This document shows, one piece after another, positions 1 to 64,000 of a DNA stretch of 64,000 bases (positions within the stretch are counted from its first letter, which is position 1; every line of letters begins with the position of its first letter). Location: the NCBI GenBank assembly GCA_021158465.1, contig JAGGUN010000028.1, positions 85,871-149,870 on the forward strand, given 5' to 3'. Origin of the DNA: a bacterium (GTDB taxonomy: Bacteria > UBP14 > UBA6098 > 4484-93). The translations under genes were made by a program, and so were the position numbers. Under the pieces are notes generated by a model. It saw only the letters and a list, made by a program, of their open reading frames with translations. It made no database searches and had not been told where the DNA came from.

Positions 1-1197
1 AGTTGGATGAGACAGCATCTTGTTCTCACTAACAAGGTCAGCAACGGAGTACTGAAGCAGCATAAGCCCTGAGTTTAATCCACCATCCGGAGTCAAGAAC
101 GCAGGAAGTCCGGAGAGAGCAGGGTTAAATAGTCTGTTTATATGCCGCTCAGCAAAGCTGGAGAGATCCGCCAAGGCAAGGGTCAGATACTCGAGGGCAA
201 GAGCAACATACTCACCGTGGAAGTTCCCTCCAGAAAGCACCTCCTTTTTCTCAGGGAAGATAAGCGGATTATCACTAGCGGAGTTCATCTCAACGGCAAT
301 TACCTTCCTGACATGCTCCAGCACATCGAAGAACGCTCCAACAACCTGTGGCAGACAGCGTATAGAGTAAGCATCTTGGACCCTGCTGCTCCTCTTCGCG
401 CCGGTCAAATGGGAACCAGATAGCAATTCTGTCATCCTTTTGGCAACAAAGAGCTGCCCGGGAAACGGTCTGACCTTGTGTATCCGCTCATCAAACGGTT
501 CCTGCCTCCCTCCCAGAACCTCAATTGTTAGAGCAGAAATTCTGAGGAAGCTGTCGAGCAGATTTCTTGACCGCATCACGACAAGCGCCCCGATACCTGT
601 CATAATCTGACAGCCGTTTATAAGAGCAAGCCCCTCTTTATATGATAGGGAGAGCGGTTCCATCTTCTTCCTGCGGAGGACAAGTATTGCAGGCAGACGT
701 CCACCATTTGAGAACACCTCCCCTTCTCCAATAAGCGGCAGGGACATCTGGGCAAGTTGGGTAAGGTCTCCACTTGCACCGATTGAACCCCTGTTATACA
801 CCACAGGGACGATCCCTTCGTTTAGGAACTCGAGCAGTCGCTCGACGAGCTCCACCCTAACACCCGAGAACCCTTTCGCAAGAGAATTTGCCCGAAGGAG
901 CATCGCAGCCCTTACAATCTCCGGTGAAAGAGGTTCACCATTTGAGACCGCATGGCTCCTTAAAATCCGCATCTGCATCTCCTCGGCAGACCCCTTATCC
1001 ACCCTGACACCAGCAAACTCGCCCACTCCTGTCGTTACACCATATACAGGCTCACCCTCATCGATGAGGCGAAGAAGTACCCTACGCGATTCATCCATCC
1101 TCTCGCGAGCAGCATCCGCCAGCTCAACTCTCTCCTTCTCAACAGCAACAGCCCATACATCATCCACCGATAGGTTCTCCCCATCTATCTTTACCAT
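1..1197 (-). CDS. hutH: Histidine ammonia-lyase, 3' end outside window
   Basis: Histidine ammonia-lyase deaminates L-histidine to urocanate, the first step of histidine degradation, in the cytoplasm. The reading frame is open from an ATG at 1197 to the window edge, giving 399 of roughly 500 residues. It shows the MIO-forming Ala-Ser-Gly triad at residues 141-143 (GSIGASGDL), the YGVTTGVG loop at about 52, KVRPFPGQ, QDAYSIRC, the NSASDNP segment, GGNFHGE and the NSGLM region, all family signatures. An AGGAGGTGG ribosome site precedes the ATG. It follows hutI and a lipoprotein on the same strand, so it is probably the third gene of that operon. hutU is not in view. Confidence 0.95.
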   Translation of the reverse strand, partial: MVKIDGENLSVDDVWAVAVEKERVELADAARERMDESRRVLLRLIDEGEPVYGVTTGVGEFAGVRVDKGSAEEMQMRILRSHAVSNGEPLSPEIVRAAMLLRANSLAKGFSGVRVELVERLLEFLNEGIVPVVYNRGSIGASGDLTQLAQMSLPLIGEGEVFSNGGRLPAILVLRRKKMEPLSLSYKEGLALINGCQIMTGIGALVVMRSRNLLDSFLRISALTIEVLGGRQEPFDERIHKVRPFPGQLFVAKRMTELLSGSHLTGAKRSSRVQDAYSIRCLPQVVGAFFDVLEHVRKVIAVEMNSASDNPLIFPEKKEVLSGGNFHGEYVALALEYLTLALADLSSFAERHINRLFNPALSGLPAFLTPDGGLNSGLMLLQYSVADLVSENKMLSHPT

Positions 1198-1211
1198 AGC
1201 CACCTCCTCGA

Positions 1212-1697
1212 TTATCCTGAGAGCATACTGTCAAATATCCTGTCTGCCAGCATCTCAACAGCCTCGCGAACCGCCTCGTCCTCGCTGGCGTCCGCCTCAA
1301 ACACTCCAAAACCGGTTATCTTCTTCGTCCATATCTCCTCGCCTTTCGTTAAGTCGAAGAAGGTAACCTCACACTCGATGCGGATGATATACTCTCTTAC
1401 CTCCTCCTCGCGCGTGTATGTGTACGCCTCCTTTTTGAACCTTGTTACCCTCAAAGTTAGTGTCCCCTCTGCCGATTCCCTCGATGTAAGCGTGAAGGCG
1501 TGGCTACCGACAAGCCTACCCCGGAGAGCCTCTTCGAGCATCTCGGGAAGCTCAAACCGGTCTGTGCTATTTTCAAAAGGGGATTCGATAAAAACCTTCC
1601 TAATGGATAAGCTCTTCGCCTTGTCCTCGAACGAGTAAAAACAACCAGAAACAAAAGCAAGGATTAGCAGAACCCAACTATGCCTTCTCAAAGTCAA
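1212..1697 (-). CDS. LptE-like outer-membrane lipoprotein
   Basis: A 161-residue predicted lipoprotein. It has a short charged N-terminus, a hydrophobic stretch and a lipobox ending at Cys19 (FVSGC), followed by a small alpha/beta domain. The layout, with residues such as IRKVFIESPFENST and the later EIWTKKITGFG strand, resembles LptE/RlpB-type LPS-assembly lipoproteins, but this rests on pattern only. The start is a TTG at 1697, which overlaps the end of hutI by 20 bases and implies coupling; I see no closer ATG. Its place between hutI and hutH is odd for an LPS-assembly factor, and it could be an unrelated lipoprotein of the same fold. Confidence 0.75.
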   Translation of the reverse strand: MTLRRHSWVLLILAFVSGCFYSFEDKAKSLSIRKVFIESPFENSTDRFELPEMLEEALRGRLVGSHAFTLTSRESAEGTLTLRVTRFKKEAYTYTREEEVREYIIRIECEVTFFDLTKGEEIWTKKITGFGVFEADASEDEAVREAVEMLADRIFDSMLSG

Positions 1698-2952
1698 CCA
1701 CCACCTTTCCAGATTTTATAACCTTCAACACGGGGTTCACCCCATATCGATACGGAAGCATCCTGTGGTTGGAGAGAGCAAGGACGAGTATATCCGCCTT
1801 CTTCCCAACGGTTATGCTACCGATCTCATCCCCCCTCCCTATGGCGAATGCAGCATTTATCGTCGCCGCTGTTATCGCCTCAGCAACCGTCATTTTAAGA
1901 TTAACACAGGCGAGTGTGAGCATCATCGGCATACTCGGACAGAAATTTGAGCCGGGGTTAAAGTCAGTTGCTATTGCAACAGGTGCACCCGCTTCAATAA
2001 GCCTCCTCGCTGGAGCATGGTTGCTGAGTCCAAGGAAGAATGTGGTCCCTGGTAGAAGAACAGGGATCGTGTTCGATGAGGCAAGCGCTTCTATTCCACT
2101 GTTAGATATCGCGACGAGATGGTCTGCCGAGATAGCCCCGACCTCTACAGCCAGCTCGGCACCACCCAAAGAAACCATCTCGTCAGCATGCAACTTCAAG
2201 CCGAAGCCAAGACCCTTCGCTGACTTAAGATACCTCCTCGAATCATCTATATCGAACACTCCCTCCTCACAGAAAATATCAACAAACCTCGCAAGACTCC
2301 TCCTTTTCACCTCGGGGAGCATCTCGCTTATCACCAGGTCAAGATACTCTTTCCTTCTGCCTGCAAACTCCGGCGGTACCTCATGTGCTCCAAGGAATGT
2401 CGGGACAACATCTACCGGATGCAGCCTATCTGCCTCCTTTATCACCTCGAGCATCTTCATCTCGGACTCTACCGACAGCCCGTATCCACTTTTTACCTCT
2501 ACTGTGGTGGTACCATGTTCAAGCATAATATCAAGGTGTGACAGTGTCGCATTGAGAAGCTCTTCAAATGTCGCCTGACGGACAAACTCAACCGAACGGT
2601 TTATCCCACCACCTCTCCTCGCAATCTCCATATACGAGACGCCGGAGTTCCTGAGCTCGAACTCATCCTCCCGTGTCCCAACGAAACAGCTATGGGTATG
2701 TGCATCGACAAAACCGGGGAGAACAAGCTTCCCGGAGGCGTCGATTATGGTCGTCCCCGGATGTATCTCGGCATCTTCCAAGACCTCGTTTGTGCTACCG
2801 CAGGCTACAATTCTGTCCCCCTCAATAGCAACAGCACCATCGGTTACTATCACCGGCTTGCCCATATCCTTTCCACGAACAGGGGAGAAACCAACCTGTT
2901 TGTCAAGGGTCAGAAGCTCATCTGCACCGAGTATCAGAATGTCCGCTCTCAT
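1678..2952 (-). CDS. hutI: Imidazolonepropionase
   Basis: Imidazolonepropionase hydrolyses 4-imidazolone-5-propionate to N-formimino-L-glutamate, the third step of histidine degradation. The 424-residue protein is full length for this amidohydrolase family. It has the metal-binding HTH pair in FVDAHTH (His85, His87), the HGTTTVEVKSGYG segment, the later LHADEM histidine and an ATDFNPGS aspartate near the C-terminus. The ATG at 2952 has a strong GGAGGG ribosome site and a near-consensus promoter 22 bases upstream. It heads the hutI-lipoprotein-hutH unit. hutU is absent from the window. Confidence 0.95.
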   Translation of the reverse strand: MRADILILGADELLTLDKQVGFSPVRGKDMGKPVIVTDGAVAIEGDRIVACGSTNEVLEDAEIHPGTTIIDASGKLVLPGFVDAHTHSCFVGTREDEFELRNSGVSYMEIARRGGGINRSVEFVRQATFEELLNATLSHLDIMLEHGTTTVEVKSGYGLSVESEMKMLEVIKEADRLHPVDVVPTFLGAHEVPPEFAGRRKEYLDLVISEMLPEVKRRSLARFVDIFCEEGVFDIDDSRRYLKSAKGLGFGLKLHADEMVSLGGAELAVEVGAISADHLVAISNSGIEALASSNTIPVLLPGTTFFLGLSNHAPARRLIEAGAPVAIATDFNPGSNFCPSMPMMLTLACVNLKMTVAEAITAATINAAFAIGRGDEIGSITVGKKADILVLALSNHRMLPYRYGVNPVLKVIKSGKVVVDFEKA

Positions 2953-2974
2953 AGCCCTCCTTTTTTAAGTTTTC

Positions 2975-3003
2975 ATTATAAGAGGTTATGCAAAGAAAAT
3001 CAA
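2975..3003 (-). promoter_or_regulatory. Promoter of the hutI operon
   Basis: On the minus strand a TTGATT -35 element (2998-3003) and a perfect TATAAT -10 (2975-2980) are separated by 17 bases. The -10 lies 22 bases upstream of the hutI ATG, which is preceded by AAAGGAGGG. It is one of the best sigma-70-type promoters in the window. Confidence 0.75.
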
Positions 3004-3013
3004 CATTTTTCTC

Positions 3014-3042
3014 TTGACAAGAGCATCCTAAAAAATTAGATA
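3014..3042 (+). promoter_or_regulatory. Promoter of the exported protein gene at 3085
   Basis: A perfect TTGACA (3014-3019) is followed after 17 bases by TAGATA (3037-3042). It is divergent from the hutI promoter; the two -35 boxes are about 10 bases apart, so the two units may share control. Confidence 0.6.
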
Positions 3043-3084
3043 TTAAAGGGAAGCCGCCGCAAGAGAATAAACATGGGAGACCCA

Positions 3085-3795
3085 ATGGGTAAAAGGTATA
3101 CTTTCTTAACCGTCTTTTTGCTCCTTACCATCCTTTGGGGTGAAGCTTTTGCTTACCCTCCGAGAAGGGGTCAAAAAGAAGGCTCTCACTGGGGCTTTTA
3201 TGTCGCCCCGATGCTTTCCTCCGAGAGGGTTGGACTCCGGCTCGATAACATCAAGTCTGCCTACAAGGATTCCGTCGCCATCGCCTTCGGAGTTGATGGA
3301 AGGGGTAAACTCGGTCTTGGCGGCAGAGTGGGGCTCTTCACACGGCTCGCAAATGGTCAACGAATTGACCTTGCTGTATCCGTCGATTACTTCGGTTCAA
3401 CATTCTCCTTCTTCGAGTACTCAGGGACCAGTCTCTCCATCTACGAGTATGATCTCACAGGGCTTGAGATTTCCCCGAGAATCGTCTGGTCAGCCCATAT
3501 ACCCGAGGGGTTCGAACCCTATGTCTCCATCGGATACGCCTATACCTCTCTTACGCTAAATGATGTCTCAACGGGGGTTCACGGTTTTAGCATCGCCACA
3601 GGAACAAGGGTAACATTTGCTGATGTCTACGGTTTCTGGGCGGAGTTATCTGCCTCTCCGCTCGGAACCGTTGCATTCCAATACCCAAACGGAAAAGCCC
3701 CTTTTGAATACGCCCACAGACTCGAAGGAGGTACATTCTGCCTCCATGCAGGATTTGATTTCCCCGTCTCTTTCGCCGGCGCAACAAAAAGGTAA
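3085..3795 (+). CDS. Exported protein, possible outer-membrane beta-barrel
   Basis: About 236 residues with a clear signal peptide (MGKRYTFLTV onward, cleavage near GEAFA). The mature part consists of alternating amphipathic strands rich in Gly, Tyr, Phe and Ser, such as RIDLAVSVDYFG, with a final segment ending in HAGFDFPVSF, as in small outer-membrane barrels. I do not recognise a specific family. An ATG at 3073 would add four residues, but only the ATG at 3085 has a well-placed GGGAG (3075-3079), so I prefer it. It is followed 20 bases later by the TolB-like lipoprotein and is probably co-transcribed with it. Confidence 0.75.
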   Translation: MGKRYTFLTVFLLLTILWGEAFAYPPRRGQKEGSHWGFYVAPMLSSERVGLRLDNIKSAYKDSVAIAFGVDGRGKLGLGGRVGLFTRLANGQRIDLAVSVDYFGSTFSFFEYSGTSLSIYEYDLTGLEISPRIVWSAHIPEGFEPYVSIGYAYTSLTLNDVSTGVHGFSIATGTRVTFADVYGFWAELSASPLGTVAFQYPNGKAPFEYAHRLEGGTFCLHAGFDFPVSFAGATKR

Positions 3796-3815
3796 AATAA
3801 GAAAAGGAGTAAACA

Positions 3816-5111
3816 ATGAGGAAGAAGCTATCTGTCTTGTTAAGTTTGATGGTATTTCCCTTAATCATAGGTTGTGCAGGGACAAAGCAGCTTCCCTATC
3901 CCTGTGACAGGCTCTATGAGCCAGGGGTAATGCGTGTTACCACCCGCCCTGATATCGAGCTTTTCCCGTCCGTTTCTCCTGACGGGAAATGGATAGCATT
4001 TGCCTCCTGCGACCAGATCTGCGAGACAAGTTTCGACATCTGGACTGTCTCAAACGCTCCGGGGCATCCTGTTCGCGTGACACACACACCATCCGACGAA
4101 CTGCACCCAGAATGGATATACGGGAGGAATAGGATAATCTTCGACTCGGACAGGCTAATGGGCGAGCGCACGATATGGGTTGTCCACTCCGAGGGAGCAA
4201 AGAGCGCGATGAAGCCGTTCTCCACGGGGAAATATGAGGTAAAACCTGCGGTCTCTCCAGATTCAAAGAAGATCGCATTTGTTGCTTGCTCTGCGATAGA
4301 GTATTACTTCAGCTGTATGGACTTCTGCGACCCGTGGGAAGATGACCCTCTTGACCCGTGCGAGATGATATATACTGTGAACCTCGATGGCACATTCCTC
4401 AAACAGCTCGTTCAAGGGACAGATCCTGCCTGGAGCCCTGATGGAAGAAGGCTCGCGTTCACAGCAAACTATGCCGGCAACAACGATATCTATACAATGG
4501 ACGCGAACGGTGGCAATCTGACACAGATAACATTCTCTCCATCAGACGACCGAGAACCTTGCTGGAGCCCCGACGGTAACTGGATTGCATTCGCTTCCGA
4601 CCGTGCAGGGAACCCTGATATCTGGATAAGCAGAGCAGATGGCGGTGAGGTGATCCAGCTTACCACATTCCCCTCGTTCGATGCAGCCCCCGCATGGAGC
4701 AGAGACGGTTACATCTACTTCCACTCAAACAGGGAAGAAGGCAACTGGGATATCTGGAGGCTTATGCCACCTATCAAACTGAAAAAGAAACCCCAAAAAG
4801 CTAAGGAACTCGCCCCACTTTCTCCAAGTACATCAGCAAGGATTGAGGTCCTCAACTCCACGGGCGTTCCGAAGCTCGCTGCAAGTGTGGCTCAGGACCT
4901 GTCCGATAAAGGGTACAATATAGTAAGCATCGGCAATTCAAAGAAAGAACGAAACCTCGCATCAACAAAGGTATACTACGCGCCAGGGTTCAAAACAGCC
5001 GCACTTGAGGTAGCAAGACAGCTTCCCGGAGTCCAGCGAGTCATCGAAAAAGCAGACATACAGAACGACATCGTTGTCGTGGTAGGAGAGGATCTGGCAA
5101 AGAAAAGATAA
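3816..5111 (+). CDS. TolB-like beta-propeller lipoprotein with C-terminal LytR_C domain
   Basis: A 431-residue predicted lipoprotein with a lipobox Cys at about residue 20 (PLIIGC). Residues about 40-310 contain repeated PD40/TolB-propeller blades with the hallmark WSPDGxxIAFxS pattern (SPDGKWIAFAS, SPDGRRLAFTA, SPDGNWIAFAS) and Asp-Ile-Tyr or Asp-Ile-Trp strand ends. A basic linker leads to a C-terminal LytR_C domain starting at about residue 345 (RIEVLNSTG) and ending VVVVGEDL. TolB propellers work in envelope integrity; LytR_C is found in envelope proteins of unclear role. The fusion is uncommon to my knowledge. The start has AAGGAG seven bases upstream. Confidence 0.88.
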   Translation: MRKKLSVLLSLMVFPLIIGCAGTKQLPYPCDRLYEPGVMRVTTRPDIELFPSVSPDGKWIAFASCDQICETSFDIWTVSNAPGHPVRVTHTPSDELHPEWIYGRNRIIFDSDRLMGERTIWVVHSEGAKSAMKPFSTGKYEVKPAVSPDSKKIAFVACSAIEYYFSCMDFCDPWEDDPLDPCEMIYTVNLDGTFLKQLVQGTDPAWSPDGRRLAFTANYAGNNDIYTMDANGGNLTQITFSPSDDREPCWSPDGNWIAFASDRAGNPDIWISRADGGEVIQLTTFPSFDAAPAWSRDGYIYFHSNREEGNWDIWRLMPPIKLKKKPQKAKELAPLSPSTSARIEVLNSTGVPKLAASVAQDLSDKGYNIVSIGNSKKERNLASTKVYYAPGFKTAALEVARQLPGVQRVIEKADIQNDIVVVVGEDLAKKR

Positions 5112-5116
5112 AAAGG

Positions 5117-6139
5117 TCACTTGAAAAGCCCCGGTCCTTCGGGACTCCTTCCAAGATGCTTATAAGCAAGAGGAGTGGCAATCCTCCCCTTCGGCGTCCT
5201 GGCGATAAACCCCCTCAGGATAAGGTATGGTTCGTATACCTCCTCAATCGTGCCGGCATCTTCACCAACGGAAACAGCTATCGTCGATAGCCCAACAGGA
5301 CCACCCGAAAACTTCTCAACTATCGTGACCAGTATCCGCTTATCCATCTCACCCAGACCGAACTCATCTATCTGGAATAGGGAGAGTGCATCCAAGGCAA
5401 CGGTTTTCGTAATCCTGCCGTCCGAGCGGACAAGAGCAAAATCCCTGATACGCCGGAGGAGCCTGTTCGCAATCCTCGGCGTTCCACGGGAGCGCCCAGC
5501 AATCTCTGCGCCAGCCGCCTCCGTCAATTCCACAGATAGTATCCTGGCAGAACGGATAAGTATCCTGTGTATATCCTCTGGAGAGTAGTAGTCAAGCCTC
5601 TCAGCTATCCCAAACCTCGAGCGAAAAGCCGGGGAGAGAAGCCCTGCCCGGGTCGTCGCAGCAACAAGGGTAAAGTAGGGAAGTGATAACCTAACACTCC
5701 TCGCTCCCGGCCCCTTATCAAGCACTATACTGAGCGAGAAATCCTCCATCGCCGAATAAAGATACTCCTCAACCGCCCGAGGAAGCCTATGCACCTCATC
5801 AATAAACAACACATCCCCATCCGATAGCGATGTCAAGATCCCCGCAAGGTCACCCGGCTTCTCGAGAGCAGGACCAGATGTGTCACAGCAGGATACACCA
5901 AGCTCATTGGCAATGATGTGAGCAAGCGTTGTCTTCCCAAGTCCAGACGGACCATAGAATAGACAATGGTCAAGAGCCTCACTACGCACACGAGCAGCCT
6001 CTATAAAAATCGAGAGCTTCTCCTTAACCCGTCTCTGTCCGACAAACTCAGAGAGCCTACTCGGACGAAGCCGCTCCTCAAACCGTGCCTCCTCCGGCTC
6101 CCGCTCCGAGGACAACAACCTACTCAAAACACCCCCCAT
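5117..6139 (-). CDS. ruvB: Holliday junction branch migration helicase RuvB
   Basis: RuvB is the hexameric AAA+ motor that drives branch migration at Holliday junctions with RuvA. The protein is 340 residues, normal for the family. It has Walker A GPSGLGKTT (about 63-71; the usual second Pro is Ser), Walker B LFIDEVHRL, the ATTRAG sensor, the FRSRFG arginine-finger segment near 173-177 and the C-terminal winged helix (TPRIANRLLRRIRD and later). ruvA and ruvC are not nearby. It ends five bases from the convergent TolB-like gene. A 21-base-period direct repeat lies just upstream of its ATG. Confidence 0.97.
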   Translation of the reverse strand: MGGVLSRLLSSEREPEEARFEERLRPSRLSEFVGQRRVKEKLSIFIEAARVRSEALDHCLFYGPSGLGKTTLAHIIANELGVSCCDTSGPALEKPGDLAGILTSLSDGDVLFIDEVHRLPRAVEEYLYSAMEDFSLSIVLDKGPGARSVRLSLPYFTLVAATTRAGLLSPAFRSRFGIAERLDYYSPEDIHRILIRSARILSVELTEAAGAEIAGRSRGTPRIANRLLRRIRDFALVRSDGRITKTVALDALSLFQIDEFGLGEMDKRILVTIVEKFSGGPVGLSTIAVSVGEDAGTIEEVYEPYLILRGFIARTPKGRIATPLAYKHLGRSPEGPGLFK

Positions 6140-6335
6140 CTAAACCTGCAAAAAAATATGCTGTATCTGCAAAAATCCTTTGCACCTCCGCACTGCTTAA
6201 CCATTATCGCTTTCAAAATCAATAGATTACATCCATCAACCCTCCTGGCACGCCTTTTGCTAACCAACTTATGGAATTTATCCTCCTTCCTCCTCTCTTT
6301 CACGGGGCGGCTGGACCCTGTGTGGTTCGGTCGCC
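6140..6335. other. Intergenic leader of ruvB with a phased direct repeat
   Basis: This 196-base gap separates ruvB from the upstream C25 gene on the same strand. Next to the ruvB start it holds two copies of CTGCAAAAA (plus-strand reading, 6146-6154 and 6167-6175), spaced 21 bases or two helical turns. I find no convincing -35/-10 pair and no stem-loop followed by a T run. It may hold a regulator site or be chance in AT-rich DNA. Confidence 0.3.
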
Positions 6336-9300
6336 TTATCTCAAAAGCAGCATCTTCTTTGCCTCGCTATATTCACCTGCTGTGAGCTTATAAAGATAGA
6401 GTCCTGACGGGAGAACCGTTCCCTGCTCGTCTTTCCCGTCCCAAAGGAGGGAATTTGTGCCTCCAGCTGGAAGCTCAAACTGCTTTATCTTCTCTCCAAG
6501 GAGGTTAAATATCTCCAAGGTTGCTCGGTCCATCCCTTCGGGTATGGAAACCGTTATTCTTGTTTCCGGGTTGAACGGATTGGGATAGTTTTGGGAAAGA
6601 TAGAATCTATCGGGATGCCGATTGCTCTCAACTCGAGCGAAGACATAGACAGAGAGCTCTATTGTTACAGTCGTTGTGTAATCGTCGGGATCAGCGGTTA
6701 TACAGAGCTCGAGCTGGATAGTTGTATCCTGAGGGACCACGCCCGTAGAGAGGGAGAACGGTGAAGAATCATTTGCCACAGTAAAGCCTGGACTAATGGT
6801 GCCGTAGAAGGCGTTTGCACGGTCAACGGTCACAAAATCAGCTGTCGATGATAGGGTTGCATTGACCATATATGCCCTGGCCCCACCACCGTTTTTGAGA
6901 GAGACGACTAATCCAAAATCCTCGTTTTGGTCCACGAACCCGTTACCGTTTCCGCCTGGTGGTGGATCACTAACTGCAAGTCCAACAGGGTAAATCCAGG
7001 GTGACGGGGAAAGCTCCTCCGGGGGATATGTCGTGAACTTTATCGCCCTTCCATCTATGAGTGGCTCGGCATTCTCAGCGTATGAATTGTGGTAGAGATA
7101 CTGGATCCCGATAGTCTCCGTGTGGTCTTCGATCCCAACAGCGTTGCTTGAGGCGTTATCGATGTCTTGATACTGGAAAACTATCTCTCCATCTCCTGTT
7201 GGTGTGGGGTAATACCCGGGGTCATACAGAATAACCTCGAATGTTTCACGGTTGTAAGGGTAGCCGTAATGCGCTGCCTCTTTATACTCAATAATAAAGC
7301 GGTGGTTTGCCTCGTCGGTATATTGATAGACATCACCGTATCCAGAGGAGGTGCGTAAGTCCAGGTCGTCCCAGAACGGTGCAACTATTCTTTTTGCCTC
7401 GCCCAGATGCGGAATATTATGCTCATGTATCCCACTACCACCAGACCAGGTCTCGGTGCCGAGCGCCAGGAACCCGTTCGTGCAAACAGAGATATTCTCA
7501 TAATCGATCCCGTAATACTTGAATGTGAACGGGAGTGGGATAGTTGTTATATCGTCATCTCTGTCAGTTATGGCAGATATTGCAGAGCCTGTCGAGCTTA
7601 TCTCAACCCAAGAGTACGAGGGAGCATGCCCTGTGAGCGTATCGGTATCGTCATAGCAGTAGTATCCGTACGAGTCAGGACCGACCGGCAGATTATACTC
7701 CGAGCCACCACAGGGCAGGTATCCTGTTAATGTATCGATATACGGGTAGGTGCCGCCGTTACCAAAAACGAATAGGGTATAGGGAAGGGAATCTGGTAGT
7801 ATCTCCTCTGGGTTAATCGATGTTGCGAACGGGTTGTGGTCGTTTGAGACCGTTTCGTTGGTGTCAACAGGAGGGAAGCTTGCCACAGAGTCAACGACAA
7901 ATGCGTATTCCTCGGGTAGTCTCAATTTGAGCGTACCTCCATCGAGCGCTCCCTGTCCATCGTTGTGGATAGCAAATGATATTTGGGGTGTTTCGCCTGT
8001 CCAGACAAGTCCATCCCCGTTGCCATGCGGTGGAGCATCATCCACATAAGAGAATACAACAGAAATCCTCGCCGCTGCAACAGTGAGGTTCGGGCTTGCT
8101 GCCTCCCAGGTATGGAGCAGGTTATCATGCGTCGTGACAGTGAAATGCAGCACCTGGAAGCTTGTGCAGGCAGATGATACCTCGAACTCAAACGGCACCT
8201 CAGATGTTACCTCCCCACCGTAAGGTATCCTGTCGAGGTAGACCGAGTCGACATTGATTGTGACAAACTCCGAGTCATCGGTTGTAAGGCGTGCCCAGAC
8301 ACCGTTCGCCTGCTCCGAACCATAGTTCTTGACAATAATGTAAAGCTCAACCCTCTCGCCAGGGTTCAGCATACCGTCACCGTTTCCACCGGAGGAGTCA
8401 TCGAGGATACAATCATAGTAGATTGCATAGGGTCCCTCTGTGCCAGGCGAGGCAAACCCCTCGTATTTCAGGTAATTCGGTTTGGTGACGGTTATATTCA
8501 GTGTGTCAAAATTGACAATATCGAGCGACAGGTTGACAGAGCCATCCGCACCCGTGTATCCTGTCTCATAGACCGTCGAGTCCATATAGCAGCAGACGAG
8601 AGCACCGGAGACAGGGGAACCTGCCGATGTTACGGAGACGGGAAAATCTATATGCCCCATACCGACAATAGGTGGATGGGAAACATCCAGTTCCTGCGGC
8701 GTATCCGTCCACATACACAGCTCCGGATCACCCAGGATGTTGTAAGAATAGTACTCCTTGCGGGTATAACCGTTCACTCCCATATTGTCGAACATATAGT
8801 TCTTACCCTCAACCATGCATACCCCCAGCCGATGGATGTCGTCATCGCAGAGCGCAACATAGAACCCGCGGTGCAATGCAGAGCGCTCATGGACATTGCT
8901 CGATATCTCTGTTGAGCCGTAAAAGGCAACAGCTCCGGATAGATTGCCACCGTTGTGAGCCCTCGTCCAAGTCTCACAGACATGATCATCATCGGCGTAA
9001 TCACCTGTTCCACAGGTGACAGAGAGTATTACAGGCATCATAGCACCGTTTGTCGCAGCATCGGGGTTCATACCCCCGAACGGTGGCCACCAGTCGACAA
9101 CAGACTGCCCCCTGAAGTTCATAAATGTTATACCCCAGTTGACATCACGGAAGACATCATCGGCATCGTCACCACCATCCATGTGGTAGTAGCTGACGGT
9201 ATCATAACCGATAGATAGCAGTTTATCTTTTATAAACATCAAGGTGTTGTAATAGCTGGTATCATCCTCATCGTGGTCCTCTCTCATAAAGTTCGTTGCC

Positions 9301-10397
9301 CTCTTGAACCAGTCAGGGTCAGACATCGGAGGCTCGGTTTCATAGATTATCTGCTTGGTGGTAACAACCAAGGCGTCGGTAGAATTGTCGCAGGACAGCC
9401 TGCCAACAAAGATATCCGCGACATCGTCATCACCTTCGAGTGTTGCATAGTAGTTGTCGGTAGCCCAGTAAGAGACATTCCCCGTTGGGACGCCATCGAC
9501 ATCACCAACAAAGACGACATATTCCGGCGGAATATCCCAGGAGTCATAGGCATCCTGTATGTAGGATTTTATCGATGATGAGCTTGTTCCCGTCTCGCTT
9601 GTCGTTACAAGCTTTGGATACAATCCTTTCTTAAACTTCCACTGGTAGAGCGATTCGGCATAGGTCGAGTATGTCGGCGCAGTTATTATAAGGTATTTGC
9701 CACCGGAGTAAGCTCCCGTCTTCGTTTGTCTTGATACTGGCTTGGGCATATAGTCGTAGTTGATAACGATGTTCCTTACCATCCGCTCATAATCTTCCCC
9801 TGGCAAAAGCCGTGAGTTCCAGTCGGGATTGGGAGATATACTGCGAACCTTCACGCGGAAGACGGTTGCTATCTCCACAGTATGCTTTGCCGGATTGTAC
9901 CTTACAGGCGTGAGCCTGACACCGAGGACACGCAGACCGCGCATAACAGCGATGTCGGAGACTTCTGCTATATTATCTGGGAAGAAGCTATCGGTCGAAT
10001 AGAGCTCGGTGTCCATTAGAAAATCCTTCGGCTCGGTGAATCCGGTTTCTCTATTCTGAAACGGGACAACATCAACACCACAGAGAGTTTCTGTCTTTAT
10101 CGGGGTCGCAGTAACCTCATATCTTGCAGCCTCTGGAACTCCAACCCTCACAATCCGATGAGGTAAAGCAGGCTTTCCCTCCTCCGTCAAAAAGCCCATA
10201 TCGGGAACAACGAGCTTTACCCAGTTCCCGCTGAAGAACTCCGTCTTCTCGAGATTGTATTCGCCTATCCTTACCTGAAATTCCACCCTCTGGATATCAG
10301 AGTGCAGAAGACGGACATCTATATTCTCTCCGATATAGGAAGCAAACCCAATCCCAGCAAATACAAGGGAAAATAGGATAACAAAAAACCACCGCAT
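6336..10397 (-). CDS. Gingipain-like C25 peptidase family protein with T9SS-type C-terminal domain
   Basis: A 1353-residue exported protein. Residues 1-20 are a signal peptide. A propeptide-like region precedes a caspase-like C25 domain at about 230-570 (KYLIITAPTY, FVGDVDGVP, DIFVGRLS). The nucleophile Cys462 is present in SVTCGTGDY, but the expected His of the GHG motif is Gln431 in NFRGQS, so normal proteolysis is doubtful. Three GNGDG/GNGNG-type loops near residues 667, 788 and 1147 each introduce an Ig-like module. The end, from NYPNPFNP near 1267, is a T9SS/FlgD-like sorting domain. It lies 16 bases downstream of a lipoprotein gene and has a GGGAGG ribosome site. No T9SS machinery is visible here. 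Confidence 0.9.
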   Translation of the reverse strand: MRWFFVILFSLVFAGIGFASYIGENIDVRLLHSDIQRVEFQVRIGEYNLEKTEFFSGNWVKLVVPDMGFLTEEGKPALPHRIVRVGVPEAARYEVTATPIKTETLCGVDVVPFQNRETGFTEPKDFLMDTELYSTDSFFPDNIAEVSDIAVMRGLRVLGVRLTPVRYNPAKHTVEIATVFRVKVRSISPNPDWNSRLLPGEDYERMVRNIVINYDYMPKPVSRQTKTGAYSGGKYLIITAPTYSTYAESLYQWKFKKGLYPKLVTTSETGTSSSSIKSYIQDAYDSWDIPPEYVVFVGDVDGVPTGNVSYWATDNYYATLEGDDDVADIFVGRLSCDNSTDALVVTTKQIIYETEPPMSDPDWFKRATNFMREDHDEDDTSYYNTLMFIKDKLLSIGYDTVSYYHMDGGDDADDVFRDVNWGITFMNFRGQSVVDWWPPFGGMNPDAATNGAMMPVILSVTCGTGDYADDDHVCETWTRAHNGGNLSGAVAFYGSTEISSNVHERSALHRGFYVALCDDDIHRLGVCMVEGKNYMFDNMGVNGYTRKEYYSYNILGDPELCMWTDTPQELDVSHPPIVGMGHIDFPVSVTSAGSPVSGALVCCYMDSTVYETGYTGADGSVNLSLDIVNFDTLNITVTKPNYLKYEGFASPGTEGPYAIYYDCILDDSSGGNGDGMLNPGERVELYIIVKNYGSEQANGVWARLTTDDSEFVTINVDSVYLDRIPYGGEVTSEVPFEFEVSSACTSFQVLHFTVTTHDNLLHTWEAASPNLTVAAARISVVFSYVDDAPPHGNGDGLVWTGETPQISFAIHNDGQGALDGGTLKLRLPEEYAFVVDSVASFPPVDTNETVSNDHNPFATSINPEEILPDSLPYTLFVFGNGGTYPYIDTLTGYLPCGGSEYNLPVGPDSYGYYCYDDTDTLTGHAPSYSWVEISSTGSAISAITDRDDDITTIPLPFTFKYYGIDYENISVCTNGFLALGTETWSGGSGIHEHNIPHLGEAKRIVAPFWDDLDLRTSSGYGDVYQYTDEANHRFIIEYKEAAHYGYPYNRETFEVILYDPGYYPTPTGDGEIVFQYQDIDNASSNAVGIEDHTETIGIQYLYHNSYAENAEPLIDGRAIKFTTYPPEELSPSPWIYPVGLAVSDPPPGGNGNGFVDQNEDFGLVVSLKNGGGARAYMVNATLSSTADFVTVDRANAFYGTISPGFTVANDSSPFSLSTGVVPQDTTIQLELCITADPDDYTTTVTIELSVYVFARVESNRHPDRFYLSQNYPNPFNPETRITVSIPEGMDRATLEIFNLLGEKIKQFELPAGGTNSLLWDGKDEQGTVLPSGLYLYKLTAGEYSEAKKMLLLR

Positions 10398-10412
10398 CTT
10401 TCGTCCTCCCTA

Positions 10413-11696
10413 TCAGTCCATTGTGAACATCTGATATCTCCCTTTGCCTGATATCTCGATCTCTGTATTCGGGGAAAACCCGTCCTCAAGCAGGTTTGTA
10501 ATGTCATTGTTTAGGTTCAAATCGAACCCAGGAACACACAAAGCCCTCAACGCAAAATAGTATGTCCCCGGTGAGAGTATCTCAACCCCGTCAGGCAGAG
10601 CAGGAAAGGCAAGAGTGGTTTTCTGGGTTATCCCCCTCCAGACAGGAACAAGCCTCCCCCCTTCATCAAGTGTGCCAATCGAAAGCACATAGAGATCTGC
10701 GTTGCCATGCCAGGAGAAGTACGGTCTCGAATCTACAACAGAATCGAGCTCAACCCTCGGTATCTCCATAAGGTTGCTAACATAAACCGTTCTCCTTGTG
10801 TCGAGCGGGATATTCTTCATAATCCGCTCAAGCCTGTTACCCTCCATATCGGAGGCAAAAACAGTCAGATTAAAGTTGTCAATCAGAAGTGAATTTGACC
10901 TTGTAAGATAAAGTATCCCCGGTACCCAGGTAATATCCTCCGGGAGATCGGGGGTACGATACAGAGACAGCGGATATACCCCGTTCACGACCCCTGGCAG
11001 GTTCTCCTCCGTCAGCCACGGATGCACACCGAAGCTTATCCCGAAGCCAGAAGGTGGTGAGGAATAGACTATATTCATCTCCTCGGGCTTGGATGTGTAA
11101 AGCGTCTCCACCAGCTCGAAATCGCCCGTCACATCAAAAAGAGGAGACAACCTATTGAATACATCCTCAACAGTGTTGCCGAGGATATTCACTCGAACAT
11201 TCTCCCCCTCAGGCACATTCTCAACAACAACAGTCGTATCCTCCGTATTGGGCGGAAGAACAAGCATAGGAGAGCTTGCTCCGTTGGATGTATGAGCCCA
11301 AAGATAGAGCGGTGCTTTCTGCCCAGATAGATGGATATGCACCGTGCCTGTGTAGTAGTTTCTCTCCGCCGGAGCCTCGGGAAGAGTCGCATCGAATGAA
11401 CCCGTTACCCCGTAGTATGTCGTCGGCACAAACCCTGGAGCATAAAATGTCACATCGAAGGAGCGTCCATCGTATGAAAGCTCATAGTATCCTGTCTCAT
11501 CTGTCGTATCCACCGTATCCGGCGTCACAAAAACAAAAGCTCCCTCGACTGGCTCATTATCTTCATCCATAACATACCCAAACAGATTATACTCCGGGGT
11601 CTCGGGCGAGTCATCCTCCGGCTCTGTTGTCTTCTCCTCGCAGCCCCAAAACCCAGCAACAAGAAGAATAAGCAGTAGAGCAAGCATCTTTTTCAT
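10413..11696 (-). CDS. Lipoprotein with N-terminal carboxypeptidase-regulatory-like domain
   Basis: A 427-residue predicted lipoprotein: signal peptide and lipobox at Cys19 (AGFWGC), then an acidic linker. A carboxypeptidase-regulatory-like/Cna-B fold follows at about 37-90 (LFGYVMDEDNEPVEGAFV and DETGYYELS). The rest is beta-rich and I recognise no family in it. It is 24 bases downstream of atpC and 16 bases upstream of the C25 gene on the same strand, with a GGGGGAG ribosome site, so it is probably co-expressed with the C25 protein as a surface partner. Confidence 0.8.
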   Translation of the reverse strand: MKKMLALLLILLVAGFWGCEEKTTEPEDDSPETPEYNLFGYVMDEDNEPVEGAFVFVTPDTVDTTDETGYYELSYDGRSFDVTFYAPGFVPTTYYGVTGSFDATLPEAPAERNYYTGTVHIHLSGQKAPLYLWAHTSNGASSPMLVLPPNTEDTTVVVENVPEGENVRVNILGNTVEDVFNRLSPLFDVTGDFELVETLYTSKPEEMNIVYSSPPSGFGISFGVHPWLTEENLPGVVNGVYPLSLYRTPDLPEDITWVPGILYLTRSNSLLIDNFNLTVFASDMEGNRLERIMKNIPLDTRRTVYVSNLMEIPRVELDSVVDSRPYFSWHGNADLYVLSIGTLDEGGRLVPVWRGITQKTTLAFPALPDGVEILSPGTYYFALRALCVPGFDLNLNNDITNLLEDGFSPNTEIEISGKGRYQMFTMD

Positions 11697-11720
11697 CTTC
11701 TCCCCCTTCGATAAACCTGT

Positions 11721-12128
11721 TCACTTACCTGTTCTCATTGAGGACAACGCCTCTTTTATCCTCCGCTTGAGTTCAAACTCCTCTCTCTCGGCAGATGGTT
11801 TTTCTCCAATCTCCAGGCGGTTTCGAACGGAGCCAAGCTTGGAAGCAAGTTCCTTTACCTTCTCCCTCGTGGACTCCAGGGCAACATCAGAGACCACAAC
11901 CGTCTCATCCCTCCTGACATTCAAGAAACCACCGGAGAGAACAAACCAATGTTCATCGTTGCTTCCACGAACATAGAGGGTCTCCCCTGGGACAAGTTTT
12001 GCCACAAGAGGATAATGCCCAGCAAGGATTCCGAGGCTCCCCTCGGGGGTGAAGCAGGAAAGATACTCTATATCCTCGGAGAACACCTCACCCTCCGGAG
12101 TCAGAAGGCGGAATCTAAACTCTGCCAT
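11721..12128 (-). CDS. atpC: F-type ATP synthase epsilon subunit, orphan
   Basis: A 135-residue epsilon subunit of F1 ATP synthase, which sits on the central stalk and tempers ATP hydrolysis. The N-terminal beta-sandwich is clear (FRFRLLTPEGEVFSEDIEYLSC, then GSLGILAGHYPLV with the usual GILxxH motif, and FVLSGGFLNV). The C-terminal helical domain is also present. No other atp gene is in the window; atpC normally follows atpD. It has no obvious ribosome site close to its ATG. It heads a short minus-strand unit with a lipoprotein and the C25 protein. Confidence 0.93.
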   Translation of the reverse strand: MAEFRFRLLTPEGEVFSEDIEYLSCFTPEGSLGILAGHYPLVAKLVPGETLYVRGSNDEHWFVLSGGFLNVRRDETVVVSDVALESTREKVKELASKLGSVRNRLEIGEKPSAEREEFELKRRIKEALSSMRTGK

Positions 12129-12142
12129 AGTGTATATCTATA

Positions 12143-12171
12143 TTGACAATTCACCTTATTATTTATATTTT
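12143..12171 (+). promoter_or_regulatory. Promoter of the sugar-phosphate transferase gene
   Basis: A perfect TTGACA (12143-12148), 17-base spacer and TATTTT (12166-12171). The -10 overlaps the -10 of the opposite-strand atpC promoter, so the two polymerases would compete. Confidence 0.6.
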
Positions 12172-12195
12172 AACACTACAAGCTTTCCAATGCAA
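12167..12195 (-). promoter_or_regulatory. Promoter of atpC
   Basis: On the minus strand TTGCAT (12190-12195) is followed after 17 bases by TAAAAT (12167-12172). The leader would be about 30 bases. It overlaps the plus-strand promoter face to face. Confidence 0.5.
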
Positions 12196-12220
12196 GATTT
12201 TTTTAAAGTAAGGGAGAAGA

Positions 12221-13642
12221 TTGATAGTAAAAACATCTGTCGAGCGTGGGATAAGGTATCTTCAAGTTCTACTTGATTTTCTCGTAATAAACCTCTCCGT
12301 CGCTCTCGCATATCTTATCCGCTTCCCGCTGGGGATCATCCCTGTCAGGGTAGCATACCAGACATATCCCGCCTACTTCTATTCTGGCTTTATAATGAGC
12401 ATTCTCTGGATTCTTATCTTTGGTTTTATGGGGCATTACGGCTCGCTCGATGTAAGAAGGAGCTCCTCCAGGGAGGCTGTTCATCTTGCCGGAGGGGTGT
12501 TTGTTTCTGCCGTTGGGACGATGGCTTTGACCTTCATATACCGTAGCTATGCATACTCCCGTCTTGTGCTTGCCTTAACCGTTGTTATAGCATATATCCT
12601 CCTCTTCACCGAAAGGAGGGGGCTCTTTTCCTTGACACGGTTCCTTGTTAGGAAAGGGATCGGAACATCACGGATACTTCTCGTCGGGAAGGGAGAGGTT
12701 CTGAGTAAGATATTCAACACCCTTAAGACCGATCCGCTCACATCGTCCTCTGTCATTGGCGTCGTTCCAACGGGAGACTGTCCCGACATCCCAAAGGATG
12801 CCTTCCTCGACTCCATCGAACGGTTAAAATGGATTCTGATCAGGGAGGGAATAACCGAGCTTATCCTCTGTGATTTTGACATATCGCAGGAGGAGATCTT
12901 AAGGATAATATACGAATGCCACAAGGAGAACATTCTGTTCGAGATGGTGCCGAAGATTTATGGTCTACTTTCAGGGAATATACGGATAGACTATATAGAC
13001 GGCATAGCCACAATCGCCTTTTCCGACCTCGCCCTAAAGGGGTGGCAGAGGGTAGCCAAGCGCGCGATGGATGCCGTCTTTGCCACGATAGCTCTTATTC
13101 TCCTTCTGCCACTCTTTGCTGCAACAGCTGTAGCAATAAAGCTCACGAGTCCTGGTCCGGTATTCTTCAAGCAGATTCGGGTCGGCAGAAACGGCAGGCT
13201 GTTCTGGATGTGGAAGTTCCGCTCGATGTACCAGGACGCTGAAAAGAGGCTCGCAGACCTTCTCACACTGAACGAAAAGGAGGGACCGATATTCAAGATA
13301 AGGAATGACCCGAGAGTAACCCCAATCGGGCGCTTTATAAGACGCTACAGTATAGACGAGCTCCCACAACTATTCAATGTTATGCTCGGCGAAATGTCCC
13401 TCGTCGGACCCAGACCACCCCTTCCCTCTGAGGTTGAGAAGTATGAGTCATGGCAGCTAAAAAGGACCGATACAACCCCGGGTATGACAGGTCTGTGGCA
13501 GATATCCGGACGCTCCAATACAAGCTTTGCCGATATGGTCAGGCTTGATATAAGCTACATAGAAAACTGGTCGATCTGGCTCGATATATATATCCTGATA
13601 AAGACAATCCCTGCTGTGCTCAAGAGCGAGGGAGCGTATTAG
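12221..13642 (+). CDS. Polyprenyl glycosylphosphotransferase (WbaP/WcaJ-like initiating sugar transferase)
   Basis: A 473-residue membrane enzyme that transfers a sugar-1-phosphate to undecaprenyl phosphate to start exopolysaccharide or O-antigen synthesis. About five N-terminal membrane helices (residues 10-130) lead to a Rossmann-like region (RILLVGKGEV). The C-terminal bacterial sugar transferase domain begins near 280 (KRAMDAVFATIAL). Its signatures are SPGPVFFKQIRVGRNG, WKFRSM, DELPQLFNV, SLVGPRP and PGMTGLWQISGRS. The start is a TTG with AGGGAG five bases upstream. No other polysaccharide genes are adjacent. Confidence 0.93.
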   Translation: MIVKTSVERGIRYLQVLLDFLVINLSVALAYLIRFPLGIIPVRVAYQTYPAYFYSGFIMSILWILIFGFMGHYGSLDVRRSSSREAVHLAGGVFVSAVGTMALTFIYRSYAYSRLVLALTVVIAYILLFTERRGLFSLTRFLVRKGIGTSRILLVGKGEVLSKIFNTLKTDPLTSSSVIGVVPTGDCPDIPKDAFLDSIERLKWILIREGITELILCDFDISQEEILRIIYECHKENILFEMVPKIYGLLSGNIRIDYIDGIATIAFSDLALKGWQRVAKRAMDAVFATIALILLLPLFAATAVAIKLTSPGPVFFKQIRVGRNGRLFWMWKFRSMYQDAEKRLADLLTLNEKEGPIFKIRNDPRVTPIGRFIRRYSIDELPQLFNVMLGEMSLVGPRPPLPSEVEKYESWQLKRTDTTPGMTGLWQISGRSNTSFADMVRLDISYIENWSIWLDIYILIKTIPAVLKSEGAY

Positions 13643-13651
13643 ACTCCTGCA

Positions 13652-14356
13652 TCACGCAGGCGAAGACCCTTTCTCAAAGATCTGTTCAATCGGCTTGTCC
13701 ATATTCTCCAGCATCCATTTTGCCGATTCCTCAAGCTCATCCCCAGGACAGGCTCTCAGGAAATCCTGAAACGCCTCGCGAGCCTTCGGATAATCCTTCA
13801 GTTGCTCCGAATAGATAAACCCTATCATAAACCTCGCAGCACAAGATTTCTCATAATCAGGATAAATATCAAGCAGCTTCCTATAGCAGGCAATAGCTCC
13901 GAGGCTATTCCCTCTTGTCTGTGCATCCTGAGCAATCCTGAAATACTCCTTCGGCGGAATATCGGTAAAACATTCTTCTGCCCTGGTGCTGTCCGCCACA
14001 CTCTCAAAATGCCTACCAAGCAAGTAAAGAGCTTCATAGTAAAGACCTGTCTTCTCCCTACCTGCAAGAAACAACTTAGCCTTATTGAGATAGTAATAGG
14101 CTGTCTTCTTCTCCTTTTCTGCCGCATCGAAAAGGAGCCTAATATATCCATCTTCATATTCCTTTATCCGCGGGCTTTCGGGGAATTCCTTGATGAGCTT
14201 TTCATAAAATCTTATTGCTCCGTTCATATCCCCCTCCTCCTTTGCCCGCTCAATGAGGGAAAGGTAGTCCTGCTCGGTTTTTTGCCCCTTCTGACAGCCA
14301 GAGAGGGCAACGATAAACGAAAGTAAAACCACCATTACAGAAAGGTAATATTTCAT
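13652..14356 (-). CDS. TPR lipoprotein, BamD-like layout
   Basis: A 234-residue predicted lipoprotein with lipobox Cys21 (ALSGC). It contains several TPR-like helical pairs, for example MNGAIRFYEKLIKEFPESP near residue 44 and KAREAFQDFLRACPGDE near 190, spaced as in BamD/YfiO or YbgF-type proteins. A role as an envelope scaffold is inference. AAAAGGAGGG precedes the ATG, and a weak promoter (TTGTGT-16-TATATT, 14398-14425) sits in the gap after argS. Its 3' end is ten bases from the convergent sugar transferase gene; a small stem (CCTGC/GCAGG, 13646-13660) lies there but is too weak to call a terminator. Confidence 0.8.
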   Translation of the reverse strand: MKYYLSVMVVLLSFIVALSGCQKGQKTEQDYLSLIERAKEEGDMNGAIRFYEKLIKEFPESPRIKEYEDGYIRLLFDAAEKEKKTAYYYLNKAKLFLAGREKTGLYYEALYLLGRHFESVADSTRAEECFTDIPPKEYFRIAQDAQTRGNSLGAIACYRKLLDIYPDYEKSCAARFMIGFIYSEQLKDYPKAREAFQDFLRACPGDELEESAKWMLENMDKPIEQIFEKGSSPA

Positions 14357-14397
14357 TTTCCCTCCTTTTCATCAGCTTCCAGGAGACTACACCACAG

Positions 14398-14425
14398 AAT
14401 ATAACCGGAAACACCCCAAACACAA
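14398..14425 (-). promoter_or_regulatory. Weak candidate promoter of the TPR lipoprotein
   Basis: TTGTGT (14420-14425) and TATATT (14398-14403) are separated by 16 bases on the minus strand, in the 76-base gap after argS. The -35 matches the consensus at only three of six positions. Confidence 0.3.
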
Positions 14426-14432
14426 GAAGATT

Positions 14433-16034
14433 TTACATCCTTTCGGGGGCTTCAATCCCAAGAAGAGCAAGCCCATCCTTTATAACCTCCGCAACAGCGA
14501 GAACGAGGGAGAGCATACCCCCCGAGCGTTCCCTATCCTCGGTTATCACCCGATAAACATGATAGAAATGGTGGAAATCCCGAGAGAGAGCCAGAAGATA
14601 ATCAGTCAGGACATGGGGCTCAAGCTCGCGAGCAGTCCGCGCAACTATATCCGGATACTCCGCAACCCTCCTCGCAAGATGCAGGAATTCCGGTATCTCA
14701 AGCAGATTCTCTATGCTTCCCGGCGTTATCCCCCGAAGCTTTGCAAGCCTCTCAATCGAGCGAATCCTGGCGTGGGCATACTTAACATAATATACAGGGT
14801 TCTCTTCAGACTCCTTTCTGGCAAGGTCAAGGTCGAAGTCAAGATGAGACCCAGCCCGCCGGTCGAGAAAGAAAAATCTCGCCACATCAGCATCTATCTC
14901 GTCCAAAAGCTCATTAAGGGTTACAAGCTCCCCTCTCCGCTTGGACATCTTCCTCCTTTTTCCCTCTTCGACGATATTCACCTGTTGGAGGAGTATAACG
15001 GAGAAAGCCTTCTCGTATCCGAAGGCACGGAGAGCGAGCTGCATCCTCTTGATATGCCCATGGTGGTCAGGTCCCCAGATGTCCCACACATGGGCAAAAC
15101 CTCTCTGGAACTTGTCAAGATGATACGCTATGTCGACAGCAAAGTATGAATACTCTCCGTCAGATTTGACCAACACATAATCCTGTTCCGATTTGGGATC
15201 AAGAGAGGTTGCTGCAAACCAAACTGCTCCATTCTTCTTATAAACAAGGTGCTTCTTGTCAAGCTCAGAAACAAGCTTCTTCACCTTCCCCGATGAGCGA
15301 AGTTCCCTCTCCGAGACCCAGTTGTCAAAATGTACACCAAACCGCTCGAGCGTCTCTTTTATCTCGGATGTTATGCGGGAGAGTATCCAGTCAGACAGCC
15401 TATCGTCCGGAACGCCCTCATCTATCGCCTCCCTGGCATAGTCAAGCAGATATTCCCCGTGGTATCCCTCCTTGGGCACCTCCGCCTCTTCGCCTTGGAG
15501 CTGTTTTATCCTTGCCTCCAGCGACTCGGTTAAAAGTCTTATCTGATTCCCCGCATCGTTTAGGTAGTATTCTCCCTTTACATCGTAACCCACTCTTTTC
15601 AGTATGTTGACAAGGCTGCTCCCGACAGCAGCTGCTCTTGCCGAAACGACATTCAGCGGTCCTGTCGGGTTGGCGCTGACATATTCAATCTGGACATACT
15701 CTCCACCGGATAGCTTGGGGATAAGAGAAGGAAGTTTGCCGGAGATAACATCCTTGATAAGTTTTGAGAAGAAGGTCTTGCCAAAATGAAAGTTGATGTA
15801 TCCTCCCTGGGCTGATACATTCTCGAACATCTCCGTTCTGGAGGCAAGCTTTCTTGCAATCTTCTCGGAGACAACATCCGGAGGGCTTCCAACCTTTTTT
15901 GCAAGCTGGAAGGCAACAGATGTCGATATGTCCCCGAACTCGGGCTTCTTTGGTCTAAAGAGCGGGATAGCCTCCTTATAATCTATTCCAAAGGAGGAGC
16001 GGATAGCCTCCCTCACAGCGTCCTCAATCCCCAT
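14433..16034 (-). CDS. argS: Arginyl-tRNA synthetase
   Basis: Charges tRNA-Arg with arginine. The 533-residue class I synthetase has the N-terminal Add-1 domain, the catalytic core and the C-terminal all-helical DALR domain (VKYAHARIRS and later). KMSKR is intact at 362-366. The HIGH motif region reads SANPTGPLNVVSAR (residues 120-133), so His-x-Gly-His is replaced by Asn-Val-Val-Ser. YYLNDAGNQ and the WGPDHHGH segment are conserved. The ATG overlaps the end of rsfS by 11 bases and has a GGAGG site inside rsfS, so the two are translationally coupled. Confidence 0.96.
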   Translation of the reverse strand: MGIEDAVREAIRSSFGIDYKEAIPLFRPKKPEFGDISTSVAFQLAKKVGSPPDVVSEKIARKLASRTEMFENVSAQGGYINFHFGKTFFSKLIKDVISGKLPSLIPKLSGGEYVQIEYVSANPTGPLNVVSARAAAVGSSLVNILKRVGYDVKGEYYLNDAGNQIRLLTESLEARIKQLQGEEAEVPKEGYHGEYLLDYAREAIDEGVPDDRLSDWILSRITSEIKETLERFGVHFDNWVSERELRSSGKVKKLVSELDKKHLVYKKNGAVWFAATSLDPKSEQDYVLVKSDGEYSYFAVDIAYHLDKFQRGFAHVWDIWGPDHHGHIKRMQLALRAFGYEKAFSVILLQQVNIVEEGKRRKMSKRRGELVTLNELLDEIDADVARFFFLDRRAGSHLDFDLDLARKESEENPVYYVKYAHARIRSIERLAKLRGITPGSIENLLEIPEFLHLARRVAEYPDIVARTARELEPHVLTDYLLALSRDFHHFYHVYRVITEDRERSGGMLSLVLAVAEVIKDGLALLGIEAPERM

Positions 16035-16401
16035 ACACCTCCTCCCTTGTCACATCACCCCAGAGCTTCTCAATCTGATATAATGAACGCGTCTCTGGCA
16101 GCATTATGTGAACGATCACATCAAGATAGTCGATAAGCACCCAGGAGAGCGCTTCTTTCCCTTCCATATGGTGCGGGAAAAAACCTTGCTTTTTCAGCTT
16201 TTTTACTATCTCATCGGATAGAGCATCTACCTGTGTTGTGCTGTCCGCCGAGCAGATAAGGAAGAAGTCGGTGAAATCTGCCACCTCATGCAGATGGAGC
16301 AAAAGGACATCCTTTCCTTTCTTCGAGAAGATTATTTCCGCTATCTTCATGGCAAGCTCTCTTGATTTATCGACCCGGCTTTTCTTTAAGGTATCTTCCA
16401 T
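16024..16401 (-). CDS. rsfS: Ribosomal silencing factor RsfS
   Basis: RsfS (DUF143/Iojap) binds L14 on the large subunit and blocks subunit joining when nutrients are scarce. The 125-residue protein shows the family landmarks: KGKDVLLLHLHEVADFTDFFLICSA, a segment ending HHMEGKEALSWVLIDYLDVIVHIML, and a terminal YQIEKLWGD. The frame is open to a TTG at 16416, but the ATG at 16401 has GGAAGGG just upstream and gives the usual N-terminus. It overlaps the preceding LytR_C gene by 35 bases; this LytR_C-rsfS order is common in several phyla. Confidence 0.95.
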   Translation of the reverse strand: MEDTLKKSRVDKSRELAMKIAEIIFSKKGKDVLLLHLHEVADFTDFFLICSADSTTQVDALSDEIVKKLKKQGFFPHHMEGKEALSWVLIDYLDVIVHIMLPETRSLYQIEKLWGDVTREEVYGD

Positions 16402-16798
16402 AATCCCTTCCAACAATGATGGTTACATCACAATTGAGTTCTCCCCTTTGCAAGAGGACAGCGTTCTCCTTAGGGGCAAGCATCGAAAGGAGCTTGCTAT
16501 GCTCAGGGGTAGGCTCCGTGCGCAGAAGGAAAAGCGTTTCCGGATAGTAGGGAATTTCTGCATTATCCACCCGAACAACATCATAGCCGAGCTCCCACAA
16601 CCTGTCCCGGAACCTACCAGCAAGACCGTTTACTCTTGTCCCGTTCAGAACCTCTATTTTGAGCTTTCCCGACGGCACATACACAGATTTCCCCTCGGGC
16701 TTCGGGGTTCTGTTGTCTATATCAACGAAGAGATATCCTATGGCGAACACAGCGATAAAGAGAAGAGAGAGCGCGATGAGCAGCTTATCTATCATCAC
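16367..16798 (-). CDS. Membrane-anchored LytR_C domain protein
   Basis: A 143-residue protein with one N-terminal membrane helix (residues about 5-26) and a periplasmic LytR_C domain beginning at about 46 (LKIEVLNGT) and ending CDVTIIVGRDY. The molecular role of LytR_C alone is unknown. It overlaps rsfS and follows a beta-propeller gene by 24 bases. The TolB-like lipoprotein at 3816 carries a second copy of this domain. Confidence 0.85.
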   Translation of the reverse strand: MMIDKLLIALSLLFIAVFAIGYLFVDIDNRTPKPEGKSVYVPSGKLKIEVLNGTRVNGLAGRFRDRLWELGYDVVRVDNAEIPYYPETLFLLRTEPTPEHSKLLSMLAPKENAVLLQRGELNCDVTIIVGRDYGRYLKEKPGR

Positions 16799-16822
16799 AT
16801 CTGCAATATAAAAAGAGATACC

Positions 16823-18205
16823 TTACCAGTCAAGGGGAAAGCGGCTGGCTCCTTTTGGGGTTCCAAACCACAGATATCTCCCTTCTCGGGTTATTACCTC
16901 AACATCGTTCGAGATAAGCCCCTCTTCGGTTGTTAGCATCTTCGTGTCAAAACCTTTTCTGTCGTAGAGGGCAACCCCACCGGATGTGGCAAAAAAGAAG
17001 AACCTGTCGACCGGTTCAAAGTCCCTTATTTTTCTGCCGCTGAAGACGAGAACCCCAGGGAAGATAGTTGGCTCACCAGCGAACGAAGGGACAGCAACTA
17101 TTCCCTTCCTCGACAGGAGAAAGAGGGTATCAGCCGATACCTTCGCTGAGATAACGGGGGCATCGAGTGTTCCATCGTCCTTGGTATACTGGAGAAAGCC
17201 GCTATCGTTCCAGGTAAACACCCCATAATCTGTGGCAAACCACAATGTGCTGTCGAAGTATGCGACATCGTTGACCCTCGGAAAATCCGCCCGACGCAGC
17301 AGATCCAAGCTCACTCCACCTGAGGAATAAACAGCGATCCCGTCCGTCGTGCCTGCCCACAGTGTATCCTTCCCAAGTGCAAGCGATGTCAGCGCCACAG
17401 TCGGTCTGCAGGCTTTAAACCTACCCCTGCGAATATCAAGGAGAGCAAGCCCAAACTCGGTGGCAAAAAAGACCGTATCTCCTGCAATAAGAGCATCCTC
17501 CACACGGTCCGCCGGGAAAGAAGGGATATCCTCTGCCCGGAAGATATCCCAAGCATCCCTCTCCTTCTCCCAGACGGTTATCCCCCCGTTACCTGCAAAG
17601 AGTACGTAATCATCGGAGACACAGATATTGTCCACCACCGGGGATGCAAGTCCAAAGGGGAGTATATCGAGAAGGTTGCCACCACTTCTCACGCGCAACA
17701 ACCCCTTCCCCCAGGTGCCGAGGAACTTATTTCCTACGAAGTCTGTGAGACAAGCTGTCACAGGGTATTCATGAAGATGCATATCAGACAGGACACCATC
17801 GGGGCGGAAGAAGTAGCCCGTTGGTGGAATATACCCAGGGAAGCTCTCGGGGCAGTCATCCGATGTAGAATCGAAAGGCGACGACACAGGGAAGCTATAA
17901 GTCCCAGTGCTCGTCTCGACCTTTAGCCTGTTGCCCGAGACATAAAGCTCCTTTACAGGAGAGTTTATTATCCCACCAACCGCCACGTCGAGGTAATCAT
18001 ACGGGAAGAGGAACCGCTCATCGACCTTATCGTAGCGGACAAGCCCTCCTGTCGTGCCAACATATATAAAACGGCTTCCCTCCGCAAGAGAGGTAACAAA
18101 GCGATAATCAGACACGCTTATTATCCCTGTGGCAGTCCAGTCGGATGTAGCCACGGAAGGTAGAGAGAGAACGCCAAACAAAAGGATAGAAAACAGAGCC
18201 TTCAT
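16823..18205 (-). CDS. Exported beta-propeller protein
   Basis: A 460-residue protein with a signal peptide (cleavage near SVATS). It is made of repeated blades of about 40-50 residues with patterns such as FIYVGTTGGLVRYDK, FFATEFGLALLDI, LWAGTTDGIAVYSS, LWFATDYGVFTWN and LWFGTPKGASRFP. This matches two-component-regulator-type propellers without any kinase part. Its substrate is unknown. The ATG directly follows the stop of the TPR lipoprotein (TAG then ATG), so the pair is tightly coupled and the proteins probably act together in the envelope. Confidence 0.85.
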   Translation of the reverse strand: MKALFSILLFGVLSLPSVATSDWTATGIISVSDYRFVTSLAEGSRFIYVGTTGGLVRYDKVDERFLFPYDYLDVAVGGIINSPVKELYVSGNRLKVETSTGTYSFPVSSPFDSTSDDCPESFPGYIPPTGYFFRPDGVLSDMHLHEYPVTACLTDFVGNKFLGTWGKGLLRVRSGGNLLDILPFGLASPVVDNICVSDDYVLFAGNGGITVWEKERDAWDIFRAEDIPSFPADRVEDALIAGDTVFFATEFGLALLDIRRGRFKACRPTVALTSLALGKDTLWAGTTDGIAVYSSGGVSLDLLRRADFPRVNDVAYFDSTLWFATDYGVFTWNDSGFLQYTKDDGTLDAPVISAKVSADTLFLLSRKGIVAVPSFAGEPTIFPGVLVFSGRKIRDFEPVDRFFFFATSGGVALYDRKGFDTKMLTTEEGLISNDVEVITREGRYLWFGTPKGASRFPLDW

Positions 18206-18709
18206 CTATTTTTCCAGGTCCCCGAGCAGTTTCTCTAACTCCTTTACCCGAGCCTTGAGCCTCTCGTTTTCCTCTTTCAAGAGCCGCACTTCCTCTGAAA
18301 TATCCTTTCGGTTCCCGGAGAGCCTGAGTCTCTTTCTTACATTCTCAAGGGATGCGAGACAGTCTCTCCGCTCCTCCAATATTCTTCTCCAGAGCCTCGC
18401 ATCGAACAACCAATGGGAATCAGGATACAGCTCCTCGAGTTTGGAGAAGCTTACGATAGCGTCATCATATTCGTTGAGGATAACCTGCGTATACCCAAGT
18501 TTGAAGAGTGCCTCATCTGCGACCCGGCTTTCTGGGAAGTTGTCGACCACTTGACGGTAACCGAACTCCGCCGCTTCAAACTTGTGCTCCTTCAGCCTTG
18601 CTTCCGCGCGATTGAACCAATCGAGGGCATCAGTCGGAGTCTGCTGCTTAACAGGGGCACAGGAAAAAACAAAAAGCAAAAGAAAGGATGAAAGAACCAG
18701 TTTCCTCAT
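18206..18709 (-). CDS. TPR/coiled-coil lipoprotein, YbgF/CpoB-like
   Basis: A 167-residue predicted lipoprotein with lipobox Cys17 (FVFSC). Residues 28-110 hold two to three TPR units (HKFEAAEFGYRQVVDNFPES, EYDDAIVSFSKLEELYPDS). Residues about 135-165 form a coiled coil rich in Glu, Lys and Leu. CpoB joins a coiled coil and TPRs in the reverse order, so exact equivalence is uncertain. It lies 13 bases after the DUF4139 gene and directly abuts the propeller gene. Confidence 0.8.
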   Translation of the reverse strand: MRKLVLSSFLLLFVFSCAPVKQQTPTDALDWFNRAEARLKEHKFEAAEFGYRQVVDNFPESRVADEALFKLGYTQVILNEYDDAIVSFSKLEELYPDSHWLFDARLWRRILEERRDCLASLENVRKRLRLSGNRKDISEEVRLLKEENERLKARVKELEKLLGDLEK

Positions 18710-18722
18710 CTCTCGTGCGCTC

Positions 18723-20063
18723 CTAATACCTTATCCTGACTGTGTAGGTAAGCGTCTTCTCTCCATCGGCTGGAACGGGCAAGTAAAACTCCCCCGTGTG
18801 CTGGTCCTTCTTGTGAAACTTAGCATTCTTATCCTTTATCGTCCAGTCACCAAAGAAATGCTCGACAACGGTCACTATTATATCCTCTTCCTTATGATTG
18901 CGAACGGTTATCTCGTATGTGTCCTCGTGAACGGTCCTCGAGAGCCTCTTATAATCCGTCTTCTTTCGCTCTGCCACGACATCAAACGCATCTCCCAGAT
19001 ACACCCGCACCTTCTCATCCACCGGCGTATGTTCTATCCTATCTTCACCGACAAACTGAAGGGCACCTGTTCTATCCTCCTTATAGACGCGAACCTTCCC
19101 CTCGGGAAGCGGCATACCCAGTCCTGCTTCCTCAGAATTGACAAACTCCATCACAACTCGAACCTTGCTATACCTTGCCCCATCGTAGATATACTCCTTG
19201 CGGGCGTCTACTGTATGCTCAGGAAAAAGGGAGAGCTGCTTGGTCTCATTGCTCCCAACCGTTGTCGGACGGGTGAGTGTGTAGAGATGATACTCGAAGA
19301 AGCTCTCCTCAACGAACGGCTTTTCCTCGTCCGATATACCAGCTCCCTTCGCAAGAAACCGTGCCTCTGTATGTTCGGGTCTCACAAGATGCACCCTCCC
19401 TGCGACAAGTTTCAGTTTCGCATCAGGGAAAGCGGTTCCTGAGCGGTTCTCTATCGTCACCCAGCCAGAAAGACCAAGTTCTTCATCATCCTTATCAACA
19501 ACAGCGACATAGTCAGCAGACCAGTTGACACCGCCTGTGATATAGGAGAGTTCAAACCTTCTTTTCCCCGCTTTTTCCCCACGATAGAGCCAGACCAGTG
19601 TCGGCTTTGTGATAAGTCCAGAAGGTAGCGATGGGAAGTCAAGCGTAAGTATCTTGTCCGTCTTCACAGAGACAATTCCCCCATCCTTCTTCTTGATTAT
19701 GCAGTCGGAGGGGGAAGATGAGAGCAATTTCCCCTCAAAATCCTCCTTCGATTCTGTCCTGATATGAATTGTCTGATCAAGATACCTTTCAAGCAGCTTG
19801 GTTGTTCCAACAAGGTCGTACTGGTAGTTCTGCTCAAGTATTGTAAGCGGCGCCCCAGCCAAGACAGAGAAATGCACGGATGTTGGCTCAATCGAAGAAG
19901 GGACATCGGTGAGTTTGAACACCCCCTCCTTATCAAAAACCGCTTCCCTGATATCCTTGACGAGGGCTATATTCTGGTTGTAAATCGTGATGGAAAGCTC
20001 CCTGGCAGACAGTGCAAGCGGGATGGTAGCCAGAAGCAATGCCGCAGAAAAAACCTTCTTCAT
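18723..20063 (-). CDS. DUF4139 domain exported protein
   Basis: A 446-residue protein with a signal peptide (cleavage near ALSAR). The N-terminal part (ITIYNQNIALVKDIRE and SSIEPTSVHF) and the C-terminal beta domain ending in EKTLTYTVRIRY match DUF4139 proteins, whose function is unknown. The region near residue 180 (YITGGVNWSADYVAV) is a typical landmark of the family. GGGGGAA precedes the ATG. It lies 14 bases after the HhH/beta-barrel gene in the same run. Confidence 0.85.
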   Translation of the reverse strand: MKKVFSAALLLATIPLALSARELSITIYNQNIALVKDIREAVFDKEGVFKLTDVPSSIEPTSVHFSVLAGAPLTILEQNYQYDLVGTTKLLERYLDQTIHIRTESKEDFEGKLLSSSPSDCIIKKKDGGIVSVKTDKILTLDFPSLPSGLITKPTLVWLYRGEKAGKRRFELSYITGGVNWSADYVAVVDKDDEELGLSGWVTIENRSGTAFPDAKLKLVAGRVHLVRPEHTEARFLAKGAGISDEEKPFVEESFFEYHLYTLTRPTTVGSNETKQLSLFPEHTVDARKEYIYDGARYSKVRVVMEFVNSEEAGLGMPLPEGKVRVYKEDRTGALQFVGEDRIEHTPVDEKVRVYLGDAFDVVAERKKTDYKRLSRTVHEDTYEITVRNHKEEDIIVTVVEHFFGDWTIKDKNAKFHKKDQHTGEFYLPVPADGEKTLTYTVRIRY

Positions 20064-20077
20064 AGATTATTCCCCCT

Positions 20078-22402
20078 TTACAAAAGGTAGCTCAGCTCGA
20101 GCGAAAAAGCTGACCTTTTCGCTCTGTGGTTTACTACATTTCCGTTTATCTCACCGAAAAAGCCTTCTGTATCGTGGACATATCTAAACCTGACATACGA
20201 GCTTGCCGAGAGCCTCTGCGTGAGCGAGACCCAGAACCTGAACGATCCGTCGTCGCTGTCAAGAACAACAAACTCACCATCCTCGAAGTTCCATAAGAAC
20301 CCTTTATACATTCCGAGCGATGTAGCAAGCTCACTCTCCCCCTGTATCCCTTGTCGCCAGGTAAGAAAGATAGAACTGCTTCTCTCTATCGAGCCACCGT
20401 AGAGGGGAGTAGTTCCATCTGGGAGATGCCAGTAGTACGGCTTCGGGGGGTAATCCATCCGCCCTCGTGTCAAGAGGAGGGAGAGCTCAGTCTGCTTCGT
20501 CAGGGAAAGCACGGTGAAAAACCTTGTTTCTCTATCCTCGAAACCGTTCGAAACGATAAACTCGTCGGGGTTCCTTCCTGACAGCTTCTGCCTGACATTT
20601 ATCTTCAGTCTCCTCGTCGGCTGATAGGTGCCGGAAACCACGACTCTCGAATACAAGGCGTTGTCCGCTCGGCGACACCAGTTATCGAATTCGCTCTTCA
20701 GATACAACCTTCCCGTGACCCTTGCCCGAGCAGAGAGATAAATCCCCCTCTCCGGCTGGGGGGTCACGCTATTGTAAGCAAGATACGAATACAGTGGACT
20801 TCTCAGATAATACTCCTTCCCAAGTATCGTCCCATGAAACCGCTCGTAGTTTGCAAACCCCCTGCTGTAGGGATTAAAGTATGAGGGGTCGCAATCCCGA
20901 TACAGCAGAAGGATATCTGCTTTGTTGAACTGGGAGTAAAACGAGACGACAAAAGCATCCGAGACCTCATCCGCATGCAGGGCTCTCGAGTATTCGCCTC
21001 CTACGGTATAGTTCCCGAAAATCACCCTCCCATCGAGTCCGGCAAATCTGTACATCTTATCCTTTGTGGGGGAGGAAATGGTATAATCGTTGTCAACTGT
21101 GGAGACCTTATCCCCTCTGTCGGTGATAGAGCTCAGATCGGGGACAATCTCCTTGGAGTAGTTTGCTTGCCAGAAAGATGCCCCGAGAAGCAAGCTACCC
21201 GAGATAAAATGCGAGATATGCCCACCAACAAGTCTCTCCTTTATCCCGTCCTTCAATATCACCCCATCAGAAGAGGAGAGGAGAGAATCAGGGATATAGT
21301 CGGGCAGTTCCAGCACAGCTGCCACCGTATCGGGACTGGTAGGAATTACATCCTCCTTCTTGCTGGAGAAGAATATTATACCATCGGTATTATCGCCCAC
21401 GAGGAACTCTACTCCCGCACCGAAAAGTCCCCTTTCATCCGTCGAGTAGATGTCAGAGAACACCCCCGTGTACCTCTTATCATATCCAAACCCAGTGAGC
21501 CTCGGCTTGAAGTATCCGCCTGACTGAAAGCATATTCCCTCACCCCATCCTGCGTTGTAATTACCAAGTATCAACCTTTTCAGGCGAACTACTCCGACCG
21601 CCTGTCCCTCGAGGGCAGAAAAGAACTTGAGTTTTTGGTCGTTGGGGTGAAGCCCGTTTCTCCACCCGTTCTGGGAAAGAAGCATTCCGCCGGAAAAGCC
21701 GAACCGTGGTCCTCTTATGTACGCCTTCAGATATTCGGATTCCACAGCACCGGTGAGGAAATCCTCATCGGGGGAAAGCTCCGGGTGATACATCCCCATC
21801 TCGATGGAGCCTGTGGCAAGCCGACCCTTTTCCTCTTTGAAAGAGACAAAATCCCGCAGACCAAGATAGCTGTAGAAGGTTAGTCCTGGTATGCGGCGTA
21901 GTTCCCTGATATCCGATATCTCACCAATCAGTTGCTTATACAAAACTATCCGCCTCGCATCCTGCGGAGAAACACCCCTAAAACCCAGAAGGTCGAAGAA
22001 TGAGAGCCTGTTCAGGTTAACAGGATTCTTCACCATATCGAGCCAGAGCTCGTAACAACCTCCCTCCTCATCCTCATGGGCAAGCTTCCTATAAAAATCC
22101 CCAACTCTCAGGGAAACAGCCAATGTGGTGTCAGGATAGAGAACGATGAGGGGTTTCAGTGTATCGAGCTTCGCTGGAGAAACAACCTCCGTCAGCTCGT
22201 AGATACTCTTTATTCCTCCCCTTCCGCGGACGAGATTGTAGACAGCCACCGCTTCGTCCTTGGTTATCGGTAGACTGCTTATCTCCTCCAGCGTAGCCCG
22301 ATTTATGTCAAGCGGGGCAGAAAGTATAGGTGGCACCCAGAGAAACAGGAAAGTTATAAATACAAATCTTCTCAGTTTCACTCCTTTCTTGTAAACATCC
22401 AA
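20078..22402 (-). CDS. Helix-hairpin-helix domain protein fused to a putative outer-membrane beta-barrel
   Basis: About 770 residues. A signal peptide (KLRRFVFITFLFLWVPP onward) is followed by ComEA-like helix-hairpin-helix repeats: LDINRATLEEISSLP at about 32, VNLNRLSFFDLLGFRG at about 127, and IRELRRIPGLT near 170. From about 195 to the end the sequence is a long series of amphipathic strands ending in FSLELSYLL, a barrel-like terminus. ComEA-type HhH domains bind DNA, so a DNA-uptake or surface DNA-binding role is possible but is inference. The open frame starts at a TTG (22402) that overlaps a candidate -10, so a GTG at 22381 may be the true start. Confidence 0.8.
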   Translation of the reverse strand: MDVYKKGVKLRRFVFITFLFLWVPPILSAPLDINRATLEEISSLPITKDEAVAVYNLVRGRGGIKSIYELTEVVSPAKLDTLKPLIVLYPDTTLAVSLRVGDFYRKLAHEDEEGGCYELWLDMVKNPVNLNRLSFFDLLGFRGVSPQDARRIVLYKQLIGEISDIRELRRIPGLTFYSYLGLRDFVSFKEEKGRLATGSIEMGMYHPELSPDEDFLTGAVESEYLKAYIRGPRFGFSGGMLLSQNGWRNGLHPNDQKLKFFSALEGQAVGVVRLKRLILGNYNAGWGEGICFQSGGYFKPRLTGFGYDKRYTGVFSDIYSTDERGLFGAGVEFLVGDNTDGIIFFSSKKEDVIPTSPDTVAAVLELPDYIPDSLLSSSDGVILKDGIKERLVGGHISHFISGSLLLGASFWQANYSKEIVPDLSSITDRGDKVSTVDNDYTISSPTKDKMYRFAGLDGRVIFGNYTVGGEYSRALHADEVSDAFVVSFYSQFNKADILLLYRDCDPSYFNPYSRGFANYERFHGTILGKEYYLRSPLYSYLAYNSVTPQPERGIYLSARARVTGRLYLKSEFDNWCRRADNALYSRVVVSGTYQPTRRLKINVRQKLSGRNPDEFIVSNGFEDRETRFFTVLSLTKQTELSLLLTRGRMDYPPKPYYWHLPDGTTPLYGGSIERSSSIFLTWRQGIQGESELATSLGMYKGFLWNFEDGEFVVLDSDDGSFRFWVSLTQRLSASSYVRFRYVHDTEGFFGEINGNVVNHRAKRSAFSLELSYLL

Positions 22403-22428
22403 TATACACTTTCTTAAAGGAAAATCAA
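22401..22428 (-). promoter_or_regulatory. Candidate promoter inside the HhH gene start region
   Basis: TTGATT (22423-22428) and TATATT (22401-22406) with a 16-base spacer on the minus strand, just after the glycosyltransferase stop. Transcription would begin near 22394, downstream of the TTG at 22402, which argues for a start at the in-frame GTG (22381). Confidence 0.5.
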
Positions 22429-23577
22429 CTACTTAAGAAGAGAGCGATAGATATCCTCTATCCTTGGGATAATGGCGTTCCAGCTCCCTTTTTCCTCCAC
22501 AAGATACCGGTTCTTCTCCATTGCATTCCTGCGGAGAGCATCGTTATTCAGTGCCAGGATAATCTTTTGGGCAAGCAGATGAGCTTCCCTGGTTGGGAAG
22601 AGATATCCGTTTTCACCGTCCACAATCCATTGGCTGTTCGCCGGGATATCGCTTACCACAGGAAATATCCCAGACGCAAAGGCTTCCAGAAGAGATACAC
22701 TCGTTCCATCGGAAAGCGAAGTGGACACGTAAACCTTTCCTCTGGAGAGGATCCTGGGTATCTCCTCTCTCGGCACCCTTCCCTTGAAATCGATGAAATC
22801 TGCCACACCAAGCTTGTCAGCAAGCGACTCAAGCCTCTCTCTTTCAGTGCCATCACCGACTATAAGGAAACGGGTTCTCGGGAGATGCTCAACCACCTCA
22901 CCGACAGCACGAATCAGCGTCTCAACATTATAGACGGGGTTCAGATTCCTTATCGAGACGACCAAATCTTCCCTTTCCCCGCCAGGGGAGTAGCAGGTCT
23001 CGTCTATCCCGATAGGAAGACAAACTACCTTCCTCCGCGGTATCCCCCAGGAAGAGATAACATCCCTTATCCTCTCGGAAACGGCAATTATCCTGTCCGC
23101 TCGCCTGAGGGTGAATATCGCGATCCTTCTCAGGAAGGCAGACCTTCTCGGGAGAGAAAGGACATCCGAACCGTGAGCGGTAACCACAAGCGGCAAAGAG
23201 AGAAGCCTTGAAACAAAGACTGCAATAAAACCTGTTGGGATGACAAAATGAGCATGTAACAAACTCACTCGCTTCCTAATGCAAATCCAGAGGGAAAAGA
23301 GTAACCCAGAGAGAATATAGAAGAACATCCTGATATATGGGGTTTCCTCGTACTCGGCAAGGATCCTTCCACCCGATGGGAAGATAAAGCGCCAGACACA
23401 GACGCTGTTCATCCTCTCAAATACGGGACTCTTGGCAAATATCTTCGGAGTGACAACATCTACCTCCCAGCCGGATGTAGCAAGTCGTTGTGACATTTCG
23501 AATATCCCTGAACCTCTGTATCCACCAGGGGAATCCGGGAAACTCGATGTCAGAAAGAGCAGTCTATTCCTTGGCAT
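22429..23577 (-). CDS. GT4 family glycosyltransferase
   Basis: A GT-B fold glycosyltransferase of 382 residues. The N-terminal part has LLFLTSSFPDSPGGYRGSGIFE. The linker region has HAHFVIPTGF and VVTAHGSDVL. The C-terminal nucleotide-sugar domain has IIAVSERIRDV, FLIVGDGTERERL and the SDGTSVSLLEAFASG acceptor loop with the Glu of the EX7E motif. The frame opens at a TTG (23604), but the ATG at 23577 has GAGGA eight bases upstream and is preferred. It overlaps the GT2 gene by 14 bases; the substrate is unknown. Confidence 0.92.
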   Translation of the reverse strand: MPRNRLLFLTSSFPDSPGGYRGSGIFEMSQRLATSGWEVDVVTPKIFAKSPVFERMNSVCVWRFIFPSGGRILAEYEETPYIRMFFYILSGLLFSLWICIRKRVSLLHAHFVIPTGFIAVFVSRLLSLPLVVTAHGSDVLSLPRRSAFLRRIAIFTLRRADRIIAVSERIRDVISSWGIPRRKVVCLPIGIDETCYSPGGEREDLVVSIRNLNPVYNVETLIRAVGEVVEHLPRTRFLIVGDGTERERLESLADKLGVADFIDFKGRVPREEIPRILSRGKVYVSTSLSDGTSVSLLEAFASGIFPVVSDIPANSQWIVDGENGYLFPTREAHLLAQKIILALNNDALRRNAMEKNRYLVEEKGSWNAIIPRIEDIYRSLLK

Positions 23578-24550
23578 TCTGGTGTTCCTCAAGCCTCTTC
23601 TCAAGTAGTCGGTTCTGCCATTGCACCTTGAACAGTTCCTTCCGCAGTATCACCATCTGCACACCCAAGAAGCCAAGCGAGAGGATCTGAAACCCTGCCA
23701 GGAGCAGGATGATAGTGAGGTTCACAAGCGGCCTCTCGGGGTTCAAAGTTCCCTGCCTGAAGAGGACATAAAGATATATTCCTATGCCGATCCCAAGAAG
23801 AAGTATGAATAAACCAGCAAACCCGAATATAAGGGCAGGTCTTTCCATCATCGAGAATATAAGATGCGAGCGAGTCGTTGGACCGACTCTGAACTTCGAT
23901 CTCCCCCTTTTCCTGCCCCGGAGAACCGCCGGCACCTCGACTATCCGATAACCACAGGCTGAAGCCTTCGAGAGTATCTCAAGGTGTATATCTTTCCCTT
24001 CCGACTCCAGCAGAAGAGAATCGAGAACCTTCTTCCTATATGCGCGGAAGATCCCTGTGAATGTGTGTATACCCCCTTTGAACGACAACCCCAAAACCAT
24101 ATTGCCAAGCCTGCTGACGAGTAAGCGGAAAAACGGAACATTTTCTGTGCCTCCGCCCTTCATATAGGGCGAACCTACAACGATATCCACATCATCACGC
24201 TCAAGCAAGGGCTGGATAAGACGCCCTATCTGGTCAGGGGAGTAGCTGAGGTCAGCATCGACGGTAACAATAATATCTCCCGTGGACGCAGAGAAGCCCT
24301 GCCTCATCGCATATCCACGCCCTCTGTTCGGGTAATACGACACGGGAACAACCCTGGAACTCCCTTCAGAAAGGGTTTTTATAACCTTTTCTGTGCAATC
24401 CGTCGAACCATCATTGACAAGAACTATCTCATAGGGTATATCAAGTGGAGCAAGCTCGCTCTCTAGCTCGTCGACGAGCAGCGGAATGTTTGCCTCCTCA
24501 TTATAGACGGGCACAACAATAGAGAGTTTACGACCTTCTTTCACCTTCAC
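23564..24550 (-). CDS. GT2 glycosyltransferase, polyprenyl-phosphate mannosyl/glucosyltransferase type
   Basis: A 328-residue enzyme of the DPM1/GtrB class, which transfers a sugar from a nucleotide donor to a polyprenyl phosphate. The GT-A domain has LSIVVPVYNEEANI, VLVNDGSTD, and the DADLSYSPDQI metal-binding segment. Two C-terminal membrane helices lie at about 237-260 and 278-300, followed by a coiled-coil tail. The start is a GTG overlapping the end of the DUF1844 gene by 23 bases, and the end overlaps the GT4 gene. The set probably glycosylates lipids or surface polymers. Confidence 0.93.
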   Translation of the reverse strand: MKVKEGRKLSIVVPVYNEEANIPLLVDELESELAPLDIPYEIVLVNDGSTDCTEKVIKTLSEGSSRVVPVSYYPNRGRGYAMRQGFSASTGDIIVTVDADLSYSPDQIGRLIQPLLERDDVDIVVGSPYMKGGGTENVPFFRLLVSRLGNMVLGLSFKGGIHTFTGIFRAYRKKVLDSLLLESEGKDIHLEILSKASACGYRIVEVPAVLRGRKRGRSKFRVGPTTRSHLIFSMMERPALIFGFAGLFILLLGIGIGIYLYVLFRQGTLNPERPLVNLTIILLLAGFQILSLGFLGVQMVILRKELFKVQWQNRLLEKRLEEHQNAKE

Positions 24551-24815
24551 TCACCTTGATAAACAGGAGCCTTAACTCCGAGAGAACCCTTTCAACAAAC
24601 TCCTTCTCCCTCTCGGTCAATCTATCGGAAAATCTTCTGTACAGCATCTCAACTGCGTTGATGCTCCTTCTAGCCTGCTGCAGGTTGAGTTTTGTCTTCC
24701 CCTCTACGGGGTTCTTCAACTTCCCGAGCCCCTGTAGGGCACCCGCCTCCAGCATAATGATTATCTCAAGAAAGCTCTCCTCATCAGGAGTAAGCCCTTC
24801 AAACAGGTTAGCCAT
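24528..24815 (-). CDS. DUF1844 protein
   Basis: A 95-residue protein matching DUF1844: FLEIIIMLEAGALQGLGKLKNP, then NLQQARRSINAVEMLYRRFSDRLTEREKEFVERVLSELRLLFI (split here only in description). Its function is unknown. It overlaps the end of recF by 8 bases and the GT2 start by 23 bases, so it is translated as part of the dnaN-recF run. Confidence 0.85.
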   Translation of the reverse strand: MANLFEGLTPDEESFLEIIIMLEAGALQGLGKLKNPVEGKTKLNLQQARRSINAVEMLYRRFSDRLTEREKEFVERVLSELRLLFIKVSEGERRS

Positions 24816-25920
24816 TCTCTCTCCTCACCGGTCTACCTGGTTCCTTCAGCTCAAATACGAACGCCTCTGGGGATATCTCTCCCAACTCCCCCTCTCCTGT
24901 CACCGTCAGAAAGAACTGCCCGTTCTCCCGGATGAGCGCGGCAAGGTTCTTCCTCCTTATCGCATCCAGATTGGCAAAGGCGTCATCCACAAGGAAAACT
25001 GGTCTCTTTCTTCCCTTTTCCAGCGACGATGTAGCGAGGGAAAGAAGTATTGCAAAAGAGGCAGACCTCATCTCACCCCACGACCCATACTCCCTTATAG
25101 GAACCCCATTCAGCTTGACCGTAAGGTCGTCCCTGTGCGGACCGACCGTCGTCTCAAGATACCTTTTGTCCCTCTCCCTCGCAGAATACAAACTCTCAAG
25201 GATAGACTTGGATATATTCTCTCTATCCTTTATCGGGAAGGAAGAATGATAAGCTACTTCCACCTTGTCCTTATTATCCGCTATCCTACGATATGTTTCA
25301 CCAACCCTTTCCTTTATACTGTCGACTATACCGAGCCTTGATCTTACAATTTTTCCACCAAGAGCAGCAATACGTTCGTCGAGAGCATCAAGGTAAATCT
25401 CTCCCCCAACAGCCTCACCCGATGCGAGCTTCTTAAGGTAAAAATGTCTCTCCCTGATCAACCTCGAGTAATCGGTTATCGTGGAGGTCATTTCCGGCTC
25501 CCGTCGCATTATGGCGAGGTCCATAAGCTCCCTCCGAAGCGACGGAGCCCCTCTGACATACTCTATCTCCTGTGGACCGATGTAAACTATGTTTAATATA
25601 TTGAACAGATTTGATACCTTCCTTAGCTTTTTCCCGTTATACAATATGCTCTTGCCACTGTTCGCAAGGATCTCTACCCTTATCGACGAAGAATCCGAAA
25701 GCCTAAGCGATACACTGCCTGCGTCCTCACCAAATTTTATGCACTCAGAGATTGCTCTGGTCCTGAATGACCTTCCAAATCCGCATATATATATCCCCTC
25801 AAGCAGATTGCTCTTCCCAAACCCGTTCTCCCCGATTATTATGTTCTCCTTCTCGGAGAATTCGAGTTCCTCCACACAAAAGTTGCGAAACCTGTAAAGG
25901 CGTACACTCTTTACACACAT
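24808..25920 (-). CDS. recF: DNA replication and repair protein RecF
   Basis: RecF is an SMC-like ATPase that loads RecA at gaps with RecO and RecR. The 370-residue protein has Walker A GENGFGKSN near residue 33, the RSFRTRAISECIKFGE segment after it, the ABC-type signature region (GSWGEMRSASFAI) and Walker B PVFLVDDAFANLD. The gene begins one base after the dnaN stop and overlaps the DUF1844 gene by 8 bases. The dnaA-dnaN-recF order is typical of origins. Confidence 0.96.
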   Translation of the reverse strand: MCVKSVRLYRFRNFCVEELEFSEKENIIIGENGFGKSNLLEGIYICGFGRSFRTRAISECIKFGEDAGSVSLRLSDSSSIRVEILANSGKSILYNGKKLRKVSNLFNILNIVYIGPQEIEYVRGAPSLRRELMDLAIMRREPEMTSTITDYSRLIRERHFYLKKLASGEAVGGEIYLDALDERIAALGGKIVRSRLGIVDSIKERVGETYRRIADNKDKVEVAYHSSFPIKDRENISKSILESLYSARERDKRYLETTVGPHRDDLTVKLNGVPIREYGSWGEMRSASFAILLSLATSSLEKGRKRPVFLVDDAFANLDAIRRKNLAALIRENGQFFLTVTGEGELGEISPEAFVFELKEPGRPVRRENG

Positions 25921-25921
25921 T

Positions 25922-27052
25922 CTACTCCCCGGGAATATTAGAGGGCATTATGAGAGCAAGGTGATCAAACCCCTCCTCCTTCGGGAACGGCTGAAGCATT
26001 ACGGTAGACTTTGGGGAGTTAAAGAGCAGTTTTATCCTCTCACAGTCAGCACCTTTGAGTATCTTCAGGAGCGCCTCACTCGAGAACCCGATACAGATAC
26101 TTTCTCCTGAGTAATCAGCGTCGAGCCTCCGATATGCTTCACCGTATATCTGGGTATCGGATGCGGAAAACTCTATCCTCCCCTCAGAGATCGACAGCTT
26201 GACAAGGTGGGTAAGTGGGTTTTCCAGTATCCTGACGCTGTTTAAGGCGTCGATAAAGCTTGTCCGATCGAGAACAATCTCACCCTTTGATTCCCTCGGA
26301 ATGACCTGCTCATAGGCGGGAAACCTCTCGGATATCAGATTCGAAACGAGTGTATAATTTCCTACCGTAAATATTATCCTCCCTTCCTTTGTCTTCACTT
26401 GCACATCCCCGCCATCAAGCAGTTTCAAGAGGGTTGTCAGGGTTCTGTTCGGAATAAGTGGAGAGATAGCTTCACCAAAATAAGGAACCCCTTCTCCAGT
26501 AATCCTGACAAAGGAAAGTATATGCCCATCGCTTGCTACTACCCTCATCTGGTCAGGGAAGAACTCAAACAAGACACCAGAAAGGCAGAGCCTGTTTAGG
26601 TCGGTGGAAACGGCATACATTGTAAGGCTAAGTGCACGTCTCATTACATCAGACCCGATAGTTGTGGACACCGCACCTGGTATATCCGTATCGAAAACAG
26701 GATAGTCGGAGGGAGACCCACCAGCAAGGGAATGTTTTGTATCCTCGCTGAAGCAGATTACCTTATCATCAACAGATTCAATCATCATCTCAGGATAACT
26801 ACTCTGAGCATAGACAGAAACTATATCCGTCATCTTCTTTGCATCCACACAAACAGTCCCCTCCTCCTCGACCGTTGCCTCGATCGTGCCTCTGAGCATC
26901 ATATTCCCATCGTTACCACAGAAAGAGAAAGATGAACCCTCCGCCTCTATGAGAAAATTCTTAAGTACCGGTTGTGTTGTCCTCGGCGAGATAACATAGC
27001 CTACTTTGCTCACTAATTCCCTCAACGCTATGGGGCTAACCCTAACCTTCAT
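25922..27052 (-). CDS. dnaN: DNA polymerase III sliding clamp (beta subunit)
   Basis: The beta clamp encircles DNA and tethers the replicative polymerase. The 376-residue protein has three repeats of the clamp fold. Landmarks are LSLTMYAVSTDLNRLCLSGVLFEF in domain 2, VASDGHILSF, and a C-terminal end with SPKSTVMLQPF and HLALIMPSN, where family members usually end in ...PMR. The ATG has AGGAGG upstream. It heads the long leftward run and lies 300 bases from dnaA. Confidence 0.97.
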   Translation of the reverse strand: MKVRVSPIALRELVSKVGYVISPRTTQPVLKNFLIEAEGSSFSFCGNDGNMMLRGTIEATVEEEGTVCVDAKKMTDIVSVYAQSSYPEMMIESVDDKVICFSEDTKHSLAGGSPSDYPVFDTDIPGAVSTTIGSDVMRRALSLTMYAVSTDLNRLCLSGVLFEFFPDQMRVVASDGHILSFVRITGEGVPYFGEAISPLIPNRTLTTLLKLLDGGDVQVKTKEGRIIFTVGNYTLVSNLISERFPAYEQVIPRESKGEIVLDRTSFIDALNSVRILENPLTHLVKLSISEGRIEFSASDTQIYGEAYRRLDADYSGESICIGFSSEALLKILKGADCERIKLLFNSPKSTVMLQPFPKEEGFDHLALIMPSNIPGE

Positions 27053-27352
27053 CTTTTATTCCTCCTATTCTATTCCTAAAATCCTTCTCTCTACAAATAT
27101 TTATAGATAAAAACAATAGTATTGTTGAAAATGTTTATGTGCGTGTAATTGCTTATATACCAAAGAGTTAGCAAAAAATAAGTATGTTTCAAACCTGTTA
27201 GTAAGTGGTGGAAATATAGTAATAGATTTTATGTTCTCCGAGTTATGCACCTTCACCAACGGTTTTCCTACATTTGACCAACAGGTTATGCACATATCTA
27301 TGTTAATTTAGATTAAACCTATTCCAAAGTCAACACAATTTTTAGGGTAAGT
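27053..27352. other. dnaA-dnaN intergenic region, candidate origin element
   Basis: A 300-base AT-rich gap without any plausible gene. It holds TTATGCACC (27243-27251) and TTATGCACA (27286-27294, a match to the TTATNCACA DnaA box) on the plus strand, spaced 43 bases, and a perfect 15-base palindrome AACAATA-G-TATTGTT (27112-27126). AT-rich tracts at 27090-27130 could be an unwinding element. The dnaN ribosome site lies at its left end. Confidence 0.5.
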
Positions 27353-28708
27353 TCACTTCGATGGACCGTGGGTGAGGGAGTCCCTTATCTCCTCTACCAT
27401 CCTCCTGACCTTTTCATCCCTCTTTATCAGGTCTTCTATCTTGTTGCAAGCGTGTACCACCGTGGAGTGGTCTCTTCCCCCGAAGCGGAGTCCTATACTC
27501 TTGAGTGAGGATGAGGTTAGCGTTCGAGAGAGATACATAGCGAGCTGTCTGGCGAATGCGATGTCCTTTGTCCTTTTCTTCTCGCAGAGGCTGTTCTCCT
27601 GGAGGTCAAAGTATCGAGCTACCTGCCTTTGGATGTCACTTATTGTGAGTCCCCTATAACTTACTCTTCTCTTCTGAGATAGGACCTTCCTTGCCAGGTC
27701 GACGGTTATCTCCCTTCCGTATAGTGATGCGTGTGCAATGAGCTTGATAAGAGCTCCTTCTAAGGCTCGGATGTTCGATGTGATATTGTGGGCTATATAC
27801 TCGATTACACTGTCGGACAGATCGAGGTTGTCGAACTCCGCCTTGTTCTTGAGTATGGCTACCCTGCTCTCGAAATCCGGTGGCTTTATATCTACCACCA
27901 GCCCCCATTTGAAGCGGGACAGAAGCCTCTCCTCGATACCATCTATCTCCTCAGGTGGGCAGTCAGCGGTCAGCACTATCTGGTGGTTTACCTGGTGGAG
28001 AGCGTTAAAGGTGTGGAAGAATTGACCCTGAGTACTTTCCTTTCCGCTAAGAAACTGAATGTCGTCCATCAGGAGAACATCAACGCTTCTATACGCCCTC
28101 GTGAACTCCTGAATCCTATTTCTTGATAGGGCGTTGATGAAATTGTATGTGAATTTTTCGCTGGTAGCATATATGACCTTTTTCCCAGGATCCTCCTCCG
28201 CTATGAAGTTTCCGATAGCCTGAATGAGATGGGTCTTTCCAAGTCCCACCCCTCCGTAGATGAATAGTGGATTGTATTTTGTCTTTCCAGGAGCCTCTGC
28301 TACAGCAAGAGCAGCAGTGTATGCCATCCTGTTGAAGTCCCCAACAACGAAGGAATCGAACCTGAACCTCGGATTCAGGAACCGTCCTCGCTCTTCCTTG
28401 AAATTGTTTGCCTCTTTCCCTTTGGTGGGGATAATGTAGGCAAGCGTCCCGTCGTGGAGAGGGTAGGCAAAGGAGATCTTTAGGTTCTCCTGTGCAACCT
28501 CGCTGACAAACTTGGATACCAGCGGAAGATAATGTTGCTCTATCCACTCCGCCACAAAGAGGTTCTTGACCCTTATAACAAGTGTTCCGTCTGCAGAATT
28601 CGGAAGGGCGGTCGCAGAGGAAAACCATGTCTTGAAACTCTGAGGATTTATCTTATCCTGTAGGCGGGTTAAGCAGTATTCCCATATCCTCTTTGGATCA
28701 TCGCGCAT
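27353..28708 (-). CDS. dnaA: Chromosomal replication initiator DnaA
   Basis: DnaA binds origin boxes and opens the duplex. The 451-residue protein has the N-terminal DnaB/DiaA-interacting domain (1-80), a short linker, the AAA+ domain with Walker A GGVGLGKTH (152-160) and Walker B LLMDDIQFL, and the C-terminal DNA-binding domain with SLKSIGLRFGGRDHSTVVHA. The ATG has AAGGGAG upstream. It is transcribed toward dnaN. Three DnaA-box-like sites between its promoter and start suggest autoregulation. Confidence 0.98.
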   Translation of the reverse strand: MRDDPKRIWEYCLTRLQDKINPQSFKTWFSSATALPNSADGTLVIRVKNLFVAEWIEQHYLPLVSKFVSEVAQENLKISFAYPLHDGTLAYIIPTKGKEANNFKEERGRFLNPRFRFDSFVVGDFNRMAYTAALAVAEAPGKTKYNPLFIYGGVGLGKTHLIQAIGNFIAEEDPGKKVIYATSEKFTYNFINALSRNRIQEFTRAYRSVDVLLMDDIQFLSGKESTQGQFFHTFNALHQVNHQIVLTADCPPEEIDGIEERLLSRFKWGLVVDIKPPDFESRVAILKNKAEFDNLDLSDSVIEYIAHNITSNIRALEGALIKLIAHASLYGREITVDLARKVLSQKRRVSYRGLTISDIQRQVARYFDLQENSLCEKKRTKDIAFARQLAMYLSRTLTSSSLKSIGLRFGGRDHSTVVHACNKIEDLIKRDEKVRRMVEEIRDSLTHGPSK

Positions 28709-28853
28709 AACAACTCCCTTTATTCAAGATGTCAACAGATTTCAGGAGCTGATGAAGACACATAACCACTTAAAACACAAGGAGTTATAGAGTTATCAAC
28801 ATATTTATCAACAAACTATCAACAGTTTAATCTCTCTACCTCCACCGTCGATA

Positions 28854-28883
28854 CAAATAAAAATAGATCATTACCTATGTCAA
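28854..28883 (-). promoter_or_regulatory. Candidate dnaA promoter
   Basis: A perfect TTGACA -35 (28878-28883, minus strand). The -10 is ambiguous: TATTTG at 28854-28859 with an 18-base spacer is the best candidate. The TTATCAACA boxes lie between this promoter and the dnaA start, as expected for DnaA autorepression. Confidence 0.4.
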
Positions 28884-28891
28884 GAGAGGAT

Positions 28892-28919
28892 TTGCAAAAA
28901 GGGAAAAAAAGTTTATATT
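28892..28919 (+). promoter_or_regulatory. Candidate lon operon promoter
   Basis: TTGCAA (28892-28897), a 16-base spacer and TATATT (28914-28919). The leader to the lon ATG would be about 110 bases. I saw no heat-shock-type inverted repeat such as CIRCE in it. Confidence 0.45.
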
Positions 28920-29035
28920 GGTTTTTAACACAATGGATTATTGGAAAATGCTAAAAGCTATTATTAGCTGGACTTTTTTTTCTCAAGCGTATTAGGGGGT
29001 TATGCGAATAAGGGTGGAAAATATAGGGTGAAGGT

Positions 29036-31372
29036 ATGGCAGACACGATAGAAGTCTACACGGTGTTGCCGGTGCTTCCGTTGAGGGAGCGTGTTGTTTT
29101 TCCGAACACGATACATCCTCTGATAGTTGGCAGGGAGCGTTCGGTTGCTGCTCTACAGGAGTCCCTTATGATGGACAAGCAACTGCTCTTGCTGACCCAG
29201 AGGGACCCCTCGAAGGATGCTGTCAAGAGCTCCGACCTCTATCGCATTGGAACGGTCGCCTCCATCGAGCAGGTGATAAGGCTTCCGAAAGGAGGGATAA
29301 AGGTTCTGGTTGAGGGGGTGGTCCGTGCGAAGGTTCTGCGTTTCAGAGACAGAGGGGATTTTCTCGAGGCTCGGGTTTCTATTCTCGAGCGTAGCGGTTC
29401 CTCCCGTGATGTGGAGGAAGAGGCTTTATCGAGGAAGGCGAGGAAGCTGTTTGATGAATACCTCTCGCTCAACCAGGATATACCTGCCGAGGTTCACTAC
29501 ACAATCTCCAGAGAAAAGGATAGACAACGGGTCGCTGACCTCATCTCAACATACCTTGAGACAAGCCCAAAGAACCAGCAAAAGCTCTTGGAGGCGAAAA
29601 GCCTCCGGAAACAGTTGGAGATGCTCCTTATCTTCCTCAGGCAGGAGATTGAGATAGTTAAGATGGAGAGGGAGATAGATTCAAGGCTTAAGGATGGGCT
29701 TGAGAGTTCGCAGAGGGAATTTATACTTGAGCAGAAGCTTCGGGAGATACAGAAAGAGCTCGGGAGGAGTGCAAACGAGCCTCCTTACATTGCTGATTAC
29801 GAGAAGAGGCTATCTGACCCTCGCTATCCGGAGTTAGTAAGGAAGAGGGTACAGGAGGAGCTGGTTCGGCTGAAGCTTATGCATCCGACTTCTGCTGAGG
29901 CTGATGTTTCGAGGACATACATCGAGACGCTGCTTGAGCTGCCTTGGGGGATATACTCGGAGGATCTGCTCGATCTCGAGAGGGCACGCGACCTGCTCGA
30001 AAAGAGCCATTATGGACTTGCCGATGTCAAGGAGAGGTTGATAGAGAAGATCGCCGTTATGAAGTTATCGGGGAGGGTATCCGGCTCCATTCTGACGCTT
30101 GTTGGTCCTCCCGGTGTAGGGAAGACATCGCTTGGGCGGGCTGTTGCGAATGCACTCGGTAGGAGGTTTGTCCGGATGTCTCTTGGAGGGGTGTCCGACG
30201 AGGCGGAGATACGTGGACACAGGAGGACTTATGTTGGCGCGCTACCGGGACGGATTATATCTATGGTGAAGCGTGCAGGGACAATGAATCCAGTGATACT
30301 GCTGGACGAGGTGGACAAGCTGACCAGGGGTGTTCAGGGGGATCCTGCGGCTGCTCTGCTCGAGGTGCTTGACCCGGAACAGAACAGTGGGTTCGTCGAC
30401 AACTACCTCGCCATAGAGTTTGACCTGTCCTCCGTCCTGTTCATTACCACTGCAAACACTACGGCGGGAATACCTCCTTCCCTTCTTGATAGGATGGAAC
30501 TCCTCCGTCTACCAGGATACTCAGACTACGAGAAACTCAATATTGCAAAGCGGTTTCTTGTTCCCAAAAGCAAGGAAAAGGTGGGGCTTTCGGATTACGA
30601 TATACGGTTCACCGACGGGGCGATAAACTGCATCATCCGTGGGTACACCAGGGAGGCAGGCGTCAGGGAGCTTGAGCGGAAGATAGGTTCTATTATGAGG
30701 AAGATAGCAAAGCAGATAGTATCAGGGAAGGGTTTTCCTGATAAGTTCTCTGTGACGGCAAGGATGGTAAGGCAGTATCTCGGTCCACCACCGTATCGAG
30801 AAGATGACTTCGAGAGACCTCTTATTCCTGGTGAGGCTTTGGGGCTTGCTTGGACCCCTGTTGGTGGTGAAGTTTTGACTGTTGAGGCTGCCATTGTGAA
30901 CAGGAAGGACCCTCTCCTCCTGACCGGTTCCCTCGGTGATGTTATGAAAGAGTCTGCTCAGGCGGCGTTATCCTACATCAAGTCGAGAGGAAGAGATTTT
31001 GGGTTACCGCTGGAAAAACTTGATGGGAAGACGGTCCATATCCATATTCCTGAGGGGGCGATTCCCAAGGATGGACCGTCTGCCGGTGTGACCATCGTCT
31101 CTGCCATATTTTCTCTTCTTCGCGGCGTCCCCAATCCGTCGAGCCTGGCAATGACGGGGGAGATAACCCTCTCTGGTAGGGTGCTCCCCGTTGGTGGGAT
31201 ACCCGAAAAACTGCTCGCTGCCAGGCGGCATGGTATCAGGAACATCATTGTTCCCGAGGGAAACCGCCCAGATGTTAGGAAGATGAAGAAAAGGGTTCTT
31301 AGGGGTGTCAATATTCACTATGTAAGAACTATGAAAGAGGTAATCGCTCTCTTGAGGGGGAGAGGTAAGTGA
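29036..31372 (+). CDS. lon: ATP-dependent protease La (Lon)
   Basis: Lon is a hexameric AAA+ protease that degrades damaged and regulatory proteins. The 778-residue protein is full length. It has the N-terminal substrate domain (VLPLRERVVFPNTIHPLIVGRE), a coiled-coil linker, Walker A GPPGVGKTS near residue 360, Walker B PVILLDEVDKL, and the C-terminal Ser-Lys protease domain with the nucleophile Ser682 in DGPSAGVT. The ATG has a GGTGAAGG site. Its TGA overlaps the GTG of the next gene (GTGA), so the operon is translationally coupled. Confidence 0.97.
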   Translation: MADTIEVYTVLPVLPLRERVVFPNTIHPLIVGRERSVAALQESLMMDKQLLLLTQRDPSKDAVKSSDLYRIGTVASIEQVIRLPKGGIKVLVEGVVRAKVLRFRDRGDFLEARVSILERSGSSRDVEEEALSRKARKLFDEYLSLNQDIPAEVHYTISREKDRQRVADLISTYLETSPKNQQKLLEAKSLRKQLEMLLIFLRQEIEIVKMEREIDSRLKDGLESSQREFILEQKLREIQKELGRSANEPPYIADYEKRLSDPRYPELVRKRVQEELVRLKLMHPTSAEADVSRTYIETLLELPWGIYSEDLLDLERARDLLEKSHYGLADVKERLIEKIAVMKLSGRVSGSILTLVGPPGVGKTSLGRAVANALGRRFVRMSLGGVSDEAEIRGHRRTYVGALPGRIISMVKRAGTMNPVILLDEVDKLTRGVQGDPAAALLEVLDPEQNSGFVDNYLAIEFDLSSVLFITTANTTAGIPPSLLDRMELLRLPGYSDYEKLNIAKRFLVPKSKEKVGLSDYDIRFTDGAINCIIRGYTREAGVRELERKIGSIMRKIAKQIVSGKGFPDKFSVTARMVRQYLGPPPYREDDFERPLIPGEALGLAWTPVGGEVLTVEAAIVNRKDPLLLTGSLGDVMKESAQAALSYIKSRGRDFGLPLEKLDGKTVHIHIPEGAIPKDGPSAGVTIVSAIFSLLRGVPNPSSLAMTGEITLSGRVLPVGGIPEKLLAARRHGIRNIIVPEGNRPDVRKMKKRVLRGVNIHYVRTMKEVIALLRGRGK

Positions 31373-32097
31373 AAGGGGTAGTTCTCTCTGGTGGAATGGG
31401 TGTCAGGCTCCGTCCCCTGACCAATGTTCTGAATAAACATCTTCTGCCGGTTTATGACCGTCCTATGATATTCTTTCCGCTTCAAACCCTTGCATCGTTT
31501 GGCGTAGAGGAGGTGGCGGTTGTTCTTGGTGGCAGGACTCCAGAGCTTGTCCGTGAGCTTATCGGTGATGGCAGGGCGTTCGGGTTCAAGCGAGTTGCCT
31601 TCTTCCATCAAGAGAAGCCAGCAGGCACCGCTGATGCTGTCAGGTGCTGTCAGGGGTTTCTCGGTAATGAGAAGTTTGTTGTTCTCCTTGGCGATAACAT
31701 ATTTCTTGGCAGTGTAACTTCCCGTCTAAGGCGCTTTGGGGAGGAAGATTCTGCTTTTACCTTGCTTGCCAGGGCAAAGAACCTTCGGGAGCTTGGGGTT
31801 GCTCGCTTCGAAGGGGGTAAACTTGTCGAGATAGTCGAGAAGCCGGATGTTCCACCGTCTCAGTTTGCTGTGACCGGCTTTTACATCTTCCCTGGGGACG
31901 CGTTTCGCATGATGGAGGATCTTCCAGAAGATAAGCGGGGTGAGCTTAATCTAACGGAGTTTCTCCGCCTCTACCTCGCAGAGGGTAGGCTCTCCTGGGG
32001 AATTTTCGATGGTCTTTGGCTTGATGCGGGCAGCTCTATCAAGGACTATAACGAGGCAATCCTCAAGGTTCGCTCTTTTGCGGAGGGTAGGGTTTGA
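31369..32097 (+). CDS. RmlA-like sugar-1-phosphate nucleotidyltransferase
   Basis: A 242-residue GT-A enzyme close to glucose-1-phosphate thymidylyltransferase (RmlA), which makes dTDP-glucose. It begins with GVVLSGGMGVRLRPLT, where the usual GxGTRLxP has Val for Thr, then LNKHLLPVYDRPMIFFPLQ, the QEKPAGTADA segment, and LLGDNIFLG. The body is shorter than RmlA of about 290 residues at the C-terminus. The product sugar is uncertain. The GTG start overlaps the lon stop by four bases and its stop overlaps the kinase start (TTGA). No rmlBCD are nearby. Confidence 0.85.
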   Translation: MKGVVLSGGMGVRLRPLTNVLNKHLLPVYDRPMIFFPLQTLASFGVEEVAVVLGGRTPELVRELIGDGRAFGFKRVAFFHQEKPAGTADAVRCCQGFLGNEKFVVLLGDNIFLGSVTSRLRRFGEEDSAFTLLARAKNLRELGVARFEGGKLVEIVEKPDVPPSQFAVTGFYIFPGDAFRMMEDLPEDKRGELNLTEFLRLYLAEGRLSWGIFDGLWLDAGSSIKDYNEAILKVRSFAEGRV

Positions 32098-33779
32098 GGT
32101 TCTCCCTCGGGGTAAAGATATTCCTCGGCTATCTTGTTATTCTCGCCTTTGTTGGAGTGCTCTCCTCTGTCTATCTTTGTATCCTCTCATCGTTTGTCAG
32201 CTTGACAGAGGAGCTTCGCTCCCTTGCAGACCGATACGCTACCCTTCGCGGGGCGGAGGAAGAGTTGGTGTCCATCCAGCAGAGCCTTATGAAAAGGAGC
32301 GTCAACGAGTCAGGAAAAGGCTTCAGCATAAAGGAAGGTTTTGCCTCTGTGGAGAGGAGTTTCGAGCGAGAGAGTAAGAGTTATAGTGCAAGAAGGGACA
32401 AGAATCTTCCCTCGATAAAAAAGCGGTTCGCGGAGTATCGTTCCTCTGTTGAGGGGTTGAGAGAGCTCGCCGATTCGGGTAGGTGGCGCGTTCTCCGTGA
32501 AAAGCTTTACGAGGGAGGAAGGACAGCTCATCTTCTTCACCTTCTCGAGCGTTCTCCTGCCTTTGTTGAGACAAGACATGCCGTGGAGAGGTTTGAGAGC
32601 AAGCTTTCCGCCTATGTTCACTATCAGTTTTACACTCAAAATATTGCCATCCGGATAGGTAAACTGAAGGATATTGCCGTTCTTTTAAAAGAGGATTCAT
32701 TATCTACTCTCATTCAGGGGGTTGAGGAGGATGTGACTCTGGACGGCGTTGACTCTCTGTTTGCTGTCCTCCGGTGGCTTGAAGGAGAGACGATACAGGG
32801 GATAGAGGATGGAGTTTCTGCATCACAAGGGCGAGCTGCTTTTGCCAGGAGGTTCACTATAATATTCACCATAGGACTTTTCGTTATAAGCTTCCTGGTG
32901 GCTATCTTTGTCTCACGCCGTATCTCCGAGCCGATGAGGAGACTGCAGGCAGCGACTCGGTACGCGAGCAAAGGGCATTATGACAGGAAAATCCCTGTCA
33001 CAAGCGATGATGAGACAGGTGAACTAACCAAGGATTTCAACAGGATGCTTGATGAGCTGGGCAAGCTCGACAGAATGAAGTCCGAGTTCGTTGCGAGCAT
33101 CACCCACGACCTCAAATCCCCTCTCGCCACTATCAAGCAGGCGGTGCAACTGTTGGAGGATGAGATACCAGGTCCTATCGGTGAGCAGCAAAGGCAGGTG
33201 CTCTCACAGATAAGCAAGAGTGTTACCAGGCTCTCCCGTTTGATAGCTGACATCCTTGACATCTCCAAGCTTGAGGCGGGCTTATTCAAGATGGAGGTTC
33301 TCCCTGTTGATGTTCCGGAGTTCCTGGATGAGATAATTGAGTCGTTTGCCACACAGGCGGAGGCGCGGGGGGTCACTATCCATAAGCAGTTCGGATTCTC
33401 GCACTTCAGGATGAAGCTGGACCCTAAGCAGATGGAGCGAGCGGTAGGGAATGTCCTCGCCAACGCAATAAAGTATACTCCGAAAGGTGGTAAGGTTACC
33501 GTTCGTGCGAGCCTTTCACCTGCTGACCTTGAGATTGCCATATCGGACACAGGGATCGGCATCCCCAAGGAGTCCGTGGAGCACATATTCGATAAGTTCT
33601 ATCAGGTTCGCTCCAGTGGGGCGCGAAAAGGCTCGGGACTTGGTCTTGCGATAACGAAGGAGATAGTTGTTGCTCATGGTGGCTCTGTTCGTGTGGAGTC
33701 GGAGGAGGGTAAAGGGACAACGGTCTATCTTCTCCTGCCGAGAAGGTTCACCCCCCCTGAATCGCACCAAGCATCTTGA
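32094..33779 (+). CDS. Sensor histidine kinase (HAMP-HisKA-HATPase)
   Basis: A 561-residue membrane kinase. Helices at about 7-30 and 258-281 flank a mostly helical periplasmic sensor domain of about 225 residues that I do not recognise. Then follow HAMP (SRRISEPMRRLQ), HisKA with the phosphoacceptor His338 (ASITHDLKSPL), and the ATPase domain with NVLANAIKYTP (N box), SDTGIGIP (G1) and GSGLGLAITKEIV (G2). The TTG start overlaps the upstream stop. No response regulator is adjacent. It overlaps ppx by 32 bases at the convergent 3' ends. Confidence 0.95.
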   Translation: MRFSLGVKIFLGYLVILAFVGVLSSVYLCILSSFVSLTEELRSLADRYATLRGAEEELVSIQQSLMKRSVNESGKGFSIKEGFASVERSFERESKSYSARRDKNLPSIKKRFAEYRSSVEGLRELADSGRWRVLREKLYEGGRTAHLLHLLERSPAFVETRHAVERFESKLSAYVHYQFYTQNIAIRIGKLKDIAVLLKEDSLSTLIQGVEEDVTLDGVDSLFAVLRWLEGETIQGIEDGVSASQGRAAFARRFTIIFTIGLFVISFLVAIFVSRRISEPMRRLQAATRYASKGHYDRKIPVTSDDETGELTKDFNRMLDELGKLDRMKSEFVASITHDLKSPLATIKQAVQLLEDEIPGPIGEQQRQVLSQISKSVTRLSRLIADILDISKLEAGLFKMEVLPVDVPEFLDEIIESFATQAEARGVTIHKQFGFSHFRMKLDPKQMERAVGNVLANAIKYTPKGGKVTVRASLSPADLEIAISDTGIGIPKESVEHIFDKFYQVRSSGARKGSGLGLAITKEIVVAHGGSVRVESEEGKGTTVYLLLPRRFTPPESHQAS

Positions 33780-34626
33780 GTAGATACCCCCAGCGAACGC
33801 CTCTGGTCGAGACTGTGCAGTATGGCTCCGGGGAACAGCTGACAGCCTCGAGAATTTTCCTGTATATTGCGAGCCCGAACGGAAGAACATCAATTCTTTC
33901 CCTGGCGAACGGCAGAAGCTTTTCCAGCCTATCCCTTGGAAGAGCCAAGAACCTTTTCTCTATCTGTTCGATGTCGGCGAGATACATCCTCGTCCCATCT
34001 ATCATCTCCTCGATATACTCGTCAAGCCCGAGAAAAACTCCTGCTGCCGACGCTATATTCCCTCCAACTGCAAAGAGATGTTCTATTTTCTCTTTGTTCT
34101 TGGCGACTGCTGGCAGATACTCATCGAGGATGGAACCACCTTCCTGCTTGACCTTCCATGCCCCTACCGGAAAGGAGAAGCATTCCTTGACGGTTTTTCC
34201 TACTCCGTATGCTATCTCGGTTGAACCTCCCCCCACATCGATTGTCATCACCGTTTCTGTGCCCTTTATGTTTTTGTTGTAGGTTGCACCAATGAACGAG
34301 AGCTTTGCCTCCTCTTTCCCTGAAATTATGTTAAGTTGCTTACCAAGGGTTTCCTCCAATAGCTGAATGAACTCTTTGTTATTGGAGAGGTTTCTTATTG
34401 CCTCTGTCCCGAAAGGGAAGAGCCTTTCCACATTATGTCTCTTGCATGTATCCATGAAGTCTGCGATCGTTTCCTTCGCTATTTCTATTTTTTTCTGTGA
34501 GATTTTTCCTGATGCGAGCGCAACTGTGCGGAACTCCTCGTGTATTTTCCTTACACCTGTTATGTCGGAATCGACTATGAGTAGGATGAACGAGTTCGAG
34601 CCTATGTCGACCGTTGCCGCTCTCAT
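33748..34626 (-). CDS. Exopolyphosphatase / guanosine pentaphosphatase family protein
   Basis: A 292-residue Ppx/GppA ASKHA-fold enzyme that removes terminal phosphate from polyphosphate or pppGpp. It has the N-terminal phosphate loop VDIGSNSFILLI, TEAIRN, the catalytic region ISGKEEAKLSFIG, DVGGGSTEIAYG, and AVGGNIASAAG. It consists of the phosphatase domain only, without the C-terminal HD domain of long Ppx, so which substrate it prefers cannot be told. The stop lies inside the convergent kinase gene, and its start overlaps the VanZ-like gene by four bases. Confidence 0.9.
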   Translation of the reverse strand: MRAATVDIGSNSFILLIVDSDITGVRKIHEEFRTVALASGKISQKKIEIAKETIADFMDTCKRHNVERLFPFGTEAIRNLSNNKEFIQLLEETLGKQLNIISGKEEAKLSFIGATYNKNIKGTETVMTIDVGGGSTEIAYGVGKTVKECFSFPVGAWKVKQEGGSILDEYLPAVAKNKEKIEHLFAVGGNIASAAGVFLGLDEYIEEMIDGTRMYLADIEQIEKRFLALPRDRLEKLLPFARERIDVLPFGLAIYRKILEAVSCSPEPYCTVSTRGVRWGYLLKMLGAIQGG

Positions 34627-34979
34627 TTTTTCCTCGCTTTGACCACCAGGTAGAGGGCAAGACCGATTGCCACCCCTATGGCATCCGCAGCGATATCCTC
34701 TATGCGTGAGTGTCGCCCTGGGACAAAGCTTTGGTATAGCTCATCGAGGGCTCCAGCTCCTGTCCCGAGGAAGAGGGATAATAGAAGCACCGGAAAGCAG
34801 TATCTCCTCCTGTTTTCTAAAATCGCTCCGATAGTCAAGAACCCGACAGGTGTATACTCTATTGTGTGGGCGAGTTTATCCTTTCCGTGCTCGAGGGGAG
34901 GGGTATGAGTTAACGAGGAGAACCCGAAGATGAGAGCAAGGTAGAGGAAGAGTGCCACGGTAAACCGGTGTTTAGCCAT
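34623..34979 (-). CDS. VanZ-like membrane protein
   Basis: A 118-residue protein with four predicted membrane helices and the VanZ-family features [28 protein letters not shown] (given here as a span at residues about 20-47) and the [24 protein letters not shown] region with its conserved Asp-Glu, Gln, Arg and Asp. VanZ relatives are linked to antibiotic tolerance and envelope lipids, but the activity is unknown. It overlaps uvrA by 8 bases and ppx by four. Confidence 0.85.
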
Positions 34980-37797
34980 TTCTCAGCACCTTCTTCAGGA
35001 AGATCCCTGTGTACGAGTTAGGGTTTTGCATTACCTCCTCTGGTGTTCCTGTGGCGATCACCCTTCCCCCTTTTTCACCTCCTTCGGGACCGAGGTCAAT
35101 TATCCAGTCGGCGCACTTTATCACATCGAGGTTATGCTCGATTACGACGACGGTATTCCCCTTCTCAACGAGCCGAGAGAGGACATTAAGAAGCATCTTC
35201 ACATCGGCGGAGTGCAGTCCAACAGTTGGCTCATCGAGGAAGTAGATCGTTCTTCCTGTCTCACGCTTGGATAGTTCGAGGGAGAGTTTTACCCTTTGTG
35301 CCTCGCCACCTGATAGAGTAGTTGCCGACTGACCAAGCTGGATGTAACCGAGCCCAACATCCTGGAGAATCTTGAGCTTCGAGCAGATCGCTGGGATGTT
35401 CTCGAAGAACTCTTTCGCCTCGTCGACGGTCATTCTGAGTACATCAGCGATATTCTTTCCTCTGTATCTTATCTCGAGTGTATCCGGGTTGTAGCGCTTC
35501 CCCTTGCACCTATCGCACGGAACATAGACATCGGGTAGGAAGTGCATCTCCAATTTTATGTACCCTGCTCCACGGCAGGCTTCACATCTACCCCCTTCTA
35601 CATTGAAAGAGAACCGTCCCTGTTTGTATCCCCTTGCAACGGATTCCGGCAGAGACGCAAAGAGCTGTCTTATCGGTGTGAATACCCCGGTATATGTTGC
35701 GGGGTTAGAGCGGGGCGTCCGTCCGATGGGTGACTGGTCGATATTTATTACCTTATCTATGTAAGCGAGTCCGGATAATGTCTTGTAGGGGAGCGGCTTC
35801 ACCGCTGCTCGGTGTAGGTACCTCATAAGGGCGGGATAGAGTGTCTGGTTTATCAATGTGCTTTTCCCTGATCCTGACACCCCTGTCACGCAGATGAAAC
35901 AGCCCAATGGTATCTTGACGGTTATATTTTTCAGGTTGTTTCCCGTTAGTCCGGAGATGACGAGGAACTTCCCGTTCCCGGGGCGTCTTGTTTTTGGAAC
36001 CTCTATCCTTAGCCTTCCCGAGAGATACTGTCCTGTAACCGACTCTTTAACACGGGATACCTCCTTGGGAGTGCCGGCTGCAACAAGATACCCGCCCTCT
36101 CTTCCCGCCTTTGGTCCAAGGTCAACGACGAAGTCAGCTGATCGGATGGTCTCCTCGTCATGCTCAATCACGATTATCGTATTGCCGATGTCTCGCAGTG
36201 AGAGGAGCGTCTCGAGTAGTCTCTTGTTGTCTCGCTGGTGTAGCCCGATTGATGGCTCATCGAGGACATAGAGCACCCCGACAAGCTGTGAGCCTATCTG
36301 TGTAGCGAGATGGATCCTCTGTGCCTCACCGCTGGAGAGCGTTGATGTCTCTCTGTCAAGCGTCAGGTAATCAACCCCAACATCTACCAGGAAGCCTAGG
36401 CGGGATATTATCTCCTTCAGTATCGGGTCGGCGATGAGATGCTCCTTCTCCGTCAAGACGAGGTTCTCAAAGAACGATAGCGCACGCTTTATCGTCATTC
36501 GTGTGATCTCTTGGATGGGAACGCCGTTTATCTTTACATTCCTTGCCTCCTGTCTTAGCCTCGACCCGTTACACTCAGGGCAGGGGTAGCGAGTCATAAA
36601 CCGTTCTATCCAGCTTCTTACTTCGGGAGATGATGTCTGGCGATACCGTCGCCTCAGATTGGGAATGACCCCCTCAAAGTTTGAGATATACTTCCCAGCG
36701 AACCTGCCGTTGGAGGAGATATACTCGAACTCGAACAACCTGTTAGTCCCGTAAAGGATGACCCTTTTTACCTCCTCGGGTAGCGAGTTAAAGGGAGCGT
36801 TTATGTCGAAACCGAGCTCTCTTGCAAGCGTCTTCACCCTCGAATATATTCCCTTGCCGATTATCTCCCCCCAGGGGCGGACGGCACCTTTGAGGATGGA
36901 CAAGCTCCCGTCCGGAACGATAAGCTCTGGGTCAAACTCATTGATAAAACCGAGCCCGGAGCAGTGTGGGCAGGCACCGTAAGGCGAATTGAAGGAGAAG
37001 AACCGTGGCTCTATCTCCTCATAGGATATCCCGCACGCGGGGCAGGCAAGCTTCTGCGAGAAAATCCTTTCCCTTTTATCGTCGGGCAGATAGAGCTTCA
37101 TAAGCCCATCCGAATATCGAACAGCTGTCTCTATCGAATCGACAAGACGCCTTCTTATGCCAGGCTTTATGATCAACCTGTCAACAACTATCTCTATGGT
37201 GTGTTTCTTATTTTTGTCCAGAGAGATTTTGTCTCCAAGTTCATATATTTTACCATCCACCCTCACGCGGACGAATCCTTCCTTTGAGATGTTCGCCAGA
37301 AGGTTTTGGTATTCCCCTTTTCTCCCCCGGACAACGGGGGAAAGGATGAAGGCTCTTGTCCCCTTCGGGAGTGAGAGGATGGCATCTGCCATATCGGATA
37401 CAGACTGCTTCTCTATCTTTCTGCCGCACCTGTAGCAGTATGGGATACCGATTCTTGCAAAGAGGAGTCGCATATAGTCGTAGATCTCTGTTGCTGTTGC
37501 GACGATGGAACGAGGATTATGCGACAAGGCTCTCTGCTCGATGCATATGGCTGGGGACAGCCCCTCTATCTTATCGACATCCGGCTTGCCCATAAGCTCG
37601 AGGAACTGGCGGGCGTAAGATGAGAGCGATTCGACATACCGCCTCTGTCCCTCGGCGTATATTGTATCGATAGCGAGCGAGCTTTTCCCTGAACCTGAGA
37701 CACCTGTTATAACGACGAACTGGTTCCTTGGTATCTCGAGGTCTATATTCTTTAGATTATGCTCTCGGGCGCCCCTTATGATTATCTTGTCTTTCAT
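34972..37797 (-). CDS. uvrA: Excinuclease ABC subunit A
   Basis: UvrA is the damage sensor of nucleotide excision repair. The 941-residue protein has two ABC ATPase modules. The first Walker A (GVSGSGKSS) is at about 33 and the second (GVSGSGKST) near 640. Zinc fingers are visible as CPACG/CPHC in the first half and [11 protein letters not shown] with CDRCKGKRY in the second; ABC signatures read LSSGEAQR and LSGGEAQR. The promoter TATAAT ends 12 bases before the ATG and no ribosome site is seen, so the mRNA is probably nearly leaderless. Confidence 0.98.
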
Positions 37798-37809
37798 TGT
37801 AAATTTTGT

Positions 37810-37838
37810 ATTATAACAAAAATATCTGCGAAATTCAA
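37810..37838 (-). promoter_or_regulatory. Promoter of uvrA
   Basis: TTGAAT (37833-37838) and a perfect TATAAT (37810-37815) separated by 17 bases on the minus strand. The ATG lies 12 bases after the -10, so the expected leader is about five bases, without a Shine-Dalgarno sequence. Confidence 0.7.
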
Positions 37839-37895
37839 GAGGTAATTGCAGTTTCCCCTTTGATAGGGGATGCAGGTTTGCTATTTTAGGGAGCT

Positions 37896-40049
37896 ATGAA
37901 ATACCTTATCCTGGCGGTTATTCTTCTTTTGCTTTTTGTTCCTCTCCTTGCGGATTGGCCTCTTCCTGGGAGCCGCTCTCTCTCATCGACCTTTGGTGAA
38001 TATCGTGCTGGTCTTCGTTTCCATGCAGGAATCGATATTAGGACGCCGGTTTTAGCGATGCCCGTTGTTGCTCCTGTAGATGGTTGGGTGGAGAGGATCA
38101 GGGTGTCGCCGTGGGGTTACGGGAAGGTGCTATACCTCCGCGGTGTTGATGGCAGAGATTACATCTTCGCTCACCTTTCTGGCTTTGCCTCTTGTCTGGA
38201 GGAGGTTGTTGTTGAGGAGCAGGAGAGGCGAGAGAGCTTCTTCGTCGAGCTTTGGTTCTCGGATAAGGAGTTCCCGTTTTCTGCGGGGGATACGATAGCG
38301 TTTACGGGTGGAACTGGTGTTGGAAGCTCCCATCTGCATTTTGAGGTGAGGGATGCCAACTCCTGCCCGACGAATCCGCTCGAGCTGGGGTTCTCTTCTA
38401 TGCCTGATACGACTCCGCCTGTATTCTATTCCCTTGTTGTGGTTCCTCTTGACATTTCATCCCGTGTCAATGGAAGCCTGCTTCCTGTGGAGATTCCTGT
38501 TTCCTTCGACGAGCATGGGAAGGTTTACAGAGCGAAAAGGCAGATCTTTGCCTCGGGTGCTCTCGGGTTTGAGGTCTGCGTATATGACTATGAGAGGGAA
38601 GAAAACCCGAACCGTCTTGGGGTGTATTCCCTTTCACTTTCCCTCAAAGATAGCACGGTCTTTTCGTTTTCACCGGTGAGTTTCTCCTATGAGGACAATG
38701 CCGATGCTGGTTTCCTTTGGGATATAGATTCTGAGGAGAGGTTTAACAAGAGGTTTATCAGGCTTTTCTCTGCTCATCCAACGGATGTTGGTTTCACGAA
38801 GGGAGATGGGAAGATAAATTTGTCGGAGAGAGATTCGGTTCTGTTCTTCAGGGTTATAGCGTCGGATATCCATAACAACAGTTCTTCTCTTCTTTTTCCT
38901 GTTCATTATTCTCCGCCGGTGAATATCGGCAAGCTCGAAAGAACGGAGGGCGATACATTCCTTTTTTTCTCCTCCCTCTCTGACACCGGTTTCAGCGTTC
39001 TTGTGGATGGCGAAAGGGTGCATGGGGCTATCCGTTTCGAGCTGGGTGAGAACAGGCTTGGGGTTGTTCTTCCAGATTCCGTTTCTGGGGAGGTGATAGA
39101 GCTTTTTTTCCGAAATTCAAACAGGTTATCTTTAAGCCTGCAGGATACTCGGAATCCGTTTGAGTCGCGAATCTCGTTCGATTACGCCGTGAGGAAGACA
39201 GGGCTCTTCTTGTTTTTCAAGTTTGAGCCGCATAGACCCGTTGATCTACTCGTGGAGGCAGCGGGCGATACGGTGAAACCAGCACTCTTCTTCCAGTCAG
39301 CCGACAGCGTTGTAACGGCGGTTCCGATAAGAGCAGAGGGGAGGTACAATGTTATCCTTAGGCATGGGGAGATCTCGTGGGAATTTGCTGTGGATGTATG
39401 TCGGCTCAAGACAGGGAAGAAACTTTCTCTTCCCGGTTCAACCACCCTTTACATCCCTCCTGGGCAGTCTCTCTTTCTGCCCTTCTGTGCCTTTGAGCTA
39501 CAGGATGTTCCGACCGTGGCAGAGAATATAGTTTCTCCTATTATTCGGTTCAAGAGTTCTCTTTTCCCTCTAAAGGTGCCAGCCCGCCTGACCGTTTCTC
39601 CTGGGGTATCGCTCAGTAGAGCCTATAGGAGGAAAGTTGCGGTTGGACGGTTCTGGCATGACGGATGGTATTTTGTTTCCAGTGGGGAAACTGCTTACAT
39701 CAGGCTCCCTGGGACATTTGCCCTTGTTCTTGACACCGTCCCACCGGTCGTTATCCCAGGCTCAATCGAGGATGGCGATACACTCTCTTACTCACCTTAC
39801 ATTATCTCGGCTCTCGTTAGGGATAACTTCTCCGGTTTCGACAATCACTGCATACCGACGATGTACATAGATGAGCGGTTTGTCCCGGCGGAGTTCGACC
39901 CAGAGTCGGAGAGGTTATTTTACCTGTTGAGGAAACCCCTTTCTCCGGGTGAGCATACCGTTTCTATTGTTGCCGTTGACCGTCTCGGCAACAAAACGGA
40001 GTGCGAGTTGGTGTTTTTCATTTGTGGGGAGCAATCTTGTGGCGAATGA
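37896..40049 (+). CDS. Exported M23-family metallopeptidase with long beta-rich C-terminus
   Basis: A 717-residue protein with a signal peptide (cleavage near PLLAD). An M23/LytM domain at about 24-165 has the zinc ligands His43 and Asp47 (RFHAGIDI) and the HLHFEVRD motif near 147-154, with YIFAHLSGF as the third catalytic segment. M23 enzymes cut peptidoglycan cross-links or act as envelope activators. The remaining 550 residues are beta-rich with repeated Ser-Leu-Phe strands and I recognise no domain. It has a GGGAG ribosome site. The 3' end overlaps gmhB by 32 bases (convergent). Confidence 0.88.
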   Translation: MKYLILAVILLLLFVPLLADWPLPGSRSLSSTFGEYRAGLRFHAGIDIRTPVLAMPVVAPVDGWVERIRVSPWGYGKVLYLRGVDGRDYIFAHLSGFASCLEEVVVEEQERRESFFVELWFSDKEFPFSAGDTIAFTGGTGVGSSHLHFEVRDANSCPTNPLELGFSSMPDTTPPVFYSLVVVPLDISSRVNGSLLPVEIPVSFDEHGKVYRAKRQIFASGALGFEVCVYDYEREENPNRLGVYSLSLSLKDSTVFSFSPVSFSYEDNADAGFLWDIDSEERFNKRFIRLFSAHPTDVGFTKGDGKINLSERDSVLFFRVIASDIHNNSSSLLFPVHYSPPVNIGKLERTEGDTFLFFSSLSDTGFSVLVDGERVHGAIRFELGENRLGVVLPDSVSGEVIELFFRNSNRLSLSLQDTRNPFESRISFDYAVRKTGLFLFFKFEPHRPVDLLVEAAGDTVKPALFFQSADSVVTAVPIRAEGRYNVILRHGEISWEFAVDVCRLKTGKKLSLPGSTTLYIPPGQSLFLPFCAFELQDVPTVAENIVSPIIRFKSSLFPLKVPARLTVSPGVSLSRAYRRKVAVGRFWHDGWYFVSSGETAYIRLPGTFALVLDTVPPVVIPGSIEDGDTLSYSPYIISALVRDNFSGFDNHCIPTMYIDERFVPAEFDPESERLFYLLRKPLSPGEHTVSIVAVDRLGNKTECELVFFICGEQSCGE

Positions 40050-40548
40050 GCTCCGCCGCTTCATAGAGGTTTTCTGCGTAGAAATCTGCCTCTATGTCGG
40101 TTTCCCCCTCGGGGTTGATGAGGATTGTTTTTGTTCCGGCTGCTTTCCCTGCGAGGATATCTGTGTTGGTGTCCCCGATGGTGAATGAGGATGGTAGGTC
40201 AACCTGATGCCTTTCTGCCGCTGCTAATATCATTCCAGGGGATGGTTTGCGGTAGTATCCTGTAGAGTGTGGACAGAAGAGGATGTCATCGATCCTCGCG
40301 CTGCGCTTTTTTAGCTCCGCTATCATAAACTGGTGAACCCGCTTTAGCTCCTCCTCCGTCATAACCCCTCGTTCTATTCCTCGCTGGTTTGTCACAACAA
40401 TTACCAGAACCCCGATGGAGTTCAGAAGAGCAATCCCCTCTGGTGCTTTTGGTAGCAGGATGAACTCATCGGGTGTCGTTATATATCCACCGATTTTTCG
40501 CCTGTTTATTACTCCGTCCCTGTCAAGGAATGCTGCAATACGCTTCAT
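40018..40548 (-). CDS. gmhB: HAD-IIIA phosphatase, GmhB-like, without the full zinc loop
   Basis: A 176-residue HAD phosphatase resembling D,D-heptose-1,7-bisphosphate phosphatase, which acts in LPS heptose synthesis. It has the nucleophile Asp9 and Asp11 in FLDRDG, VVTNQRGIERG, and the KPSPGM and IGDTNTDILAG segments. Of the four zinc ligands known in E. coli GmhB, Cys92 and His94 are present (CPHSTG), but the loop carrying the CxC pair is deleted. A histidinol-phosphatase role is possible. Its ATG overlaps the apgM stop by one base (TAATG). Confidence 0.82.
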   Translation of the reverse strand: MKRIAAFLDRDGVINRRKIGGYITTPDEFILLPKAPEGIALLNSIGVLVIVVTNQRGIERGVMTEEELKRVHQFMIAELKKRSARIDDILFCPHSTGYYRKPSPGMILAAAERHQVDLPSSFTIGDTNTDILAGKAAGTKTILINPEGETDIEADFYAENLYEAAELIRHKIAPHK

Positions 40549-41759
40549 TACGCACCGTACTTATCAAGTTTGAGCGAGTGGGCAAGCATAAGGTTTGTCG
40601 ATTTCTCCGCAGGGAATATTCCGAGTGAGCCTCTCAGGCAGTGCTCCTCGTCGAACCGAGCATCCTTTTGCCATCTGACGAACGGCGAGTACAAGAGGTA
40701 TGGCACAGGGTGCCAGGAATGGTTTTTCAGAGCCACAGGGGTCGAGTGATCGCCAGTTATAATGAGGACATCCGGTGAGAGCTCAAGTAGTCTCGGGATA
40801 AAGCGGTCTGTCTGTTCGATAACCTCGCGTTTCTTCTCGAAGTTCCCGTCCTCCCCGTAGGAGTCCGTTTTCTTTATATGGACGAAGAAGAAGTTGTACT
40901 GCTCCCAGTTTTCCTCGAGCGATGCAAACTCTGACTCGATCTCCTCACCCACCGGCAGGAGTGTCATCCCGACGAGCGAGGCGAGCCCTCTATACATAGG
41001 ATAGCTGGCGATTGCACATGGGCTCAGACGGAACCTCTCTTGGAATGGAGGGATATCTGGCGGACAGGAGAAGCCGCGCAGAAGTATCCCGTTTGCCGGT
41101 TTCTTCTCCTTTAGAATGTCGTTTGCCAGATGTGTGAGGAGGTTTATCACCCTTGCAGTCTTCTGTAGCTTTGTGTCATCGGTTCTCAGGAACCGGATCT
41201 TCTCGCCGATTATATGCGGGTCTGTGTCGGGTAGACCTTCAGCAAGCCCTCTTCCCCTGAAGATGACAGCGAACCGATGCTCTAAACCTGATCTGAATAT
41301 AAGCTCGACATCCTCTATCCGCTTTATCTGTGATGATAGGAGTTCGATGAGCTCCTGGTTCTCTTCTGTTGAGAGCCTTCTTTTTCCTGCTCCGCCTCTT
41401 CTGTCTATCACGACACCGTTCTCGTCGAGCGTGCAGAAATTCCCGCGTGCGGCTAAATCCTGCTTTCTTACCTCCATCCCGAGGCCGAGGGCTTCGAGTA
41501 CTCCTCTGCCGATGTTGTATTTCACCGGGTCGTATCCGAAGAGTGCCAGGTGAGCAGGACCGCTCCCGGGGGTTATCCCCCAGTCAACAGGGATAGTCAA
41601 TCCCAGAGCAGAACGGCGAGCAAGCGAATCCATATTCGGCTTGTTGGCGGCGGATAGAGGAGTTCTCCCGTCTTTATCGGGAATGTCACCCACGCCGTCC
41701 ATAACCAAAAGGACTATCTTCTTATCGTTCTCCTTTATGAGCGAATCGAGGATGGCCAT
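40548..41759 (-). CDS. apgM: Archaeal-type cofactor-independent phosphoglycerate mutase
   Basis: Interconverts 3- and 2-phosphoglycerate in glycolysis. The 403-residue protein belongs to the ApgM branch of the alkaline-phosphatase superfamily, distinct from bacterial GpmI (about 510 residues). It has LLVMDGVGD near residue 17, PGSGPAHLALFGYDP, RGNFCTLDENG, HIKKTDSYGEDG and ITGDHSTP. It has a GGGGGAAGAAG site and its own promoter, whose -35 sits in one arm of a perfect dyad shared with mnmG. It is coupled to gmhB. Confidence 0.95.
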   Translation of the reverse strand: MAILDSLIKENDKKIVLLVMDGVGDIPDKDGRTPLSAANKPNMDSLARRSALGLTIPVDWGITPGSGPAHLALFGYDPVKYNIGRGVLEALGLGMEVRKQDLAARGNFCTLDENGVVIDRRGGAGKRRLSTEENQELIELLSSQIKRIEDVELIFRSGLEHRFAVIFRGRGLAEGLPDTDPHIIGEKIRFLRTDDTKLQKTARVINLLTHLANDILKEKKPANGILLRGFSCPPDIPPFQERFRLSPCAIASYPMYRGLASLVGMTLLPVGEEIESEFASLEENWEQYNFFFVHIKKTDSYGEDGNFEKKREVIEQTDRFIPRLLELSPDVLIITGDHSTPVALKNHSWHPVPYLLYSPFVRWQKDARFDEEHCLRGSLGIFPAEKSTNLMLAHSLKLDKYGA

Positions 41760-41785
41760 CTTCTTCCCCCTTCTGTTTGAACCCC

Positions 41786-41814
41786 AAATTAAGCGGAATG
41801 TGGGATCTTGTCAA
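41786..41814 (-). promoter_or_regulatory. Promoter of apgM-gmhB
   Basis: A perfect TTGACA (41809-41814, minus strand), a 17-base spacer and TAATTT (41786-41791). The -35 lies in the left arm of the dyad at 41810-41828. Confidence 0.65.
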
Positions 41815-41828
41815 CAAGTTTTGTTGAC
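41810..41828. promoter_or_regulatory. Perfect dyad covering both -35 elements, candidate operator
   Basis: GTCAACAA-GTT-TTGTTGAC is a perfect inverted repeat with 8-base arms and a 3-base centre. The left arm contains the apgM -35 on the minus strand and the right arm contains the mnmG -35 on the plus strand. A bound dimer would block both promoters. The regulator is unknown. Confidence 0.5.
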
Positions 41829-41852
41829 CTCGGAGCGAAAAATGGTTATAAT
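41824..41852 (+). promoter_or_regulatory. Promoter of mnmG-rsmG
   Basis: TTGACC (41824-41829), a 17-base spacer and a perfect TATAAT (41847-41852). The mnmG ATG is only nine bases further on, so transcription should begin at or within a few bases of the start codon. Confidence 0.75.
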
Positions 41853-41861
41853 TTTATCTAT

Positions 41862-43667
41862 ATGAAGAAATATGACCTTATTGTCATAGGTGGTGGTCAC
41901 GCTGGTATCGAGGCATCCGTCGCTGCGAGCCGTATGGGAGTGACTGTTTTGCTCATCAGCCTAAACGAGGCGAATATCGGCGAGATGAGCTGTAACCCGG
42001 CTGTGGGAGGGGTCGGTAAGAGTCAGGTGGTCAAGGAGGTGGATGCTCTCGGAGGAGTTATCGGGCTTGCCGCAGACAGGACTGCAATCCAGTATCGTGT
42101 GTTAAACAGGAGGAAGGGTGTTGCTGTCCGCTCGACACGCTCCCAGAACGAAAGAAGAATGTATCCTGTTGTGGTCAGGCAGATACTGGATTCCTTTGAG
42201 AATCTGACAATCAAGCAGGACGAGGTAACAGGGATTGTGGTCGACGGCAACAGGGTTGTAGGTGTAAAGACAGCCCTCGGAATGGAGTACGCCGCTGACG
42301 CCGTAGTAGTTACCACAGGCACATTCCTCGGCGGAATGATATATATTGGTGATAGCCGTATTCCGTCGGGTAGGGCAGGTGACCCGCCATCGAACGAGCT
42401 GTCCAGATCGTTGAGAAAGCTCGGTTTCACCCTTTTCCGCTTCAAGACAGGGACACCGCCTCGTGTCGACGGGAGAACGATAGATTTTTCGAAGACCATC
42501 CGCCAGGACGGCGATGATGACTACATTCCGTTTTCGATAAGAACAGAAGAACGCCTTGATAAGCATCTGCCTTGCTATCTGACGCACACGAACGAGAAGA
42601 CGCACAACATAGTCCGCAAGAATATTGAAAGGACAGCCCTCTACGGTGGGCTTATCACAGGGAAGGGACCACGGTACTGCCCGTCTATTGAGGACAAGAT
42701 AATGAGGTTTCCCAGCAGACAGTCGCACCAGGTGTTTCTTGAGCCTGAGGGAAGATATACGGACGAATACTACCTCAACGGAATATCTACATCACTCCCT
42801 GTGGAGGTTCAGCTTGAGATGCTCGCTACAATCCCCGGTCTCCAGAGGGCTGAGATGATAAGACCTGCCTATGCGATTGAGTATGATTGCATCGATCCAC
42901 GGGAGCTTAAAAGGACGCTCGAGTCGAAGAGGGTAAAGAACCTCTTCTTTGCCGGGCAGATAAACGGCACCTCCGGTTACGAGGAGGCGGCAGGTCAGGG
43001 AATAATCGCTGGGATAAATGCTGCTCTTTCTATCCGAGGGGAAGGACCGTTCGTTCTGTCGCGAGGCGAATCGTACATCGGTAGCCTGATAGATGATATC
43101 GTTACGAAGGGCGTAGATGAGCCATACAGGCTATTTTCTTCGCGGGTGGAGCACAGGCTTATTCTCCGTGAGGACAACGCATACGAGAGGCTGTTGCCGT
43201 ATGCAAAACGGTTCGGGCTTCTCGAGGAGCAGCTCATAGGGAGGATTGAGGAGGAGATAGCCCTTATAGCCGAAGAGAAGAAGAGGCTTGAGAAGGTGAC
43301 TGTTCGGATTGACGGGAGGTCGATGACCGCCTATCAGGCAATCAAGATCCCGGGATACTCTTACGAGAAGCTCGACATTGAAAAAAGGCTTCCTGAGCAT
43401 CTTTTCTGTAGGCTCGATACGGAAATAAAGTATGAAGGGTATATTGCAAGGGAGAAGAGGAAAGTAGAGCAGATGAAGCGGCTGGAGGGGATGAGCATCC
43501 CGCAAGGGATTGACTACGGCTGTGTCCAGAACCTCAGGAACGAGGCGAGGGAGAAGCTTATTCGCGTTCGGCCATCAACGGTTGGGCAGGCATCAAGGAT
43601 ACCGGGGGTGTCGTCCGCTGATATAGAAGCCCTCGTTGTCTTCATCAAGCGGAATTGTTTCACATGA
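41862..43667 (+). CDS. mnmG: tRNA U34 carboxymethylaminomethyl-modifying enzyme MnmG
   Basis: MnmG (GidA) binds FAD and NADH and works with MnmE to modify the wobble uridine of several tRNAs. The 601-residue protein starts at the ATG at 41862 ([18 protein letters not shown], with the dinucleotide-binding GxGxxG). The frame is open to 41808, but family alignment and the promoter both point to 41862. It also has [23 protein letters not shown] (residues about 47-70), RNGTPPRV-like KTGTPPRVD, and [16 protein letters not shown]. No ribosome site is visible; the mRNA is probably leaderless. It overlaps rsmG by four bases. Confidence 0.97.
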
Positions 43668-44323
43668 AACATTCGAGATATCTTGTTGAGCGACAAATAG
43701 TTGCGCTGAAAAAACTGTTTGAGAAATTCTCCATTCCCTACGATGAAACCTTACTCTCGCAGTTTAGGGAGTATATATCCCTCATAATCGACTGGAGCGA
43801 CCGTGTTTCTCTCGTTTCCTCGGGCGATGGAGGGTATCTTGTCGACCGGCACATATTTGAGGGTGTTCTTGCCGCGAGGAAGGCGCTTATTCCCTTTTGG
43901 GGTAGGCTTCTTGATATTGGTTCCGGTGCGGGGTTTCCGGTTGTCCCGATAAAGCTCATCCGCCCAGACATCCGTTGCTTCGCTCTTGATTCCAACAGGA
44001 AGAAGGTTTTGTTTTTGAAGAAGGTTGCGCAAACGCTTGGTTTGCTGGGGTTCGAGCCGTTGTGGACCCGTTTCGAGCTCGTCTCGTTCCCGTTTCGGTT
44101 CGACGCGATAACCGTTCGCGCTGTCGGCAACGACGAGGCTATCTTACGGAGGGCAGGTGAGCTTCTTTTACCCACGGGTAAGCTCCTTTTCTTCAAAGCA
44201 GACAAAACGAAGACCCCCCTTATAGAGAGAGGAGGGGTAGAGATCCCGCTCGGGGACATCTCGGCTTCTGCCACGAAGAGGGTCATTGTTGTCTTTGGTA
44301 TCCGGGAAGCAGGTTCCGGATGA
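43664..44323 (+). CDS. rsmG: 16S rRNA G527 N7-methyltransferase RsmG
   Basis: RsmG (GidB) methylates G527 of 16S rRNA using SAM. The protein is 219 residues. The N-terminal helical part has [16 protein letters not shown], and the SAM-binding motif [21 protein letters not shown] follows (residues about 75-95), with [14 protein letters not shown] and ITVRAVG. The ATG overlaps the mnmG stop (ATGA), giving the classic mnmG-rsmG pair. A TTG nine bases earlier is also in frame but less likely. The 3' end overlaps pgsA by 41 bases (convergent). Confidence 0.95.
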
Positions 44324-44858
44324 GGTATTCTGCTCCGGTGAAGAGCGTGAGAAATGTGACAAAGAGAAGGATGATGTTGAGCAGAAGAGGAATTGTTTCG
44401 TATAGTTCCCAGGCGGGGCTTGCTGTTCTTGTGATGTCGTAGGCAAGGAAGAATGTCAATGAGAGCATAAGGCAGGCGGTTTTTATCCTTGCCAGTTGCG
44501 ATGGCTTGAGGACAGCCTCTTTTCCCCTCATAACTGACAATCTCAGCGCTGTCACGAGGCATTCCCGCCCGATGATGAGGGCTGTTATAAACCAGGGGAC
44601 AAGTGATGCTATTGAGAGGTAGAGGAGGGCAAACGATGTAAGGAATTTATCTGCTATCGGGTCCCACAGTCTACCCACTTTTGTGGTGAGTTTTAGCCGC
44701 CTTGCTATGTAGCCGTCGAGGAAATCGGAGATGGCGGCGAGGATGAAGATCAGGAATCCTATTATCTTTGTCTTCACCGATGGGGAGAGGTAAAGTATAA
44801 AGAAGATAGGCGATGCGATGGCTCTGGACAGGGTTAATGATGTTGGGATGTTCATCAA
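44283..44858 (-). CDS. pgsA: CDP-diacylglycerol--glycerol-3-phosphate 3-phosphatidyltransferase
   Basis: Makes phosphatidylglycerol phosphate in the inner membrane. The 191-residue protein has several membrane helices and a perfect CDP-alcohol phosphotransferase motif, D-x2-DG-x2-AR-x8-G-x3-D-x3-D, beginning DFLDGYIARR at about residue 44. The start overlaps the end of the HPr gene by four bases. It is the last gene of the lolD-to-pgsA cluster. Confidence 0.95.
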   Translation of the reverse strand: MMNIPTSLTLSRAIASPIFFILYLSPSVKTKIIGFLIFILAAISDFLDGYIARRLKLTTKVGRLWDPIADKFLTSFALLYLSIASLVPWFITALIIGRECLVTALRLSVMRGKEAVLKPSQLARIKTACLMLSLTFFLAYDITRTASPAWELYETIPLLLNIILLFVTFLTLFTGAEYLIRNLLPGYQRQQ

Positions 44859-45121
44859 TCCTCTCCGAATTTTTCCTCGAACAGTTTGCAGATTGCCTCC
44901 ACTGCTTCCTCTTCGTCATCACCTTCTGCTACGATTTTCAGATGAGTTCCTCGTGGTGCTTGGAGTGACAGCAGGTTTAGGATGCTCCTTGCGTTGACCT
45001 TTTTGTCTCCTTTGATGAGCCATATCTCGCTTTTGAAGTTGCTTGACCTCTGAACGATGAGGACTGCAGGTCTAACATGGAGTCCCAGCTCGTTTGTGAC
45101 TGTGAGCTCCTTTTCTATCAT
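44855..45121 (-). CDS. ptsH: HPr-family phosphocarrier protein
   Basis: An 88-residue HPr with the phosphorylated His at position 15 (GLHVRPA) and the regulatory Ser at 46 (NARSILNL), both at the canonical positions. HPr carries phosphate from enzyme I to sugar permeases, or acts as a regulator when Ser46 is phosphorylated by HPr kinase. No ptsI, EII or hprK is in the window, so this could serve regulation more than sugar uptake. It sits between dprA and pgsA with overlap to pgsA. Confidence 0.93.
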   Translation of the reverse strand: MIEKELTVTNELGLHVRPAVLIVQRSSNFKSEIWLIKGDKKVNARSILNLLSLQAPRGTHLKIVAEGDDEEEAVEAICKLFEEKFGED

Positions 45122-45128
45122 CTTACCT

Positions 45129-46223
45129 CTATATCTTTATAAACTGTTTCCCAGGGAGCTGTTTAACAAGTCCTGCCAGTTCCAGCTCAAAGAGCTGGGA
45201 GAGTGCATATCCGGGGTCCATATCCGTTTCCCTGGCGATTCTATCTATATGCTTCGGTTCACGGGAAAGTGCCTGATAGACAACCCTCTGTTCAGGGGAT
45301 AGGTCAGATAGGGTTGGCAGGGCACTGGGAAGCGATTCCTTTGCCGGGAGATACTGCTCTAACTCGCTTATTATGTCCTCCTCGTTCAGTATGAGTTTTG
45401 CCTCACCCCTCTGGATGAGTTTGTTCGTTCCGACGCTTTTTGGCTGGTTGGGGCTTCCCGGGAGGGCGAACAGTTTCCTTCCCTGGTCGAGGCAGTATTT
45501 TGCTGTTATGAGCGCACCGCTTTTCTCACCTGCTTCGGCGATCAGGGTTCCAAGCGACATCCCAGAGATTATCCTGTTCCGTCTCGGGAAGTTTTCTCCC
45601 CTTACCTCCTCACCGAGGAGAAACTCGGATACGATCGCTCCCGTCTCCTTTATCTTTTCGTACAATCTTTTGTTGACCGCCGGATATATAACATCAGCGC
45701 CAGAGCCGAGGACAGCGATTGTTCGACCACCTGCCGATAAGGCTCCCTGGTGGGCGGCTGAATCTATTCCCACCGCCATGCCGCTTACGATTGTAAATCC
45801 ATATCTTGCTAGGGATTGAGCGATGCTTTCTGTAAAGAACCGTCCGTATGTTGTTGGGTTTCTCGTTCCCACTATTGAGATTGAGAAACGGTCTGTTGGA
45901 GCGAGTTTTCCGAGGACGAAGAGGAAGAGCGGCGGGTCGTATATCTCCCGGAGCAGGGTAGGGTACTCATCGGAGGTGAACGGGACGAGCACCGCGTTGG
46001 TCTTGACCATCTGCTCGATCTGGTGTGCGACGGAATCTGGTGGATGCTCGAAGTTCTGGTATAGGGATTCTGCGACCCGCTCTGGGATGACCTCGGTGAG
46101 CTTCTCCTTTGGGGCAGAGAGTATCTTTTCTACCGAACCGAACCTCTCGAGTAGTCTCTTCCCGTAGACACAGCCGAGGTGGGGTGTCTGAGCGAATGTT
46201 AGGAACTCCTTAATCTGTTTCAT
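45129..46223 (-). CDS. dprA: DNA-processing protein DprA
   Basis: DprA binds incoming single-stranded DNA and loads RecA during transformation. The 364-residue protein has a short N-terminal helical region, the Rossmann-like core with SIVGTRNPTTYG, IVSGMAVGIDSAAHQGAL, AVLGSGADVIYP and FPRRNRIISGMS, and a C-terminal winged helix (HIDRIARETDMDPG). Its start overlaps the obg end by 14 bases. Together with the HhH-barrel protein it hints at DNA uptake, though DprA is widespread even in non-competent bacteria. Confidence 0.96.
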   Translation of the reverse strand: MKQIKEFLTFAQTPHLGCVYGKRLLERFGSVEKILSAPKEKLTEVIPERVAESLYQNFEHPPDSVAHQIEQMVKTNAVLVPFTSDEYPTLLREIYDPPLFLFVLGKLAPTDRFSISIVGTRNPTTYGRFFTESIAQSLARYGFTIVSGMAVGIDSAAHQGALSAGGRTIAVLGSGADVIYPAVNKRLYEKIKETGAIVSEFLLGEEVRGENFPRRNRIISGMSLGTLIAEAGEKSGALITAKYCLDQGRKLFALPGSPNQPKSVGTNKLIQRGEAKLILNEEDIISELEQYLPAKESLPSALPTLSDLSPEQRVVYQALSREPKHIDRIARETDMDPGYALSQLFELELAGLVKQLPGKQFIKI

Positions 46224-47202
46224 CTTCTTTTATTTCTGAGAGTGTGTGAACTACTGCCCTGAGGAGCTTTTTTATCCCCTCTTTTCTCAGGGCAGAGATA
46301 AGGAATATTTCGTTGCCGAAAACTGATCTTAGCTGTTTTTTCTTCTCGTTGGTTATAAGGTCTATCTTGTTCAAGGCGACAATATACCTTTTGCGGGATA
46401 GCATCGGCGAGTAGTTGGCAAGTTCTCTTTTAAGCATCTCGAGGCTTTTTTGGGGGTTTTCATCTGTCGCATCTATCAGGAAGAGAAGTAGCCTTGTTCT
46501 TTCGATATGCTTGAGGAATTTGATGCCCAGACCTTTTCCTTTGCTTGCCCCATCGATGAGGCCGGGGATATCGGCGACAACGATCGAGGTGTCGTCGAGA
46601 TTGGCTGTTCCGAGAACGGGTTCTATGGTTGTGAACGGGTATTCTGCGACCTTTGGATGGGCGGAGGATATGGCGGAGATAAGGGTGCTTTTCCCGGCGT
46701 TTGGTCTGCCGACGAGTCCGACATCCGCTATTAGCTTAAGCTCCAGGCGGAGGGTTTTCTCTTCGCCTGGCTCACCGCTGGTGTATTTTGTTGGCGCTTG
46801 ATTCCTCGGTGTGGCAAAATGCTGGTTCCCCAGTCCTCCTTTACCGCCTCTTGCAACCACTGCTTCTTCTCTCTCTTCCTTCAGGTCGGCTATAACCTTA
46901 CCTGTGGCTTCATCTATGACCACTGTTCCGGTGGGGACAAGCAAGACAATATCCTTACCAGATCTCCCTGACCGGTTGTTCTTTCCCCCAGGCTCTCCGT
47001 TTTGGGCGAAGAACCGTTTCCTGAAGCGGAAGTTCGAGAGGGTATGCACGGAGTTTGTTGCCTTGAGTATCACATCGCCGCCTTTTCCCCCATCGCCGCC
47101 GTCGGGACCGCCTGCAGGGACAAACTTCTCCCTATGAAAGTGTACTGCCCCGTTTCCGCCGTTCCCTGCCTTCACAAATATCCTCACAGAATCGAGAAAC
47201 AA
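46210..47202 (-). CDS. obgE: GTPase Obg (CgtA)
   Basis: Obg assists large-subunit assembly and the stringent response. The 330-residue protein has the glycine-rich N-terminal Obg fold (KAGNGGNGAVHFHREKF and GGDGGKGGDVIL) to about residue 158. The G domain has GRPNAGKST (G1), FTTIEP (G2), DIPGL (G3) and NKIDL (G4). The C-terminal OCT extension found in many Obg proteins is absent. It starts right after the cdaA stop. Confidence 0.97.
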   Translation of the reverse strand: MFLDSVRIFVKAGNGGNGAVHFHREKFVPAGGPDGGDGGKGGDVILKATNSVHTLSNFRFRKRFFAQNGEPGGKNNRSGRSGKDIVLLVPTGTVVIDEATGKVIADLKEEREEAVVARGGKGGLGNQHFATPRNQAPTKYTSGEPGEEKTLRLELKLIADVGLVGRPNAGKSTLISAISSAHPKVAEYPFTTIEPVLGTANLDDTSIVVADIPGLIDGASKGKGLGIKFLKHIERTRLLLFLIDATDENPQKSLEMLKRELANYSPMLSRKRYIVALNKIDLITNEKKKQLRSVFGNEIFLISALRKEGIKKLLRAVVHTLSEIKEDETD

Positions 47203-47988
47203 TTAACCTCTCCTGCTTGAACTTCCTATTATCACCTTCAGTAATTTTGAGAGCATATTTGGTGAGAGCCCTCTTCGCAGGTGTCCCCTGACGGCAAGGG
47301 ATATACTCCCTGTCTCCTCGGAGACGATGATTGAGACAGCGTCTGTTTCCTCTGTGATACCAACTCCTGCCCTGTGTCTCATTCCGAGGACGCGCTGGTA
47401 GCGTGGATTGTTCGATAGAGGTAGAGCACAACCGGCGGCTGTTATTCTGTTTCCCTTGATGATGACCGCTCCGTCGTGCAAAGGTGTTCTCGGTGTGAAT
47501 ATCGTGAGCAGGAGGGGAACAGAGAGTTTCGCAGAGACCGACTTCCCTGTTTCCGTATAGTTCTTGAGCCCGACATCTCGTTCGATGACGATGAGGGCAC
47601 CTGTTCTTGTCTCGGATAGCTGTTCTGCTGCTCTGACGAGGGTTTCTATGGTTGGTTCGTAGCCGGAGAGCACGATGCGACGGAGGAACGGTAGGTTACC
47701 GATCTGGGCGAACAGGTCTCTTAGCTCCTGCTGGAATATAATGAAGAGCAATATTACCCAGTATCTTGTGAGGCTCTTTGAGAGCCAGTTTACCCCTGTG
47801 AGGGGCAGCCAAGATAGACCGAACCCAACGGCGAAGAGGATTATTACCCCGAGGAATATCTGGATAGCCTTAGTCTGACGGATGAGCTTCAGCACCCCGT
47901 AGGTGGCGAGTGAGAGGAGGATAATGTCGATTATGTCGAGGTATGTTATTGGGAAGAAGCTAATCCTGAACAACATCGCCTTCTCCAA
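47203..47988 (-). CDS. cdaA: Diadenylate cyclase CdaA
   Basis: CdaA makes cyclic di-AMP from two ATP at the inner membrane; c-di-AMP controls potassium, osmolyte and wall homeostasis. The 261-residue protein has about three N-terminal membrane helices (to about 85) and the DAC domain with DGA at 172-174 (LHDGAVII) and RHR at 204-206 (GMRHRAG), both catalytic signatures. CdaR and GlmM, its usual neighbours in Firmicutes, are not present. It lies 39 bases after ftsH. Confidence 0.95.
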   Translation of the reverse strand: MEKAMLFRISFFPITYLDIIDIILLSLATYGVLKLIRQTKAIQIFLGVIILFAVGFGLSWLPLTGVNWLSKSLTRYWVILLFIIFQQELRDLFAQIGNLPFLRRIVLSGYEPTIETLVRAAEQLSETRTGALIVIERDVGLKNYTETGKSVSAKLSVPLLLTIFTPRTPLHDGAVIIKGNRITAAGCALPLSNNPRYQRVLGMRHRAGVGITEETDAVSIIVSEETGSISLAVRGHLRRGLSPNMLSKLLKVIIGSSSRRG

Positions 47989-48027
47989 CCCTTTTCAGTA
48001 GGGTAACGGCGCCCCTCTTACCTTATG

Positions 48028-49896
48028 TTATATCTCTTCGCCCCGGATTATCTTGTCCACCTGTTCGGCGTCCAGGACTTCTCTTTCGAGCAGGATACCA
48101 GCCAGCCGATGGAGTGTATCGATGTTCTGCTCGAGTATCGACATAGCCCTGTCCTGTGCCTCTTGGACGAGGCGGGTTATCTCGGCATCTATGGTTTGTC
48201 GTGTCCTTTCGGACACCTCGTCGTGGCGCATAACCTCCATACCGAGGAAGACCTGCTCTTCCTTACCGCCGAGGTTGACAGGTCCCAGCTCCTTACTCAT
48301 TCCCCATTTGGTAACCATCTTTCGGGCTATCTGAGTTGCTCGCTCGATGTCGTTGCCGGCACCTGTTGTCTCATCTTTGAAGACGAGGAGTTCTGCTGCT
48401 CTTCCGCCGAGGAGTTGGGCAAGCTGGGTTGTGAGGTATGACCTCGAGTAGGTGTAGCGGTCAGCCTTAGGGAGAAGGTGTGTCACGCCGAGAGTCAATC
48501 CTCTTGGGATGATGGTTACCTTGTATACCGGCTCTGCACCTGGGAGCAGTTTTGCTACCAAGGCATGTCCTGCCTCGTGGTATGCAATCATCCTCTTTTC
48601 TTCCGGTGTAATAACGAGGGTTCTTCTCTCGACGCCCATTATTATCTTGTCTTTGGCGTCCTCGAAATCCTCTTGCATGACCTTGTTGTGTCCCTTTCGT
48701 GCGGCGAATAGAGCCGCCTCGTTGACGATTGAGGCGAGGTCGGCTCCTGTCAGTCCCGGGGTTGCTCGTGCAATTGCGCTGAGATCCACATCTTCGCCCA
48801 AAACGATATTCTTTACATGAACCTTAAGTATCTCCTCCCTTCCTCTGACATCCGGGATATTCACGACGACCCGTCTGTCGAACCTTCCTGGTCGGAGGAG
48901 TGCTGGATCAAGGACATCGGGTCGGTTGGTTGCAGCGAGGACTATTACCTCGTCATTCGGTTCGAAGCCGTCCATCTCCACAAGCAGCTGGTTTAGGGTT
49001 TGCTCTCTCTCGTCGTGTCCTCCTCCGAGCCCTGCCCCCCTATGGCGTCCGACAGCATCTATCTCATCTATAAACACGATGCATGGAGCGTTCCTTTTTG
49101 CCTCGTTAAAGAGGTCCCTGACGCGTGACGCTCCGACGCCGACGAACATCTCTACAAAGTCCGAGCCGGAGATGTGGAAGAATGGAGCCTTTGCTTCTCC
49201 AGCCACTGCTTTCGCAAGGAGGGTTTTCCCTGTTCCTGGTGGACCAACGAGGAGAACTCCCTTCGGTATCCGCCCGCCGAGGCGGGTAAACTTCTTGGGA
49301 CTTCTGAGGAACTGGATTATCTCCTCAAGCTCCTCCTTTGCTTCGTCGACTCCTGCAACATCGGCGAATGTGACCTTGATGACATTTGGCATAAACCTCT
49401 TCGCTCTCGATTTCCCGAAGGAGAATACTCCCTTCTGGTTTCCTTGCATCTGACGGAATAAGAAGAGCAAGAAGAGGACAAAGATGAGCCAAGGTAGGAG
49501 CGAAAAGATAACGGAATACCATGGTTCCTCCCTGGGATGGGAGCTGATCTTCACGCCCTGTTCGGTTAGGGTGGAGACGAGGGAAGGGTCATCGAACGGG
49601 ATATAGGTTTTGAAACGGGTAGCCGAATGGGTGCGACCGGATATAGTGACCTTGCGGGGTGTTTTGAAGCTTCCTGTTATCTCCCGCTCGACGAATGCAA
49701 CGGAATCTATGTTTCCCTCTTCCATCTCCGATATGAACTCCGAATAAGAGATGGAAATAGTCGGTTCCCTGGTCGTGTAGACGAGCTGGATGAGCAGAAC
49801 AATAATTGCCGTTAAGATTACCCAGAATAGTATCCCTCTGCCGGAGGCAGGTTTTATTGGCGGAGCAGGTGGCTTTTTGTTCTTATTGGCATTCAA
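48028..49896 (-). CDS. ftsH: ATP-dependent zinc metalloprotease FtsH
   Basis: FtsH is a membrane AAA+ protease that degrades misfolded membrane and short-lived proteins. The 622-residue protein has two membrane helices (about 24-42 and 125-145), a periplasmic domain between them, Walker [10 protein letters not shown], Walker [14 protein letters not shown], the SRH segment with RPGRFDRR, and the zinc site HEAGH. The TTG start overlaps the dksA-like stop (TTGA) and has no strong ribosome site, so it depends on coupling. Confidence 0.97.
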
Positions 49897-50267
49897 AGGA
49901 GGTTCTTTTCCTCTTTGCGTTTACAGTCGACGCAGACCTCGGTCCAAGGGACGGCGTTGAGCCTCTCTTTACTTATCAGCTTCCCACAGATGCGGCATTT
50001 TCCGTATGTGCCGTCCTCTATCCGTTCCAGTGCTTCCTCTATCTTAACCAGCATCTCTGCCGCCTTTGAGGCGAACAGGTATGAGTTCTCTCGACCGAGA
50101 TTGTCCATTCCGATGTCTGCAGGGTGGGTGGAGTATGGATTTTCTGCCCGGACGCCGCTGTCGTTGGGGTTTGTGGTGGAGTTCTCCAGTTCCTCTATCT
50201 CCTTTTCGAGAGCTCTCCTCCGGATAAGAAGTACTCTCCGGAAGTGCTCAAGTTCTCTTTTTCTCAT
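49893..50267 (-). CDS. DksA/TraR-family zinc finger protein
   Basis: A 124-residue protein of the DksA/TraR type, which acts through the RNA polymerase secondary channel. It has a coiled-coil N-terminal region and a C-terminal C4 zinc finger, CRICGK...CVDCKR, at about residues 88-112. The frame is open to 50327, but the ATG at 50267 overlaps the ileS stop (ATGA) and gives the usual N-terminus. The DksA acidic tip (Asp-x-x-Asp-x-Ala) is not clear; a function like the Bacillus YteA/YocK group is possible. Confidence 0.88.
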   Translation of the reverse strand: MRKRELEHFRRVLLIRRRALEKEIEELENSTTNPNDSGVRAENPYSTHPADIGMDNLGRENSYLFASKAAEMLVKIEEALERIEDGTYGKCRICGKLISKERLNAVPWTEVCVDCKRKEEKNLL

Positions 50268-53200
50268 CCGTTCCCTCCTTTGGTTTTCCTCAAGTAAATT
50301 TCCACCTCCGAGTTGTAGATATTCCATTTCTGGGAGAAATCTGCTTCAGATAGAGGCTCGGATAGAAGTTCGAGAGCTAGGGTCTCGCGTTTGATATATT
50401 CTGCAAAGTCGCTTGCCGCCTTGACGATCTTCTCAGGTGCAACTATTCCCACATACACTCTGTCGGTTACCTCGAACCCGGCATTTTTCCTTGTATTCTG
50501 GATGCGGTTTATGAGCTCGCGTGCTATCCCCTCGCGGATGAGTGCGTCTGTCAGCGTTGTGTCGATAGCGCAGGTTATATCCCCATCGGATGCTACTGAC
50601 AGCCCTTTGTGGGGTTCTTCCATGACGGTAACATCGTCGATCGATAGCTGTACCGTTTTGCCATTGACATCGAGGTTGATGTTTTTTTCTCGGAGCAGTG
50701 TTTCTATGGTTTCCTGGTCCGCTTCTTTTATGAGTTCTGCTATTCTGCTGGATATCTTCCCAAATTTTGGTCCGAGGCTACGGAGGTTTGGAGAGAGTTT
50801 CTTAGAGAAGAGTTCTTTTCTATCGCTTGTGATGATTATAGACTTAATGTTCAGCTCGCTCTCGAGGATATCTTTTATGTCATCGTCTAATACCAGGTCA
50901 TTGGAGAGGACAAGCATTCGGGAGAGAGGTTGTCTGATTTTTATCTTTGATGCGTTTCTTGCTGCTCTTGCCACCGATGCTATCCTTACTGCATAGGACA
51001 TCTCGTTCTCGAGCGGCTCATTGATCAGTTCTTGCTGTGGTTCAGGGAAGTGTTCAAGGTGGACGGATTCCCTTCCTGTTAGAGCCTTGAAATACCAGTC
51101 TGCCGTCATCGGGATGAATGGTGCGATTAGTTTTGTTATGGTGACAAGAGTTTGGTAGAGGGTATGGTATGCAGCCTGTTTGTCTTCTGACCAGCCGGAT
51201 GACCAGAACCGTTTCCGGCTTCTGCGGACGTACCAGTTAGAGAGGTCATCGAGCAGGAAGGTTTGGATCTTTCGCGCTGCGCGCGTCAGTTGGAAACGTT
51301 CGAGCTCTTTCCTGACCGATGCCACGAGGGACTGTGTTCTGGAGGTGAGCCAGCGGTCGAGGAGGGCTGGGGTTCCTTTTGGGGTTTTCTTCGGGTTGAA
51401 GCCGTCGATATTGGCGTATAGGGCAAAGAAGGAATAGGTGTTTTTCAGGGTATCGAAGAACTTCTGGCTCGTTTCTCTGACGCCGTCTGGGTCGAATTTT
51501 GTTGGGAGCCACGGTTGACTGACCGTTATCATATACCAGCGGAGCGGGTCCGCACCGTGTTTTTCTATCATCTCGAACGGTGAGACGACATTTCCGGCGG
51601 ATTTGCTCATCTTTTGTCCGCGTTTGTCGAGGATGAGCTCGTTGACGAGCACATTCTTGAAGCAGGACTCACCCGATATAAAGGAGGAGATTGCAAGCAG
51701 GGTGTAGAACCAGCCTCGTGTTTGGTCGACTCCCTCGGAGATGAAGTCTGCGGGGAAGTATGATGAGAAGTCCTCCTTATGTTCGAACGGGTAGTGGAGC
51801 TGGGAGTATGGCATACTTCCGGAGTCGAACCAGCAGTCGATGACCTCAGGGGTCCTATGCATATCAGCGGAGCAGTCGGGGCAGCGGAGAACTACCTCGT
51901 CTATATACGGTTTGTGCGGGTCGAAGTCGTCGGGGAGTGGCTTTTTTGTGAGCTTACGCAGCTGGGACAGGCTCTCGATGGCTATCATCTTACCACAGCC
52001 TTCGCATATCCAGATGTTAAGCGGTGTTCCCCAGAAACGCTCCCGCGAGATTGCCCAATCGACATTATGTTTCAGCCATTTCCCGAACCGTCCGGAGCCT
52101 ATCTCCTTTGGGACCCAGTTTATCTTGCTGTTTAGCTCGATCATCCTCTCCTTGTAGGCAGTTGTCTTGATATACCACGAGCTTCTCGCATACATCATAA
52201 GCGGAGTGTTGCACCTCCAGCAGAAGGGATAGGCGTGTACCACCTTCCCGAGCCGGAGGATAAGCTTTCTGGACTTGAGGTCGGAGAGTATCTTGGTGTC
52301 TGCTTCCTTGAAGAAGGTCCCTTTGAATTTACCCGACTTTACATAGCCTGACTCGTCTACCAGCTGGAGCATTGGGAGGTCGTACCGCTTCCCCTCCTCA
52401 AAATCTTCTTCTCCGAAGGCTGGCGCAATGTGAACGATGCCCGTACCATCCTGGACTGTAACATAGTCTGCGAGGATGACATAGTATCCCTTCTTTTTAA
52501 GCTCCTGTGGGAAAGGAGGGATATACTGCTTACCGGAGAGGGTGTCTCCTGGATACTGGTCGAGTATGCGATATTCTCCCTCGAATACTGCCTCTGCTCT
52601 GTCCTTTGCAAGTATGAGCTTTTCTCCTTGGTATTCTGCGGTTATATACGAATATTTCGGATTGACGGCGATGGCTACGTTTGACAGGAGGGTCCAGGGG
52701 GTTGTTGTCCAGACGAGGAAGTAGCAGTTTTCCTCTCCAACCACTGGTAGTTTGAGGAATACAGACGGGTCCTCGGTGTCCCGGTAGCCCTGTGCTACCT
52801 CGTGGTCAGAGAGCCCTGTGCCACAGCGGGGGCAGAACGGAACTACCTTATACCCGCGGTAGATGAGCCCGGATTTGAAGAACTGGGCGAGCAGGTACCA
52901 GACGCTTTCTATGTATTCGGGTGTGAAGGTGATGTAAGGGGTTTCCATGTCGAGCCAGTAGCCTATCCGTCGAGTGAGCTTTTCCCATAGGTCCTTGTAG
53001 CGGAATACCGATTCTCGGCAAAGTTGGTTGAACTCTGCCACGCCGAACTTAATTATCTCTTGCTTGGAGGAGAATCCGAGGGAACGCTCGACCTCGAGCT
53101 CCACAGGGAGTCCGTGAGTGTCCCAGCCTGCTTTCCTTCTGACGAGGTGACCTGTCATCGTCTTATACCGGCAGACGATATCCTTTATCGTCCTCGAGAT

Positions 53201-53377
53201 CACATGGTGAATTCCTGGTTTCCCGTTTGCTGTGGGTGGCCCCTCGTAGAAGATGAAAGGAGGAGAGTTCTCTCTTCTCTTGATAGATTTTTCAAATGTC
53301 CTGTTCTTCTGCCAGAAATCGAGTATCTCTTCCTCGAGTGCTCTTTGGTCCGGTGGCTTTCTGTAAGGTTTTCCCAT
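50264..53377 (-). CDS. ileS: Isoleucyl-tRNA synthetase, eukaryal-like type (IleS2)
   Basis: Charges tRNA-Ile. The 1037-residue protein has the class I HIGH variant (PTANGKPGIHHV near 50) and KMSKS in QKMSKSAGNVV near 595, plus a large CP1 editing domain. The GWDTHGLPVE segment, the length and the C-terminal anticodon-binding layout fit the type 2, eukaryal-like branch rather than the E. coli type. Such enzymes are typically poorly inhibited by mupirocin. Its own promoter lies just upstream, and it overlaps the dksA-like gene. Confidence 0.97.
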   Translation of the reverse strand: MGKPYRKPPDQRALEEEILDFWQKNRTFEKSIKRRENSPPFIFYEGPPTANGKPGIHHVISRTIKDIVCRYKTMTGHLVRRKAGWDTHGLPVELEVERSLGFSSKQEIIKFGVAEFNQLCRESVFRYKDLWEKLTRRIGYWLDMETPYITFTPEYIESVWYLLAQFFKSGLIYRGYKVVPFCPRCGTGLSDHEVAQGYRDTEDPSVFLKLPVVGEENCYFLVWTTTPWTLLSNVAIAVNPKYSYITAEYQGEKLILAKDRAEAVFEGEYRILDQYPGDTLSGKQYIPPFPQELKKKGYYVILADYVTVQDGTGIVHIAPAFGEEDFEEGKRYDLPMLQLVDESGYVKSGKFKGTFFKEADTKILSDLKSRKLILRLGKVVHAYPFCWRCNTPLMMYARSSWYIKTTAYKERMIELNSKINWVPKEIGSGRFGKWLKHNVDWAISRERFWGTPLNIWICEGCGKMIAIESLSQLRKLTKKPLPDDFDPHKPYIDEVVLRCPDCSADMHRTPEVIDCWFDSGSMPYSQLHYPFEHKEDFSSYFPADFISEGVDQTRGWFYTLLAISSFISGESCFKNVLVNELILDKRGQKMSKSAGNVVSPFEMIEKHGADPLRWYMITVSQPWLPTKFDPDGVRETSQKFFDTLKNTYSFFALYANIDGFNPKKTPKGTPALLDRWLTSRTQSLVASVRKELERFQLTRAARKIQTFLLDDLSNWYVRRSRKRFWSSGWSEDKQAAYHTLYQTLVTITKLIAPFIPMTADWYFKALTGRESVHLEHFPEPQQELINEPLENEMSYAVRIASVARAARNASKIKIRQPLSRMLVLSNDLVLDDDIKDILESELNIKSIIITSDRKELFSKKLSPNLRSLGPKFGKISSRIAELIKEADQETIETLLREKNINLDVNGKTVQLSIDDVTVMEEPHKGLSVASDGDITCAIDTTLTDALIREGIARELINRIQNTRKNAGFEVTDRVYVGIVAPEKIVKAASDFAEYIKRETLALELLSEPLSEADFSQKWNIYNSEVEIYLRKTKGGNG

Positions 53378-53414
53378 TTCCCCTCTATGCCCTTATGCTC
53401 CTTAAAAACTGCAA

Positions 53415-53442
53415 AATATATCTATAATCAAGAAAAAATCAA
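53415..53442 (-). promoter_or_regulatory. Promoter of ileS
   Basis: TTGATT (53437-53442), a 16-base spacer and TATATT (53415-53420) on the minus strand in the 68-base gap after tilS. GAGGGGAA precedes the ATG. The gap is too short for a T-box leader. Confidence 0.55.
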
Positions 53443-53445
53443 GTA

Positions 53446-54867
53446 TTATTTCGGCAAGCGGGTTAAGCGGATAAGGTCGGCAAGTGGACCGGATATCCTC
53501 AGGCATATGGTATTCTCTGTCGAATCGGTTATCTTGAACAGCCCTGAGATGCCTCCGCCGGGGATCCAGGCGAGTTTGTCGTTGAAGAAGACCGCCGGGA
53601 TATACCGCCTCAGGCTGCTGAAATTGAAGCGGGTCTTAAGGTATGATGAGACCTTTTTGTATCCTTCGAGACCCAAAGGGAGGAAGGTTTCACCCTTCTT
53701 AGGTGTTCGGACGGTGACCTTTGTGTTGGGTGGGAAAGAGAGAAAGACGGTGCATTCATCGTCTGAGAATCTTTCTGCTCCTCTTTTTGCCGGCTCGAGC
53801 AGGATAGTCCCAAGGTTGCAAGGGATGGAGACGGAGTTTGGGATGTGTGAAACCAGCTCTTCCATCTGGAAACAGGAGGGGAGGAAGGAGAACAAAACGA
53901 GCTCCTTTTTCACCTCTAAGGTAAGAGCGTATTCTCCCCTTTTTGTCAGCACAAGGAGGTTACTTCTGCCGGAGAGGTTTCTCCAGGTGCTCCTGACAAA
54001 CGCCGATGTGAACCCTTTGAGCCCTATGCCGAAATGTTGGAGGGCGAATTTTAGTATCTCGCCGAAAAATAGCCTTCCAAGGGAGAGGATCTTCTCTTCG
54101 AATAGAAGAAATTGCTCGGACGATAAGAGTGTATTCTGGGCAATTATCTCCCTGCTGACACCCTTCAGGAACTGTTTCTGCTCCTGGATGAGCGATACTG
54201 CCGTGTATATATGTTCCCTGGTGTGTGGGTTGAACTTCTCGAGGTATGGGATGAGCTCGAGTCGTATCCTGTTTCTGGAAAAGGAGGGAAAGAGGTTTGT
54301 GTGGTCGGTTCGGAAATTGAGTTGGCGTGAGTGAAGATAGGCGAGGATATCCTCACGGAATAGGTCGATGAGTGGCCGGATGTAGAAGCCGCGCTTTGGG
54401 GGGATGCCGGACAACCCGTCGATTCCCGTTCCACGGAGCAGGTTGAAGATAAATGTCTCTACTGCATCGTCTGCGGTATGTCCTGTGGCAACGACTCCAC
54501 CGAAGTCCCTTATGATCTGTGAGAATATCTCCTCCCGTTCCAACCTTGCTTTCTCTTCGGAGAACCTCTTCATCTCGATGTCGCGGATTGCTGTCTGGTA
54601 GCCGTACATCGCCGCTATGGTCCTTGTGAACCTCTCATCGGCGTCGGAGTCGCCGCCTCGTGTGTGGTGGTTTATGTGTATAACGCGGATGAAGATTCCG
54701 AGTTCATCTTTCAGCGAATGGAGTATGTCGAGTAGTGCAACGGAGTCGGGTCCACCGGAGACAGCAATCCACACCTGCTCGCCACCGGAGAGGAGCCTTT
54801 TCTCCTGGATCGTATTTCTTACGGTGTCTAAGACACGCCTGATTGTTTTATTCTGTGAGCCTCTCAC
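53446..54867 (-). CDS. tilS: tRNA(Ile)-lysidine synthase TilS
   Basis: TilS converts C34 of the CAU tRNA-Ile to lysidine. The PP-loop motif SGGPDSVALLD lies near residue 33, followed by HINHHTRGGDSDADE, GHTADDAVETF and GTGIDGLSGIPP, all PP-loop ATPase landmarks. The C-terminal part carries TilS-specific domains, with KGETFLPLGLEG. The frame is open to 54918, but the GTG at 54867 has GGGGAAAG at good spacing and leaves only a 20-base overlap with the mcsB-like gene; it gives 473 residues. Confidence 0.93.
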   Translation of the reverse strand: MRGSQNKTIRRVLDTVRNTIQEKRLLSGGEQVWIAVSGGPDSVALLDILHSLKDELGIFIRVIHINHHTRGGDSDADERFTRTIAAMYGYQTAIRDIEMKRFSEEKARLEREEIFSQIIRDFGGVVATGHTADDAVETFIFNLLRGTGIDGLSGIPPKRGFYIRPLIDLFREDILAYLHSRQLNFRTDHTNLFPSFSRNRIRLELIPYLEKFNPHTREHIYTAVSLIQEQKQFLKGVSREIIAQNTLLSSEQFLLFEEKILSLGRLFFGEILKFALQHFGIGLKGFTSAFVRSTWRNLSGRSNLLVLTKRGEYALTLEVKKELVLFSFLPSCFQMEELVSHIPNSVSIPCNLGTILLEPAKRGAERFSDDECTVFLSFPPNTKVTVRTPKKGETFLPLGLEGYKKVSSYLKTRFNFSSLRRYIPAVFFNDKLAWIPGGGISGLFKITDSTENTICLRISGPLADLIRLTRLPK

Positions 54868-55876
54868 GAAGGATCTTTCCCCTTTGCATATCGAGCTCCC
54901 TGAGCGGGAGGTTCTCACCTGTGAATGCCCGGATGTGCTCGGGTTTTACCAGATAGAAGAGTTCGAGTATGTTGGTCTTGTCGATTTTGAGAATGCCAAG
55001 GACTGCCCCGATGAGCAGCTTGTTGAGTATCCCGATTGCCTCCTCGAGCGAGATGAGAACGGAATGCGTGGCAACCCCGAAGGATTTCATCACCCGATCC
55101 TGTATCTCGAGGGGGAGGATGTCGGTAAGCTCCTTACGTGCCTTTGTCTCGGCATCTACTATCTCCTCGGCGAACTCTGTAGCCGAATCGATAATCTCTT
55201 CCTCAGAGAGACCAAGGGATGCTTTTGTTGTTGCCTCCACGAGGACAGAGTCGGGTGAGAATATCCTCAACTGCAGGTTGTGTCGAAGCATCATCTCCTT
55301 GAGCAGGTCGAATTTCTTGAGGATTATTATCCCAGGGATGAGGAGGAGTACGCCTGCTCGGAAGCCTGTTCCACAGGAGAGGAGGTCGCTCGTCAGGTAA
55401 CCGAACTGCTTGTCGAAGGCGAACTGGAAGGATTCTTCCAAGGCGTCCTCGATGAAGAACAGCTTTGGGTAGGAGGAGCTTCCACCCTTGCCGGGGGAGG
55501 AAACCTTCATTGTTAGGTGATCATGTGAACAGAGAAGGATCAACAGGTTTTCATCCCTGCTGACGAAGGCTGCCGTACCTTTCTGTCTGGATGAGAGGAG
55601 CCTTGTGGGGAAGTCTCTCTCGGCAAGGTATCGCCACTCTGAGGGTGGAATCTCGTCGAAAGAGATATGGTACATCTCGTCCCCGAATTGCATCTGTTCG
55701 ATCTTCTGGGCGATGGAATCGGCGAGTGAGCGCCTCTCCTGTGGGGACATTCTGGCAGGGAATTTGTTCTTGCTGATATTCCTTCGCAAGGTAAATGTAT
55801 ACTCCAGCAGTATATCGGAGGTTCCGAGAGCCTCATATCGGGCAGGCAGGCGTGGTGGAAAAAGTTCTTGTATCAT
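54848..55876 (-). CDS. mcsB: McsB-like phosphagen-kinase homologue, probably catalytically degenerate
   Basis: McsB phosphorylates protein arginines to mark proteins for ClpCP. This 342-residue protein follows mcsA and aligns over the family length, with GTGFRAG at 169-175, HDHL at 118-121 and SLGLSEEEII near 220. However, the usual SSRxRxxRN reads EYTFTLRRN at 25-33, NEEDHLR reads CSHDHLT at 116-122, CPTNxGTG reads DLLSCGTG at 164-171, and RGxYGE reads RIFSPD at 204-209. These changes remove two nucleotide-binding Arg, a catalytic Glu and the active-site Cys. It may be a pseudokinase scaffold or phosphoarginine-binding protein. ATGA overlaps mcsA. Confidence 0.85.
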   Translation of the reverse strand: MIQELFPPRLPARYEALGTSDILLEYTFTLRRNISKNKFPARMSPQERRSLADSIAQKIEQMQFGDEMYHISFDEIPPSEWRYLAERDFPTRLLSSRQKGTAAFVSRDENLLILLCSHDHLTMKVSSPGKGGSSSYPKLFFIEDALEESFQFAFDKQFGYLTSDLLSCGTGFRAGVLLLIPGIIILKKFDLLKEMMLRHNLQLRIFSPDSVLVEATTKASLGLSEEEIIDSATEFAEEIVDAETKARKELTDILPLEIQDRVMKSFGVATHSVLISLEEAIGILNKLLIGAVLGILKIDKTNILELFYLVKPEHIRAFTGENLPLRELDMQRGKILRERLTE

Positions 55877-56361
55877 TTCCCCACTTTGTTTAGAATATCC
55901 CTTATCATTGCGGCATACTCGAAGTTTTCCTGCTTGATAGCTTCCTGCAATAGTTCTTCAAGGTGCTTTTGACTGCTTGAAAGGATGGTTTTACTTCCTG
56001 GAGAAGAGCCTGTATGCTTTGGAAACGGAACGAGCTTCTGCAGGATAGAGTTTATCTGTTCCCTGAAGTGGGTATAGCATTCCGGGCAACCGACAGAGTG
56101 GTGCTTGATCATATTCTCAAGCTCCATGCCGCAGGAAGGACAAGGGGGGATTTCTTCGCAGGGTGTAGTTTGTGCCAGTTCCTCGATGACATCGCTTATT
56201 ATGCTGGAGATGAACTTTTCCGATTCCTGGAACTGCCTTGATCTCAGGTACTGCTCGAAGCAGGCATCGCAGAGGTAGAACTCTTCTTTTCCCCTTCTTG
56301 TAACGAAGACAACCTTGTGGGTTGCTGGTTGTCCACACATCTTGCATCGAGCCTTACTCAA
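55873..56361 (-). CDS. mcsA: McsA-like zinc protein with UVR motif
   Basis: A 162-residue protein with two zinc-binding CxxC pairs, CKMCG (7-11) with CDACF (32-36), then CPSCG with CPECY near 75-95, and a C-terminal UVR motif (LEELLQEAIKQENFEYAAMIRD). This is the McsA layout. McsA activates the McsB arginine kinase and regulates the stress repressor CtsR in Firmicutes. Neither ctsR nor clpC is in the window. It overlaps lolD by 8 bases and the mcsB-like gene by four. Confidence 0.92.
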   Translation of the reverse strand: MSKARCKMCGQPATHKVVFVTRRGKEEFYLCDACFEQYLRSRQFQESEKFISSIISDVIEELAQTTPCEEIPPCPSCGMELENMIKHHSVGCPECYTHFREQINSILQKLVPFPKHTGSSPGSKTILSSSQKHLEELLQEAIKQENFEYAAMIRDILNKVGK

Positions 56362-57049
56362 CTTTCCCCTCCCATTTGATTACTGAGAGCGTACCTCCGC
56401 TCAAAAGATACACCTTTTTTGCCCTTTCTGCAAGTTTTATATCGTGAGTTGCAAGCAGAATTGTTAGGTTCTCCTCTTCGTTCATTCGGCAGAGCAGCTC
56501 CTCTATCTCGTGTGAGTGTCTCTCATCCAGGTTTCCGGTTGGTTCGTCGGCTATCAAAAACTGAGGGTAGTTGGCGAGTGCTCTGGCGAGGGCTACCCTC
56601 TGTTGTTCGCCGCCCGATAGCTGATTAGGGAAATGATGTGCCCTTGAGCTTATCTCGAACTTGTTGAGCAGGGACATTGCTCTACTCCTTGCCTCCTCAA
56701 ACGCTCTGCCAGCCACAAGGCAGGGGAGCATAACATTCTCGAGTGATGTGAACTCCGGCAGGAGATGATGAAACTGAAACACGAACCCGATGAAACGGTT
56801 CCGAAGCTGAGCCATCTTCTCGTCAGAGAGTGAAAGGCAACCTCTTCCGTTGAGAAGGAGCTCTCCTGCTGTTGGACGGTCGAGCAGACCGAGTATGTGC
56901 AGAAGTGTGCTCTTACCTGTTCCGCTCTCGCCGGTCACAGCGACAAAGTCGCCAGGATTTATCCTGATGTCTATCCCTGAGAGAACAGTAAGCTCCTCGT
57001 TGCCGGAGCGGAAGATTCTCTTTATCCCTCTTGCCTCCACGATTGCCAT
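56354..57049 (-). CDS. lolD: Lipoprotein-releasing ABC transporter ATPase (LolD-like)
   Basis: LolD powers LolCE, which extracts lipoproteins from the inner membrane. The 231-residue ABC ATPase has Walker A GESGTGKST (about 38-46), Q-loop FVFQFHHLLPEFTSLENV, signature LSGGEQQR, Walker B FLIADEPTGNLD, and the LATHD H-loop. The match to the MacB/LolD subfamily is clear, but LolC/E permeases are not adjacent, so the transported substrate is inferred. The start ATG is 11 bases after a candidate -10, without a ribosome site. Confidence 0.9.
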   Translation of the reverse strand: MAIVEARGIKRIFRSGNEELTVLSGIDIRINPGDFVAVTGESGTGKSTLLHILGLLDRPTAGELLLNGRGCLSLSDEKMAQLRNRFIGFVFQFHHLLPEFTSLENVMLPCLVAGRAFEEARSRAMSLLNKFEISSRAHHFPNQLSGGEQQRVALARALANYPQFLIADEPTGNLDERHSHEIEELLCRMNEEENLTILLATHDIKLAERAKKVYLLSGGTLSVIKWEGKVE

Positions 57050-57060
57050 TAGAGTATATT

Positions 57061-57088
57061 AAAATAATCCAGGATTAACAATTTTCAA
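57061..57088 (-). promoter_or_regulatory. Promoter of the lolD-mcsA-mcsB-tilS unit
   Basis: TTGAAA (57083-57088), 16 bases, TATTTT (57061-57066) on the minus strand, ending 11 bases before the lolD ATG. A second possible pair (TTGTTA-17-TATACT) would place the -10 three bases from the ATG and is less likely. Confidence 0.45.
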
Positions 57089-57100
57089 CCTGAAAATGCT

Positions 57101-57128
57101 TTGACGAGGATGCTCTTTTGTGTATATT
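57101..57128 (+). promoter_or_regulatory. Promoter of the beta-CASP nuclease gene
   Basis: TTGACG (57101-57106), a 16-base spacer and TATATT (57123-57128). The leader to the GTG start would be about 35 bases and has AAAGGAG. Confidence 0.55.
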
Positions 57129-57168
57129 GGAAAACCTTGTGAGTGGAGAAGCATAGAAAGGAGAAGCA

Positions 57169-58560
57169 GTGAAGATAAGGTTTCTTGGAGCGGCTCGTGA
57201 AGTTACGGGGTCAAGGCATACTGTTTCTATACCGGGAGAATCTGTTCTCCTTGATTGTGGGTTATATCAGGGTAGGAGGAAACTAACCTACGAAAGGAAC
57301 AAAAACATTCCGAGAGCCGTCATCAATGCCAATGCTATGCTGCTTGGACACGCACACATAGACCATTCGGGTAACATCCCCAATCTTATCTTATCGGGTT
57401 TTAGAGGGAAGATTTATGCCACATCGGCAACGGTTGACCTGTGTAGATTTATGCTGCTTGATTCCGCATATCTGCAGGAGAAGGATGTCGAGTATGTGAA
57501 CAAGAGGAAGAGGAGGCGAGGCGAGGAGCTTGTTGAGCCGCTCTATACGACTCAGGACGCGCTTGAGGCTCTTGACCACTTTGTTCCGAGGTCATACAAT
57601 AGATGGTTCAAAGTGACGAAGAACATATCTGCCAAGTTCTGTGATGCAGGGCATGTGCTTGGCTCCGCTATAACCCTCCTGCGGGTGAACGATAGAGGGA
57701 GGTCGTTGAAGATCGCCTATGCGGTTGACCTTGGAAGGAAAGGGATGCCTATCCTTCGCGACCCGGTGCAGATAAAAGGAGTGGACTATCTTATAATCGA
57801 GAGCACCTACGGGAACAGGCTGCATGAGAAGGTGGAGGAATCGGAAAGGATTCTCGAGGATACGGTCAATCGGATCGTAAGACAGAAGGGGAAGCTAATT
57901 ATACCATCCTTTACGCTCGAGCGGACACAGGAGGTCGTGTATCATCTGCATAACCTTATCGAGGAGAAGCGGATACCAGCTATCCCTATTTTCGTCGACT
58001 CTCCGCTTGCTGTTAATATAACATCCGTCTTCCGCAGGCATCCGGAGTGCTTCGACAAGGAGACTATGAGGCTTCTGCGGGGGAGGTCTGACCCGTTCGG
58101 ATTCGACTATGTCACATACATCCGTGAGGTGGACAGGTCCAAGGCACTGAACGAGATGGAAGGTCCTATGGTTATCATCTCCGCATCTGGTATGGCAGAG
58201 GGCGGAAGGATACTACACCACTTGAAGAACAATATCGAAGACCCGAGGAATATCATTATGATAGTCGGATATATGGCGGCTAACACCCTCGGCAGAAGGC
58301 TCGTCGAGAAAGAGAGGCAGGTGAAGATATTTGGCGAGTTATACACCAGAAAGGCGGATGTTGTGGTTGCGAATAGTTTCTCTGCTCATGCCGACAGAAA
58401 TGAACTCATCGAGTATGTCAGAAATATTGGTGAGGGGATAAAACATATCTTTGTTGTGCACGGAGAGGAGTCGCAAGCTATTCCTTTTGCGGAAGCGCTG
58501 CGAGAGATGGGATACTCTGTTACCGTTCCACACCTCGGCGACGAGGTAAAGCTCCCCTGA
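57169..58560 (+). CDS. Metallo-beta-lactamase/beta-CASP RNase (CPSF-like)
   Basis: A 463-residue RNA-processing nuclease of the MBL/beta-CASP group. It has HAHIDHSG with zinc ligands His61, His63, Asp65 and His66, DAGHVLGSA, the VDLGR segment, YLIIESTYGNRLH, PSFTLERTQEVVY of the beta-CASP insert, ISASGMAEGGRILHH and the C-terminal SAHADRNELIEYV motif C. Such enzymes act as endo- or 5'-3' exonucleases. The start is GTG with AAAGGAG. Its stop directly meets the convergent propeller gene. Confidence 0.95.
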   Translation: MKIRFLGAAREVTGSRHTVSIPGESVLLDCGLYQGRRKLTYERNKNIPRAVINANAMLLGHAHIDHSGNIPNLILSGFRGKIYATSATVDLCRFMLLDSAYLQEKDVEYVNKRKRRRGEELVEPLYTTQDALEALDHFVPRSYNRWFKVTKNISAKFCDAGHVLGSAITLLRVNDRGRSLKIAYAVDLGRKGMPILRDPVQIKGVDYLIIESTYGNRLHEKVEESERILEDTVNRIVRQKGKLIIPSFTLERTQEVVYHLHNLIEEKRIPAIPIFVDSPLAVNITSVFRRHPECFDKETMRLLRGRSDPFGFDYVTYIREVDRSKALNEMEGPMVIISASGMAEGGRILHHLKNNIEDPRNIIMIVGYMAANTLGRRLVEKERQVKIFGELYTRKADVVVANSFSAHADRNELIEYVRNIGEGIKHIFVVHGEESQAIPFAEALREMGYSVTVPHLGDEVKLP

Positions 58561-60858
58561 TTATTTTAGTATTACAATCTTTTGAATAATGGAGGCTTGC
58601 TCACCGTTAAGCAGGAGGAAATATATACCGCTCGGATAATTTGAGAAATCGAATGAGAAGCCGTTCTCTCCGGGGGAGAGAGAAACTATTTTCTCCTGCA
58701 ATTTCTCTCCGAGGATGTTGTATATTCCGAGATTTGAGCTTGTCTTTCTGCTCGATATAATCTTGAGCTTCACCTGTGCATTTGCCGGGTTCGGGAAGAT
58801 GGAGACAGAGAACCTCTCCGGTCTCTTTTCCTCGATGGCTGTTGTATCGGCTGTCCAGCGGTAGATGAGAGATGGGGAGCCGACAGCGTATCCGAGGGTT
58901 GAATCGATGAATGTTATGTTGTAGATGCGCTCATCCGCTGGCAGAGGGATAATCTCCCAGCTTAGTCCTCCGTCTGTTGTGTGGTAGAGGTCGCCTGATG
59001 CGAGGAAACCCTCGTTCTCGTTTATGAAATGCAGTCCGCGAGGGCGTGGTATGTCGAAATCCCAGGAGGTAACATCGGAGAAGTAAGAGATATGCTCCCA
59101 GCTCAATCCTCCGTCCGTGGTCTTGAAGATTTTGGAGTTCCCGTTGACAAACCAGCCGAGTGTATCGTTCAGGAAGAATATATCCAGGATTCCTCCGGCG
59201 GAGCGGATTTCCAGTGTTTCCCAGCTCTCGCCGCCATCCTCTGTTCTGTATAGTGTGTCGTCGTAGGTGCCGATGAACCCGAGAAGCGAATCGTAGAAAT
59301 AGACCGAATACATAGGTATCGGCAGGTTGAGCGGTGGGTAATCGTATCGGCTCCAGGTTTCTCCGCCGTCTGTGGAGAATGTAACATTGGATATGCCCTC
59401 GCGCCATCTCGTTTGTATCCCGACCGCCCAGATGTGAAGCGAATCGGCAACGGCAATGTCCCAGAACTCCGTCACCGTGTCCTCGAAGCAGGTCCACCAA
59501 CTGTGCCCACCATCTGTTGTTCTTCTGATGGTGTAGCAGTCATTGAGATTATATATCCTCTGGATGAGGAAGCCGTATCGCGAGTTCCACATATCTATGG
59601 TCGGCTCCCATCCGAAGAAGTATGGCTCTGCCCAGATATCCGTGAGGTCGGAGGCGTCTGGATTGCGGAAGTGGTAGATGTATGATTGTACCAGATAGTC
59701 CGATATCCAGACATTGCTGTCAGGGGTGGAGCAGATGTGGAGGTATGTGCATATATCGATTGGGAATACCCTGTTCCAGGATGCTCCTCCGTCCTCGGTG
59801 AAGTAGACATTCTTGGTTGAGCCGACCCAGACCGTGTCCTCTCCGAGGCTCTTTACGAATGTGTACAGGTCCGAGCGATAAGACGGTGGCTCGATAATCT
59901 CCCAGGTTGCCCCCATATCTGATGTTATTGCGATGCAATAATGGACATCCTCACCGGCAGAATAGAGTATGATGTTTCCGCCCGAATACGCTACTTTATA
60001 GTATCCGTCGTAAAAGTAATCTATAAGCACAGTATCCCATTCTGCTCCGCCTGTTTCGGTGTACAGTACCCCGAATTCCTTCTGGCTCGGCCAGCAGGTG
60101 AGTTCACCGTACATCAGTCCCGGGTAAGTGATTATGAAGGTATCAAGCCCTGTCGGTATCACCGTCCGTATCAATATCGAGGGGGGAAGAGGAGGCGTAA
60201 ATAACAGGGTGGATGTTTCTCCTCTGTCGTATGTGGCGTAGACTCTATTATCACCTCTCCAGTGGTAGTAATAAACGGAATCGTTGAACCAGGAAACCCG
60301 AATGTCGAATCCAAGCCAGTGTGACCTTTCCCAGCTCTCGCCGCCGTCGGTGGTGTAGACGACGAATGCACTATCTGCCGAGCCCCATGCATCACATACT
60401 ATAGTCAGGGAGTCGATGAAACTGCCTCCTCCGGGGTAAAACCCTGTTCCTGGAATTGTTGAAGGGGCAAGTATGGTATCCCAGGTTGCGCCGGCGTTGG
60501 TCGTCTTCAGGATGTAGCGTAAAAAGCCGTAGATTGAGGGGTCATAGGTTCTACACCCGAGGTAGCCGAAATCCTCGGTGAAGAAACGCATACCGGTGAA
60601 CCCGGAGAACCCTGCACTGGAGGCGGTGATGACCGGCTCGAATGTTCGCCCACAATCTGTTGAACGGAAAACCCCTTTCCACTCATTGAGGAGGTAGTAG
60701 ACCTCGTCTGATATTTTCTGGATGTCCGAAAACCGTCCCCCTCCTACAGGCGATTTCTGGACGAGTTCCAAACCGGCAAAGAGACAAAAAGGAATAGATA
60801 GGATAAAAAGGATTAAAGCCCCCTTAAAAAGGGGGCTTGGTAGGGTGAACTTACTCAT
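58561..60858 (-). CDS. Secreted YCF48/BNR-type beta-propeller with T9SS C-terminal domain
   Basis: A 765-residue exported protein. It has a signal peptide ending near LFAG, then many repeats of the TTDGGxSWE type (TTNAGATWD, TTDGGESWE, TEDGGASWN, TTDGGHSWW, TEDGGESWE, TTDGGLSWE), which form sialidase/YCF48-like propellers. The end, from FPNPANAQVKLKI near 685 to IIQKIVILK, is a T9SS type A-like sorting domain with the YNILGEK strand. Its first codons contain a strong hairpin (60816-60838). The ATG overlaps the stop of a small Cys-rich gene by eight bases. Confidence 0.88.
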   Translation of the reverse strand: MSKFTLPSPLFKGALILFILSIPFCLFAGLELVQKSPVGGGRFSDIQKISDEVYYLLNEWKGVFRSTDCGRTFEPVITASSAGFSGFTGMRFFTEDFGYLGCRTYDPSIYGFLRYILKTTNAGATWDTILAPSTIPGTGFYPGGGSFIDSLTIVCDAWGSADSAFVVYTTDGGESWERSHWLGFDIRVSWFNDSVYYYHWRGDNRVYATYDRGETSTLLFTPPLPPSILIRTVIPTGLDTFIITYPGLMYGELTCWPSQKEFGVLYTETGGAEWDTVLIDYFYDGYYKVAYSGGNIILYSAGEDVHYCIAITSDMGATWEIIEPPSYRSDLYTFVKSLGEDTVWVGSTKNVYFTEDGGASWNRVFPIDICTYLHICSTPDSNVWISDYLVQSYIYHFRNPDASDLTDIWAEPYFFGWEPTIDMWNSRYGFLIQRIYNLNDCYTIRRTTDGGHSWWTCFEDTVTEFWDIAVADSLHIWAVGIQTRWREGISNVTFSTDGGETWSRYDYPPLNLPIPMYSVYFYDSLLGFIGTYDDTLYRTEDGGESWETLEIRSAGGILDIFFLNDTLGWFVNGNSKIFKTTDGGLSWEHISYFSDVTSWDFDIPRPRGLHFINENEGFLASGDLYHTTDGGLSWEIIPLPADERIYNITFIDSTLGYAVGSPSLIYRWTADTTAIEEKRPERFSVSIFPNPANAQVKLKIISSRKTSSNLGIYNILGEKLQEKIVSLSPGENGFSFDFSNYPSGIYFLLLNGEQASIIQKIVILK
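60816..60838. repeat. Perfect GC-rich palindrome in the propeller gene's 5' coding region
   Basis: AAGCCCCCTT-AAA-AAGGGGGCTT is a 10-base-pair stem with a 3-base loop. It lies at about codons 7-14 of the gene at 58561-60858, in the signal peptide's n-region, which is read as LPSPLFKGA. On the mRNA it is followed by a U-rich stretch. It may be an attenuator or an inserted short palindromic repeat. Confidence 0.55.
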
Positions 60859-61150
60859 TGTCGTTCTCCTCAGGTGGACTGAAGGTTTCCGTGCAACAAC
60901 CTCTGAGGCACCAATAGGGTTTCAATCGGTATCTGTTCGCGTGTATTTCTTTGTAGGTCCAGGGTGATGACACCGGAAAAGGTCCATTTTCTCCGTATTC
61001 GCTTGTGCAGCCAGCTCCGTAGCCGTACAGGTAATACATATACCTTTGGTCGAGGTCGTTGAAGATGAAATAGCCATTGGGGCTGACGCAGGTTCTACCC
61101 TTAATTTCCCATTGTTTTTCGTTCTCGTTGTAATATTCAATTCTACACAT
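60851..61150 (-). CDS. Small Cys-rich protein of unknown function
   Basis: A 99-residue protein, no signal peptide visible, with Cys at 2, 21, 53, 85, 89 and 90 or thereabouts. It contains a Cna-B/regulatory-like stretch, WEIKGRTCVSPNGYFIFNDL, and ends in CLRGCC and an acidic tail. I do not recognise a family. Its stop overlaps the ATG of the secreted propeller gene by eight bases, which supports it as a real, coupled gene. The ribosome site (AGAGG) is too close to the ATG to be convincing, and a TATAAT (61239-61244) lies 90 bases upstream without a clear -35. Confidence 0.55.
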   Translation of the reverse strand: MCRIEYYNENEKQWEIKGRTCVSPNGYFIFNDLDQRYMYYLYGYGAGCTSEYGENGPFPVSSPWTYKEIHANRYRLKPYWCLRGCCTETFSPPEENDNE

Positions 61151-61267
61151 CCTCTGGAGGTTTATCTTCCACCGAACAAGGAGTGAGGAATCCGTATATA
61201 TATTCGCTTGAGAAGACTCATTTTACCCTTCTGCTTTTATTATATCGATTTCTCGCAAAAAATCCAG

Positions 61268-61295
61268 TTGACAATTAAGTTTTGCAAAATATATT
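61268..61295 (+). promoter_or_regulatory. Promoter of rnfEAB
   Basis: A perfect TTGACA (61268-61273), a 16-base spacer and TATATT (61290-61295). It lies 35 bases upstream of the rnfE ATG, which has AGGAG. So the cluster starts here and is not the tail of an rnfCDG operon. Confidence 0.65.
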
Positions 61296-61330
61296 TTCTC
61301 AAACTCAAGATTGCTTTTCGAGGAGATACG

Positions 61331-61921
61331 ATGGCGTTTGGTAAGGAGTTTGCCAAGGGAATCCTGAAGGAGAACCCTATTCTTGTTATAGCCCTCGGTA
61401 TGTGCCCGACACTCGCCGTTACCACATCTGTCGAGAACGGGCTCGGTATGGGGATTGCCGCGTCCTTTGTGCTTCTCGGCTCGAATATCATCATATCGCT
61501 TATAAGAAAGTTTGTCCCAGACGCCATAAGGATACCGATCTTCATCACTGTCATTGCGACATTTGTCACGATAGTCAAGCTCGTTATGGCGGCATATACA
61601 CCGGCACTATCCAAGGCTCTCGGGATATTCATCCCGCTTATCGTCGTCAACTGCATAATCCTCGGTCGAGCGGAGGCTTTCGCAAGCAAGCACAATGTCG
61701 TTGATTCCATAGCTGATGCTATCGGTATGGGGGTCGGGTTCACCATTGTTCTGGTTATAATTGGTGCGTTCCGCGAGCTGCTCGGCTCAGGAACGATCCT
61801 GGGACGGAGCATCTTTGGTGCATCCTATCAGCCAGCTCTCTTGATGATTCTTCCACCGGGAGGGTTCCTGTCGCTCGGGCTCCTTTTGATGTTTATACAG
61901 TGGTGTAAGAAGGAGAAGTAA
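61331..61921 (+). CDS. rnfE: Rnf electron transport complex subunit E
   Basis: RnfE is a membrane subunit of the Rnf complex, which couples electron flow between ferredoxin and NAD to sodium or proton transport. The 196-residue protein has about six membrane helices. It has GMCPTLAVTTSVENGLGMG, VVNCIILGRAEAFASK and GAFRELLGSGTILG, all conserved RnfE/NqrD motifs. The frame is open to 61208, but the ATG at 61331 has AGGAG and matches family starts. Its TAATG overlap joins it to rnfA. Confidence 0.95.
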   Translation: MAFGKEFAKGILKENPILVIALGMCPTLAVTTSVENGLGMGIAASFVLLGSNIIISLIRKFVPDAIRIPIFITVIATFVTIVKLVMAAYTPALSKALGIFIPLIVVNCIILGRAEAFASKHNVVDSIADAIGMGVGFTIVLVIIGAFRELLGSGTILGRSIFGASYQPALLMILPPGGFLSLGLLLMFIQWCKKEK

Positions 61922-62571
61922 TGGATTTCGGGCATATAGTCATCATCGCCATAAGTGCTATCCTCATCAACAACTTCATTCTGTCCAGGTTTCTGGGGAT
62001 ATGCCCGTTTCTGGGTGTTTCCAAGCAGACGGATACCGCCGTTGGAATGGGGATGGCTGTTATATTTGTTATGACAATGGCATCCGCTGTTACCTGGGTT
62101 ATCTACAACTTCTTCCTCCTGCCGACGGAGCATAATGTCTTTTACCTTGTTTCCCGCGCATTCGGCGGCGATTTCAAGCCCGAGAATTTCGACCTTGCCT
62201 ATCTCGAGACAATTGCCTATATCCTCGTGATAGCGACGCTTGTGCAGATAGTCGAGATAGTGATACGGAAAAGCTCCCCCACACTATATAGTGCCCTGGG
62301 AATATTCCTGCCGCTCATCACGACGAACTGTGCAATACTCGGTGTGGCGGAGTTGAACACGATAACCTACAATTATAACTTCATCGAGAGCCTTGTTCAC
62401 GGTATATCGGCTGGCATCGGATTCACGCTCGCTCTTGTCCTCATGGCAGGCATAAGGGAAAGGCTTGAGTACGCCAAGATCCCGAAGGCGATGCAGGGGT
62501 TGCCGATTGTTTTCTTTGTATCTGCTCTTATGTCAATGGCTTTTTTGGGCTTCTCCGGACTGAGGTTTTAA
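61921..62571 (+). CDS. rnfA: Rnf electron transport complex subunit A
   Basis: RnfA is the paralogous partner of RnfE in the membrane core. The 216-residue protein has about six membrane helices, with NNFILSRFLGICPFLGVS, ITTNCAILGVAELNT and MAGIRERLEYAKIP as family landmarks, and the NxCxxLGxxE-type cysteine motif. It is a little longer than usual, about 193. A one-base overlap with rnfE and ten bases to rnfB show a single operon. Confidence 0.95.
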   Translation: MDFGHIVIIAISAILINNFILSRFLGICPFLGVSKQTDTAVGMGMAVIFVMTMASAVTWVIYNFFLLPTEHNVFYLVSRAFGGDFKPENFDLAYLETIAYILVIATLVQIVEIVIRKSSPTLYSALGIFLPLITTNCAILGVAELNTITYNYNFIESLVHGISAGIGFTLALVLMAGIRERLEYAKIPKAMQGLPIVFFVSALMSMAFLGFSGLRF

Positions 62572-62580
62572 GGGGGGTAA

Positions 62581-63579
62581 ATGGATCCGCTTTTCATATC
62601 GGCGATTGTGCTGCTGGGGGTTATGGGTTTTGTCTTCGGTGCAATAATTGCCGTCGTTGCGCGCAGGTTTGCCGTGAAGACAGACCCGAGGGTCAAACAT
62701 ATTATGGATGCTCTTCCCGGTGCCAACTGTGGAGCCTGCGGATATCCCGGTTGCTTGGGGCTTGCCGAGGCGATAGCGAAGGGTGAGGCACCTGTGGACG
62801 CCTGTATCCCCGGTGGAAAGGAAGTGGCAGATAAAATAGCCGAGATTATGGGGACGGAGGCGAGTGAGCGCATTCGTATGGTTGCTGTTGCAAAATGCTC
62901 TGGTGGATGTGAGAACGCTTACGACAAAATGGAATACCACGGTGAGATGGATTGCAGAATAGCGTATCTTACCTCCGGTGGTCCTAAGAGTTGTCAGTAT
63001 GGATGTCTTGGTTTTGGAACCTGTGCAGAGGAGTGCCCGTTCGGTGCGATAACTATGGTCGACGGATTGCCTGTGGTCGATGATGAGACCTGCACAGGCT
63101 GCGGCGTATGCGTCAATGTTTGTCCCGTCGGTGTTATGGAGCTTATACCTTACAACAGCAAGGTTTATGTTGCTTGCAACAGTAGAGACAAGGGAGTCGC
63201 GGTAAGGAAGTTCTGCAAAACAGGCTGCATCGCCTGCCGACTCTGCGAGAAGTCATGCCCGTATGATGCGATTCATATAACAGATAATCTTGCGAAGGTC
63301 GACTACTCGAGATGCACGAACTGTGGGATATGTGTGGCGAAATGCCCCACAAAATGTATCCTCGATAAGATCGAGACACGCCCAAAGGTGTATATAACAG
63401 GTGACTGCACAGGCTGCGGTGAGTGCAAGAAGGTCTGTCCGGTGAAGGCGATAACGGGTGAGGAGGGTGAGCAGCATAAGGTTGATATGGACAGATGCAT
63501 CGGCTGCGGCGAGTGCATAAAGGTGTGCCCTGCATCGGCTATAAGGATTATCGGCTCCCCGGCAGAGGTTGCATCTTGA
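62581..63579 (+). CDS. rnfB: Rnf electron transport complex subunit B, polyferredoxin
   Basis: RnfB takes electrons from ferredoxin into the Rnf complex. The 332-residue protein has one N-terminal membrane helix (about 5-27), the Fe-S domain CGACGYPGC near 56 with a fourth Cys about 17 residues on, and then CQYGCLGFGTCAEECP plus five further CxxCxxCxxxCP motifs (CTGCGVC, CIACRLC, CTNCGIC, CTGCGEC, CIGCGEC). The protein is like the long clostridial type. It has GGGGG near the ATG. Confidence 0.97.
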   Translation: MDPLFISAIVLLGVMGFVFGAIIAVVARRFAVKTDPRVKHIMDALPGANCGACGYPGCLGLAEAIAKGEAPVDACIPGGKEVADKIAEIMGTEASERIRMVAVAKCSGGCENAYDKMEYHGEMDCRIAYLTSGGPKSCQYGCLGFGTCAEECPFGAITMVDGLPVVDDETCTGCGVCVNVCPVGVMELIPYNSKVYVACNSRDKGVAVRKFCKTGCIACRLCEKSCPYDAIHITDNLAKVDYSRCTNCGICVAKCPTKCILDKIETRPKVYITGDCTGCGECKKVCPVKAITGEEGEQHKVDMDRCIGCGECIKVCPASAIRIIGSPAEVAS

Positions 63580-63771
63580 TATTCGAGGCATCGCTTCGGT
63601 GAAATGCAAAAAGGGAAGACCAAAGAGAGCGAATAGCAACTGGCAGGTAACTCTGCATTTCCCTGACACTGCTTCCACCAAAAAAGTTGACGAACGCTGT
63701 AATACTGTTTATATTGCAAAAGTAGAGAACATATTTTTATCTGAGACTGAAAACCCTTAGGAGGTGTCAAA
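63580..63771. other. Intergenic region before the final gene
   Basis: A 192-base gap. I see no terminator with a clear T run; a short TTCG-looped stem near 63592-63605 is imperfect. At its right end an inverted repeat surrounds the ribosome site and start codon of the next gene: GAAAACCCTT (63749-63758) pairs with AAGGGGTTTTC (63778-63788), leaving GGAGG and ATG in a 19-base loop. Confidence 0.35.
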
Positions 63772-64000
63772 ATGTTCAAGGGGTTTTCTGTTTGTGTGGC
63801 TTTGCTTCTGCTTTTTGCAGGAGCGCTTTTCTCTGAGGAGGGAGCGATTCTTTCTTCCTCGGTAGATACTACCGATTCGGCATCTATCCGCAGTCCGGAG
63901 ACGGTTGGTCTGACAATAGGCAAAGCCGGAGAGGATGTTAACTTCGCAGCCGACCATGTCGGCATCGGGACGACAAGCCCAGGGGCAAAGCTGGATGTTG
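63772..64000 (+). CDS. Exported surface protein, 5' end only
   Basis: The frame is open from the ATG at 63772 to the window edge (76 codons). A signal peptide (MFKGFSVCVALLLLFAGALFS) is followed by a Ser/Thr-rich segment and DHVGIGTTSPGAKLDV, the VGIGTTxP pattern common in tail-fibre and surface repeat proteins that carry a C-terminal intramolecular chaperone. GGAGG precedes the ATG with eight bases between. The rest lies outside the window, so the identity is open. Confidence 0.75.
   Translation, partial: MFKGFSVCVALLLLFAGALFSEEGAILSSSVDTTDSASIRSPETVGLTIGKAGEDVNFAADHVGIGTTSPGAKLDV

Follow-up and report, generated by a model that had tools for sequence, protein, structure and literature searches.

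McsB is known from work on its kinase activity, which produces a bacterial counterpart to the ubiquitin tag. A lysine scan of B. subtilis McsB showed that R29, R31, R34, R125, R176, R207 and R337 are each essential for the kinase, even against replacement by Lys, while only the stimulation by McsA depends on R86, R255, R272, R281 and R341 (PMC7235348). In S. aureus, the loop equivalent to the pre-Cys loop described below docks the zinc finger of McsA (PMC12467219).

The window considered here, i.e., the whole stretch of 64,000 nucleotides that was analysed, contains a co-directional run of genes for a LolD-like ABC ATPase, McsA, McsB, TilS and IleS, with the following features at and around mcsB:

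53446..54918, (-) strand: tilS-like PP-loop gene, whose listed frame shares bases with the mcsB end
54848..55876, (-) strand: mcsB homologue, 342 aa, with degenerate kinase motifs (ORF, profile and fold match)
55388..55423, (-) strand: codons of the pre-Cys loop, mcsB residues 152-163 (FAFDKQFGYLTS), just before the lost catalytic Cys
55873..56361, (-) strand: mcsA homologue, 162 aa, with two CxxC zinc fingers and a UVR motif
56354..57049, (-) strand: LolD-like ABC-transporter ATPase, conserved upstream of mcsA in all four families of the phylum

The mcsB ORF (54848-55876(-)) opens with an ATG that lies within the stop of mcsA (ATGA, 55873-55876), and this 4-base overlap bears out the coupling to mcsA that an earlier note on this DNA had proposed. 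The true start of tilS may be located further downstream than that of the listed frame. Profile searches with the mcsA product gave a UVR match (3e-5) and a match to the NCBIfam McsA model (4e-18), the latter with a score below the equivalog cut-off (65.8 vs 210 bits); in an alignment of 12 McsA proteins, the features of the McsA activator, two CxxC zinc fingers and the UVR motif, were present in this protein encoded next to mcsB. Elsewhere in the window, at 58561-60858(-), a large protein was recognised by eye, in which BNR/photosystem-assembly-like motifs are repeated and the C-terminus forms a sorting-like tail.

By homology, the window protein is a member of the phosphagen-kinase family (PF00217, 6e-25, 88.2 bits against a cut-off of 22.4), and it also matched the NCBIfam McsB models (2e-51 and 2e-47), with scores that fall well short of the equivalog cut-offs (161.8 of 500 bits for NF053707 and 175 of 385 bits for NF002194). 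Among solved structures, those of McsB are its closest relatives. An AlphaFold2 model built from five sequences, namely the window McsB and four homologues of which two are intact McsB, had a pLDDT of 79.8 and a pTM of 0.76, and its superposition on B. subtilis McsB (6tv6) gave a Z of 32.0, an rmsd of 2.9 Å over 337/342 residues and a TM of 0.87. The matches of this predicted model to McsB structures span the whole length, dimerisation domain included, and the lowest confidence falls on the pre-Cys and Cys loop (residues 151-170). The model thus indicates that the full-length two-domain McsB fold is retained, in agreement with the earlier description of a full-length, in-frame protein.

The positions of the active site were mapped by alignment and are numbered as in Geobacillus McsB, with the window residue in brackets. 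The substitutions are R28 (T27), R30 (T29), E121 (H118), R125 (T122), C167 (D164) and R337 (L328), and a deletion in the lid loop is followed by E212 (D209). The residues kept are R33 (R32), N34, R176 (R173), R207 (R204), D122, H123, D338 (D329), R341 and the GTG turn. Hence, T27, T29, H118 and D164, previously singled out as signs of motif degeneration, are recovered by the alignment, and R125T is a further loss. The loss of kinase residues is well supported by this alignment: the catalytic Glu121, the reactive Cys167 and the essential Arg set required of an McsB kinase are not retained, as four of the seven Arg essential in B. subtilis are gone. The phosphoarginine-receptor motif RDxxRA (R337 D338 xx R341 A342) reads LDMQRG, which departs from the motif. 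At two of the positions that couple the protein to McsA, 272 and 281, the window copy has Lys and Val, respectively. Cys168 was considered as a relocated catalytic Cys and rejected; its counterpart in the alignment is position 171, where the intact f3 relatives carry a Cys too (CPTNCGTG), which makes it an ancestral Cys.

The phylum was sampled with 17 genomes in four families (f1 to f4), with the window genome in f1. One mcsB is carried by 15 of the 17; 13 of these copies, in f1, f2 and f4, are degenerate and two, both in f3, are intact (the copy of G015 is a fragment, and that of G016 lies on two contigs). The order lolD-mcsA-mcsB recurs in all four families wherever the contig allows, which identifies the copies as orthologues. 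The same-genus sister species shares T27, T29, T122, D164 and L328 with the window protein. A recent local mutation or a sequencing error was rejected: degeneration extends to the sister species and to two further families. The possibility that the gene is a paralogue, or was transferred, and coexists with a normal McsB was rejected for this genome, as mcsB is its single PF00217 gene and the operon is arranged as in the intact orthologues.

The sister species differs from the window protein by an Arg for H118 and a Gly for R204 (the R207 position), and none of the eight core residues is left in the f2 copies. That the window protein is an active arginine kinase with unusual residues is hardly credible given these losses and the absence of Glu, Cys and four essential Arg from the window copy, even though R204, R173, R32 and the GTG turn are in place there. 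The replacement residues differ from family to family, and even between both f1 species; thus, the copies show no new active site in common. This variation bears on the idea of a remodelled pocket, i.e., a different enzyme or a ligand-binding site devoid of phosphagen-kinase residues. Such a pocket would fit a predicted full-length fold under purifying selection, and H118, D164 and C168 could make a polar site in the window copy; with replacements so variable, and H118 being Arg in the sister, we regard it as unlikely.

Based on the f1 pair, the dN/dS of mcsB is 0.157, compared with 0.151 for tilS, 0.117 for mcsA, 0.098 for ileS and 0.086 for lolD, the overlap with the neighbours covering a small part of the gene; in the f2 pair, the value for mcsB is 0.090. 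Purifying selection on the degenerate mcsB persists. Because these values are near those of the neighbours, mcsB is not a decaying relic; a functionless gene in slow decay, shielded by its 4-base overlap with mcsA and by the tilS frame near its end, would also be hard to reconcile with the full length of every complete copy in three families and with the retention of about 59-65% of the non-catalytic conserved sites. We therefore hold such a relic to be very improbable.

The loss is concentrated on the kinase residues. In a held-out test, sequences were chosen by the loss of one catalytic residue and the remaining residues were scored; the other catalytic residues were kept in 24-34% of cases, compared with 63-65% for other kinase-conserved sites (p 0.001-0.004, to be taken as indicative because the sequences are related). 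Similarly, and with the same reservation that related sequences are not independent observations, the kinase-essential Arg are kept at 22% in the phylum vs 97% in intact copies, whereas the McsA-coupling Arg are kept at 67% vs 72%. Of the coupling residues, R255 and R341 occur in all scored copies of the phylum and R272 in 82%, while R281 is poorly kept. The contrast is less marked outside the phylum (30% for the kinase-essential and 47% for the McsA-coupling Arg). Additionally, the alignment of homologues showed that the pre-Cys loop is conserved while the Cys position is occupied by Asp, Ser, Asn, Arg or Lys.

In a wider sample, a PF00217 match was found in 149 of 386 genomes, about 143 of which were read (five high-scoring genomes and one very low-scoring genome were left out). 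All eight core residues are kept in 96 copies, and 33 copies, distributed over 19 families (three in this phylum and 16 elsewhere), keep at most three of the eight. Some families are intermediate between intact and degenerate McsB. One of them, f9 (L161, L162, L170), shows a graded decay, in which two genomes are devoid of only C167 and E212 and the third has an McsB without R28, R30, E121 and C167. Counting a few fragments, mcsA adjoins 32 of the 42 copies that score below six of eight, compared with 89 of the 104 others. When loci of 4.5 kb or longer are counted, 9 of 30 copies that keep at most three residues have a clpC-like gene nearby, as do all six intermediate copies and 57 of 71 intact ones. 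In family f20 (L137, L138), which includes a genome consisting of one 2.5 Mb contig, mcsA and mcsB adjoin a clpC-like gene and McsB carries E121D, C167S, R207V and E212D. Family f84 (L153, L156, L157) encodes very divergent McsB-like proteins, and mcsA was not detected near their genes.

The earlier note had placed mcsB in a lineage without visible ctsR-clpC. As for ctsR, this holds, given that no CtsR was found in the 17 phylum genomes searched; as for clpC, it does not, since the window genome encodes a ClpC-like protein with two Clp_N domains, two AAA domains and a UVR motif in the M-domain (contig C17), along with ClpP (contig C11). The ctsR-clpC operon arrangement is absent, and in the phylum clpC is located outside the mcsA-mcsB operon. 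The ClpC-like protein (L255:736-3207 (+), G000 contig C17) has Asp for Glu32 in the first phosphoarginine pocket, with VDH for TEH. Position 32 is Asp in f1 and in G008 and G009 of f2, and Glu in f3 and f4; the ClpC phosphoarginine pockets also serve resting-state contacts of ClpC (PMC12583610), and the Asp is therefore no guide to a joint decay of these pockets with McsB.

The sole LMW phosphatase of the genome (L256:963-1451 (-), G000 contig C4) is encoded directly after a Sua5/YrdC-like gene and has the P-loop CTGNTCRS, with the YwlE-type Thr. From the case of YwlE, we take a Thr at this position to mark arginine phosphatases; in f2 and f4 it is often Ser, Ala or Ile. If McsB is dead, no phosphoarginine would be made, and the YwlE-like phosphatase would consequently be idle.

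The retention of ClpC and of this phosphatase would be in line with a reader of phosphoarginine, that is, a dead McsB whose C-terminal RDxxRA pocket still binds the modification and which hands on tagged proteins. Of this pocket, f1 and most of f4 retain D338 and R341, and R341 is the sole residue that is always kept in the phylum alignment. Against this, the window protein has Leu in place of R337, a residue that the B. subtilis kinase needs and that is lost in every scorable phylum member outside the intact f3, D338 is lost throughout f2, and the genome, with its single PF00217 gene, has no known source of phosphoarginine. The suggestion of a phosphoarginine reader, put forward previously as one of two possible roles, is thus weak, and we consider it quite unlikely.

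The other suggested role, an adaptor with McsA, fared better. In our view, the gene is the McsB orthologue in its ancestral lolD-mcsA-mcsB position and is probably kinase-dead, serving with McsA as an adaptor or regulator of ClpC(P). Several observations support the maintenance of a pseudokinase: conservation across families, purifying selection, the predicted fold, the retained mcsA and the selective loss of kinase residues. Judging from the residues lost, the protein presumably has no kinase activity, and a McsA-McsB complex would persist, in which McsA may dock on the retained pre-Cys loop. This complex could recruit clients to ClpC-ClpP, or hold or release the protease, with phosphoarginine tagging not used. 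FtsH or Lon had also been named as partners; ClpC-ClpP is more likely, both components being encoded in the genome. In B. subtilis, McsB-C167S keeps part of the effect of McsB on MgsR degradation, a part that is kinase-independent (PMC7235348). Nevertheless, the ClpC-adaptor activity of B. subtilis McsB is mostly kinase-dependent (PMC5506225), and the retention of R207 and R176 in the window protein, its Lys and Val at the McsA-coupling positions 272 and 281, the YwlE-type phosphatase and the location of clpC outside the operon also speak against a pseudokinase adaptor.

Regarding its origin, an RpoB tree joined f1 with the intact f3, weakly (61% support), and the loss inside the phylum may have happened once or more than once. 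The tree of McsB copies, in which long branches are present, needs about 8 changes, and a topology that unites every degenerate row in a single clade is not rejected by the AU test (p 0.81). The trees suggest several losses, but the copies may equally be one ancient pseudokinase class. A broader and tentative proposal, which we hold with less than even confidence, is that the degenerate copies form an ancient, widespread class of pseudokinases with the phosphagen fold (~19 families), each the sole McsB of its host, that would run a phosphoarginine-free McsA-McsB-ClpC quality control.

If the pseudokinase reading is true, a natural kinase-dead McsB kept with McsA would mean that the complex has a selected function other than phosphorylation. 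Some of the copies that appear kinase-dead sit in mcsA-mcsB-clpC clusters, which makes the question of kinase versus adaptor directly testable. Caution is also due with many annotations as 'protein-arginine kinase', which are unfit for inferring phosphoarginine signalling. In open-access full text, we found no description of a pseudokinase, pseudoenzyme or inactive form of McsB or of a phosphagen kinase.

The closest known system is the McsB kinase of B. subtilis, G. stearothermophilus and S. aureus (6tv6, 6fh1, 8gqd), with which the window protein shares the two-domain fold, as predicted, the neighbouring mcsA, and the conserved pre-Cys loop, RN, DH and R341 residues. It differs from this kinase in the absence of the catalytic Glu, the reactive Cys and most of the Arg that bind ATP and phosphate, as well as in the loss of R337 from the phosphoarginine pocket, the absence of ctsR and the location of clpC outside the operon. 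The B. subtilis C167S mutant is likewise a kinase-dead McsB, whose effect on MgsR was read by its authors as that of a kinase-independent adaptor (PMC7235348); it is, however, a laboratory point mutant, whereas the window protein is natural and devoid of many pocket residues. According to a study of bacterial Ser/Thr pseudokinases (PMC12599244), these are also kinase-like proteins without catalytic residues that are kept in evolution, but their fold is unrelated to that of the phosphagen kinases.
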